Source: Acidimicrobiales bacterium
GTDB lineage: Bacteria; Actinomycetota; Acidimicrobiia; Acidimicrobiales; MedAcidi-G1
Assembly (NCBI GenBank): GCA_016845305.1
Contig: JAERSW010000056.1
Location: 1 to 38,069, forward strand
Length of the DNA stretch: 38,069 nt
Direction: 5' to 3'
This document shows, piece by piece, positions 1-38,069 of the stretch (within the stretch, counting starts at the first letter, position 1; the number at the start of each line of letters is the position of its first letter). A model generated the notes under the pieces. The model saw nothing but the letters and a program-made list of their open reading frames with translations. It was not told the origin of the DNA and made no database searches. The translations under genes were made by a program, and so were the position numbers.

Positions 1-1159
1 GGGTGGGCGGGATCCCATCGAGGACCGACGCCCGACCCTTCTCGGCCTGCTTGATGGCGTCCCAGTTGGCCAGCACGTCGCCGGAATCGGACACCGGTCG
101 CAGCCCGGCCTCGGCGCCGTCGCCCGCATCCGCGTCCCTCCCGGGTGGGAACACGTGGGGATGGCGGTGCCGGAGCTTGTCGTGGATGCCCCGGGCCACG
201 TCCGCGAGGTCGAACCGGCCGTCGTCGGCGGCGATGCGGGCATGGAAGACCACCTGGAACAGCAGGTCGCCCAGTTCCTCCTCGAGGGCGTCGCTGCCGT
301 CGCCGGAGGCCTCGTCGAAGGCGTCGAGGGCCTCGAGGACCTCGTGGGCCTCCTCCAGGAGGTGCGGGCGAAGGGTGGCGTGCGTCTGCTCGGCGTCCCA
401 CGGGCACCGCAGCCGCAACTCGGCCACCAGGTCGGCGAACCGCTGCAGCTCGACGGCGATCGGGGCGGCCAGGCGGGGCACCCACAGCGACGTCAGGTGG
501 TCGGGATCGACCACCGACGACAGGTCGTCCCACGCCACCTCGACGATCCGTTCGACGTCGGTGCCCAGGCCCTGCAGCACCACCACCGGGTCGTCGGGCG
601 GGTCGTCCACCGATGCGACCACGTCGGCCAGCACCGCCTCCGAGTCGACCTGGGCGACCAGCAGCGGGCCCCGCTCGCCGGCCGCCTCGACGGCGAACCG
701 GTGCGCGTCGACCACCCGGACGCCGGTGGCCAGCGGATCCACGCCCAGTCGGACCCAGGCCAGGTCGAGGAAGGAGAGCGCGGGGACGAGCACCACGTCG
801 ACCCGCTCGTCGGCCAGCAGCAGCTCCACGGTGCGCTCGGCCACCGCCGGCGAACCCGGCACGGCGTACAGGACGCGGCCGTGTCGGACCGCTCCGTCCA
901 CCACCTCGTCGACGATGCCGGCGTACACCGCGGCGAAGTCGGCCGCCTCGTAGTGGTGGTCCAGCGTCGTGACGTCGCCGCTCCCGGGGTCGCCGACCAC
1001 CGGTGCCGCCGGGTGGCGGGCCGTCCGTAGGTACCGGTGGTCGTGCTCGTCAACGGCGGCCAGGGTGGCCGCGGTGCACAGGTCCGGGCCCGCGGGTCCG
1101 AGGCCGACCACGGTGACCCGCGGTCGGGTTCCGGCGGCGTCGGGCCGCCGGCCGGTCAC
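1..1159 (-). CDS. mazG: MazG-family nucleoside triphosphate pyrophosphohydrolase with N-terminal tetrapyrrole-methylase-like domain (3' end cut by window)
   Basis: Hydrolyses NTPs to NMP and pyrophosphate, a cytosolic house-cleaning role. About 386 residues are present and the C-terminus runs off the window. Residues about 12-190 look like a SAM-dependent tetrapyrrole (corrin/porphyrin) methylase domain, beginning VTVVGLGPAGPD. The MazG domain follows, with RCPWDAEQTH near residue 250 and the metal-binding acidic helices LLEEAHEVLEAL and LEEELGDLLFQVVFHA. This architecture matches Bacillus YabN-type proteins. Whether a second MazG domain follows, as in E. coli MazG, cannot be seen. The start is GTG at 1159. 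An upstream GTG in a 17-base duplicated copy would run into a stop after six codons, so it cannot be used. It is last in the prs-rplY-pth-mfd-PPIase block, 13 bases after the PPIase stop. Confidence 0.9.
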   Translation of the reverse strand, partial: MTGRRPDAAGTRPRVTVVGLGPAGPDLCTAATLAAVDEHDHRYLRTARHPAAPVVGDPGSGDVTTLDHHYEAADFAAVYAGIVDEVVDGAVRHGRVLYAVPGSPAVAERTVELLLADERVDVVLVPALSFLDLAWVRLGVDPLATGVRVVDAHRFAVEAAGERGPLLVAQVDSEAVLADVVASVDDPPDDPVVVLQGLGTDVERIVEVAWDDLSSVVDPDHLTSLWVPRLAAPIAVELQRFADLVAELRLRCPWDAEQTHATLRPHLLEEAHEVLEALDAFDEASGDGSDALEEELGDLLFQVVFHARIAADDGRFDLADVARGIHDKLRHRHPHVFPPGRDADAGDGAEAGLRPVSDSGDVLANWDAIKQAEKGRASVLDGIPPT

Positions 1160-1187
1160 GCGCCCAGCCGGGTCACGCGCCCAGCCG
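1154..1187. repeat. Perfect 17-base tandem duplication at the PPIase/mazG junction
   Basis: GGTCACGCGCCCAGCCG occurs at 1154-1170 and again at 1171-1187 without mismatch. On the minus strand each copy holds GCGTGACC, which contains both a TGA and a GTG. The upstream gene stops in the copy at 1171-1187 (TGA at 1175-1173) and mazG starts in the other copy (GTG at 1159-1157). Confidence 0.95.
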
Positions 1188-2096
1188 GGCCAGGGCGGGA
1201 GCCAGGGGCCCGGCCGGCGGGGCGACCCGGCCCACGGCGGCGTCCCAGGTCCCGAAGCGGGCCTCGACCTCGACGTCGCGGGTCAGGCCGGCGACCTGGA
1301 GCAGGGCGGCCGACAGGCGCCGGCCCAGGTCGTCGAAGGCGGCGGGCTCGACGGGACGGACCTCGTCGATCCGGATCACGTGGAAGCCGAACTGGCTGGG
1401 CACCGGACCGACCAGGGTCTCTCCCACGGCCAGGGCGCCCAGGGCGGCCCGCTCGAAGGTGGGGACGAACTGGCCGAGCGGCACGCAGCCCAGCGACCCG
1501 CCCGTCGAGCCGGACCCCGGGTCCTGCGAGACGGTGCGGGCCAGGTCGCCGAAGTCCTCGCCCGACTCCAGCAGGTGCAGCACGGCGTGGGCGTCGTCCT
1601 CGTAGGAGACCAGCACGTGGCTGGTGCACAGTTCGTGGCCGAGCAGATGGGCGTTGGCCTCGTAGGCGGCCCGCACGCCGGGACCACCGGCCTCCACCAG
1701 GTCGAGGGTGGCCTGCCAGCCGATGAAGCGGGGCAGTGAGGGGTCGCCGGCGTCCATGCCGGCGGCGATCAGTCGATCGCGGGCCGAGGTGCGGGCCTCG
1801 GCGTCGGCCACCACGCCGTGCTCGGCCATCAGGTCGACGAGGGCCTCGTAGCGGACGAAGCGGTCGACCACGCCGGCCGCGGTGGCCGCATCCACGCTGT
1901 CGACGTCGACCGGGCCACCGGTGGCCTCGGCCACCAGCGAGACGACCTCGTCGCGATCGAGCGTCGCCTCGCCGACCCGCACGGCGGTCACCGACGACCC
2001 GCAGGCCGAGGCGACCAGCGCCACGGCGAGGCCCACGCCGAGCAGCAGCGGCGTCAGGGCGCCCGGGGCGCGACGGGGACGGACGTGCGGGGTCAC
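1173..2096 (-). CDS. Secreted parvulin-type peptidyl-prolyl isomerase lipoprotein (SurA/PrsA-like)
   Basis: Predicted extracytoplasmic folding factor of 307 residues. The N-terminus has basic residues, then a hydrophobic stretch LLLGVGLAVALVASACGSS. Its ASAC looks like a lipobox, so the mature protein is probably lipid-anchored at a Cys near residue 32. A SurA_N-like helical region spans about 40-150. The parvulin domain follows at about 155-265, with SHVLVSYEDDAHAVL, DFGDLARTVSQDPGS, GGSLGCVPLGQFVPTFE and FGFHVIRIDEVRP. These correspond to the conserved HILV, FA-A, GG-LG and GYHII blocks of rotamases. It sits 12 bases downstream of mfd and just upstream of mazG, a position where actinobacterial clusters often carry such a lipoprotein. 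Clients are unknown. Confidence 0.88.
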   Translation of the reverse strand: MTPHVRPRRAPGALTPLLLGVGLAVALVASACGSSVTAVRVGEATLDRDEVVSLVAEATGGPVDVDSVDAATAAGVVDRFVRYEALVDLMAEHGVVADAEARTSARDRLIAAGMDAGDPSLPRFIGWQATLDLVEAGGPGVRAAYEANAHLLGHELCTSHVLVSYEDDAHAVLHLLESGEDFGDLARTVSQDPGSGSTGGSLGCVPLGQFVPTFERAALGALAVGETLVGPVPSQFGFHVIRIDEVRPVEPAAFDDLGRRLSAALLQVAGLTRDVEVEARFGTWDAAVGRVAPPAGPLAPALARLGA

Positions 2097-2108
2097 AGGA
2101 CGGGCAGG

Positions 2109-5100
2109 CTAGGCCGGGACCGGCTCGGCCGGCACCAGGTCGTCGAGCATCCCACCGATGGTGTCCGCCAGGTCCACCCCACCACCCGTCCGCAACGGCA
2201 GGAGCAGTTGACGCTGCTCCTCCTTGTAGCGGGAGCCCTTGTAGAGGCGGGCCAGGCGGGTCTGCCGGCTCAGCGGCAGGACGACCGGCGAGCAGCGGGC
2301 GATCAGGTCGGGGCCACCGAGGCCGGGACCCCTGGCCACCGTCACCTCGGTGATGCCGCGGGCCACGCAGGCCGATCGCAGGCGGGCCACCGACAGCAGG
2401 GCCAGGACGGGCTTCGGTGGCGGTCCGTAGCGGTCCTCCCACTCGGCCCGCACCGCGTCGACGGCCCCGGGGTCGGGCCGGGTGCCCGCCTCGGCCAGCT
2501 TCCGGTAGGCCTCGAGGCGGAGGTCGCCCCGGGACACGTACGCCTCCGGCAGGTGGGCGTCGATCGGGAGCTCGACCCGGACCTCCACCACCTCGGGGGG
2601 CACGGTGCCGGCCAGCTCGGCGACGGCCTCGGTCACCATCTGGCAGTACAGGTCGTAGCCCACGGCCGCGATGTGGCCGCTCTGGCCGGTGCCCAGCAGG
2701 TTGCCGGCGCCGCGGATCTCGAGGTCGCGCATGGCGATCCGGAAGCCCGACCCCAGCTCGGTGGTCTCGCCGATGGTCCGGAGGCGCTCGTGGGCCTGCT
2801 CGCTGAGCGACCGGTCGGGCGGCGTGAACAGGTAGGCGTAGGCCCGTTGGCCGGCCCGTCCCACCCGGCCCCGTAGCTGGTGGAGCTGCCCGAGGCCCAG
2901 CAGGTCGGCCCGGTCGACCACCAGGGTGTTGACGGTCGGCATGTCGATCCCCGACTCGATGATGGTGGTGCACACCAGCACGTCGTGGCGCCCCTCCCAG
3001 AAGTCGAGCACCACCTGCTCGAGGGTGGCCTCGTCCATCTGCCCGTGGGCCACGGCCACGCGGGCCTCGGGCACGAGCTCGCGTACGCCGCCAGCCACCC
3101 GGTCGATGTCCTGCACCCGGTTGTGCACGAAGAACACCTGGCCCTCGCGCAGCAGCTCCCGGCGGATGGCCTCGGCCACCGGCCGTTCGTCGTAGTCGCC
3201 GACGTAGGTGAGGATGGGCTGGCGGTCGGCGGGGGGCGTGTCGAGCAGGCTGAGGTCGCGGATGCCGGTGAGCGACATCTCGAGCGTCCGCGGGATGGGC
3301 GTGGCGGTCAGGGTCAGCACGTCCACGTCGGCCCGCAGCTTCTTGATGGCCTCCTTGTGGCTGACCCCGAAGCGCTGCTCCTCGTCGACCACCAGCAGGC
3401 CGAGCCGCTGGAAGCGGACGTCCTCGGACAGCAGGCGGTGGGTGCCGATGACCACGTCGATCGACCCGTCGGCCAGCCCCTCGGCCACCTTGCGGGCCTC
3501 GCCGGCGGTCAGGAACCGGCTCAGCACCTCGACCCGGACCGGGTAGGGGGCGAAGCGGTCGCGGAAGGTCTGGCCGTGCTGCTGGGCCAGCAGGGTGGTG
3601 GGCACCAGCACGGCGGCCTGCCGACCGTCCTGGACGGCCTTGAACACGGCCCGAACGGCCACCTCGGTCTTGCCGAAGCCGACGTCGCCGCACACCAGGC
3701 GGTCCATGGGGACGGACCGTTCCATGTCGGCCTTGACGTCCTCGATGGCCTTCAGCTGGTCGGGGGTCTCCTGGAACGGGAAGGCCTGCTCGAGCTCGTG
3801 CTGCCACGGGGTGTCCTCGGCGAAGGCGTGGCCCACGGTGGTGACCCGCTGCTGGTAGAGCACGACGAGTTCCTGGGCGATCTCGGCCACCTCGGACCGC
3901 ACCCGGGCCCGGGTCTTCTGCCAGTCGGCGCCGCCCATGCGGCTGAGGCTGGGGACCTCGCCGCCGGTGTGGGGGCGGATGGCGTCGATCTGGTCGGTGG
4001 GCAGGTAGAGGCGGTCGTCGCCGCGATACTCCAGCAGCAGGTAGTCGCGTTCGACGCCGCCCATGGTGCGGGTGACCAGGCCAGCGAACCGGGCCACGCC
4101 GTGGTGCTCGTGGACGACGTGGTCACCGGGCTGGAGGTCCTCGAAGACCCGCACGGCTGCCTTGCGGCGGGGCCGGGTGCGACGTCGGGTGCGGCGTCGG
4201 CCGGTCAGCTCGGACTCGGTGACGAGCGCCAGGCGCGCCCCGGGCAGGACGAATCCCCGCTCGACGGGGGCCACGACCAGCGACGCACCGGCGGGCACGG
4301 GCGCCACGCCGGTCGCCGGGTCCCCGGCCGGCCCGTCGGCCACCCGGACCACCTCGACCTCGGCGTCGAGCAGGCGGCGGGACAGCTGTTCGGCCGTGCC
4401 CTCGCCGTCGGCGGCCACCACCACCCGGTAGCCGTCGGCCAGCAGGCGTCGGACCCGTCCCACCGGACCGTCGCCGTCGCCGGACGGAGCGGCCGCCCCG
4501 GTGGCGTCCCTCCCCCACCCAGAGGCCACCACGGTCTCCACGTCCGGACCGTCGGGCACGGCGTCCATGGTCCACACGGGCGCACCGGTGTGGACCAGCA
4601 GGCGGTCCCAGTCGGTGTGGAGCCTCGGGAACGCCGCCCCGTCGGCTCCCCAGGTGGCGGCCAGCGTGGCGGCCAGGTCGGCCTCCTCGGCCAGCAGGTC
4701 GCTGATCCGATCGCGGAGCCGCCGGGGCTCGACGGCCACCACCAGGGCGTCGTCGTCGACCAGGTCGAACAGGACCCGCTCGTCGCCGGACAGCCACGGC
4801 AGCCACGACTCCATGCCGTCGAACAGCTCGCCGTCGGCCAGACGGTCCCACTGCTCGCGCCCCCACGGCTGCTCGGCGACCAGGGCGGCGGCCCGGACCC
4901 GCACCTCGTCGTCGGGCACCAGTTCCCGGCAGGGGTGCAGCTCGACCTCGGCCCGGGGCGTGGTGGAGCGCTGGTCGGCCACGGCGAACTCGGTGAGCCG
5001 CTCCACCTCGTCGTCCCACAGGTCGATGCGGACCGGCACGTCGTCGGTGGACGGCCACACGTCGATGATCGACCCCCGGACGGAGATCTCGCCGCGGTGC

Positions 5101-5606
5101 TCGACCTGGTACTCGCGCCGGTACCCCTCGGCGACGAGCGTGGCCACCAGGGCGTCGCGGTCGACGACGTCGCCGGGGCCGATGCGGATGGGATCGGTGT
5201 CGCCGGCCGACGGGCCGAGGCGCTGGACGAGGGCCCGGCCGGAGGCCACGACCACGGCGGGGCGGTCGTCGAGGCCCGACAGGCGGTGCAGGACCCGGAG
5301 GCGGCGTCCCATGGTCTCGACGGCGGGGCTGACCCGCTCGAAGGGCAGGGTCTCCCAGGCCGGGAAGTGCTCGACGGCCCGGTCGCCGAGCATCAGCCGG
5401 AGGTCGGCGACGATCCGTTCGGCCTCGGTGCCGGTGGGGACGGCCACCACCAGCGGGCTCCGTCCGGTGCGGCGGGCCAGCGAGGCGAGGACCACGGCTC
5501 GGGCCGGCTCGGCCACGGCCAGCGAGGCGGTCCGGCGGCCGAGGCAGGCGGCGACGGCCTCGTCGTCGTCGAGGAGCGCCGGGAGGCGCTCGAGCAGGCT
5601 GCTCAC
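2109..5606 (-). CDS. mfd: Transcription-repair coupling factor Mfd
   Basis: An ATP-dependent DNA translocase that displaces RNA polymerase stalled at lesions and recruits UvrA. The length of 1165 residues is normal for Mfd. Visible parts in order are a UvrB-homology N-terminal region (about 30-330); the RNA-polymerase-interacting CarD-like domain near 490-560 (LQPGDHVVHEHHGVARF); the translocase with Walker A GDVGFGKTE near 644 and Walker B region DEEQRFGVSH near 740; the helicase C module (HGQMDEATLEQ); and the TRCF C-terminal domain from about 1000 (VELPIDAHLPEAYV). The reading frame stays open far upstream, but the extra translation is Arg/Pro-rich shadow sequence. I start at GTG 5606, which overlaps the pth stop as GTGA and gives VSSLLERLPALL. 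It is cotranscribed with pth. Confidence 0.96.
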   Translation of the reverse strand: MSSLLERLPALLDDDEAVAACLGRRTASLAVAEPARAVVLASLARRTGRSPLVVAVPTGTEAERIVADLRLMLGDRAVEHFPAWETLPFERVSPAVETMGRRLRVLHRLSGLDDRPAVVVASGRALVQRLGPSAGDTDPIRIGPGDVVDRDALVATLVAEGYRREYQVEHRGEISVRGSIIDVWPSTDDVPVRIDLWDDEVERLTEFAVADQRSTTPRAEVELHPCRELVPDDEVRVRAAALVAEQPWGREQWDRLADGELFDGMESWLPWLSGDERVLFDLVDDDALVVAVEPRRLRDRISDLLAEEADLAATLAATWGADGAAFPRLHTDWDRLLVHTGAPVWTMDAVPDGPDVETVVASGWGRDATGAAAPSGDGDGPVGRVRRLLADGYRVVVAADGEGTAEQLSRRLLDAEVEVVRVADGPAGDPATGVAPVPAGASLVVAPVERGFVLPGARLALVTESELTGRRRTRRRTRPRRKAAVRVFEDLQPGDHVVHEHHGVARFAGLVTRTMGGVERDYLLLEYRGDDRLYLPTDQIDAIRPHTGGEVPSLSRMGGADWQKTRARVRSEVAEIAQELVVLYQQRVTTVGHAFAEDTPWQHELEQAFPFQETPDQLKAIEDVKADMERSVPMDRLVCGDVGFGKTEVAVRAVFKAVQDGRQAAVLVPTTLLAQQHGQTFRDRFAPYPVRVEVLSRFLTAGEARKVAEGLADGSIDVVIGTHRLLSEDVRFQRLGLLVVDEEQRFGVSHKEAIKKLRADVDVLTLTATPIPRTLEMSLTGIRDLSLLDTPPADRQPILTYVGDYDERPVAEAIRRELLREGQVFFVHNRVQDIDRVAGGVRELVPEARVAVAHGQMDEATLEQVVLDFWEGRHDVLVCTTIIESGIDMPTVNTLVVDRADLLGLGQLHQLRGRVGRAGQRAYAYLFTPPDRSLSEQAHERLRTIGETTELGSGFRIAMRDLEIRGAGNLLGTGQSGHIAAVGYDLYCQMVTEAVAELAGTVPPEVVEVRVELPIDAHLPEAYVSRGDLRLEAYRKLAEAGTRPDPGAVDAVRAEWEDRYGPPPKPVLALLSVARLRSACVARGITEVTVARGPGLGGPDLIARCSPVVLPLSRQTRLARLYKGSRYKEEQRQLLLPLRTGGGVDLADTIGGMLDDLVPAEPVPA

Positions 5607-6214
5607 GAGCGGGCGTTGAATCGCCCCATGGCGGCGTCCACGCCCTCGGCGAGGATGGCCTCCACCGCGTCGGCCGCCTCGGCGACGACCACGCCCAGCT
5701 CGACCGCCTCGGCCTTCGGCGGACGTCGCAGCACGTAGTCGGCGCCGGACTGGCGCCCGGGGGGCCGCCCCACGCCGATGCGGACCCGCAGGTAGTCCTG
5801 CGTCTTCAGGTGGGCGGTGATGGACTTCAGGCCGTTGTGGCCGGCCAGGCCGCCGCCCTCCTTGACCTTCAGCCCGCCCACCGGGAGGTCCAGCTCGTCG
5901 TGGACGACGACGAGGCGGGCCGGGTCGTCGACGCCGTGGCGGTGGACGAGGCGCCCGACCGACTGGCCGGACTCGTTCATGTAGGTCTGGGGGAAGGCGA
6001 GGGCCACCCGCTGTCCGCCGATGCGGACCTCGCACGACAGGGCCAGTTCCTTCCCCTTGCGGAGCGAGCCGCCGTGGCGGTCGGCCAGCACGTGGACGAC
6101 GTCGGCGCCGACGTTGTGGCGCGTGCCGACGTACTGGCCGCCGGGATTGCCGAGGCCGACGACCAGGAGGGCCGCCGGTTCCCCGGTGCGTTCGGCTCGG
6201 GACCGCCGCAGCAT
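5603..6214 (-). CDS. pth: Peptidyl-tRNA hydrolase
   Basis: Cleaves the ester of peptidyl-tRNAs that drop off the ribosome and recycles tRNA in the cytosol. It has 203 residues, normal for bacterial Pth. Seen directly: VVGLGNPGGQYVGTRHNVG, with the catalytic His in RHNVG and the conserved Asn of GNPG; FPQTYMNESG, with the conserved MN-SG; VVHDELDLPVG, with the catalytic Asp; and GLAGHNGLKSI, with the HNGL substrate-binding loop. A short extension of about 15 residues precedes the core. It follows rplY by 18 bases and overlaps mfd by four bases. The rplY-pth pairing is common in bacteria and couples two translation factors. Confidence 0.97.
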   Translation of the reverse strand: MLRRSRAERTGEPAALLVVGLGNPGGQYVGTRHNVGADVVHVLADRHGGSLRKGKELALSCEVRIGGQRVALAFPQTYMNESGQSVGRLVHRHGVDDPARLVVVHDELDLPVGGLKVKEGGGLAGHNGLKSITAHLKTQDYLRVRIGVGRPPGRQSGADYVLRRPPKAEAVELGVVVAEAADAVEAILAEGVDAAMGRFNARS

Positions 6215-6232
6215 GGCGTCCGGTCCGGACCG

Positions 6233-6922
6233 CTACTCGTCGTCGGCGGCCTCGTCGGCGTCGCCGGCGTCGTCGGCCGAGTCCTCGGCGCCCTCGACGG
6301 CCTCGCCGTCCTCGCCCTCGTCACCGGCCTCGGCGGCCTCGTCGGCAGCCATGGCCTCGAGGGTGGAGCGGGTGATCATGCCGACGGCCACCGTCTCCTC
6401 CGGATCGACGTCGGTGGTGACGCCGGCCGGAAGGGCGATGTCGGCGACGCGCAGCGAGTCGCCGATGGTCAGGTCGGAGATGTCGACCTCGAGCTCGTTC
6501 GGAATGGCGTCGGGGGCCGAGTTGACGGTCAGGGTGAACAGGTTCTGGTCGACCATGCCGTCGGCGTCGGTGACGGCCTTGGCCTCGCCGACCATGACGA
6601 CGGGCACGTCGACCGTGACGTCCTGCTTGGGGTCGATGCGCAGGAAGTCGACGTGGGTGACGTCGCGGCGCACGGGATGGCGCTGGATGTCCTTGACGAT
6701 GGACATCTGCTTGTCGCCGTCGAACTCCAGGTGGATGACGGCGTTCACGCCGGCATCGGTGGTCAGCGCCCGGCGCAGCTCGGGCCAGTCCACGTCGATG
6801 CTGACGGGGTCCTGGCCGAGGCCGTAGACGACGGCCGGGACCCGGCCCTCGCGGCGCAGGCGGCGGCTGGACCGGGTGCCGGTGGCACGGCTGGTGTCGG
6901 CGGGGAGGACGATCTCGCTCAT
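6233..6922 (-). CDS. rplY: Large ribosomal subunit protein bL25, long Ctc/TL5 form
   Basis: Binds 5S rRNA in the 50S subunit. The 229-residue length marks the two-domain Ctc/TL5 form rather than the short E. coli L25. The N-terminal 5S-binding beta-barrel (about 1-95) holds TRSSRRLRREGRVPAVVYG and a VDFLRID close. The C-terminal Ctc domain (about 98-190) includes VDQNLFTLTVNS and DVDPEETVAVG. The last 35-40 residues are a low-complexity acidic tail of Glu, Asp, Ala and Gly, as in other actinobacterial bL25. The start ATG at 6922 is clear. A hairpin-bearing leader of about 75 bases may precede it. It lies 105 bases after prs. Confidence 0.96.
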   Translation of the reverse strand: MSEIVLPADTSRATGTRSSRRLRREGRVPAVVYGLGQDPVSIDVDWPELRRALTTDAGVNAVIHLEFDGDKQMSIVKDIQRHPVRRDVTHVDFLRIDPKQDVTVDVPVVMVGEAKAVTDADGMVDQNLFTLTVNSAPDAIPNELEVDISDLTIGDSLRVADIALPAGVTTDVDPEETVAVGMITRSTLEAMAADEAAEAGDEGEDGEAVEGAEDSADDAGDADEAADDE

Positions 6923-6963
6923 GGGAAGGACTTTCTGGCGATCTGGACGGGTGGTCCGGAGAG

Positions 6964-6986
6964 GGTCCGTCGCAGGCGGACGGACC
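6964..6986 (-). promoter_or_regulatory. Perfect 8-bp hairpin in the rplY leader
   Basis: GGTCCGTC (6964-6971) and GACGGACC (6979-6986) pair perfectly around a 7-base loop. The hairpin lies between prs and rplY on the minus strand, about 40 bases before the rplY start. No U-rich tract follows, so it is either a U-less terminator for prs or an RNA element in the rplY leader. Confidence 0.5.
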
Positions 6987-7004
6987 GGTGTGGACCGGCG
7001 GGCA

Positions 7005-7010
7005 AGCCTA
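7005..7010 (-). promoter_or_regulatory. Candidate -10 box for rplY
   Basis: TAGGCT on the minus strand fits the TAnnnT -10 pattern seen elsewhere in this window. It would place transcription start near 6998, upstream of the hairpin at 6964-6986, giving a leader of about 75 bases. No clear -35 is seen. Confidence 0.3.
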
Positions 7011-7027
7011 CCGGGGTGGGCCGCCGG

Positions 7028-8008
7028 TCAGGACAGGTGGTTGCCGCCGAAGATCTCGCTCACCGAGGCGTCCTCGAAGACGGCGTCGATGGCCCGGGCG
7101 ATGATCGGGGCCACGGACAGGACCTCGACCAGGTCGGGATCGGTGCCGTCGGGCAGGGGCAGGGTGTCGGTCACCACCACCTTCTCGATGGGCGAGTCGG
7201 CCAGGCGCTGCATGGCCGGCCCGGAGAACAGGCCGTGGGTGGTCGCCGCGATGACCCGCACCGCGCCCCGCTCGGCCAGCTGCTCGGCCGCCGCGCAGAT
7301 GGTGCCCGCGGTGTCGATCATGTCGTCGACCAGTACGCAGACCTTGCCCTCCACGTCGCCGACGACCTCCTTGGCCTCGACGGTGTTGAAGGCGGTGTGG
7401 CTGCGGCGCTTGTGGACGATGGCCAGGTCGGCGCCCAACTGCATGGCGTAGCGCTCGGCCACCTTCACCCGGCCGGCGTCGGGCGACACGATGGCCAGGT
7501 CGCCCTCCAGCGACCGCAGGTGGTCGACGAGCACGGGCATGGCGGTCAGGTGGTCGACGGGGCCGTCGAAGAAGCCCTGGATCTGCCCGGAGTGGAGGTC
7601 GACGCCGACGAGACGGCTGGCCCCGGCCTCCTTGAACAGGTTGGCCACCAGCTTGGCGGTGATGGGCTCGCGGCCCGACGACTTGCGGTCCTGGCGGGCG
7701 TAGCCGTAGTGCGGGCAGACCACGGTGATCCGCTTGGCCGAGGCCCGGCGGGCGGCGTCGACCATGATGAGCTGCTCCATCAGGGTGTCGTTGATGGACG
7801 TGCCCGGGCCGTGGCAGTGGGTCTGGATGATGAAGACGTCGCAGCCCCGGATGGACTCCGAGAACCGGCAGTGGACCTCGCCGTTGGCGAACTCGGCCAG
7901 GTTGGGCTCGCCGAGGGGCTCGCCCAGCTCGGCGGCGACGGCCTCGGCCAGCGGGCGGCTGATGCGGCCCGAGACCAGGTAGAGCTTCTTGTGGGTGACC
8001 AGTTCCAT
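7028..8008 (-). CDS. prs: Ribose-phosphate pyrophosphokinase (PRPP synthetase)
   Basis: Makes PRPP from ribose 5-phosphate and ATP for nucleotide, His and Trp synthesis in the cytosol. The 326-residue length is normal for class I. Seen directly: KKLYLVSGRISRPLAEAVA at the N-terminus; the conserved FANGEVHCRFSESIRG; the flexible-loop region PHYGYARQDRKSSGREPI, holding the KSSGREPI stretch that contacts ATP; and the PRPP-binding signature VDDMIDTAGT. The start is ATG at 8008. It heads the prs-rplY-pth-mfd-PPIase-mazG run. In many actinobacteria glmU precedes prs, but here the upstream neighbour is an unrelated secreted protein gene, so the locus is broken at this side. Confidence 0.97.
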   Translation of the reverse strand: MELVTHKKLYLVSGRISRPLAEAVAAELGEPLGEPNLAEFANGEVHCRFSESIRGCDVFIIQTHCHGPGTSINDTLMEQLIMVDAARRASAKRITVVCPHYGYARQDRKSSGREPITAKLVANLFKEAGASRLVGVDLHSGQIQGFFDGPVDHLTAMPVLVDHLRSLEGDLAIVSPDAGRVKVAERYAMQLGADLAIVHKRRSHTAFNTVEAKEVVGDVEGKVCVLVDDMIDTAGTICAAAEQLAERGAVRVIAATTHGLFSGPAMQRLADSPIEKVVVTDTLPLPDGTDPDLVEVLSVAPIIARAIDAVFEDASVSEIFGGNHLS

Positions 8009-8083
8009 GGGTGGTGGTCGGCTCCGGTGCTGATCGGTGGGGCGGTGCGCATCCGAGCATACGGGGCGCCCGCACGCGCGGAT

Positions 8084-10630
8084 TCAGCCGATCCAGACCG
8101 GCCGGGGCGGCACCAGGCCGGGCGGAGCCAGCGTGGTGGGAGGGGGCGTGGGAGGAGGTGCCGTGGTGGGAGGTGGCCCTGTGCTGGTCGCGGTCGTGCT
8201 GGTCGTGGTCGTGCTGGTCGACGTGGTCGTCGGGGCGGGCGGCGCCGTGCTGGTGGTCGTCGACGACGAGGGGACGGGCGGCGGCGCTGTCGTCGTGGTG
8301 GTCGTCGACGAGGGGACGGTCGTGGTCGTCGGGGCAGGCCCCACGGTGGTCGTCGTGGTCGTCGTGGTCGTCGTGGTGGTCGTCGACGAGGGGACGGTCG
8401 TGGTGGTCGTGGGGGCCGGCGCCACCGTGGTGGGCGCCGTGGGCGTGACGGTCACCGACGTCGACGCCTCCCCGGCTCCCGCCTCGTTGACGGCCTCGAC
8501 GTGGAGGACCGCGACCTGTCCGGCGACCAGGCCGAGCACGGTGGCCGTCGTCGCAGGCCCCGAGGTGGTGTGCACGGTGGTCATGCCGCCACCGGTCTCG
8601 ATGCGCCGGACCAGGTAGTGGGTGACGGCGGCCCCGCCGGTGTCCGACGGAGCGGTCCAGGTCAGGACGGCCCGACCGGACCCGGCGACCGCGACGAGGC
8701 CGGTCGGTGCGCCGGGTGGCCTCGACGGCGTGGCCGACGCCGTCGACGACGCGGGCCCGGTCCCGGCCGCCGTGATGGCCGAGACGCGGAAGGCGTGCAC
8801 CGAACCGCCGGTGAGCCCGGTGGCCGTGTGGGAGGTGGCCGTCGACCCGGTGTCGGCCACGAGGTCGGCCCAGGCGCCGCCGGCCACGGAGCGTTCGATG
8901 CGGTAGCCGGTGACGGCCGAGCCGCCGTCGTCGGTCGGTGCGGTCCACGACAGGGTGACCTTCCACGGGCCGCCGACGGCCGACAACGACGTCGGCGCCA
9001 CCGGCAGTCCGGTGGGGGTGGCCGATGCGGTGGCCGACGCCGGACCGGTGCCCACCGCGTTGACGGCCGACACCCGGAAGGCCTGCGTGGTGCCGGCGGC
9101 CAGGCCGGTGACGGCGTGCGTGGTGGCCGTGCTGCCGGTCGAAGCGGTGACCGCCGTCCAGGTCGACCCGCCGTCGGTGGACCGGTCCACGGCGTAGCCG
9201 GTGACGGCGCTGCCACCGGTGGAGGCCGGCGCGGTCCACGCGAGCGTCACGGACCCGATGCCCGGCGTGGCCGTCAGACCGGTGGGCGCGCCGGCGGGGG
9301 CCGTGCCGTCGAGGGCGATCACGGCGACGTCGTCGTCGGCGCCGACCGTGGTCCCGACCACCATGATCCGCCAGTCGGTGGTCAGGGCGACGGCGTGGCC
9401 CACGTCGGAGCCCGACCCGACGGCGACGGTGGCCGTCCCGTCGCCGGAGAACGTCGTGTCGAGGGTCCCGTCGGCGGTGAGGCGGAGCACGGCCACGTCG
9501 TCGGTGCTCCCGTCGTGGCCCTCCCCGACCACCACGATGCGGCCGTCGGGGTCCACGGCCACGCCCCTCCCCTCGTCGTCGCCCGAGCCCACGGCGAACG
9601 TGGCCGTCCCGTCGCCCGAGAAGGCCGTGTCGAGCACGCCCGCCGCGGTGAGGCGGAGCACGGCGACGTCCTCGGTGCCCGACACGTCCGCCGTGCCGGC
9701 CAGGACCAGGTCGCCGTCGGCGGCGATGGCCACGCCGCGGGCGGTGTCGTCGCCGGAGCCGACGGCGAACGTGGCCGTCCCGTCGCCGGAGAAGGCCGTG
9801 TCGAGGAGGCCGGCGTCGGTGAGGCGGACCACGGCCACGTCGTCGCCTCCGCCGACCACCGCCGAGCCGGCCACGATCACGTCGCCGTCGGCGGCGATGG
9901 CCACCGCGTTGCCGTAGTCGTGGCCGGAGCCGACCCCGACGAGGACGGTGCCGTCGCCGGCGAAGGTCGCGTCGAGCGAGCCGTCTGCGGTGAGGCGGGC
10001 CACGGCCACGTCGAAGTCGGTGCCGTTGGAGCCGTACCCCGCCAGCACGATCCGCCCGCTCCCGTCGATGGCGAGGGAAGTTCCGTAGTCAACGCCGATC
10101 CCAAGGTCGACAGTCGCAACTCCACTCGTGCCAAACGCCGAGTCAAGAACTCCGGACGCTGTTAGTCGCACCGCAGTCATCTGAAACACGACGCCAAGGC
10201 TGTCCGTCGCAGTCGAGCCACCCACCACGATCTTCCCGTCGGATTGAACTACTACTGCTCGCCCGAGATCGTCCTTCCCATCAATGTCGATCGTTGCAAT
10301 CCCGTCACCGGAAAACGACGTATCGAGCGAGCCATCTGAAGCCAGACGAACTGCGACCAAATCGTTGTTGCCACCCTGTCGAGCCGTTCCCACCACGACG
10401 ATCTTTCCGTCGGGTTGGACGGCGACGGCCCGGCCGGCGTCGACCGTGCCCACGTCGACCACCACCTTCCCGTCCGACGAGAACCCGCCGTCCAGGTCGC
10501 CGGGCGCCGCGGTGGCTCCACCCGAGCCCACCAGGCCGGCGGTCAGCACCGCCGCCGCCACGAGCGCCGGGACCAGCGGCCACCGGACCGCCCTCAGCGT
10601 CCACCCCACAGGTCGGCACACGCCTCGCAC
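8084..10630 (-). CDS. Secreted delta-60 repeat (beta-propeller-like) protein with three fibronectin type III domains and a Thr/Pro tail
   Basis: Large predicted extracellular protein, up to 848 residues, of unknown function. The N-terminus has an Arg-rich start and hydrophobic VPALVAAAVLTAGLVGSG followed by ATAAPG, a likely signal peptide. Residues about 40-445 hold seven delta-60-type repeats (DUF5122), each with a core such as GRAVAVQPDGKIVVVG and an end like LDTSFSGDG. Seven units would suit one propeller. Residues about 448-730 are three FN3 domains, each with the core VTLAWTAP or a close variant and AVTGY. The rest is a mucin-like Thr/Ser/Pro tail ending PPRPVWIG with no LPXTG motif or membrane anchor. 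The start is uncertain: GTG at 10630, 10621 or 10609 all overlap the DUF4395 gene. Residues about 80-185 have foreign-looking codon use. Confidence 0.85.
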   Translation of the reverse strand: MRGVCRPVGWTLRAVRWPLVPALVAAAVLTAGLVGSGGATAAPGDLDGGFSSDGKVVVDVGTVDAGRAVAVQPDGKIVVVGTARQGGNNDLVAVRLASDGSLDTSFSGDGIATIDIDGKDDLGRAVVVQSDGKIVVGGSTATDSLGVVFQMTAVRLTASGVLDSAFGTSGVATVDLGIGVDYGTSLAIDGSGRIVLAGYGSNGTDFDVAVARLTADGSLDATFAGDGTVLVGVGSGHDYGNAVAIAADGDVIVAGSAVVGGGDDVAVVRLTDAGLLDTAFSGDGTATFAVGSGDDTARGVAIAADGDLVLAGTADVSGTEDVAVLRLTAAGVLDTAFSGDGTATFAVGSGDDEGRGVAVDPDGRIVVVGEGHDGSTDDVAVLRLTADGTLDTTFSGDGTATVAVGSGSDVGHAVALTTDWRIMVVGTTVGADDDVAVIALDGTAPAGAPTGLTATPGIGSVTLAWTAPASTGGSAVTGYAVDRSTDGGSTWTAVTASTGSTATTHAVTGLAAGTTQAFRVSAVNAVGTGPASATASATPTGLPVAPTSLSAVGGPWKVTLSWTAPTDDGGSAVTGYRIERSVAGGAWADLVADTGSTATSHTATGLTGGSVHAFRVSAITAAGTGPASSTASATPSRPPGAPTGLVAVAGSGRAVLTWTAPSDTGGAAVTHYLVRRIETGGGMTTVHTTSGPATTATVLGLVAGQVAVLHVEAVNEAGAGEASTSVTVTPTAPTTVAPAPTTTTTVPSSTTTTTTTTTTTTTVGPAPTTTTVPSSTTTTTTAPPPVPSSSTTTSTAPPAPTTTSTSTTTTSTTATSTGPPPTTAPPPTPPPTTLAPPGLVPPRPVWIG
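8165..8450 (-). repeat. Low-complexity Thr/Ser/Pro-coding repeat tract
   Basis: On the plus strand this is a run of GTCGTGGTC-like hexamers broken by repeated GTCGACGAGGGGACGGTCGT blocks. In the gene it encodes runs of Thr (up to about 13) separated by VPSSTTTT and PAPTTTT units. It is prone to length change and probably forms a glycosylated or extended stalk. Confidence 0.85.
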
Positions 10631-11142
10631 GCCTCATCCGGGACCACGCCGACCCGCATCAGCAGACGGAACAGGTGGCAACCCAGGCACAGCCCCAACG
10701 CGGCCTCCAGGGAGGCGGCGACGAGCACCATCGCCACCAGCACCGTGGCCACCCCATCGGCTCCGGCCAGCGCGGCGACCAGGGCCGGCACGGTCAGGAC
10801 CGCCCCGATCCCCTGGGCGAACCGCTTGGGTGGGCCGGGCACGTCGCGCACCGCCCACGACAGGCGGGGCCGGACCACCCGCGTCACCAGGGTCCCCAGC
10901 GGGCTGAGCGTCGGACCGGTCGCCACCCGGGCCACGAAACCCCACGCCAGGACGGCCAGCAGCGGCGTCCAACCGGTGGCGAGGACCACGACGCACTGCA
11001 CGACCACGCCGGCGGCGACGAGGCGGGCCGACACCTCGTCCACCGGATGCGGGAACGAGAACAGCGTCGCCCCCGACGGCGTCGCCCCCGACGGCGTCGC
11101 CCCGGATCGGGACCCGGTCGCGTCCTGCAGGGGCTCGTCCAC
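10594..11142 (-). CDS. DUF4395 family membrane protein
   Basis: Integral membrane protein of about 182 residues, function unknown. After a polar N-terminus with a GATPS repeat comes PHPVDEVSARLVAAGVVVQ, the usual DUF4395 opening. Hydrophobic segments lie at about 50-70 and 78-95. A cytosolic-looking RPRLSWAVRDVPGPPKRFAQG with the conserved RFAQ motif follows, then two more hydrophobic segments and a cysteine pair in LGLCLGCHLF. A second pair, CEACADLW, ends the protein. The paired cysteines suggest redox or metal chemistry, but this is inference. The ORF is open to 11196, but that would run into the divergent gene at 11166, so I chose GTG 11142. Its end overlaps the start of the delta-60 protein by up to 37 bases, so the two are probably translationally coupled. 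Confidence 0.8.
   Translation of the reverse strand: MDEPLQDATGSRSGATPSGATPSGATLFSFPHPVDEVSARLVAAGVVVQCVVVLATGWTPLLAVLAWGFVARVATGPTLSPLGTLVTRVVRPRLSWAVRDVPGPPKRFAQGIGAVLTVPALVAALAGADGVATVLVAMVLVAASLEAALGLCLGCHLFRLLMRVGVVPDEACEACADLWGGR
11064..11108. repeat. 15-base tandem repeat inside the DUF4395 gene
   Basis: GCGTCGCCCCCGACG at 11064-11078 repeats exactly at 11079-11093, and a degraded third copy starts at 11094. It encodes the GATPS-GATPS-GAT stretch near the N-terminus and keeps the frame (15 = 5 codons). Confidence 0.9.
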
Positions 11143-11153
11143 GGAACGGACCC

Positions 11154-11159
11154 TATTGT
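11154..11159 (+). promoter_or_regulatory. Candidate -10 box (TATTGT) for a leaderless PLP decarboxylase gene
   Basis: TATTGT lies exactly 6 bases before ATG 11166, so transcription would begin at or next to the start codon. No Shine-Dalgarno sequence precedes this gene. The box sits in the 23-base divergent gap with the DUF4395 gene. Confidence 0.5.
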
Positions 11160-11165
11160 CGACGC

Positions 11166-12458
11166 ATGGGCCCCTCCACGACGCCGGACCCCGCACGCCC
11201 CCGCTTCCCCACCGCCGGCCTCGACGCCGACGCCATCCGGGCCGAGCTGGTGGCCCGCCGCGACCACGACGTCCGATGGGACGAGGGGCGCACCTTCGGC
11301 CTGGTGTTCGACGGCGGCGAGGAGGTCCGGGCCGTGGCCGAGGACGCCGCCCGCCTCTTCCTCCACGAGAACGCGCTGAGCACCGCCGCGTTCCCGTCGC
11401 TGGCGGGCATCCAGTCCGACCTGTGCGCCTGGACCGCCGACCTCCTGCACGGCCCCGACGGTGCGGCCGGCTTCGTGACCAGCGGCGGCACCGAGAGCAT
11501 CCTGTGCGCCGTCGAAGCGGCCCGGGAACGGGCCCGCACCGAACGCGACGTCCACGAGCCCGAGCTGGTGCTGGCCGAGAGCGCCCACGCCGCGTTCCAC
11601 AAGGGCGCCCACCTGTTCGGCCTGCGCACCTGCGTCGTGCCGGTGCTGGCCGACCGCACCCCGGACCTCGACGCCATGGCCGACGCCGTCACCGACCGCA
11701 CCGCGCTCGTCGTCGCCTCGGCGCCCCAGTACCCGCAGGGGGTGGTCGACCCGGTGGCCGACATCGCCGCGTTGGCCGACCGGGTCGGGGCGTCGTGCCA
11801 CGTGGACGCCTGCATGGGCGGCTACGTCCTGCCGTTCGCCGCCCTGGAGGAGCCCGACCGGTGGGGCTCGCCGCCGTGGGACCTCGGCGTGGACGGGGTG
11901 ACCAGCATCTCGGCCGACCTCCACAAGCTGGGCTACGCCCCCAAGGGCGTGTCGGTCCTGCTGCACCGGTCCCGGGCGTTGCGGCGCCACCAGACGTTCG
12001 ACTTCGACGGCTGGCTGGGCGGCCGGTACGTCACCCCCAACCTGCAGGGCACCCGGTCGGGCCTGCCCATGGCCGCGGCGTGGGCGGTGGTCCGCCACCT
12101 CGGCATCGATGGCTACCGGCGCCTGGTCCGCACGACGCTGGAGGCGGCCGACCGGATCCGGGCCGGCGTGCAGGCCGTCGACGGCCTCGAGGTCCCGGGC
12201 GACCCCCGCCACCACCTGCTGTCCATCACCTCGTCGGACCCGACGCTGGACGTGTTCGCCGTGGGCGACGCGCTGGCCGCCCGCGGCTGGCACCACGACC
12301 GGCAGGGCCCGCCGGACGGCCTGCACCTGACGGTCAGCAACGGCAACGCGCCGGTGGTCGACGCCTGGCTGGCCGACCTGGTCGACGCCGTCGACGAGGT
12401 CCGGGCCGGTGGTGCCGACCGGGTGGCCGGGGGCGGCGCCTACTCGACGCTCGAGTAG
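11166..12458 (+). CDS. PLP-dependent decarboxylase/lyase, sphingosine-1-phosphate-lyase-like
   Basis: Fold-type I PLP enzyme of group II decarboxylase type, 430 residues. Seen directly: FPSLAGIQSDLCAWTADLL; FVTSGGTESILCAVEAARER, the cofactor-phosphate loop; HAAFHKGAHLFGL, where the first His would stack on PLP; HVDACMGGYVLPF, with Asp binding the pyridine nitrogen; and SISADLHKLGYAPKGVSVLL, where the Lys of DLHK is the Schiff-base lysine. The APKG motif and the G-AAAWAV stretch resemble sphingosine-1-phosphate lyases more than glutamate decarboxylases. A bacterial homologue could cleave phosphorylated long-chain bases or decarboxylate an amino acid; the substrate is not decidable here. There is no N-terminal membrane segment, unlike the eukaryotic lyases. 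It stands alone, divergent from DUF4395 and convergent with the PhyH gene. Confidence 0.82.
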   Translation: MGPSTTPDPARPRFPTAGLDADAIRAELVARRDHDVRWDEGRTFGLVFDGGEEVRAVAEDAARLFLHENALSTAAFPSLAGIQSDLCAWTADLLHGPDGAAGFVTSGGTESILCAVEAARERARTERDVHEPELVLAESAHAAFHKGAHLFGLRTCVVPVLADRTPDLDAMADAVTDRTALVVASAPQYPQGVVDPVADIAALADRVGASCHVDACMGGYVLPFAALEEPDRWGSPPWDLGVDGVTSISADLHKLGYAPKGVSVLLHRSRALRRHQTFDFDGWLGGRYVTPNLQGTRSGLPMAAAWAVVRHLGIDGYRRLVRTTLEAADRIRAGVQAVDGLEVPGDPRHHLLSITSSDPTLDVFAVGDALAARGWHHDRQGPPDGLHLTVSNGNAPVVDAWLADLVDAVDEVRAGGADRVAGGGAYSTLE

Positions 12459-12485
12459 GCGGGCCCTCGAGGAGAGGGGCCCCTC
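12440..12485. terminator. Bidirectional hairpin region between convergent genes
   Basis: Two inverted repeats lie end to end. CTACTCG...CGAGTAG (12440-12458) covers the stop of the plus-strand gene. GGGCCCTC...GAGGGGCCC (12461-12482, one bulged G) fills the 42-base gap to the PhyH stop. There is no U-tract, so a terminator role is likely from position rather than proven by sequence. Confidence 0.45.
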
Positions 12486-12500
12486 AGGCGACCTGTCCTC

Positions 12501-13343
12501 TCAAGCGAACAAGTCGGCGGCGTCCTCGAAGTCGTAGAGCCAGGTGCGGCCACCACCCTCCGAGTGGTACGACGCCCAGCCGAGGAGCTGGCGGGCCCGC
12601 TCGGGCAGCTCGGCGGCCCGGGCCCGGTCCACGTGCAGCGGGCTGGCCTCCTCGGGGCGCAGCCAGCCGGCCACGAAGCTGACGTGCATGCCGTAGCGCA
12701 GACCGTCGGTGGCGTTGGAACCGGCACCGTGGGCGACCTTGCCGGAGTAGATCATCCCGGCGCCGGCCGGCATCTCGGCATACGCCACGTCGTCCTCGTC
12801 GACCTCGTGGCCGCGCATCACGCCGGGCGGCAGCGACTGGGTACCGGGGGCGACGACGGTGGCCCCGTTCTCCCTCGTGAACTCCGACAGGGCGAACATG
12901 CAGCTGACGGTGATCTCGCCGTCGGCGTTGATGGCCTCCGGCCAGTTGTTCTCGTCGCGGTGCAGGTACTGGGCCTTCTCGCCGGGGCCGACGGCCATGA
13001 CCTGGCCGGTGTTCAGCCAGTACGAGGTGCAGGCGCCGAGCAGCTCGGCGTCGGCCACGTCGAGCAGCACCGGGTTCAGCAGCGCGTGGTCGACGAAGGC
13101 CCGGCTGCGGGCCGCCAGGCCGCAGAAGCGGACCGTCTCGGCCCCGTGGAAGACCTCCCAGTTCTCGAGGCCGCTCTTGGACCCCGGGGCGGTGGCGTCC
13201 ATGGTGGGCGCCAGGTCGTCGACGATGGCCCGACGGGCGTCGTCGCTGAGCATGTCGCGGACGATCACGCCGCCGTCGCGGTGCAGGTGGTCCAGCACCT
13301 CGTCGAGGGGCGCGTCCCGGTCGAGGGTGGTGAGGGTCGCCAT
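12501..13343 (-). CDS. Phytanoyl-CoA dioxygenase (PhyH) family Fe(II)/2-oxoglutarate oxygenase
   Basis: Predicted cytosolic non-haem iron, 2-oxoglutarate-dependent hydroxylase of 280 residues. The double-stranded beta-helix carries QYLHRDENNW, whose H-x-D supplies two iron ligands, and GKVAHGAGSN, whose His is the likely third. Arg in GLRYGMHVSFVAGWL is placed to bind 2-oxoglutarate. The N-terminus DGGVIVRDMLSDDARR is a typical PhyH opening. Substrates in this family range from fatty acyl-CoAs to ectoine and small metabolites and cannot be read from sequence. The frame is open far upstream, but ATG 13343 (MATLTTLDRD) starts the family-like part. The next gene upstream, the hotdog-like gene, is divergent with a 69-base shared promoter region. 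Confidence 0.85.
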   Translation of the reverse strand: MATLTTLDRDAPLDEVLDHLHRDGGVIVRDMLSDDARRAIVDDLAPTMDATAPGSKSGLENWEVFHGAETVRFCGLAARSRAFVDHALLNPVLLDVADAELLGACTSYWLNTGQVMAVGPGEKAQYLHRDENNWPEAINADGEITVSCMFALSEFTRENGATVVAPGTQSLPPGVMRGHEVDEDDVAYAEMPAGAGMIYSGKVAHGAGSNATDGLRYGMHVSFVAGWLRPEEASPLHVDRARAAELPERARQLLGWASYHSEGGGRTWLYDFEDAADLFA

Positions 13344-13400
13344 GGCGCGCAGCCTCGCCGCGCCGGCGACCCGGGCGCAAGCGGGGAACGGGCCCACGGG

Positions 13401-13406
13401 TACGTT
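13401..13406 (+). promoter_or_regulatory. Candidate -10 box (TACGTT) for a leaderless hotdog-like gene
   Basis: TACGTT lies exactly 6 bases before ATG 13413, the same spacing as at four other genes in this window. No Shine-Dalgarno sequence is seen between box and start. Confidence 0.45.
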
Positions 13407-13412
13407 CCACCG

Positions 13413-14387
13413 ATGGCCCACGCCCCGTTCGACACCCCGCTGGACCGCTCCGCCGACGGCACGGTGTCGGGCCCGCTGCGGGCGCCGGTCCAGATGCTGG
13501 CCGACCAGTCCTACGCCGGGCACGCCAGCGTCCACGACGACGCCACCGCGGCGTCGCTCGGCCTCGTCGCCGGCCCCATCGAGGGCCCGACCCACTTCAG
13601 CCAGTTCGACCCGCTGCTGGTCGACCGGTGGGGCGAGCGGTGGCTGTCGCACGGCTGCCTGAGCGCCCACTTCCAGACCATGGTCGTCGAGGGCGAGCAG
13701 GTTCGGGCCACCGTCTCGGCCCATCCGGACAGCGACCCCGAGGGTGACCCCATGGGCGGCCCCGACCGGGTCCTCGTGTCGGCGGCCAAGGCCGACGGCA
13801 CCCCGGTCCTGGTCGGCTCGGCGTCCGTCGGACCCGATCACCCGCCGACGGCACTGGCGCCACGCCTCGAGCGGGCCCGGTCCGAGCCGCCGCAGCGGCT
13901 CCACGTCATCGACCTGCTGCACGTGGGCATGACCGGGCCGGGCGACGAGACGGTGGCGGTCACGTTCGACGACGACTTTGGCGAGCTCTACCCGTTCTCG
14001 CTGGCCCGCAAGCTGGAACGGATCACCGAGCCGTCGCCGTGGTACCTGCCGGACGCGGAGACGCCGTGGGGTGGGCCGGTGGTGCCGATCGAGATGCTGA
14101 GCGTGCTGACCAACAGCGCCTCGAAGCACTCCGGCTTCGCCGCCCGCCAGCCGTCGATCGGGCTGTTCATCGACCTGGAGGTCCGCCTGCTGGGCCAGCC
14201 GGTGCTGGTCGGCCACGAGTACCGCGTCGACCGGGAGATCGTGGCCATGGGCGAGAGCCGGCGCACCGAGTCGTACTGGACCCGCACCGTGCTGACCGAC
14301 GTCGCCGACGACGTGGCGTGCGCCGAGGTGCTGCTCCACCAGGGCGTCTTCAAGGACTCGTATCCCGGCTACCCCACCGACGCCTGA
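13413..14387 (+). CDS. Uncharacterised protein, possibly MaoC-like hotdog fold
   Basis: Conserved-looking protein of 324 residues that I cannot assign firmly. The stretch DDATAASLGLVAGPIEGPTH followed by FSQFDPLLVDRWGERWL resembles the D-x-A...G-x-x-xGP-x-H region of MaoC-like hydratases, and GEQVRATV fits a hotdog strand. The C-terminal half (LYPFSLARKLERITEPSPWY onward) may hold a second, degenerate hotdog. No signal peptide or membrane segment is visible. The start ATG 13413 follows a TAnnnT box, which supports it over the longer open frame that begins at 12564 and only mirrors the PhyH gene. It is divergent from the PhyH oxygenase and convergent with the butyrobetaine-hydroxylase-like gene. 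A role in CoA-ester chemistry next to the acyl-CoA synthetase is possible but only inferred. Confidence 0.6.
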   Translation: MAHAPFDTPLDRSADGTVSGPLRAPVQMLADQSYAGHASVHDDATAASLGLVAGPIEGPTHFSQFDPLLVDRWGERWLSHGCLSAHFQTMVVEGEQVRATVSAHPDSDPEGDPMGGPDRVLVSAAKADGTPVLVGSASVGPDHPPTALAPRLERARSEPPQRLHVIDLLHVGMTGPGDETVAVTFDDDFGELYPFSLARKLERITEPSPWYLPDAETPWGGPVVPIEMLSVLTNSASKHSGFAARQPSIGLFIDLEVRLLGQPVLVGHEYRVDREIVAMGESRRTESYWTRTVLTDVADDVACAEVLLHQGVFKDSYPGYPTDA

Positions 14388-14395
14388 GCCCCGGT

Positions 14396-14411
14396 CCGGG
14401 CCCAGACCCGG
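14396..14411. terminator. Possible short GC hairpin between convergent genes
   Basis: CCGGG and CCCGG pair around a 6-base loop (CCCAGA), 8 bases past the hotdog-gene stop and before the stop of the minus-strand dioxygenase. The stem is short and has no U-tract. Confidence 0.3.
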
Positions 14412-14424
14412 TCAGACGCCCCGG

Positions 14425-15675
14425 TCAGATGCGGGACCCCTGGGGCAGGTGCCAGCCGTGGTCGGGGGCGCCGAGCCGTCCGGCCAGGTCGCGCAGCCGC
14501 CCGTGGAACTCGTCGCGGGGGACGTGGCAGAGCCGGATGTGGCGCCCCGACGACGGGTCGAAGGCGGTGCGACCGTGCAGCACCCGGTGGTTGTCGATGA
14601 GCATCCCGTCGCCCGGGGCGACCCGGAGCACGGCCCGAAATTCGTCGCTGCGCATCCGCCGGTCGAACTCGCGCACGGCGTCGTACATGGGCTCCACCAG
14701 CTCGGCGTCCACGTCCATGGGAGCCAGCGCCCGGTCGAAGTAGCGGATGCCCTGCAGGCGCCCCTCGCCGTCGAGCGACACCAGCGGGGCCCGGTTGCGC
14801 ATCTCCAGCTCTCCGGGGTGGCGGCGCACGTGGGCCACCGGCACGGTGGTCAGGAGGTCGAACGCCGCGGGCGCCTCGTGGCGGATGGCCTCGGCCACGG
14901 CGAACCCGTCCACGTACGTCGACAGGCCGCCCTCGTCGGTGTTGACGAGGCAGTGGAAGACGTCGATGCCGGGCTGCGAATAGGCGAAGGCGTCGTCGAT
15001 GTGGGGCGCCTGGGGCATGCCGGTCTTGGCCCCCAGCTTGGCCACCGGCTCGGCCCGTACGTCGTAGATCCGTCCGTACACGGTGGTCTCGTGGATCGGC
15101 CCGAGCAGGCCGGCCACGGCCTCCGTGGCCGCCGGGTCGGAGCCCAGCCCGGCGATCCGCACGATGCCGTGGTCGCGCAGCAGGCGGTAGGCGGCCAGGA
15201 GCGCCTCGGGTGCGCCCCCGTCGGGCCGGACGTCGTCCCAGACCGCGGTCGGGAAGGCGTCGACCACGTCGGCCCGCCACAGCGTCGGACGCCACGACGC
15301 CCGGCGGCGACGGGCGTCGTCGTCGTAGGCGTGGTGGGCCAGCCAGTCGCCACCGTAGGTGGACCGGTGCCCGTCGGGCCAGTCCACGACCAGGTCCCCG
15401 TCGACGGCGGCCACGCCGGCCGGCACCTCGGTCGGGTCGACGGTGGCCACGGTGGTGAACCGGATGCCGTCCGACGGGTCGCCGCAGTCCCCACACCAGC
15501 AGCAGTGCCGCAACCACTGGTGGTGGAAGGCGCTCGTCGACCCGTCGTCGAAGTCCACGACCACCGTGCGGCCGTCGATGCCCGCCGACGCGACGGCCGG
15601 ACCGCCTCCGCCGAGCCGGTTGCCCCGGAACGGGTTGTGGGCCGTGATGTCGGCGGTGGAACGGTGGCCGCTCAT
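14425..15675 (-). CDS. Gamma-butyrobetaine hydroxylase-like Fe(II)/2-oxoglutarate dioxygenase
   Basis: A 416-residue member of the BBOX/trimethyllysine dioxygenase family. Those enzymes hydroxylate quaternary-ammonium substrates, using 2-oxoglutarate, on the way to carnitine. The N-terminal DUF971-type zinc domain has WLRHCCWCGDCGDP, matching the Cys-rich zinc site of human BBOX, and a His in DWLAHHAY as the probable fourth ligand. The catalytic TauD-like domain has PHIDDAFAYSQPG (H-x-D iron ligands), DNHRVLHGRTAFD (distal His) and RHIRLCHVPRDEFHGRLR (2-oxoglutarate-binding Arg region). The length is close to the animal enzymes. ATG 15675 overlaps the SDR stop as ATGA, so the two are one operon and may act in sequence on one substrate. 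The true substrate could be butyrobetaine, trimethyllysine or another betaine. Confidence 0.85.
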   Translation of the reverse strand: MSGHRSTADITAHNPFRGNRLGGGGPAVASAGIDGRTVVVDFDDGSTSAFHHQWLRHCCWCGDCGDPSDGIRFTTVATVDPTEVPAGVAAVDGDLVVDWPDGHRSTYGGDWLAHHAYDDDARRRRASWRPTLWRADVVDAFPTAVWDDVRPDGGAPEALLAAYRLLRDHGIVRIAGLGSDPAATEAVAGLLGPIHETTVYGRIYDVRAEPVAKLGAKTGMPQAPHIDDAFAYSQPGIDVFHCLVNTDEGGLSTYVDGFAVAEAIRHEAPAAFDLLTTVPVAHVRRHPGELEMRNRAPLVSLDGEGRLQGIRYFDRALAPMDVDAELVEPMYDAVREFDRRMRSDEFRAVLRVAPGDGMLIDNHRVLHGRTAFDPSSGRHIRLCHVPRDEFHGRLRDLAGRLGAPDHGWHLPQGSRI

Positions 15676-16418
15676 CCGCCGATCGGGCTCTGGGCGGTGA
15701 GGGCCCCGTCGACGGTGAACATGCTGCCGGAGACGAATGCGGCGTCGTCCGACACCAGCCAGGCCACCAGCGCGGCGACGTCCTCGGGGCTGCCGAGGCG
15801 ACCCACCGGGTGGCGGGCCACGGCCTCGGCCCGCATGGCCTCCGGGTCGTCGGCCTGTTCGAAGATGACCTCGGCCATCTCGGTGGCGATCCAGCCCGGG
15901 CGCACGGCGTTGCACCGGACCCCGTCGCGCCCGTGGTCGATGGCGACGGCGCGGGTCAGGGCGTGCACCGCGCCCTTCGACGCGTTGTAGACGGCCAGGT
16001 CGTGGTCGGCGGTGTCGCCGGCCACCGACCCGACGTTCACGATGGCCCCGCCGCCGTGGTCGCGCATGTGGCGCACGGCGGCCCGGTTGCAGTGGAAGAC
16101 GCCGCGCACGTTGACGTCCATGACGTGGTCGTACTCGGCGTCGGTGGTCTCGGCGATCGTCTTCTCGACCTGCACGCCGGCATTGGCGACCAGGGCGTCG
16201 AGCCCGCCGTGGAGGTCGACCGCGGCGGCCACCAGGGCGTCGACGGCGGCCGGATCGGCGACGTCGGTCGGCACCCAGGCCACGCCGTCCACCGACGGCT
16301 CGCTGCGACTCCCGACCACGACGCGGGCACCCTCGGCGACCAGGCGGGCGGCGATGGCCGCGCCGATGCCGCTGCTGCCCCCGGTGACCACGATCGACCT
16401 GTCCTGCAGCGTGCCCAT
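15672..16418 (-). CDS. SDR-family NAD(P)-dependent oxidoreductase
   Basis: Classical short-chain dehydrogenase of 248 residues in the cytosol. Seen directly: the Rossmann motif VVTGGSSGIGAAIAARL (TGxxxGIG), ALVANAGV (NAG), the catalytic Ser in IVNVGSVAGD, YNASKGA (the YxxxK pair), and VRCNAVRPGWIATEM after the active site. The C-terminus FVSGSMFTVDGALTAQSP is typical of FabG-like SDRs. The start ATG 16418 (MGTLQDRSIVV) follows a G-rich ribosome site, GGGGGGACGCAC, and leaves out the open upstream frame. It is first in a two-gene operon with the butyrobetaine-hydroxylase-like gene. Oxidation of the hydroxylated product is a reasonable but untested role. The upstream gap shared with the acyl-CoA synthetase contains a 14-base tandem repeat array. 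Confidence 0.9.
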   Translation of the reverse strand: MGTLQDRSIVVTGGSSGIGAAIAARLVAEGARVVVGSRSEPSVDGVAWVPTDVADPAAVDALVAAAVDLHGGLDALVANAGVQVEKTIAETTDAEYDHVMDVNVRGVFHCNRAAVRHMRDHGGGAIVNVGSVAGDTADHDLAVYNASKGAVHALTRAVAIDHGRDGVRCNAVRPGWIATEMAEVIFEQADDPEAMRAEAVARHPVGRLGSPEDVAALVAWLVSDDAAFVSGSMFTVDGALTAQSPIGG

Positions 16419-16439
16419 GTGCGTCCCCCCGGGAACCCC

Positions 16440-16495
16440 TGTCGTCGGAAGCCTGTCGTCGGATACCCGTCGTCGGATACCTGTCGCCGGACGCG
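16440..16495. repeat. 14-base tandem repeat array in a divergent promoter region
   Basis: Four successive 14-base units occupy 16440-16453, 16454-16467, 16468-16481 and 16482-16495. The consensus is TGTCGTCGGATACC. Units 2 and 3 differ by one base, unit 1 by two, and unit 4 is diverged at its end. The array lies between the divergent SDR and acyl-CoA synthetase genes. Confidence 0.9.
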
Positions 16496-16537
16496 CGGAA
16501 TGTAGTCCCGCCCGTGACCGGGGCGAGGTGCGAGGGC

Positions 16538-16543
16538 TACGGT
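16538..16543 (+). promoter_or_regulatory. Candidate -10 box (TACGGT) for the acyl-CoA synthetase
   Basis: TACGGT ends 8 bases before ATG 16552. Spacing is slightly longer than the 6 bases seen at other candidate leaderless starts. No Shine-Dalgarno is apparent. Confidence 0.35.
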
Positions 16544-16551
16544 CGCCGGCC

Positions 16552-18168
16552 ATGACGACCCCCCTGACCCTCTCGTCCGCGGCCGGTCCGACCGAGCCGC
16601 CGCTCCGCGACCTCACCATCGGCGGCCTGCTGCGCGGCGTGGCCGCCGAGCACCCCGACCGGGTGGCGCTGGTGGCCGGCGTGCCCGACAGCGACGCCCG
16701 CCGCCAGTGGACCTACGCCGAGCTGCTGGCCGAGGCCGAGCAGGCGGCCCGGGCCCTTCGGGTCCGCTTCGAGCCGGGCGAGCGGCTGGCCGTGTGGGCG
16801 CCGAACGTGCCCGAGTGGGTGGTGCTGGAGTTCGCCTGCGCCATCGCCGGGATCATCCTCGTCACGGTCAACCCGGCCTTCCAGGCCCGCGAGTTGCAGT
16901 ACGTGCTGACCCAGTCCCGGTCGGCCGGCCTGGCCCTCCTGCCGGAGTTCCGGGGCAACCCGATGCTGGGGACGGCCACCGACGTCCAGCCCGAGTGCCC
17001 GGACCTGCGCGAGGTGATCCGCCTCGACGAGTGGGACGACTTCCTGGCCTCGGGCGACGCCTTCGACGGCGAGCTGGTCGACCCGGATCCGATGGACCCG
17101 TGCATGATCCAGTACACGTCGGGCACCACCGGCTTCCCCAAGGGTGCCCTGCTCCACCACCGGGGGCTCGTCAACAACGGCGCCCACTCCGGGGTGCGGG
17201 TCGGCGCCAGCGTGGGCTCGGTGTACGTCCTGACCATGCCGCTGTTCCACACCGGGGGCTGCGTGCTCGGCGTCCTGACCGCCGTGTCGTTGGAGATGAC
17301 CATGGTCCTGGTCGAGGCGTTCGACCCGGGGCTCGTCCTCGAGCTGATCGAGACCTACCGGGGCTCGGCCATGCTGGGCGTGCCGACGATGCTGGTGGCC
17401 ATGCTGGAGCACCCCGAGTTCGGGTCCCGCGACCTGTCCAGCGTGGAGGCCATCTGCTCGGGCGGCTCGACGGTGCCCGCCGCCCTCGTCGAGCGCCTCG
17501 AGGAGGAGCTGAAGGCACCGTTCACCATCGTGTTCGGCCAGACGGAGCTGTCGCCGGTGTCGTCGATGACGCACACCACCGACACGATCGCCGACAAGGC
17601 GCAGACCATCGGCACGGCCATGCCCCACGTCGAGGTGAAGATCATCGATCCCGAATCGGGCGAGACGGTGCCGCCGGGAACGGTCGGCGAGTACTGCGCC
17701 CGCGGCTACCTGGTCATGCACGGCTACTACGAGATGCCCGAGGCGACCGCCGAGACGATCGACGCCGAGGGGTGGCTCCACACCGGCGACTTGGCGGCCA
17801 TGGACGAGCGCGGCTACCTCACCATCGAGGGCCGGCTCAAGGACATGATCATCCGGGGTGGCGAGAACATCTACCCGAAGGAGCTCGAGGAGCTGCTGTT
17901 CGCCCACGAGACGGTCGGCGAGGTGGCCGTGGTCGGCCTGCCCGACGACAAGTGGGGCGAGGTGGTGTCGGCCTTCGTGCGGCCGGCACCCGGCCAGTCG
18001 ATCGACCACCAGGAGCTGTTCGCCTACCTGCGGGAGCACCTGGCGCCCCACAAGACGCCGCGGCACTGGTTCCTGGTCGACGAGTTCCCGCTGACCGGCA
18101 GCGGCAAGATCCAGAAGTACGTGCTGCGCGACCAGTGGGTCGACGGCCAGTGGACGGAGATGGCCTGA
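16552..18168 (+). CDS. Acyl-CoA synthetase (ANL superfamily AMP-dependent ligase)
   Basis: Activates a carboxylic acid to its acyl-AMP and then acyl-CoA. It has 538 residues, normal for medium/long-chain or crotonobetaine-type ligases. Motifs: the P-loop YTSGTTGFPKGALLHH near residue 185, the adenine-binding FGQTELSP, GWLHTGDLAAMDERGYL, the hinge GRLKDMIIRGGENIYPKELE, and the catalytic Lys near the C-terminus in LTGSGKIQKYVLRDQ. The N-terminus has no signal. Family resemblance to FadD3/FadD35 and to CaiC-like ligases is generic and gives no substrate. It faces away from the SDR/dioxygenase operon across a 133-base gap, and shared regulation from that gap is possible. An enzyme linking a betaine acid to CoA would suit the neighbourhood, but that is inference. 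Confidence 0.92.
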   Translation: MTTPLTLSSAAGPTEPPLRDLTIGGLLRGVAAEHPDRVALVAGVPDSDARRQWTYAELLAEAEQAARALRVRFEPGERLAVWAPNVPEWVVLEFACAIAGIILVTVNPAFQARELQYVLTQSRSAGLALLPEFRGNPMLGTATDVQPECPDLREVIRLDEWDDFLASGDAFDGELVDPDPMDPCMIQYTSGTTGFPKGALLHHRGLVNNGAHSGVRVGASVGSVYVLTMPLFHTGGCVLGVLTAVSLEMTMVLVEAFDPGLVLELIETYRGSAMLGVPTMLVAMLEHPEFGSRDLSSVEAICSGGSTVPAALVERLEEELKAPFTIVFGQTELSPVSSMTHTTDTIADKAQTIGTAMPHVEVKIIDPESGETVPPGTVGEYCARGYLVMHGYYEMPEATAETIDAEGWLHTGDLAAMDERGYLTIEGRLKDMIIRGGENIYPKELEELLFAHETVGEVAVVGLPDDKWGEVVSAFVRPAPGQSIDHQELFAYLREHLAPHKTPRHWFLVDEFPLTGSGKIQKYVLRDQWVDGQWTEMA

Positions 18169-18189
18169 CGGTCCTCGATGGCCTGACGG
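18159..18189. repeat. 13-base direct repeat duplicating the acyl-CoA synthetase stop region
   Basis: GATGGCCTGACGG occurs at 18159-18171, where it encodes the last residues and TGA stop, and again at 18177-18189, just beyond the stop, with an 18-base period. GGCC-rich inverted repeats follow in the convergent gap and may help terminate transcription. Confidence 0.85.
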
Positions 18190-18213
18190 CCGACCGGCCT
18201 CCCTCCCAGCGAC

Positions 18214-19569
18214 CTACATGAGGGTCAGGTAGCGGTCGATCTCGGCCGGGCTGACCTGGTCGGTGACGGCCCGGAACTCGGCCCGCTTCACCTCGGCGAA
18301 GTAGTCCACGTAGTCGCCGTCGCGACCCGTGCCCATGGCGGCGCGCAGCACGTCGTCGGCCACGAGGGCGTCCATGGCGTGCAGCAGCGTCGGCGGCAGC
18401 GCCGCGATGCCCCGGGCCCGGATCTCGTCGAGCGGCAGGGTGAACAGGTTGTCGGTGTTGGGGTCGCCGGGGTCGCTGCCGTTGGCGATGCCGTCGAGCC
18501 CCGCCGAGAGCAGGGCGGCCAGCGCCAGGTACGGGTTGGCCGACCCGTCCGGCACCCGCACCTCGAGGCGCCCGCCCTCGGGGATGCGGATCATCTGGGT
18601 GCGGTTGTTGCCGCCGTAGGCCACGTACGACGGTGCCCACGTGGCACCCGAGTCGGGCGGGCCGACGCCGATGCGCTTGAACGAGTTGACCGTCGGGCAG
18701 ACGATCCCGGTCAGGCCCTGGGCGTGGTCGAGGATGCCGCCGGTGAACTGGTACGCCATCTGGCTCAGGCCGAGCCCACGGGGGTCGTCGTCGTCGTGGA
18801 ACAGCGGCTCGTCGGTGTCGGCGGTCCACAGGCTGAGGTGGGTGTGCAGGCCGTTGCCGGTCTTGTCGGCGAACGGCTTGGGCATGAACGTGGCGTACAG
18901 GCCGTCGCGGCGGGCCAGGGTGTGCATCATCAGGCGCAGCACGATGAGCCGGTCGGCGGTGGTGAGGGCCTCGGCGTACTGGAAGTTCTGCTCGAACTGG
19001 CCGTTGGCGTCCTCGTGGTCGTTGGCGTAGTTGCCCCACCCCATGGCGTCCATGTGCCGGGACACGGTGCTGAGGTGGTCGAGCACCGCGGTCAGGCCGC
19101 GGGCGTCGTAGCAGGGGGCGGCCGAGGTGTCGCGCTCGTCGGCGACGCTGATCGAGCCGTCCTCGTGGCGGCGCAGCAGCGAGTACTCGACCTCGGCGCC
19201 GGCCTTGAGGACCAGGTTCTGCTCGGCGGCCCGGGCCAGCGCCCGCTTCAGGATGATGCGCGGGGCGTACGGCCACTCGACGCCCTCGACGGTCGGGTCG
19301 CACTGCATGGCGGCCACGTTGGGCTGCCACGGCAGGCGCACGTACGAGTCCGGGTCGGGCAGGGCCAGGATGTCCGGGTCGGCGGGGTTCTGGCTGAGCG
19401 GGCCGGCGGCGAACCCGGCGAACCCGGCGCCCACCTCCAGCAGGTCGTCGATGGCGGTGACCGGCACCAGCTTGGCGCACGGCTTGCCGTGCATCTCGAC
19501 GAACATGGCGTAGATGAACTCCACGCCGTCATCGGCGATGCGGGCCTTCAGTTCCTCGTGGGTCGTCAT
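18214..19569 (-). CDS. glnT: Type III glutamine synthetase-like ligase (GlnT / gamma-glutamylmethylamide synthetase type)
   Basis: ATP-dependent ligase joining ammonia or an amine to the gamma-carboxyl of glutamate; 451 residues. Glutamine-synthetase motifs are intact: AGAEVEYSLL (metal-binding Glu pair), GNGLHTHLSLW (His and metal ligand), NSFKRIGVGPPDSG, NNRTQMIRIPEGGR and EVRVPDGSANPYLALAAL. The C-terminus lacks a Tyr adenylylation loop like that of GlnA-I. GlnA-type housekeeping is unlikely because of its operon: it follows three genes encoding a split glutamate synthase, the arrangement of gmaS with mgsABC or of rhizobial glxBCD-glnT. The substrate is therefore probably methylamine or another small amine. 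A good ribosome site (AGGAGGGG at 19576-19583) supports ATG 19569. The symbol gmaS would apply if methylamine is the substrate. Confidence 0.85.
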   Translation of the reverse strand: MTTHEELKARIADDGVEFIYAMFVEMHGKPCAKLVPVTAIDDLLEVGAGFAGFAAGPLSQNPADPDILALPDPDSYVRLPWQPNVAAMQCDPTVEGVEWPYAPRIILKRALARAAEQNLVLKAGAEVEYSLLRRHEDGSISVADERDTSAAPCYDARGLTAVLDHLSTVSRHMDAMGWGNYANDHEDANGQFEQNFQYAEALTTADRLIVLRLMMHTLARRDGLYATFMPKPFADKTGNGLHTHLSLWTADTDEPLFHDDDDPRGLGLSQMAYQFTGGILDHAQGLTGIVCPTVNSFKRIGVGPPDSGATWAPSYVAYGGNNRTQMIRIPEGGRLEVRVPDGSANPYLALAALLSAGLDGIANGSDPGDPNTDNLFTLPLDEIRARGIAALPPTLLHAMDALVADDVLRAAMGTGRDGDYVDYFAEVKRAEFRAVTDQVSPAEIDRYLTLM

Positions 19570-19627
19570 CGGATTCCCCTCCTCGTCGGTTCCTTCCGGG
19601 GCGGTCGGCCCCGCTCGTCGCTGGTCA

Positions 19628-19653
19628 GATGGCTCGGTCGGATGGCTCGGTCG
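19628..19653. repeat. 13-base perfect tandem repeat in the mgsC-glnT spacer
   Basis: GATGGCTCGGTCG at 19628-19640 is repeated exactly at 19641-19653, in the 94-base gap between the FMN-domain gene stop and the glnT ribosome site. Confidence 0.9.
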
Positions 19654-19663
19654 GGCGTCCCCA

Positions 19664-20980
19664 TCAGGCGTCGCGGCCGGGCACCCAGGAGGTGCCGGCC
19701 AGCGGCACGCCGGCCATGGCCGCCGCCTCGACGGTGAGCGCCGCCATGTCCTGCGGTTCCAGGTTGTGGACGTGCGACTTGCCGCATGCCCGGGCCAGGG
19801 TCTGGGCCTCGAGCGTCAGCACCTTCAGGTAGTTGGCGAGGCGCCGGCCGGCCAGCACCGGGTCGAGGCGTGACGCCAGCTCCGGGTCCTGGGTGGTGAT
19901 GCCCGCCGGGTCGTTGCCGGCCTGGTACTGGTCCCAGGCGCCGGCCGCGGAGCCCAACGCCCGGTACTCGTCGTCGAGGTCCGGGTCGTTGTCGCCGATG
20001 GCCACCAGCGCCGCAGTACCGATCGACACCGCGTCGGCACCCAGGGCCAGGGCCTTGGCCACATCCGCGCCGGTGCGGATGCCGCCGGCCACGACGAGCT
20101 GCACGGTGCGGTGCATGTCGAGTTCCTTGAGGGCCCGGACGGCCTCGGGCACCGCGGCCAGCGTCGGGATGCCGACGTGCTCGATGAAGACGTCCTGGGT
20201 GGCCGCCGTGCCGCCCTGCATGCCGTCGACCACGACCACGTCCGCTCCGGCCTTCACGGCCAGCGCCGTGTCGTAGTACGGGCGGGCCGCCCCCACCTTC
20301 ACGTAGATGGGGACGCGCCATCCGGTGATCTCGCGGAGCTCCTGGATCTTGATCTCCATGTCGTCGGGCCCGGTCCAGTCCGGGTGCCGACAGGCGCTGC
20401 GCTGGTCGATGCCCTCGGGCAGGGTGCGCATGGCCGCCACGCGTTCGCTGATCTTCTGGCCCATGAGCATCCCGCCGCCGCCCGGCTTGGCGCCCTGGCC
20501 GACCACCACCTCGATGGCGTCGGCCCGACGCAGGTCGTCGGGGTTCATGCCGTAGCGGGACGGCAGGTACTGGACCACCAGCTTCGTGGAATGGCCGCGT
20601 TCCTCGTCGGTCATGCCGCCGTCGCCGGTGGTGGTCGAGGTGCCGGCGGCCGAGGCGCCCCGGCCGAGGGCCTCCTTGGCGTTGGCCGACAGCGACCCGA
20701 AGCTCATGCCGGCGATGGTGATCGGGATGTCGAGGTGGACGGGCTCGCTGGCGTGGCGGGCGCCGAGCACCACGTCGGTGCCACAGGCCTCGCGGTAGCC
20801 CTCCAGCGGGTAGCGCGACATCGAGGCGCCGAGGAAGACGAGGTCGTCGAAGTTGGGGACCGCACGCTTGGCCCCGAACCCGCGGATGGAGTACACGCCG
20901 GTGTTGGCGGCCCGCCGGATCTCGGCCAGCACGTCGGGGCTGAAGGTGTGCGACCACCGCAGGTTCCAGTCGCCGGTCAT
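19664..20980 (-). CDS. FMN-binding glutamate synthase-like subunit (MgsC/GlxD type)
   Basis: 438-residue stand-alone version of the central FMN (beta/alpha barrel) domain of glutamate synthase. Seen directly: PITIAGMSFGSLSANAKEAL, GDGGMTDEERG, VEVVVGQGAKPGGGGMLMG-like sequence, VPIYVKVGAARPYYDTALAV, VVVDGMQGGTAATQDVF and VVAGGIRTGADVAKALALGAD, the last a phosphate-binding barrel end. The segment where GltB has its clustered 3Fe-4S cysteines reads ACGKSHVHNLEP here, with one Cys only, so the classical iron-sulfur site seems absent. In the N-methylglutamate synthase complex this subunit would hold the methylamine or ammonia transfer site. ATG 20980 overlaps the GXGXG gene stop (ATGA). Confidence 0.87.
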   Translation of the reverse strand: MTGDWNLRWSHTFSPDVLAEIRRAANTGVYSIRGFGAKRAVPNFDDLVFLGASMSRYPLEGYREACGTDVVLGARHASEPVHLDIPITIAGMSFGSLSANAKEALGRGASAAGTSTTTGDGGMTDEERGHSTKLVVQYLPSRYGMNPDDLRRADAIEVVVGQGAKPGGGGMLMGQKISERVAAMRTLPEGIDQRSACRHPDWTGPDDMEIKIQELREITGWRVPIYVKVGAARPYYDTALAVKAGADVVVVDGMQGGTAATQDVFIEHVGIPTLAAVPEAVRALKELDMHRTVQLVVAGGIRTGADVAKALALGADAVSIGTAALVAIGDNDPDLDDEYRALGSAAGAWDQYQAGNDPAGITTQDPELASRLDPVLAGRRLANYLKVLTLEAQTLARACGKSHVHNLEPQDMAALTVEAAAMAGVPLAGTSWVPGRDA

Positions 20981-21666
20981 CGGGCCACCTCTGCGTCGAC
21001 GTCGTCGGGATGGAAGTTGTACAGCCGGCGGGCCGAGCCGTAGCGCCGGAAGTCGGCCGGGTCGGCGTCGAGTCCGGCGTCGGCCAGGCGGGCGGCGAGG
21101 AACTCGAGGTGCTCGGGCCGGACCTCCTTCTCGACGCAGTCGGCGCCGAGCGACGCCACCGAGCCGCGCACGAAGAGGCGGGCCTCGTAGATCGAGTCGC
21201 CGAGGTCGGCGCCGGCGTCGCCGAGCACGACGAGGTTGCCGGCCTGGGCCATGAAGGCGCTCATGTGGCCGACGTCGCCGCCGACCACGATGTCGACGCC
21301 CTTCATGGAGATGCCGCACCGGGCCGAGGCGTTGCCGTGGACGACGACCAGGCCGCCGTGCCCGGTGGCCCCGGCGCTCTGCCCGGCGTTGCCGGTCACG
21401 GTGACGGTGCCCGACATGACGTTCTCGGCCAGGCCGGTACCGGCGTTGCCGTCGACGTGGACGGTGGCGTGCTGGTTCATGCCGGCGCAGTAGTAGCCGA
21501 CGGGACCGTCGACGTGGACCGAGACGGGGGCGTCGAGGCCGCAGGCCAGGGCGTGGGCGCCCTGCGGGTTGACGACGCGGAACGAACCCCCATCGGCGGC
21601 CTGCAGGGTGGAGTTGACCTCGCGCAGCGTGGCGCCGGCCAGGTCCAGGGCGGTCGCGGCGGTCAC
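20977..21666 (-). CDS. GXGXG-domain glutamate synthase-like subunit (MgsB/GlxC type)
   Basis: 229 residues forming the right-handed beta-helix of the glutamate synthase C-terminal domain as a separate protein. The glycine-rich turns recur along the chain: VDGPVGYYCAGMNQH, VDGNAGTGLAENVMSG, VTGNAGQSAGATGHGG, VHGNASARCG, VGGDVGHMSAFM and VLGDAGADLGDSIYEARLFV. The domain has a structural, channel-supporting role and no active site of its own. A helical C-terminus ends RLYNFHPDDVDAEVAR. The start is GTG 21666, overlapping the amidotransferase stop as GTGA, and the end overlaps the FMN-domain gene, so the three subunits are made from one mRNA in tight coupling. Order amidotransferase, GXGXG, FMN differs from GltB, where the FMN domain is central. 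Confidence 0.88.
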   Translation of the reverse strand: MTAATALDLAGATLREVNSTLQAADGGSFRVVNPQGAHALACGLDAPVSVHVDGPVGYYCAGMNQHATVHVDGNAGTGLAENVMSGTVTVTGNAGQSAGATGHGGLVVVHGNASARCGISMKGVDIVVGGDVGHMSAFMAQAGNLVVLGDAGADLGDSIYEARLFVRGSVASLGADCVEKEVRPEHLEFLAARLADAGLDADPADFRRYGSARRLYNFHPDDVDAEVAR

Positions 21667-22559
21667 GAGCGGCTCCAGGCGAAGATGCGGGCCGGGTCGG
21701 GTTCGAAGACCGTGGCGTGGCCGACGTCAGGCAACTGGGCAATGGCCCGGTACTCGGACGCCATGGCCACCCAGTCGTCGGTCTCGGCCATGACGGCCGG
21801 CTTGCAGGCGATCGGGTCGCGGACCACGGCAAAGCCGTCGCGGGTGCCGACGCAGAACGTGTAGAAGCCGTCGAGGTCGTCGATGCCCCGCTCGAGGGCC
21901 TCGGTGAGGGTGTCGCCCTCGGCCAGGCGCCACGCCACGTAGCCGGCGGCCACCTCGGTGTCGTTCTCGGTCTGGAACGACTCGCCCTTCGACTCGAGGA
22001 CCTCGCGGAGCAGGTTGTGGTTCGACAGCGACCCGTTGTGCACGAGGCAGGTGTCCTCGCCGGTGGAGAAGGGGTGCGAGCCGGCGGTGGTGACGGCCGA
22101 CTCGGTGGCCATGCGGGTGTGGGCGATGGCGTGCGTGCCGGTGCGCCCGGCCAGGTCGTAGCGCTCGGCGACGAGGCGGGGGTCGCCGACGGCCTTGTAG
22201 AGCTCCATGCCGTGGCCGTAGCCGAGCACGGTCGCCTCGGGGAGGTTCTCGATGAGCCAGCGGCGGGCGTCGGCCCCGGACGCCGCGGTGTCGATCACGG
22301 CGTGGTCCCGCACGGTCCGGTGGGTGGCCTCGGCCCCGAGGGCGTCGGCCATCCGACCGCAGGCGTCGCCCCAGTCGACATCGACGCCCTCGGCCAGCAC
22401 GGTGAGCCGGACGTGGTCGTCGCGGTCGTCGCCGTAGATGGCGAACCCGGCGCTGTCGGGGCCGCGGTCGCGCATCTGCTCCAGCATCAGGCCGGTCAGG
22501 CGCCCCAACTCGTGTTCGTGGCGTTCCGTCTTCAGGAACAACCCGACGATGCCGCACAT
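21663..22559 (-). CDS. Class II glutamine amidotransferase-like subunit (MgsA/GlxB type)
   Basis: 298-residue N-terminal-nucleophile amidotransferase, the separate equivalent of the GltB N-terminal domain. It starts MCGIVGLFLKTERHEHELG, with Cys2 as nucleophile exposed after Met removal. Further motifs are DRGPDSAGFAIYG, IAHTRMATESAVTTAGSHPF (conserved Arg and His region), VHNGSLSNHNLLREVLE (HNG oxyanion loop) and NDTEVAAGYVAWRLAEG. In N-methylglutamate synthase it is needed for activity although the donor is glutamate or an amide. The start ATG 22559 is fixed by the Cys2 rule and by a GAGGGG ribosome site at 22570-22575. It heads the operon mgsA-mgsB-mgsC-glnT; the tRNA-Gln gene lies 93 bases upstream on the same strand. 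Confidence 0.88.
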   Translation of the reverse strand: MCGIVGLFLKTERHEHELGRLTGLMLEQMRDRGPDSAGFAIYGDDRDDHVRLTVLAEGVDVDWGDACGRMADALGAEATHRTVRDHAVIDTAASGADARRWLIENLPEATVLGYGHGMELYKAVGDPRLVAERYDLAGRTGTHAIAHTRMATESAVTTAGSHPFSTGEDTCLVHNGSLSNHNLLREVLESKGESFQTENDTEVAAGYVAWRLAEGDTLTEALERGIDDLDGFYTFCVGTRDGFAVVRDPIACKPAVMAETDDWVAMASEYRAIAQLPDVGHATVFEPDPARIFAWSRS

Positions 22560-22652
22560 GGCGCCGTGTCCCCTCGCTCGTCCCCCGGGTCCGGCGCGGG
22601 ACCATAGACCAATCCTTCGGGTCCGTTCGACCCGCGGCGCGAGCGCCTGGCC

Positions 22653-22728
22653 TGGCTGGCCGGGGAGGGCTCGAACCTCCAACCTCCTGATCCAAAGTCA
22701 GGCGTTCTGCCAGTTGAACTACCGGCCA
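22653..22728 (-). tRNA. tRNA-Gln (anticodon TTG), CCA encoded
   Basis: Full 76-base cloverleaf on the minus strand. Acceptor stem TGGCCGG/CCGGCCA is perfect, D stem is GTTC/GAAC, and the anticodon stem CCTGA/TCAGG encloses loop CTTTGGA with anticodon TTG. The T stem GGAGG/CCTCC encloses TTCGAGC. Discriminator G is followed by encoded CCA (22655-22653). It reads CAA and, by wobble, CAG. Confidence 0.97.
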
Positions 22729-22795
22729 CCAACGCCCCCGAGCGTACCGGGGGTCCCGGGCCGGATCCGGGGAACGGGGCGCTCGGCGGGGGGCG

Positions 22796-23275
22796 TCAGG
22801 GCGTGGCGTCGCCGTCGACCACCCCGATGTCCTCGTTCCAGAGCGTCGGGTGGGCGGCGATGAAGTCCCGCATCATCTCGACGCACTCTTCGGCGTCGAG
22901 GACCACCACCTCGACGCCGTGCGAGCGCAGCAGGTCCTCGGAGCCCAGGAAGGTCCGGTTCTCGCCGACGACCACCCGGGGGATCCCGTACAGGAGGATC
23001 GCCCCGGTGCACATCGCGCACGGTGACAGGGTCGTGACCATGGTGCTCCGCGCGTAGGTCGACGCGGGAAGGCGTCCCGCTGCCTCCAGGGCGTCGGTCT
23101 CGCCGTGGCGGATGGCCGACCCGTCCTGGACCCGCCGGTTGTGGCCGGCCCCGAGGACCTCGCCGTCGGCCACCAGCACCGCACCGATGGGGATGCCACC
23201 CTCGGCCTGGCCGGCCCTGGCCTCGGCGACGGCCCATTCGAGGAGGGCCGAGTCGAGCAGCGCACGGTCGTCCAC
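22796..23275 (-). CDS. Cytosine deaminase-like nucleoside/base deaminase (fungal Fcy1-type)
   Basis: Zinc-dependent deaminase of 159 residues in the CDA/TadA fold. The active site has HGETDALE (His ligand and catalytic Glu) and LSPCAMCTGAILLYGIPR (two Cys ligands). Several blocks recall yeast cytosine deaminase more than TadA: GHNRRVQDGSAIRHGE, TTLSPCAMCTGAI, GIPRVVVGEN and the C-terminal LWNEDIG. If the resemblance holds it converts cytosine to uracil for pyrimidine salvage, unlike the usual bacterial amidohydrolase CodA. TadA function is less likely, since the tRNA-binding TadA motifs are not seen. GTG 23275 is the likely start, and the gene is divergent from the TetR gene across 96 bases. 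Confidence 0.85.
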   Translation of the reverse strand: MDDRALLDSALLEWAVAEARAGQAEGGIPIGAVLVADGEVLGAGHNRRVQDGSAIRHGETDALEAAGRLPASTYARSTMVTTLSPCAMCTGAILLYGIPRVVVGENRTFLGSEDLLRSHGVEVVVLDAEECVEMMRDFIAAHPTLWNEDIGVVDGDATP

Positions 23276-23283
23276 GTCGGCCA

Positions 23284-23307
23284 GTGTCCCAGATCGTGTC
23301 CCAGGTC
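23284..23307. repeat. 12-base imperfect direct repeat upstream of the deaminase
   Basis: GTGTCCCAGATC (23284-23295) and GTGTCCCAGGTC (23296-23307) are adjacent and differ at one base. They lie just before the deaminase start, in the gap shared with the TetR gene. Confidence 0.85.
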
Positions 23308-23343
23308 GTTCGGTCGCACGTTCCGACGGCGAGGGCTGGCCTG

Positions 23344-23359
23344 CCTAACGCTCGTTAGG
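23344..23359. promoter_or_regulatory. Perfect palindromic TetR-family operator
   Basis: CCTAACG-CT-CGTTAGG is a perfect 7-bp inverted repeat with a 2-base centre. It lies immediately upstream of the candidate -10 box (23360-23365) of the TetR gene, so repressor binding would cover the promoter. Such sites next to tetR genes usually mean autoregulation, and the coupled acyl-CoA dehydrogenase would share it. Confidence 0.8.
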
Positions 23360-23365
23360 TAGGGT
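23360..23365 (+). promoter_or_regulatory. Candidate -10 box (TAGGGT) for the leaderless TetR gene
   Basis: TAGGGT ends exactly 6 bases before GTG 23372 and abuts the operator palindrome. No Shine-Dalgarno sequence is present. Confidence 0.5.
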
Positions 23366-23371
23366 CCGACC

Positions 23372-24001
23372 GTGACCCCCCCGACCACCGATGCCGCACC
23401 GGACCTCCGGACCGAGTCCCCCGGTCGGGCCCGCATCCTCGAGATCGCCGCCGGCCTGTTCCTCGACCACGGCTACGAGGCGGCATCGGTCCGCCGGATC
23501 GCCGACGCGGTCGGCATCCAGGCGGCGTCGCTCTACCACCACTTCGACGCCAAGGAGGACCTGCTGACGGCCATCCTCCGCCAGGGCATGGCCGTCATGG
23601 ACGCCGCCTTCGACGAGGCCCACGAGGCGGCCAGCGGCCACGACGCCCGGACGCGCCTCGCCCTCCACGTCCGGGCCCACCTGGCCGCCCTCTACGAGAA
23701 CGGCCCGTTCACCGCGGTCCACGTCACCACCTTCCGGACCGCTCCAGAGGAGGTGCGGGCCGCCATCGTCCCCGTCCGCGACGCCTATGAGGCCCGCTGG
23801 ACCGACCTGCTCCGCTCGCTGGTCGATGCCGGACACCTGGCCGCCGACACCGCCGTCGGACCGGCACGCCTCCTCCTCCTCGGCGGGATGAACGCCACCG
23901 TCGGCTGGTTCGATCCTTCCGTCGGCTCGCTCGACGACCTCGCCGAGACCGCCACCCGCCAGTTCTGGTCCGGGCTCGGTCGGGACCCCGAGGGAACGTG
24001 A
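23372..24001 (+). CDS. TetR-family transcriptional regulator
   Basis: 209-residue repressor type. Residues about 15-65 form the helix-turn-helix domain: RARILEIAAGLFLDHGYEAA, SVRRIADAVGIQAASLYHHF and DAKEDLLTAILRQGM. This is the classic TetR_N pattern ending in the SLYHHF recognition helix and K-DLL. The rest is an all-helical ligand-binding domain, and LLLLGGMNATVGWF resembles the C-terminal TetR_C of KstR2/FadR-like actinobacterial regulators of lipid genes. The GTG start at 23372 follows a TAnnnT box. The gene overlaps the acyl-CoA dehydrogenase start by 4 bases, so both are controlled by the palindrome at 23344-23359. The ligand is probably an acyl-CoA, by context only. Confidence 0.93.
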   Translation: MTPPTTDAAPDLRTESPGRARILEIAAGLFLDHGYEAASVRRIADAVGIQAASLYHHFDAKEDLLTAILRQGMAVMDAAFDEAHEAASGHDARTRLALHVRAHLAALYENGPFTAVHVTTFRTAPEEVRAAIVPVRDAYEARWTDLLRSLVDAGHLAADTAVGPARLLLLGGMNATVGWFDPSVGSLDDLAETATRQFWSGLGRDPEGT

Positions 24002-25152
24002 CCGCCGTGACGAACCGCAACGCCTACGCCAGCGACGAACTGCAGGCCATCTACGACCAGACGGTCGACTTCGTGGCCCACGAGGTGGTCCCCCACGGCG
24101 ACCTGTGGGAGGTCGAGGGCCGGGTCCCCCGCGACGTGCTGAAGCGGATGGGCGACCTGGGCATGTTCAGCCTGCGGGTCCCCGTCGAGCACGGCGGCCT
24201 GGGCCTCGGCATGCTCGCCTCGGCCACCTTCGCCGAGGCGCTCGGCACGTCCACGTTCGGCGGCTTCGAGGCGACGGTGCTGGTCCACACCGACATGGCC
24301 CTCCCCCACCTCCTCAACTCGGGCACCCCGGAGCAGTTGGGACGGTGGCTGCCGTCGATCCTGGCCGGCGACACGGTCCTGTCCATCGGCGTGACCGAAC
24401 CGGACGCCGGCTCCGACGTGGCCGGGCTACGGACCAGGGCGGTCCGCGACGGCGACGGCTGGCGCATCGACGGCCGCAAGACGTTCATCACCAACGCCGT
24501 GTACGGCGACCTGGTCATCCTGGCCGCCCGCACCGACCCGGACGACCGCTACGGGATCTCGATGTTCCTGATCCCCACCGACACCGAGGGCTTCTCCGTG
24601 GCCTCCAAGCTCGACAAGCACGGCTGGCGCTGCTCCGACACCGCCGAGCTGGCCCTCGACGACGTGTGGCTGCCCGACGATGCCCTGCTGGGCACCGTCC
24701 ACCGTGGCTTCCACGAAACCATGCGCAACTTCCAGAACGAGCGGATGGTCCTCATCGGCATGGGCGTCGGCGCCAGCCAGGTGGCGCTCGACCTGACCAC
24801 CGCCTACTGCGCCGACCGGAAGGCCTTCGGCGGACGGCTGGCCGACCTGGGGGCCATCCGCCAGCGGCTCGCCATGCGCCAGGCCGAGGTCGACGCCGTG
24901 CGGGCGTCCATGTACCACGCCGCCTGGCTGGGCGACCAGGGCCTCGACAACGTGCGGGAGATGTCGGGCGTGAAGGCCCTCGGCGCCGAGGTCGTGAACC
25001 GGGTCATGTACGACTGCCTGCAGTTCCACGGCGGCATGGGGTACATGCGCGAGTCGACCATCGAGCGGATGCACCGCGACGCCCGGATCCTGCCGATCGG
25101 CGGCGGCGCCACCGAGGTCATGCTCGAAGAGGTGGCCAAGCGCAGCTTCTAG
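23998..25152 (+). CDS. Acyl-CoA dehydrogenase
   Basis: FAD-dependent alpha,beta-dehydrogenase of 384 residues, normal for the family. Motifs: GLGMFSLRVPVEHGGLGLGM, VTEPDAGSDVAGLRTRA (FAD/substrate binding), KTFITNAVYGDLVILAAR, FQNERMVLIGMGVGASQVAL, AFGGRLADLGAIRQRLA and FHGGMGYMRESTIERMHRDARI. Glu in GGGATEVMLEEVAKRSF sits where short/medium-chain enzymes have the catalytic base. GTG 23998 overlaps the TetR stop (GTGA); a second GTG at 24007 is possible. Coupling to the repressor suggests induction by its own acyl-CoA substrate. The chain length or branching of that substrate is not evident, and the electron acceptor ETF is not in the window. Confidence 0.94.
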   Translation: MTAVTNRNAYASDELQAIYDQTVDFVAHEVVPHGDLWEVEGRVPRDVLKRMGDLGMFSLRVPVEHGGLGLGMLASATFAEALGTSTFGGFEATVLVHTDMALPHLLNSGTPEQLGRWLPSILAGDTVLSIGVTEPDAGSDVAGLRTRAVRDGDGWRIDGRKTFITNAVYGDLVILAARTDPDDRYGISMFLIPTDTEGFSVASKLDKHGWRCSDTAELALDDVWLPDDALLGTVHRGFHETMRNFQNERMVLIGMGVGASQVALDLTTAYCADRKAFGGRLADLGAIRQRLAMRQAEVDAVRASMYHAAWLGDQGLDNVREMSGVKALGAEVVNRVMYDCLQFHGGMGYMRESTIERMHRDARILPIGGGATEVMLEEVAKRSF

Positions 25153-25165
25153 GACGGGCCGAGAT

Positions 25166-25209
25166 TCCAGGAAGCGGAGTCTCCAGGAAGCGGGGTTCCC
25201 AGGAAGAAG
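25166..25209. repeat. 16-base imperfect tandem repeat after the acyl-CoA dehydrogenase
   Basis: TCCAGGAAGCGGAGTC (25166-25181), TCCAGGAAGCGGGGTT (25182-25197) and a partial third unit CCCAGGAAGAAG (from 25198) follow each other in the 103-base gap before the bS22 gene. Confidence 0.85.
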
Positions 25210-25239
25210 CACGGCCGACGAAACGCCGGGCGACGCCGT

Positions 25240-25245
25240 TAGCCT
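25240..25245 (+). promoter_or_regulatory. Candidate -10 box (TAGCCT) for bS22
   Basis: TAGCCT lies 10 bases before ATG 25256. With so short a leader and no Shine-Dalgarno, the mRNA would be leaderless or nearly so. Confidence 0.4.
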
Positions 25246-25255
25246 GCCGCCCGTC

Positions 25256-25354
25256 ATGGGATCCCTGATCAAGAAGCGCCGCAAGCGCATGCGCAAGAAG
25301 AAGCACCGCAAGATGCTCAAGCGCACCCGCGCCCAGCGGATGCGGGGCAAGTAG
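25256..25354 (+). CDS. Small ribosomal protein bS22 (AURKAIP1/COX24 domain)
   Basis: Tiny 32-residue, extremely basic protein beginning MGSLIKKRRKRMRKKKHRKM and ending RTRAQRMRGK. This matches the actinobacterial bS22 / AURKAIP1-COX24 family, found in the mycobacterial 30S subunit as a small RNA-embedded peptide. The gene is too short for routine ORF calling. It has its own candidate promoter 10 bases upstream, and it ends 7 bases before the stop of the convergent ispE. Codon use is C/G-ending like its neighbours. Confidence 0.9.
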   Translation: MGSLIKKRRKRMRKKKHRKMLKRTRAQRMRGK

Positions 25355-25361
25355 ACCGGTC

Positions 25362-26108
25362 TCAGGTCGGCGCCGCGGGCGGAACGGTCCGCACCACCCG
25401 GCGCCCGTCCCCCGGATACGCCCCCTCCACGAACCACGTACTCCCGCTCCCGGCGAGCCTCGGACGCCGACCCGTCGCGTCCCCGAGTTCGTCGCGCCAG
25501 CGCACCAGCTCGGGCACGAGGTCCACGGCGGCCGGCTCGAGGTCGTTGCCGTGGTCCCCGGACGGGCCGCCCATCTCGTCCCAGCGCCGGTAGACGGCCG
25601 GGGTCGGACAGGCGACCGGCGGCGTCAGCAGGGTGAGGGTCCGGTCCTCGAACGGCAGCGGCTCGACCATCTCGCCGATGCCGGTCACCCGGGCCCGCCC
25701 GCCGACCAGGCAGAAGGCCACGTCGGCGCCGATGGTCGCCGCGGCCGCCACATCGCCGAATCCGGACCACCGGAGGACCGCCGCGGCGTCCGACGAGCCA
25801 CCGCCCAGGCCGGCACCGGCCGGGATCGACTTGCGGACCAGCACGTCGGCCGAACGGCCGGCCAGGCGCAGGGCCCGGGCCACCAGGTCGTCAGGGCCTC
25901 CGGGCACGACCAGGCCGGAGCCATCGGTCCGGTCCTCGATGCGGACCACCGGATCGCCGCCGTCGGGGGTGGGCGTCACCACCAGCTCGTCGCACAGGTC
26001 GACCGCCACCATCTCGGCGTCGATCAGGTGGTAGCCGTCGTCGCGCAGGCCGGCCATCCGCAGCGACAGCGTGAGCTTGGCCGGAGCGGCGAGGACGACG
26101 GAGCTCAT
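25362..26108 (-). CDS. ispE: 4-diphosphocytidyl-2-C-methyl-D-erythritol kinase
   Basis: GHMP kinase that phosphorylates CDP-ME in the non-mevalonate (MEP) isoprenoid pathway. It has 248 residues, slightly shorter than the usual 280-310. Seen directly: APAKLTLSLRMAGLRDDGYH, with the conserved Lys and the RxDGYH substrate motif; the ATP loop PAGAGLGGGSSDAAAVL, including the catalytic Asp of SSDA; and C-terminal LAGSGSTWFVEG, the GSG-T motif. The middle region after GGRARVTGIGE is condensed, which explains the short length. ATG 26108 overlaps the rsmA stop (ATGA). The rsmA-ispE order after an rpf gene is the standard actinobacterial arrangement. Confidence 0.93.
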   Translation of the reverse strand: MSSVVLAAPAKLTLSLRMAGLRDDGYHLIDAEMVAVDLCDELVVTPTPDGGDPVVRIEDRTDGSGLVVPGGPDDLVARALRLAGRSADVLVRKSIPAGAGLGGGSSDAAAVLRWSGFGDVAAAATIGADVAFCLVGGRARVTGIGEMVEPLPFEDRTLTLLTPPVACPTPAVYRRWDEMGGPSGDHGNDLEPAAVDLVPELVRWRDELGDATGRRPRLAGSGSTWFVEGAYPGDGRRVVRTVPPAAPT

Positions 26109-26968
26109 CCGCCGGCCCCCTCGGCGACCGCGTGGGCCAGTGCTGCCCACCGGTCGAGGCCCAGCTGCTCGGCCCGGGCCGTCGGGTCCACCCCGGCCGC
26201 AGCGATCGCCGCCTCGTCGAGCAGCCCGGCCAGCGAGCGGCGCAGCATCTTGCGCCGCTGCCCGAACCCGGCCCGCACGAGGGCGAACAGGACCTCCGGG
26301 TCGGCGTCGACCGCCGGGGCGTCGCGGCGCACCACCTCGACCAGCGCCGAGTCCACGTTCGGGCGGGGCACGAAGACCGACGGCGGCACCCGGCCCACCA
26401 TCCGACCAGTGCCGTGGTACGCCACCTTCACGCTGGGCAGGCCGTAGGCGTCGTCGCCGGGGCCGGCCACGAGGCGTTCGGCCACCTCCTTCTGGACCAT
26501 CACGACGAGCCGACCGACCATCGGCGCCGAGTCGAGCACGTCGCAGACCAGGGGCACCGACACGTTGTAGGGCAGGTTGGCCACCAGCGTCCACGGCACC
26601 CCGTCACAGCCCCCGTCGCTGCCCCGGTCGGCCAGCAGCGCCGGCCAGTCGACGGTCGTCGCATCGGCGTGGAGCACCTCCACCCGGTCGCCGTGGCCGG
26701 CCCCGACCGCGACCTCGGCCACCACGCTGGCCAGCACCTCGTCGACCTCCACGGCCAGCACCTCGGCGCCCGCCTCGGCCAGGGCCAGGGTCAACGACCC
26801 GAGGCCGGGTCCGATCTCGACGACCCGGTCACCGCCACCGACGGCGGCCAGCTCGGCGATGCGACGCACCGTGTTGGGTTCGACGACGAAGTTCTGGCCC
26901 AGCGATCGCTTGGGCCGGATCCCGTGCCGGTCCATCAGGTCGCGGACCTGCGTCCGGGTCAGGGTCAC
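26105..26968 (-). CDS. rsmA: 16S rRNA (adenine1518/1519-N6)-dimethyltransferase
   Basis: KsgA/RsmA dimethylates two adjacent adenosines near the 3' end of 16S rRNA late in 30S assembly. It has 287 residues. Seen directly: RPKRSLGQNFVVEPNTVRRI; the SAM-binding VVEIGPGLGSLTLALAEAG; VLAVEVDEVL; and the catalytic NLPYNVSVPLV (NLPY). VFVPRPNVDSALVEV (P-P-VDS) and GFGQRRKMLRRSL are the C-terminal rRNA-contact motifs. GTG 26968 is chosen (VTLTRTQVRDL); the longer open frame upstream overlaps rpf and is shadow. It lies 19 bases after the rpf stop and overlaps ispE. Confidence 0.95.
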   Translation of the reverse strand: MTLTRTQVRDLMDRHGIRPKRSLGQNFVVEPNTVRRIAELAAVGGGDRVVEIGPGLGSLTLALAEAGAEVLAVEVDEVLASVVAEVAVGAGHGDRVEVLHADATTVDWPALLADRGSDGGCDGVPWTLVANLPYNVSVPLVCDVLDSAPMVGRLVVMVQKEVAERLVAGPGDDAYGLPSVKVAYHGTGRMVGRVPPSVFVPRPNVDSALVEVVRRDAPAVDADPEVLFALVRAGFGQRRKMLRRSLAGLLDEAAIAAAGVDPTARAEQLGLDRWAALAHAVAEGAGG

Positions 26969-26987
26969 GGGCTGGTGGGGTGCCGGG

Positions 26988-27830
26988 TCAGGGCAGGTAG
27001 CGACCGCACACCGGCCACTGGCCCCGACCCCGCAGGTCGTAGAGGGCCTGGGCCATCCGGTCCTGGTCGGCCGGACTGGCGGCCGCCGGGTCCACGCCGA
27101 CGAGGCGCTCGAAGTACAGGCCGGCGATCCAGTCCCAGGTCTGGCGGCTGAACTGGTAGGCGCCGCGGTACTTGCCGGTCGGGTTGACCGCCGTGTAGTC
27201 GCCGGTGGCCTCGCAGAACCGCAGCGCCTCCCACTGGATGTCGGTCGGCCCGTCGGGGTGGGGTTGGGTGTCCCACGGGATGGTCGTGGTCGGCCCGGGC
27301 GTCGACATGGCCTCCTCGCGCCGCCGCAGCTCCTCCTCGCGGAGCCGCTTGCGCTCGGCCTCCCGTTCGGCTTCTCGGCGCTTGGCGGCCAGCAGGGCGT
27401 CGAGCGCCTCCCGTTCGGCGTACTCGTCGGCGGCCACGAGGCGGGCCGCCGCCAGCGCCTCGGCCTCGTGCTCCCGGGCCACCGCGGCGAGGCGGTCCTG
27501 GACCTCGCGGCCGGCCCGGGCCAGGTGCCAGTCCTCGGCCCGGCTGCTGAGTCGGGCCACGTCGGGCTGGTGGTGGACGGCGGGTGCGGCGGCCACGACC
27601 AGCTCGACCACCACGGTGCCGTCGCCGGGCCCGCCGACGGATCCGTCCGTGGGCGCGACGGAACCCGACGTCGCCGCCGACGCCGTCCCGGTGAGCGCAC
27701 CGGGCGACGACGGATCCTCGAGAACGAACAGGGGCAGCGCGGCGAGCGTGGCCAGGGCCACGACGACCACACGCCACCGTTCGACAGTGGGTTCGGCGTC
27801 CAGAGCTCCGTCCCTTTCCCCTCCGGACAC
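26988..27830 (-). CDS. Rpf-domain cell-wall lytic protein with coiled coil
   Basis: Predicted secreted or membrane-tethered muralytic transglycosylase related to resuscitation-promoting factors; 280 residues. A hydrophobic segment VVVVALATLAALPLFVL lies at about 21-38 after a charged N-terminus, giving a signal anchor. A Gly/Thr/Ser linker and a long Ala/Glu/Arg coiled coil (about 95-180) follow. The C-terminal Rpf-like domain (about 197-280) has WEALRFCEATGDYTAVNPTG and YRGAYQFSRQTWDWIAG, with the catalytic Glu of the CEATGDY stretch, and the closing Cys in QWPVCGRYLP for the disulfide. The DUF348 and G5 domains of RpfB are absent, so the coiled coil replaces them. The start is GTG 27830, with a hairpin and candidate promoter upstream. 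Confidence 0.88.
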   Translation of the reverse strand: MSGGERDGALDAEPTVERWRVVVVALATLAALPLFVLEDPSSPGALTGTASAATSGSVAPTDGSVGGPGDGTVVVELVVAAAPAVHHQPDVARLSSRAEDWHLARAGREVQDRLAAVAREHEAEALAAARLVAADEYAEREALDALLAAKRREAEREAERKRLREEELRRREEAMSTPGPTTTIPWDTQPHPDGPTDIQWEALRFCEATGDYTAVNPTGKYRGAYQFSRQTWDWIAGLYFERLVGVDPAAASPADQDRMAQALYDLRGRGQWPVCGRYLP

Positions 27831-27832
27831 GA

Positions 27833-27847
27833 CCGGCCCAGGGCCGG
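27833..27847 (-). promoter_or_regulatory. Palindromic hairpin in the rpf leader
   Basis: CCGGCCC-A-GGGCCGG pairs over 7 bp around one base, so a real RNA hairpin would need a larger loop. It lies 3 bases from the rpf GTG, where it could hinder initiation. A TAACGT box on the minus strand about 26 bases upstream of the start could be the -10. Confidence 0.35.
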
Positions 27848-27956
27848 ATCGCCGCCGCGACGTTAGGGACGTGGCCGGGACGCGCGCAAGGTCGGACCAC
27901 TGGGGCCGGCATGGTCGTCGGTCACCACGGGGGTCCGGCGGGAACCCGAACCGCCA

Positions 27957-27995
27957 GCTTCAGGATGCGGCTTCAGGATGCGGCTTCAGGACGCC
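27957..27995. repeat. 13-base tandem repeat (three copies) at the tatD stop
   Basis: GCTTCAGGATGCG at 27957-27969 and 27970-27982 is followed by the variant GCTTCAGGACGCC at 27983-27995. On the minus strand each copy contains TCCTGA. The tatD stop TGA (27988-27986) is in the last-listed copy, and because 13 is not a multiple of 3, the three TGAs fall in three different frames. Confidence 0.92.
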
Positions 27996-28783
27996 AGGCC
28001 GTAGAAGGCGTGGGCGTTGGCCGTGGTGGCCGCCGCCACCTCGTCGACCGACACGCCCATGGCCTCGGCCAGCGAGGCGCCCACCAGGGCCACGTGGGCC
28101 GGCTCGTTGGCCTTCCCCCGGTGCGGCACCGGCGCCAGGTAGGGCGAGTCGGTCTCCACCAGGGCCCGGTCCAGCGGGCAGATCGCCGCCGCGGCCCGCA
28201 CGTCGTCGGCACTCCGGAAGGTCACGATCCCGCTGAACGACAGCAGCGCACCACGCTCCAGGCCGGCCCGGGCCTCGTCGGGGCCGCCGGTGAAGCAGTG
28301 GAAGACGGTGCGCGCCGGCACCCCCTCGGCGTCGAGCAGGGCGAACGTCTCGTCCCATGCCTCGCGGGTGTGGATGACCAGCGGCAGGTCGTGCCGGTTG
28401 GCCAGGTCGACCTGGGCGGCGAAGGCGGTGCGCTGGACGTCGCGGGGCGAGTGGTCGTAGTGGAAGTCGAGGCCGGCCTCGCCCACGGCGACCACCTCGG
28501 GGGCGGCCAGCAGCTCTTCGAGGCCGTCGACGCCGTGCCGGGCCTCGTGGGGATGCACGCCGGCGGTGGCCCACACGTCGTCGTGGGTGGCCGCCGTGGC
28601 GATGGCGGACCGGCTGTCGTCCAGGTCGCAGCCCACGGTGACCATGCCCACCACCCCGGCGGCCCGGGCCCGGGCCAGCACGTCGGCGGGCCCGTCAGAA
28701 GGCCCGTCGGAAGGCTGGCCGTCCCGGCCGGCGCGGGCCAGGTCCAGGTGGCAGTGGTTGTCGAACCAGGCGGGACCGGTCAC
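27986..28783 (-). CDS. tatD: TatD-family metal-dependent DNase
   Basis: 265-residue TIM-barrel hydrolase with 3'-5' exonuclease or endonuclease activity in DNA repair and turnover. Metal-binding residues are seen in FDNHCHLDLAR (HxH), GEAGLDFHYDHSP (Glu), LVIHTREAWDE (His), FHCFTGGPDEA (His) and VETDSPYLAPVPHRGKANEP (Asp and the family signature). A small Ser/Asp/Gly/Pro insertion after the first strand (GQPSDGPSDGPA) is encoded by a 12-base imperfect repeat at 28689-28712. The GTG start at 28783 overlaps the metG stop (GTGA). The metG-tatD-rpf-rsmA-ispE order is typical of Actinomycetota. Confidence 0.94.
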   Translation of the reverse strand: MTGPAWFDNHCHLDLARAGRDGQPSDGPSDGPADVLARARAAGVVGMVTVGCDLDDSRSAIATAATHDDVWATAGVHPHEARHGVDGLEELLAAPEVVAVGEAGLDFHYDHSPRDVQRTAFAAQVDLANRHDLPLVIHTREAWDETFALLDAEGVPARTVFHCFTGGPDEARAGLERGALLSFSGIVTFRSADDVRAAAAICPLDRALVETDSPYLAPVPHRGKANEPAHVALVGASLAEAMGVSVDEVAAATTANAHAFYGLAS

Positions 28784-30480
28784 CCGTCGGCGGCCGGCGC
28801 CCCGTCGGCCATGAGGTCGTCGGCCAGGAGCTCGTCGAGGTCGACCTTGGCGAACAGCGGCGTCGGCTTGTCGACCGGCGTGCCCGGAACCGGCTCGGTC
28901 CGCTGCCACGCCTCGACGGGACCGAACACCTCGTCGAGCGCCGCGGTGGTGAACGGCAGGTAGGGCGACAGGGCGACCCGCACCCCGGCCACGGCGGCCA
29001 GCGCCGTGCCGAGCACGACGCGGGCCCGCTCGGGGTCCACCTTGGCCAGCTTCCACGGCTCGGTGGCGTTCAGGTAGGCGTTGACCGCCGCGGCGGCGTC
29101 CATGCCTGTCCGTAGGGCGGCCCGCAGCTCGACCCGCTCGATCTGGTCGGTGACGGCCTCGAGGGCGGCGTCGACGGCCGCCAGCACCGCCTCGTCGTCG
29201 GCCGTCCGGCCGTCCGGTGTGGGCACGGCGCCGTCACAGGTCTTGTGCACCATCGACAGGACCCGGTTGACGAGGTTCCCCCAGGTGGCGACCAGCTCCT
29301 CGTTGATGCGACGCCCGATCTCGTCGACCGACAGGTCGGTGTCGCTCTGCTCCGGTAGCGATGCGGCCAGGGCGTACCGCAGGGCGTCGGCCTGGAACAG
29401 GTCGAGGCCCTCGCCGATGGTCAGGCCCACGCCGCGGCTGGCCGACGCCTTGCCGCCCTTGAAGGTGACGTACTGGTTGGCGGGCACGTCGGTGGGCAGG
29501 TTCAGGCCGCCGTACCCGAGCAGCATCCCGGGCCAGATGATGGTGTGGAACGGGATGTTGTCCTTGCCGATGAAGTAGACGGCCCGGGCCGCCGGGTCCT
29601 CCCACCAGTGCCGCCACGCCTCGGGCTCGCCACGCTGCTGCGCCCACTCCTTGGCGGCCGACAGGTAGCCGATGACGGCCTCGAACCACACGTAGATGCG
29701 CTTGCCGGGGCCGAGGTCGTCGACGGGCAGCTCGATGCCCCAGTCCAGGTCGCGGGTGATGGCCCGGTCCTGGAGGCCCTCGTCGACCCAGCCCTTCGAG
29801 AAGTTGAGGACGTGGCGGCGCCATCCCTCCCGGGAGTCCAGCCACCGGCCCAACGCCTCGGTGAAGTCCGAGAGGCGCAGGTAGAAGTGCTCGGTCGCCC
29901 GCAGTTCGGGCGTCGATCCGGTGATCTTGGACCGGGGGTCGACCAGCTCCTCGGGGTCGAGGGTGCGGCCGCAGTCCTCGCACTGGTCGCCGCGGGCCTC
30001 GGCGTAGTCGCAGTGCGGGCAGGTGCCCTCGATGTAGCGGTCGGGCAGGAAGCGGTCGGCCTCGGCGTCGAAGTACTGCTCGCTGGTCCGGCGGTCGATG
30101 TGGCCGTTCTCGAGGAGCCGGAGGAAGAGGTCCTGGGTGACCGCGGCGTGGTTCTCGGTACCGGTCGAGGTGTAGAGGTCCCAGCTGATGCCGAGGCGGT
30201 CCCAGTCGGCCACGAACTCGGCGTGGTACCGGTCGACGATGTCGGCCGGGGTGACGCCCTCGGCATCGGCCCGCACGGTGATCGGGGTGCCGTGCACGTC
30301 CGAGCCGCTGACCATGAGGACCCGGTTGCCCACGAGGCGCTGGTGGCGGGCGTACACGTCGGCGGGCAGGTAGGCGCCGGCCAGGTGGCCGAGGTGGCGG
30401 GACCCCGAGGCGTAGGGCCAGGCCACGGCGACGAGGACGGCCGTGCCGGCGCGCTCGTCGGTGGCGGAGGGGTCGGCCAT
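28780..30480 (-). CDS. metG: Methionyl-tRNA synthetase
   Basis: Class I aminoacyl-tRNA synthetase charging tRNA-Met; 566 residues. Seen directly: ASGSRHLGHLAGAYLPADVY with the HLGH (HIGH) motif; a zinc knuckle with CPHC and CEDC; VWFEAVIGYLSAAKEW; GKDNIPFHTIIWPGMLLGYG; and FKGGKASASRGVGL in the KMSKS position. That loop reads KASAS, departing from KMSKS and from the KFSSS form of other actinobacteria such as Streptomyces. An anticodon-binding helical domain follows (WGNLVNRVLSMVH; NAYLNATEPWKLAKVDPERA). There is no C-terminal tRNA-binding (EMAP-like) domain. The ATG start at 30480 opens MADPSATDERAG. It follows rsmI by 38 bases and is coupled to tatD. Confidence 0.95.
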   Translation of the reverse strand: MADPSATDERAGTAVLVAVAWPYASGSRHLGHLAGAYLPADVYARHQRLVGNRVLMVSGSDVHGTPITVRADAEGVTPADIVDRYHAEFVADWDRLGISWDLYTSTGTENHAAVTQDLFLRLLENGHIDRRTSEQYFDAEADRFLPDRYIEGTCPHCDYAEARGDQCEDCGRTLDPEELVDPRSKITGSTPELRATEHFYLRLSDFTEALGRWLDSREGWRRHVLNFSKGWVDEGLQDRAITRDLDWGIELPVDDLGPGKRIYVWFEAVIGYLSAAKEWAQQRGEPEAWRHWWEDPAARAVYFIGKDNIPFHTIIWPGMLLGYGGLNLPTDVPANQYVTFKGGKASASRGVGLTIGEGLDLFQADALRYALAASLPEQSDTDLSVDEIGRRINEELVATWGNLVNRVLSMVHKTCDGAVPTPDGRTADDEAVLAAVDAALEAVTDQIERVELRAALRTGMDAAAAVNAYLNATEPWKLAKVDPERARVVLGTALAAVAGVRVALSPYLPFTTAALDEVFGPVEAWQRTEPVPGTPVDKPTPLFAKVDLDELLADDLMADGAPAADG

Positions 30481-30518
30481 GGCGCCGAGGCTACCGGTGG
30501 GCCCCGGGTGGTGGCCGC

Positions 30519-31352
30519 TCAGTCGGCGGCGGCCTCCAGCGCCAACCGGTAGGCGCGCCGACGCGGCACCCCGAGGCGGCGGGCGGCCTCGTCGGCGGCG
30601 TCGCGGGTCGACGCTCCCGCGGCCAGCGCCTCGGCCACGACGGCCCGCACCCGGTCGTCGTCGGCCTCGCCGGGCGGCGGTGCCCCCTCGACGACGAGCA
30701 CGATCTCTCCCTTCGGCGGCTGGTCGGCCCAGGCCGCCAACTCGGCCAGGGTGCCGCGCACGAACTCCTCGTGGAGCTTCGTCATCTCGCGGGCCACCAC
30801 GCCCCGCCGGTCGGCGCCGAGGGCGTCGGCCAGGTCGGCCAGGGTGGCGGCCAGGCGGTGCGGCGACTCGAACACGACCATGGTCCGCTCCTCGACCGCC
30901 AGCTCGGCCAGACGAGCCGTCCGGGCACCACCTCGGCGGGGTAGGAAGCCCTCCATGGTCCACCGGTCGGTGGGCAGGCCGCTGGCGGCGACGGCGGCCA
31001 CCGGCGCCGACGGGCCGGGCACCACCTCGATGGTCAGGCCGGCGGCCACCACCCGCCCGACCACCCGTTCCCCGGGGTCGGAGACAGCGGGCATCCCGGC
31101 GTCGGAGACCAGCGCCACCGTGGCGCCGGCGGCGATCTGGTCGACGACGACGGTCGCCGAGCGTTCCTCGGTGTGGGCGTCCAGGCGCAGCAGGTCGGCT
31201 CCCTCGACGCCGGCGTGCTTCAGCAGGCGACCGGTGCGGCGGGTGTCCTCGCAGGCGACCAGGTCGGCCGCCGAGAGCGCCTCGACGGCCCGGGGCGACA
31301 GGTCGCCGAGGTTGCCGATGGGGGTGGCGACCAGGACGAGGCGGCCGGTCAT
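30519..31352 (-). CDS. rsmI: 16S rRNA (cytidine1402-2'-O)-methyltransferase
   Basis: Tetrapyrrole-methylase-fold enzyme that 2'-O-methylates C1402 in the decoding centre; 277 residues. Motifs: LVLVATPIGNLGDLSPRAVE, LVACEDTRRTGRLL, VALVSDAGMPAVSDPGERVV, VEVVPGPSAP-like IEVVPGPSAPVAAVAASG and VFESPHRLAATLADL. The C-terminal helix-turn-helix-like tail (STRDAADEAARRLGVPRRRA) is also usual. The ATG start at 31352 overlaps the DUF192 stop (ATGA). It lies upstream of metG, as in most actinobacteria. Confidence 0.95.
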   Translation of the reverse strand: MTGRLVLVATPIGNLGDLSPRAVEALSAADLVACEDTRRTGRLLKHAGVEGADLLRLDAHTEERSATVVVDQIAAGATVALVSDAGMPAVSDPGERVVGRVVAAGLTIEVVPGPSAPVAAVAASGLPTDRWTMEGFLPRRGGARTARLAELAVEERTMVVFESPHRLAATLADLADALGADRRGVVAREMTKLHEEFVRGTLAELAAWADQPPKGEIVLVVEGAPPPGEADDDRVRAVVAEALAAGASTRDAADEAARRLGVPRRRAYRLALEAAAD

Positions 31353-31720
31353 GACGCCCCCGCCTGTTCCTGTTGCTCCCAGCCAGCGCGGACGGCCAAC
31401 TCGTCGCCGACGGCCAGGCCCCAGCGTTCGAAGCTGCCCGCCTCGGCCTCCAGCACCGAGCGGGCACCGCGCACGGGCCGACCCAGCCGATGGCGGGCCA
31501 TGCGGGCAGTGCGCACGACCCGCATCTCGGCGTCCAGGTGGGCGACGTCGAGGTCGAAGCGCATGCCGACCGTGTGGACCGACCGGGCCGGGCGGAGCAG
31601 CAGGGCTCCGTCGCACGACGGGCGGCCCAGCAGGCCCCGCACACGCCGACCCGGGGAGTCGGCCACCTCGAGGCTGGCCAGGACCCGGTCGCCTCGCACC
31701 AGCCACGGCATGGCGCGCAT
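31349..31720 (-). CDS. DUF192 family protein
   Basis: 123-residue single-domain DUF192 protein of unknown function. Seen directly: VADSPGRRVRGLLGRPSCDG, SVHTVGMRFDLDVAHLDAEM (the conserved hTxxMxFPID-like block) and ARSVLEAEAGSFERWGLAVGD (VLE...G...GD). There is no signal peptide, although many DUF192 proteins are secreted. It ends EQQEQAGAS, overlapping the rsmI start by 4 bases. This placement with rsmI implies co-expression but does not give a role. Confidence 0.82.
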   Translation of the reverse strand: MRAMPWLVRGDRVLASLEVADSPGRRVRGLLGRPSCDGALLLRPARSVHTVGMRFDLDVAHLDAEMRVVRTARMARHRLGRPVRGARSVLEAEAGSFERWGLAVGDELAVRAGWEQQEQAGAS

Positions 31721-31761
31721 GGTAGGTCCCCACGCCGCCGACGGGCGGGTGGACCGACCCG

Positions 31762-32835
31762 TCAGACGTTGAAGCGGAACTCCATGACGTCGCCGTCCTC
31801 GGGCCGGTAGTCCTTGCCCTCACTGCGCACCAGCCCCGATTCACGGGCCTTCGGCATCGACCCCTGGTCGAGCAGGACGTCCCACCGGATCGTCTCGGCC
31901 CGGATGAAACCCCGCTGGAAGTCGGTGTGGATCCGCCCGGCGCACTCCGGCGCCGACGAGCCGGCCCGGAACGTCCACGCCCGGCTCTCCTTCTCGCCCG
32001 TGGTGAAGAAGGTCCGCAGGCCCAGCAGGTGATAGGCGGCCCGCACGAAGACGGGCAGTGCCCCCTCGCCGAGGCCGAGCCCCTCGAGCATCTCGACCCG
32101 GTCGGCCTCGGGCAGCAGGGCCGCCTCGGCCTCGAGCTGCACGCACATGCCGATCACCTCGGCGCCGTCCAGCTCGGCGACCACCGGGGCCAGGACCTCG
32201 TCGGGGTCCATGACCTGCTCCTCGTCGAGGTTGACGACGGCCAGCACCGGCTTGTCGGTCAGCAGGAAGAACGGCGTCAGCTCGGCCCGGGCCGCCGCGC
32301 CCATGTCGCTGCGGTACAGCGGCACGCCCTCGCCGAGCAGGTCGACGGCCTCGGCCAACGCGGCGATGGCCGGCCCGAGCGACGGATCACCCTTGGCGGC
32401 CCGGCGCAGCTTGTCGAGCTGCTTCTCGGCGGTGTCGAGATCCGCGAGGGCCAGCTCGACCTCCACGATGCGGAGGTGCTCCAGCGGATCGGACGGGCCC
32501 GGCACGTCGCCGTCGCGGAAGGCCCGGAGCACGAAGACGATGGCGTCGACCTCGCGGATGCCGGCCAGGAACTTGTTGCCCAGGCCCTCGCCCTGCGACG
32601 CACCCTCGACGAGGCCGCCGATGTCGGCGAACTCGACGCTGGCCGGGACGACCTTGCGCGAGGCGCTCATGGCGGCCAGGCGGTCGAGGCGGTCGTCGGG
32701 GACCTTGGCCACGCCGATGTTGGGGTCGGTGGTGGCGAAGGCGTAGGGGGCGGCCAGGGCACCCCCGCCGGCCAGGGCGTTGTAGAGCGACGACTTGCCC
32801 GCGTTGGGCAGGCCCACGAATCCGAACCGTTCCAC
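31762..32835 (-). CDS. ychF: YchF/Ola1-type ribosome-associated P-loop NTPase
   Basis: 357-residue Obg-family NTPase that binds ribosomes and usually prefers ATP. Seen directly: GFVGLPNAGKSSLYNALAG (Walker A), YAFATTDPNIGVAKVPDDR (switch I region), VEFADIGGLVEGASQGEGLG (DxxG) and VLAVVNLDEEQV, whose NxDE replaces the GTP-specific NKxD and fits ATP preference. The TGS-like C-terminal end has SGLVRSEGKDYRPEDGDVMEFRFNV-type sequence. The GTG start at 32835 follows GAGGAGG about 10 bases upstream. It is monocistronic or leads DUF192-rsmI-metG, with a 41-base gap downstream. A candidate -10 (TAGCCT, minus strand, 32930-32925) lies about 90 bases upstream. Confidence 0.94.
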   Translation of the reverse strand: MERFGFVGLPNAGKSSLYNALAGGGALAAPYAFATTDPNIGVAKVPDDRLDRLAAMSASRKVVPASVEFADIGGLVEGASQGEGLGNKFLAGIREVDAIVFVLRAFRDGDVPGPSDPLEHLRIVEVELALADLDTAEKQLDKLRRAAKGDPSLGPAIAALAEAVDLLGEGVPLYRSDMGAAARAELTPFFLLTDKPVLAVVNLDEEQVMDPDEVLAPVVAELDGAEVIGMCVQLEAEAALLPEADRVEMLEGLGLGEGALPVFVRAAYHLLGLRTFFTTGEKESRAWTFRAGSSAPECAGRIHTDFQRGFIRAETIRWDVLLDQGSMPKARESGLVRSEGKDYRPEDGDVMEFRFNV

Positions 32836-32924
32836 GGCGGTGCTGCCTCCTCGGCGGTGTCGCGTCGTTCCTCGGGCCGACGGGGCCCCTCGGGTCCGTC
32901 AGTTCGGCGACGGGCCGGCGGGTC

Positions 32925-32930
32925 AGGCTA
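32925..32930 (-). promoter_or_regulatory. Candidate -10 box for ychF
   Basis: TAGCCT on the minus strand in the 194-base gap shared with the divergent bL37 gene. It implies a leader of roughly 85 bases, in keeping with the GAGGAGG ribosome site near the start. No strong -35 was found. Confidence 0.3.
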
Positions 32931-33016
32931 CGAGGTGCCGACCGGGCCCCGACGGGACCGTGACCCCCGACCGGCAGCACCCCGGCCTCCCCGGGGGAAC
33001 GCCGAAGGCCTCCCGC

Positions 33017-33022
33017 TACCCT
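33017..33022 (+). promoter_or_regulatory. Candidate -10 box (TACCCT) for bL37
   Basis: TACCCT ends 7 bases before ATG 33030, giving a leaderless or near-leaderless mRNA. Confidence 0.45.
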
Positions 33023-33029
33023 GACGGCC

Positions 33030-33119
33030 ATGTCGAAGCGCACCTCCCGGCAGAAGGCCAACGCCCGCCGCAAGAAGGCCAACCACGGTCGCAAGCCCAA
33101 CATGGGCCGCAACAGCTGA
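33030..33119 (+). CDS. Large ribosomal protein bL37-like peptide
   Basis: 29-residue basic peptide beginning MSKRTSRQKANARRKKANHG and ending RKPNMGRNS. The ANHG-(K/R)(K/R)PN core and the Lys/Arg-rich start match the actinobacterial bL37 protein found in the mycobacterial 50S subunit, which is similarly tiny. It is too short for ordinary gene callers. A TAnnnT box sits 7 bases before ATG, and no Shine-Dalgarno is present. It lies alone between divergent ychF and the nucleoside phosphorylase gene, 78 bases downstream on the same strand. Family assignment rests on that short core. Confidence 0.78.
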   Translation: MSKRTSRQKANARRKKANHGRKPNMGRNS

Positions 33120-33185
33120 CGCACCGCGTCACCTGACGACACGTCCCCCGGCGGCCCGTTCCCGGAGGTCCCCGGTGACGACGGG

Positions 33186-33191
33186 TAGCGT
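33186..33191 (+). promoter_or_regulatory. Candidate -10 box (TAGCGT) for the leaderless phosphorylase gene
   Basis: TAGCGT ends exactly 6 bases before GTG 33198, the spacing shared with four other starts in the window. Confidence 0.5.
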
Positions 33192-33197
33192 CCGAGC

Positions 33198-33920
33198 GTG
33201 CTCGGCCTGATCACCGGCAGCGGCTTCGACGGCCTGTCCGACCTCGAAGAGGCCGACCCCGACGTCGTCGCCACCCCCTACGGCGAGGTCCCGATCACCA
33301 GGGGCCGCCTGGACGGCTCACCGGTGGTCGTCCTGCGGCGCCACGGCACCGGCCACCGGGTCCCGCCCCACCGCATCGACTACCGGGCCAACGTCCGGGC
33401 CATCGGCGACGCCGGCGCCACGGCGGTGGTGGCCACCGCGGTGAGCGGCGCCATCGACCCGGCGCTCGGGCTCGGCGACCTGGTGCTGGTCGACCAGTTC
33501 ATCGACGCCACCCACGGTCGGATCGGCACCTTCCACGAGGACGAGGTGGTCCACACCGACATGACCGAGCCGTACGACCCGGCGCTCCGGGCCGAGGTCC
33601 GCGCCGCTGCGGCCGAGGCCGGCATCCCACTGGTCGAAGGGGGCACCTACGTGTGCACCAACGGTCCCCGGTTCGAGACGCCGGCCGAGATCCGCATGTA
33701 CCGGGCCGCCGGAGCGACGTTGGTCGGCATGACCGGCTGCCCGGAGGTGGCCCTGGCCGTCGAGTCGGGCCTCCCCTACGCCTCGGTCGGCGTGGTGTCG
33801 AACCCCGCTGCCGGCAGCAACGAGGAGCCGCTGGGCCTCGACGACATCCGGGCCGCCATGGCCGCGGCGGCCGAGCCGGTCCGGGCGCTGCTGGCCGGGA
33901 CGGCCGCCCGCCTCACCTAG
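33198..33920 (+). CDS. Purine nucleoside phosphorylase family, probably S-methyl-5'-thioinosine/thioadenosine phosphorylase
   Basis: Trimeric PNP/MTAP-family enzyme of 240 residues. Seen directly: LITGSGFDGL (phosphate loop), RRHGTGHRVPPHRIDYRANV (the phosphate-binding RHG and the RVPPHRINYRAN-like block of MTI/MTA phosphorylases), TAVSGAIDPALGLGDLVLVDQF, VCTNGPRFETPAEI and MTGCPEVALAVESGLPYAS. Near the base-binding site the chain reads VVSNPAAG, with Asn. MTA phosphorylases usually have TDYD there, whereas 6-oxopurine enzymes have Asn. This favours methylthioinosine (or inosine/guanosine) over MTA. An MTA/SAH deaminase gene lies convergent to it, and the two stop codons overlap. The pair would turn MTA into MTI and then hypoxanthine plus methylthioribose 1-phosphate. 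Confidence 0.85.
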   Translation: MLGLITGSGFDGLSDLEEADPDVVATPYGEVPITRGRLDGSPVVVLRRHGTGHRVPPHRIDYRANVRAIGDAGATAVVATAVSGAIDPALGLGDLVLVDQFIDATHGRIGTFHEDEVVHTDMTEPYDPALRAEVRAAAAEAGIPLVEGGTYVCTNGPRFETPAEIRMYRAAGATLVGMTGCPEVALAVESGLPYASVGVVSNPAAGSNEEPLGLDDIRAAMAAAAEPVRALLAGTAARLT

Positions 33921-35242
33921 CCCGCGGCCAGGCGTCGGGCCCGCTGCTGGACCTCGGCGCGGGCCCGGGCCACGTCGACGGTGAGGACCTCGCCGTCGGC
34001 CACCACCTTCTCGCCGGCCACCCACACGTCGGTGACCGATCGGGACGACCCGGACCACGCCAGGTGGGCCAGCAACTCGTCCGGTGACGTCACCGGTGTG
34101 AACGACGGATGGTCCAGGTCGATGCGGACCAGGTCGGCGGCCATCCCCGGGGCCAGGCATCCCACGTCGTCGAGTCCCACCGCGGTGGCTCCATGGCGTG
34201 TGGCCATGGCCAGCACCTGCCCGGCGGGCAGCAGCGTCGGGTCCAGGGCGTCGACCCGGGCCAGCAGCGACGCCACCTTGACCTCCTCGAAGAGGTCGAG
34301 GGTGTCGTTGGAGGCCGGACCGTCGGTGCCGAGGGCCACGGTGACGCCGGCGTCGAGCATGGCCGCCACCGGGGCGATCCCCGAGCCGAGCTTCATGTTG
34401 CTGACCGGACAGTGGGCCACGGCCACCCCGGAGTCGGCGAGCACCGCGATGTCGTCGTCGTCGACCCACACGGCGTGGGCGACGAGCACCCGACCGCCGA
34501 AGACGTCGGCGTCGTCGAGGATCCGCACGATGCTGCAGCCGTGCTCGGCCTCCAGCGGTGCACTCTCCTCGCGGGTCTCGGCCACGTGGACGTGGAGGAC
34601 CGCGTCCAGGTCGCGGGCCAGGCCGGCCAGCAGGGCGACGCGCTCCACGCCGAGGTCGTAGGCCGAGTGGGGGGCGATCCCGACGGTGATCCGACCGGCC
34701 GGATCGTGGTGTTCGGCGTGGAAGGCGGCCATGGCGTCGAGGCGGTCCCCGTCGCTTCCGAAGGCGTCGCCGTGGAGGACCGAGAGCACGGCCGGCGTGA
34801 CCACCAGACGTCCGCCCGAGGCCCGCACCGCGTCGACCACCGCGTCCTCGAACAGGTACATCTCGCAGCTGGTGGTGACCCCGGCGGCCAGCATCTCGGC
34901 CGACCCGAGGGCCATCCCCCACCAGACGTCGTCGGGCGTCATGCGTCCCTCCCGGGGCCACATGGCCTCGGTCAGCCACCGCTGGAGGGGCAGCCCGTCG
35001 CCCGCACCCCGGACCAGCGTCATGGGCGTGTGGGCGTGGGCGTTGACGAGGCCGGGCATGAGCAGCCCGCCGTGGTCGTGGACGGGCCCGTCGACGGGCG
35101 GGGCACCATCGACGGAGCCGACCCGCACGATCCGACCGTCGGAGACGTCGACCACCCCCGGGGCGTGCACGGCACCGACGTCGTCGCAGGTGACCACCAC
35201 GTCGGCCAGATGTCGCTCGGTGGTGGCAGCGGAACCGGGCAC
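33917..35242 (-). CDS. mtaD: 5-methylthioadenosine/S-adenosylhomocysteine deaminase (amidohydrolase)
   Basis: 441-residue amidohydrolase of the MtaD/TrzA/ATZ group that deaminates the adenine of MTA, SAH or adenosine. Metal and active-site motifs: [18 protein letters not shown] (HxH), [21 protein letters not shown] (metal His and the HVAET signature), [16 protein letters not shown] (His), and [16 protein letters not shown] with [18 protein letters not shown] (catalytic Asp in GTDGPASN). All match MtaD closely. GTG 35242 sits 6 bases after a TAACGT box on the minus strand, supporting a leaderless start. It is convergent with the nucleoside phosphorylase, and both TAG stops share a CTAG. Other amidohydrolase substrates (for example triazines) are possible but less likely here. 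Confidence 0.9.
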
Positions 35243-35248
35243 CAGGCG

Positions 35249-35254
35249 ACGTTA
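35249..35254 (-). promoter_or_regulatory. Candidate -10 box (TAACGT) for leaderless mtaD
   Basis: On the minus strand TAACGT is followed by exactly 6 bases and then GTG 35242. No Shine-Dalgarno lies between. Confidence 0.5.
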
Positions 35255-35290
35255 GCCAGCCCGTCATGTGCGTTTCGTCACAGGACGGAC

Positions 35291-35296
35291 TACGGT
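35291..35296 (+). promoter_or_regulatory. Candidate -10 box for the three-domain binding protein
   Basis: TACGGT in the 122-base gap shared with divergent mtaD. It implies a leader of about 62 bases ending in the GGAGGGG ribosome site. The -35 region is not convincing. Confidence 0.3.
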
Positions 35297-35354
35297 CGTC
35301 GGTCCCGCGGGCGGCCTGGGGTCGCTCCGCGGCGCAACGATGCGACGACGAACC

Positions 35355-35361
35355 GGAGGGG
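35355..35361 (+). promoter_or_regulatory. Strong ribosome binding site for the three-domain binding protein
   Basis: GGAGGGG, with GGAGG 5 bases before ATG 35365. It fixes the start and contrasts with the many apparently leaderless genes nearby. Confidence 0.85.
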
Positions 35362-35364
35362 TTC

Positions 35365-38069
35365 ATGAGCAAGCGACTCACCCGCCTGCTCGCCGTGATG
35401 CTGGGGTTCGCCCTGGTCGTCTCGGCGTGCGGCAGTGACAGTGACGATGCCGCACCAGCGGCGACCACCGCGGCACCCGCGGCCACCGAGGCCCCGGCGG
35501 CCACCGAGGCCCCCGAGCCGCCGGCCGAGCCGGTCAACGCCATGCTGGTGTTCGACATCGGCGGCCGTGGCGACCAGTCGTTCAACGACGCCGCCTACGC
35601 CGGCCTGAGCCGTGCCGCCGACGAGCTCGGCGCCAACGTCTCCGACGTGTCGCCCAACGCGGACGGCTCCAACCGGGCCGAGCTGCTGCGCCTCGCCGCC
35701 GACAGCAACGACATCGTCTTCGGCGTCGGCTTCCTGTTCGGCGACGCCATGACCGAGGTCGCCGCCGAGTACCCGGACGTCAACTTCGGCATCATCGACG
35801 GCTGGGTGGACGCCCCGAACGTGGCCTCCCTGGGCTTCGCCGAGCACGAGGGCTCGTTCCTCGTCGGCGCCGCCGCCGGCCTGAAGAGCACCACGGGCAA
35901 GATCGGCTTCATCGGTGGCGTGACCATCGACCTGATCGGCAAGTTCGAGGCCGGCTTCGTGGCCGGCGTCGCCGCCACCAACCCGGACGCCGTGGTGATG
36001 GTGGAGTACGTCTCCGACCCGCCCGACTTCTCCGGCTTCAACGCCCCCGACCGCGGCCGTGAGATCGCCCAGTCGATGTACGAGAAGGGCGCCGACATCG
36101 TGTACCACGCTGCCGGCGGCACCGGCGCCGGCCTCTTCGAGGCGGCCAAGGGCCACTCCGACAGCTCGGGCTCCAAGGTGTGGGCCATCGGCGTCGACTC
36201 GGACCAGTACAACACGTCCGACGAGTCGGTCCGCGACCACATCATGACCTCGATGCTGAAGCGGGTCGACGTGGCCGTGTACGAGGCCATCAAGGCCGTG
36301 GGCGACGGCACCTTCGCCGCGGGCGGCCAGTCGTTCGACCTGGCCATCGACGGCGTCGGCTACGCCACCACCGGTGGCTTCATCGACGACATCGTCCCGC
36401 AGCTCGAGGAGCTGAAGGCCAAGGTCATCAGCGGTGCCATCAGCGTGCCGACGGTGCCCGGCGAGCGCGCCGTGGTGCTGCCCGACCTGGGCGGCCGCGT
36501 CGTCACCATCGCCGTGGACAACGCCTACCTGCCGTTCGCCTACATCCCCGCCGACACCGGCGTGGCCACCGGCTGGGACTACGACGCTATGGACGAGGTG
36601 TGTGCCCGCCTGAACTGCGTTCCGAGCTTCCAGGAGTTCGCGTGGGACGGCACGATCATCGCCACGGGCCAGGGCCAGTTCGACATGGCCGGTGGTGGCA
36701 TCACCATCACCGAGGAGCGCGACGAGGTCGTCGACTTCTCGATCAGCTTCATCAGCACCGAGCAGAAGATCCTGGTCGCCAAGGGAAGCACCGAGATCAC
36801 CTCTCGGGCCGACCTCGAGGCCTCGGACTGCGATGCCGGTTCGATGACCGGAACGACGAACTACGACCTGACGGCCGAGATCACCGGTGAGGACCGGATC
36901 GTGGCCTTCGAGTCGTTCGCCTTCGCCGTGCAGGCCCTGATCGCCGGCGACGTGTGCGCCGTGATCATGGACGACGTGGCCGGTCAGGGCTACCAGGGCG
37001 AGAACGCCGACTCGGTGGACCTCCTGCCCGAGTCGTTGCAGAGCGATCCGCTGGGCTGGGCCTTCACCGAGGGCAGCGACCTGGTCGGTCCGTTCAACGA
37101 GGCCATCCAGTCCATGAAGGACGACGGCACCCTGAACGCCCTGAACGCCAAGTACTTCGGTACGGCGTTCACCGTCACCTACGACGACATCGGCGACGGC
37201 GCCTACGGCTCGGACGAGTCGGCCGCCGCGCTGCCGGGTGAGGGCCAGTCGTTCGTCCAGTGCCGCGGCAACTGGGCGTCGGGGTACGTGCAGGCCGAGA
37301 TCGTGCGTCAGATCCTCCAGGAGGCTGGCTACGAGATCTCGGATCCGGCTGACATCGAGCTGGGCCCGAGCAACGCGTACACGGCGATGGCCGAGGGTTC
37401 GTGTGACTTCTGGGCGAACTCGTGGTACCCGATGCACTTCTCGTGGTTCGAGAACCAGTTGACCGACGGCAGCCTCGTGGGTGACTACGTGGAGGCCGTG
37501 CCGGGCCTGTTCCAGGATTCCGGCGTGCAGGGCTTCCTGGTGACCAAGACGTGGGCCGAGGCCAACGACATCGTGTCGGTCGACCAGATCAACCGGGATC
37601 CGGCGCTGTACAGCCAGCTGGACAGCGATGGCAACGGCAAGGCCGAGATCCTGGGTTGCCCGGAGTCGTGGACCTGTGACGACATCATGGAGAACCAGAT
37701 CGCGTTCGGCAACGGCACCGAGCCGTGGGACAACTTCGAGGAGACCAAGGCCGAGTACGACGCCCTGTTCGCCGAGATGGTGAACCGCGTCAACAACGGC
37801 GAGCCGGGGATCCTGTACACGTGGTCGCCGGCTTCGTACCTGACGGTGCTGGTGCCCGGTGACAACGTGTTGTGGCTGTCGGTCGAGGCGGTCCTCGACG
37901 ACTCGAACCCGCTCGGCAAGGAGGGTGGCGAGAACCACCAGCAGGAGGAGGGCTTCACGGCCTTCGGTGCCGACATGTGCACGCAGCCGTGCCAGCTGGG
38001 TTGGTCGGCCGCTGACATCCAGGTGTCGGCCCGTACCGAGATGCTGGACGCCAACCCGTTCCTGCGGAA
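35365..38069 (+). CDS. Lipoprotein fusing three ABC-transporter substrate-binding domains: BMP, SBP_bac_3 and OpuAC/ProX (3' end cut by window)
   Basis: One open frame of 901 codons with no stop before the window edge; I read every codon. Residues 1-22 are a lipoprotein signal, [20 protein letters not shown] then AC, with lipobox VVSAC. An Ala/Thr/Glu/Pro linker follows (25-58). Domain 1 (about 59-372) is a BMP/Med nucleoside-binding type: [53 protein letters not shown] and [10 protein letters not shown]. Domain 2 (about 378-605) is SBP_bac_3: [26 protein letters not shown] with the amino-acid-carboxylate Arg, MTGTTNYDL and CAVIMDD. Domain 3 (about 623 on) is OpuAC/Pro[37 protein letters not shown], and many Trp residues suited to a cation cage. 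Membrane-anchored outside the cell, it would feed an ABC importer not seen here. Confidence 0.92.

Follow-up and report, generated by a model that had tools for sequence, protein, structure and literature searches.

Three different substrate-binding domain families in one lipoprotein frame of an Acidimicrobiales bacterium, and mixed-fold relatives in its family

The window analyzed here, 38,069 bp in length, is the entire contig C56 of a 2.92-Mb draft genome in 136 contigs, and its right edge is the exact contig end. An open reading frame starts with ATG at position 35365 on the forward strand and is still open at 38069 after 901 codons. The original prediction described an uninterrupted 901-codon frame. 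The frame is indeed open over this whole distance, but the protein is longer than 901 residues and continues past the contig end. Upstream are a divergent gene for a TRZ/ATZ-type amidohydrolase (33917–35242, reverse strand) and a gene of the MTA phosphorylase/purine nucleoside phosphorylase family (33198–33920, forward strand), which is used below as a synteny marker.

The frame (35365–38069) begins with a signal peptide and the lipobox VSAC with the lipid-anchor Cys22 (35365–35430), which were read from the sequence; orthologues have a similar N-terminus. Three binding domains follow on the forward strand, each with PDB relatives and each above the curated cut-off of Pfam-A. The BMP/PnrA-like domain (PF02608) corresponds to residues 61–362 (35545–36450; 202 bits, E = 1.2e-59), SBP_bac_3 (PF00497) to residues 380–599 (36502–37161; 107 bits, E = 9.9e-31), and the OpuAC/ProX-like domain (PF04069) to residues 636–898 (37270–38058; 75 bits, E = 1.2e-20). 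This is the predicted order. Linker 1 between the first two domains has 17 residues (36451–36501) and is 88–100% identical across the seven relatives compared. Beyond linker 2 (37162–37269), the third slot varies among genomes. The three domains had been described as complete, which is the case for BMP and SBP_bac_3. The OpuAC match ends at profile position 217 of 257, and this domain is incomplete and the frame unfinished because the window ends at the contig end. The NCBIfam matches are of the ProX-like, polar amino-acid and BMP-like types, and none exceeds the cut-offs of that library. With its lipobox and three domains above the curated Pfam cut-offs, the frame has two features of an ABC-importer substrate-binding lipoprotein.

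Ligand-site residues are retained; the original prediction had held that diagnostic residues appear intact. In sequence alignments, three Trp of OpuAC correspond to three Trp of the glycine-betaine-binding protein 1r9l, which presumably form the ligand box, and SBP_bac_3 keeps an Arg and an Asp common to 4zv1, which we take to be ligand-site residues. The BMP domain aligns with its PDB relatives over its full length. An AlphaFold2 model from a 14-row alignment had a mean pLDDT of 40 and was not used. The linker stretches scanned contain five in-frame GTG codons, the best of which has three of six matches to the Shine-Dalgarno consensus versus five of six at the true start. Separate starts or stop codons between the domains would contradict a fusion; the GTG codons have weaker Shine-Dalgarno matches than the real start, and BMP and SBP_bac_3 lie in one frame in relatives as well.

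In a census of 48 genomes of the window's GTDB family, at least 17 have BMP and SBP_bac_3 in one frame (BMP-SBP3); the census draws mostly on long frames, and its counts are lower bounds. Because the same junction recurs in related genomes, the fusion is more than a chance event, and the predicted natural fusion of three binding-protein families in one lipoprotein is upheld by this recurrence and by the Pfam-A scores. The third slot is OpuAC in 8 of the 17 genomes (G000, G033, G035, G037, G038, G039, G040 and G047; in G033, G035, G039 and G047 read from its first residues only). A second OpuAC subfamily occupies it in two (G043 and G045) and another BMP in one (G030), and it is unreached in two (G032 and G044). 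In the remaining four (G025, G028, G029 and G031) it is assigned to Peripla_BP_6 from its first residues only. Here, the tail of G031 matches Peripla_BP_6 of Pfam over 40 positions (E = 6.6e-6, below the curated cut-off), and the other three are assigned by likeness to G031. The 52-residue tail of G025 has no Pfam match, and blastp of two tails from the genus g6 against a Peripla_BP_6 module gave no match. The order BMP, SBP_bac_3, OpuAC is conserved within the genus. G037 contains a complete BMP-SBP3-OpuAC gene with a stop codon, on a contig of 256,601 bp and 108 bp away from its end. In a public genome collection scanned with six exact peptide patterns, which reach close relatives only, BMP-SBP3 is present in 11 of the 17 loci found (L013–L023). 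These MAG records carry the names Acidimicrobiia, Acidimicrobiaceae, Acidimicrobiales, Candidatus Microthrix or Actinomycetota, and several are apparently the same as family genomes, so that the counts are not independent.

Each of the three domains is under selection against amino-acid change. Comparison of the window with 7 of 11 relatives (Nei-Gojobori) gives dN/dS of 0.16–0.31 for BMP and 0.09–0.21 for SBP_bac_3. For OpuAC it is 0.16–0.23 in the five genomes sharing this third slot, three of them with just 32–67 codons. The total range of 0.09–0.31 excludes the third slots of G029, which is not OpuAC, and of G043, which belongs to the other OpuAC subfamily (25% identity, dN/dS 0.88).

BMP-SBP3 is one of many mixed combinations. 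When four binding-protein families are counted, at least 24 of the 48 family genomes combine two or more of them in a single frame. Several of these frames are cut by contig ends, and the loci, having been selected for their long frames, do not represent a random sample. The longest mixture is Peripla_BP_6-OpuAC-BMP-PhnD, four families in a 1471-residue frame of G025. Local profiles and Pfam further reveal OpuAC-SBP3-SBP_bac_5 (G006 and G008), OpuAC-Peripla_BP_6 (G006), BMP-BMP-SBP_bac_5 (G021 and G022), Peripla_BP_6-SBP_bac_5 (six loci), BMP-SBP_bac_5, SBP3-SBP_bac_5, Peripla_BP_6-BMP, BMP-SBP3-BMP and SBP3-OpuAC. The N-terminal module of contig C59 of the window's own genome, designated C59N, has no Pfam match even at E = 1; C59N-OpuAC is seen in C59 and in G033. 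In the genus g6, contig ends are compatible with chains of BMP-SBP3-PBP6-OpuAC(-OpuAC) before ProVW.

Outside the window's GTDB family, no BMP-SBP3 span is among the matches listed for 395 genomes of the class, and among those listed for 296 class genomes the PBP6-SBP5 span is seen only in the window's own genome. These searches used two query types and scored two candidates per genome, and both samples include some genomes of the family. The results are evidence that mixed-fold chains are rare elsewhere, which does not imply that they are absent.

The modules are reused in different genes, and assemblies tend to break there. Of the 17 BMP-SBP3 frames, 15 run off a contig end, compared with about 1.6 expected for a 2-kb stretch (estimated from rounded contig numbers, the 2-kb stretch having been picked after the data were seen). 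It is likely that the reused modules cause these contig ends. Such genes tend to break in these draft assemblies, and their true length is thereby hidden. In G006, two different fusion genes have in common a 1149-bp stretch, 98.8% identical, that covers the OpuAC module. G029 contains two OpuAC copies (contig C4; 99.6%) with a period of 1011 bp, which is also the period in contig C97 of the window's genome. Two BMP copies in G022 (C65) are 100% identical, and two OpuAC2 copies in G024 are 98.9% identical. Within the window's own genome, the half-copy in C97 is 98.3% identical to C17 over 300 bp, and C56 is 98.2% identical to C73 over 332 bp and 90% to the full copy in C97.

A tree of 21 OpuAC domains, leaving out those below 150 bits or shorter than about 190 residues, groups them largely by genus rather than by architecture, except for G025:C34; only 4 of its 16 inner branches are well supported. 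The idea that modules of one genome are mutual nearest relatives was given up as a rule: it holds for G006 and G029 (identical copies), and fails for G025 (73%) and the OpuAC of the window. The latter is 87% identical to the C97 copy, which is itself 92–94% identical to the copies of other genomes. Module exchange is thus clear in some genomes; the window's own OpuAC copy is not among these cases.

The last 141 bp of the window (37929–38069, forward strand) are identical to the first 141 bp of two contigs of the same genome, C97 and C17. The assembly breaks at this repeat, and contigs ending at a repeat would show such an overlap. C97 reads on in frame with the rest of one OpuAC, a linker, a second OpuAC and a stop codon. 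Behind the stop are genes for a GlnP-like permease, a GlnQ-like ATPase, a BMP/B6-type ATPase, two BPD_transp_2 permeases, PhyH and adenosine deaminase. C17 reads on to a stop codon, followed by ProV and a long ProW-like permease gene. Joining C97 would give a protein of 1293 residues that includes a second OpuAC, and joining C17 one of 957 residues. C97 encodes GlnP as a gene of its own, and the chains of C97 and of the relative G037 stop after OpuAC. In one alignment of the 3′ ends (L009:1000–1560, L010 and L069), C97, C73 and G037 have a terminator-like G+C-rich inverted repeat with T residues after the OpuAC stop.

C97 is favored over C17 as the continuation because of synteny. In four loci of the genera g2 and g3 (L142, L143, L144 and L147), a homologue of the window's amidohydrolase (58–71% identity) is placed divergently beside GlnP-GlnQ, with no binding-protein gene in between according to the profiles used here. 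Adenosine deaminase then follows in L142 and L144, the two loci with enough sequence, and in all four the BMP-importer genes lie beyond the amidohydrolase. With the same profiles, nine GlnP loci of other genera have no binding-protein gene beside GlnP. In G030, homologues of the amidohydrolase and the phosphorylase are a few kb upstream of the full operon from GlnP to adenosine deaminase. Both homologues are upstream of 5 of the 17 BMP-SBP3 heads (the window's own genome, G032, G033, G035 and G040); in the stretches examined, this arrangement is not seen for the other 12, and the amidohydrolase is upstream of these five heads only. In the genus g4 (G013 and G014), an SBP3-headed gene is divergent from the amidohydrolase.

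Through the C56-C97 join, the downstream operon of the window gene would encode a GlnPQ-like importer, a BMP-type importer and adenosine deaminase. The purine theme of the MTA phosphorylase family gene, the deaminase-like TRZ/ATZ-type amidohydrolase and adenosine deaminase suits a nucleoside-type BMP module. Against this join, C17 with its ProVW genes begins with the same 141 bp, and the join is absent from the assembly. The search for permease and ATPase genes behind the frame, which the original prediction had proposed, finds the window ending inside the gene, and the candidate importer genes are on C97, which the overlap and synteny would link to the frame.

In contrast to the probable order in the window's genome, a C59N-OpuAC head is directly before the GlnP-GlnQ-BMP operon in G033:C50 (L090), either by misjoin or by true exchange. 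That C59-type heads are the owners of the GlnP operon, as in G033:C50, seems less likely because the window-like amidohydrolase abuts GlnP-GlnQ in other genera. In G038:C53 (L131:3–1376, forward strand), one open frame covers the tail of an OpuAC, 28 residues from an OpuAC start and GlnP, which is either a receptor-permease fusion by deletion or an assembly error.

The genes downstream of 38 fusion rows, from relatives and the own contig C97, were found by six-frame phmmer. Import genes are seen directly downstream in 29 of the 38. The other nine have no recognized ABC gene downstream, three of them with less than 500 bp of sequence. All 17 frames ending with SBP_bac_5 are followed by an Opp/Dpp-type permease, the single frame ending with PhnD by PhnC-PhnE, and all four ending with BMP (one with a weak second BMP) by BMP importer genes. 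Frames ending with OpuAC or OpuAC2 are followed by ProV in four cases and GlnP in three, and two, counted among the nine, are too short to tell. Five further OpuAC genes of g1, g4 and g6 and several OpuAC2 genes precede ProV; in G042 (L152), a BMP-type ATPase comes after an OpuAC end. Because the C-terminal module matches the downstream importer in most recognized loci, this module often resembles the operon's own binding protein, and the front modules would be additions. The GlnP locus deviates, as the expected cognates SBP3 and BMP are internal and OpuAC is last.

The usual view of a binding protein is that of a single domain serving a single importer. The domains of the tandem in GlnPQ belong to one family, and in OpuA-type importers an OpuAC domain is fused to the permease. 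The window frame has at least two binding domains per chain as these importers do, with the difference that its domains come from three families (PF02608, PF00497 and PF04069), and G037 and C97 have no permease fusion. It resembles GlnPQ in its tandem domains, its short linker (17 residues for linker 1, 14 in GlnPQ) and ABC import (PMC8025302). GlnPQ domains are fused to the permease, whereas the window combines three families in a lipoprotein that is not part of the permease. The OpuAC family is shared with OpuA, but in the window it forms one module within a mixed receptor. Each module matches the family of a single-domain lipoprotein (PnrA/BMP, GlnH/HisJ or ProX) in Pfam and PDB, and differs in that the modules are consecutive in one chain. 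Tandem binding proteins elsewhere in the class (G222, G315, G307 and G176) likewise have two binding domains per open frame, but these are copies of one family. The literature matches listed include work on GlnPQ and OpuA and, to judge by titles and abstracts, no description of mixed-fold chains, preprints and most subscription papers being outside the scope of the search. The predicted novelty agrees with this, but the frame is one member of a combinatorial family and not an isolated case.

The architecture itself is well supported. We consider it probable that the protein is an anchored chain of BMP, SBP_bac_3 and OpuAC modules, each of which recognizes a particular class of solute and passes it on to the corresponding ABC importer. 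It would be one lipid-anchored extracytoplasmic receptor, probably with a second OpuAC. The putative solutes are purine nucleoside-like for BMP, amino-acid-like for SBP_bac_3 and betaine-like for OpuAC. The modules of the one chain would dock in turn, each on its own importer; BMP-type and GlnPQ-type importers are most likely encoded just downstream, and ProVW would be elsewhere. One anchored receptor may thus feed several uptake systems. Counting against this reading are the competing overlap with C17, the C59N-OpuAC head in front of the GlnP operon in G033, the BMP-type ATPase after OpuAC in G042, the nine GlnP loci without a neighboring binding-protein gene, the 12 heads for which the stretches examined have no upstream amidohydrolase, the nine fusion rows lacking a recognized ABC gene, and OpuAC as an unexpected final module at the GlnP locus. 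Independent modules are plausible because the tandem domains of GlnPQ are reported to bind and operate largely independently (PMC8025302). Delivery of several solutes to one transporter, as originally suggested, fits more poorly, as the operon inferred includes GlnP/GlnQ-like genes plus a separate BMP-type importer, and other OpuAC genes are before ProV/ProW.

In-frame recombination between similar modules is probably how the family expands. A broader generalization can be proposed only tentatively, at somewhat below even chances: BMP, SBP_bac_3, OpuAC, Peripla_BP_6, SBP_bac_5, PhnD and other modules may be recombined in frame into lineage-specific lipoproteins with two to four modules, perhaps five, with one receptor serving several ABC importers, including those of other loci, and a composition that evolves by module exchange. 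Such a mixed-fold lineage would make it testable whether one receptor serves several importers, and how modules recombine yet stay functional.

The chain could instead be a largely neutral by-product of recombination among repeated modules, whose passengers may bind without a dedicated importer. The near-identical tandem copies in G029, G022 and G024, the same OpuAC module in two genes of G006 and the differing module composition among genomes are in line with this, but it is unlikely in view of dN/dS well below 1 in all three domains, the order conserved within the genus and the retained ligand-site residues. A polyprotein precursor, processed after export by cleavage in the linkers to yield individual binding proteins, would be in accordance with short linkers that have recurrent PGE/PGDG-like stretches and with modules reused as units. 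It is improbable, as the lipid anchor would stay on the first module only and no cleavage site is identified. There is very little chance that an assembler joined separate binding-protein genes of a metagenome into a chimera. The genomes are drafts of many contigs, this contig stops at a repeat common to other contigs, and G033:C50 and G038:C53 look discordant, but the BMP-SBP3 junction with its 17-residue linker is present in many separately deposited records and G037 has the whole gene with its stop. The residual assembly risk is located beyond the OpuAC repeat. A sensory or transport co-receptor, close to the multi-input chemosensor of the original prediction, is suggested by the multi-input layout alone and is the least credible reading, since Pfam detects no signalling output domain in the window frame, the C-terminal end of which is outside the window, or in the 18 relatives scanned, and import genes are downstream in most fusion rows.

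Three further long frames were encountered. G119:C6 has a 960-residue frame with one SBP_bac_5 span in the class-wide search. In the window's own genome, contig C134 (L109:2563–6027, reverse strand) has a frame of 1155 residues that contains Peripla_BP_6 and a weak NMT1_2/OpuAC-like match scoring under the cut-off, possibly another mixed fusion. Contig C41 (L112:2183–5173, reverse strand) has a 997-residue frame in which Peripla_BP_6 (residues 252–592) is followed by a domain of the Beta-lactamase family (PF00144, residues 668–973).
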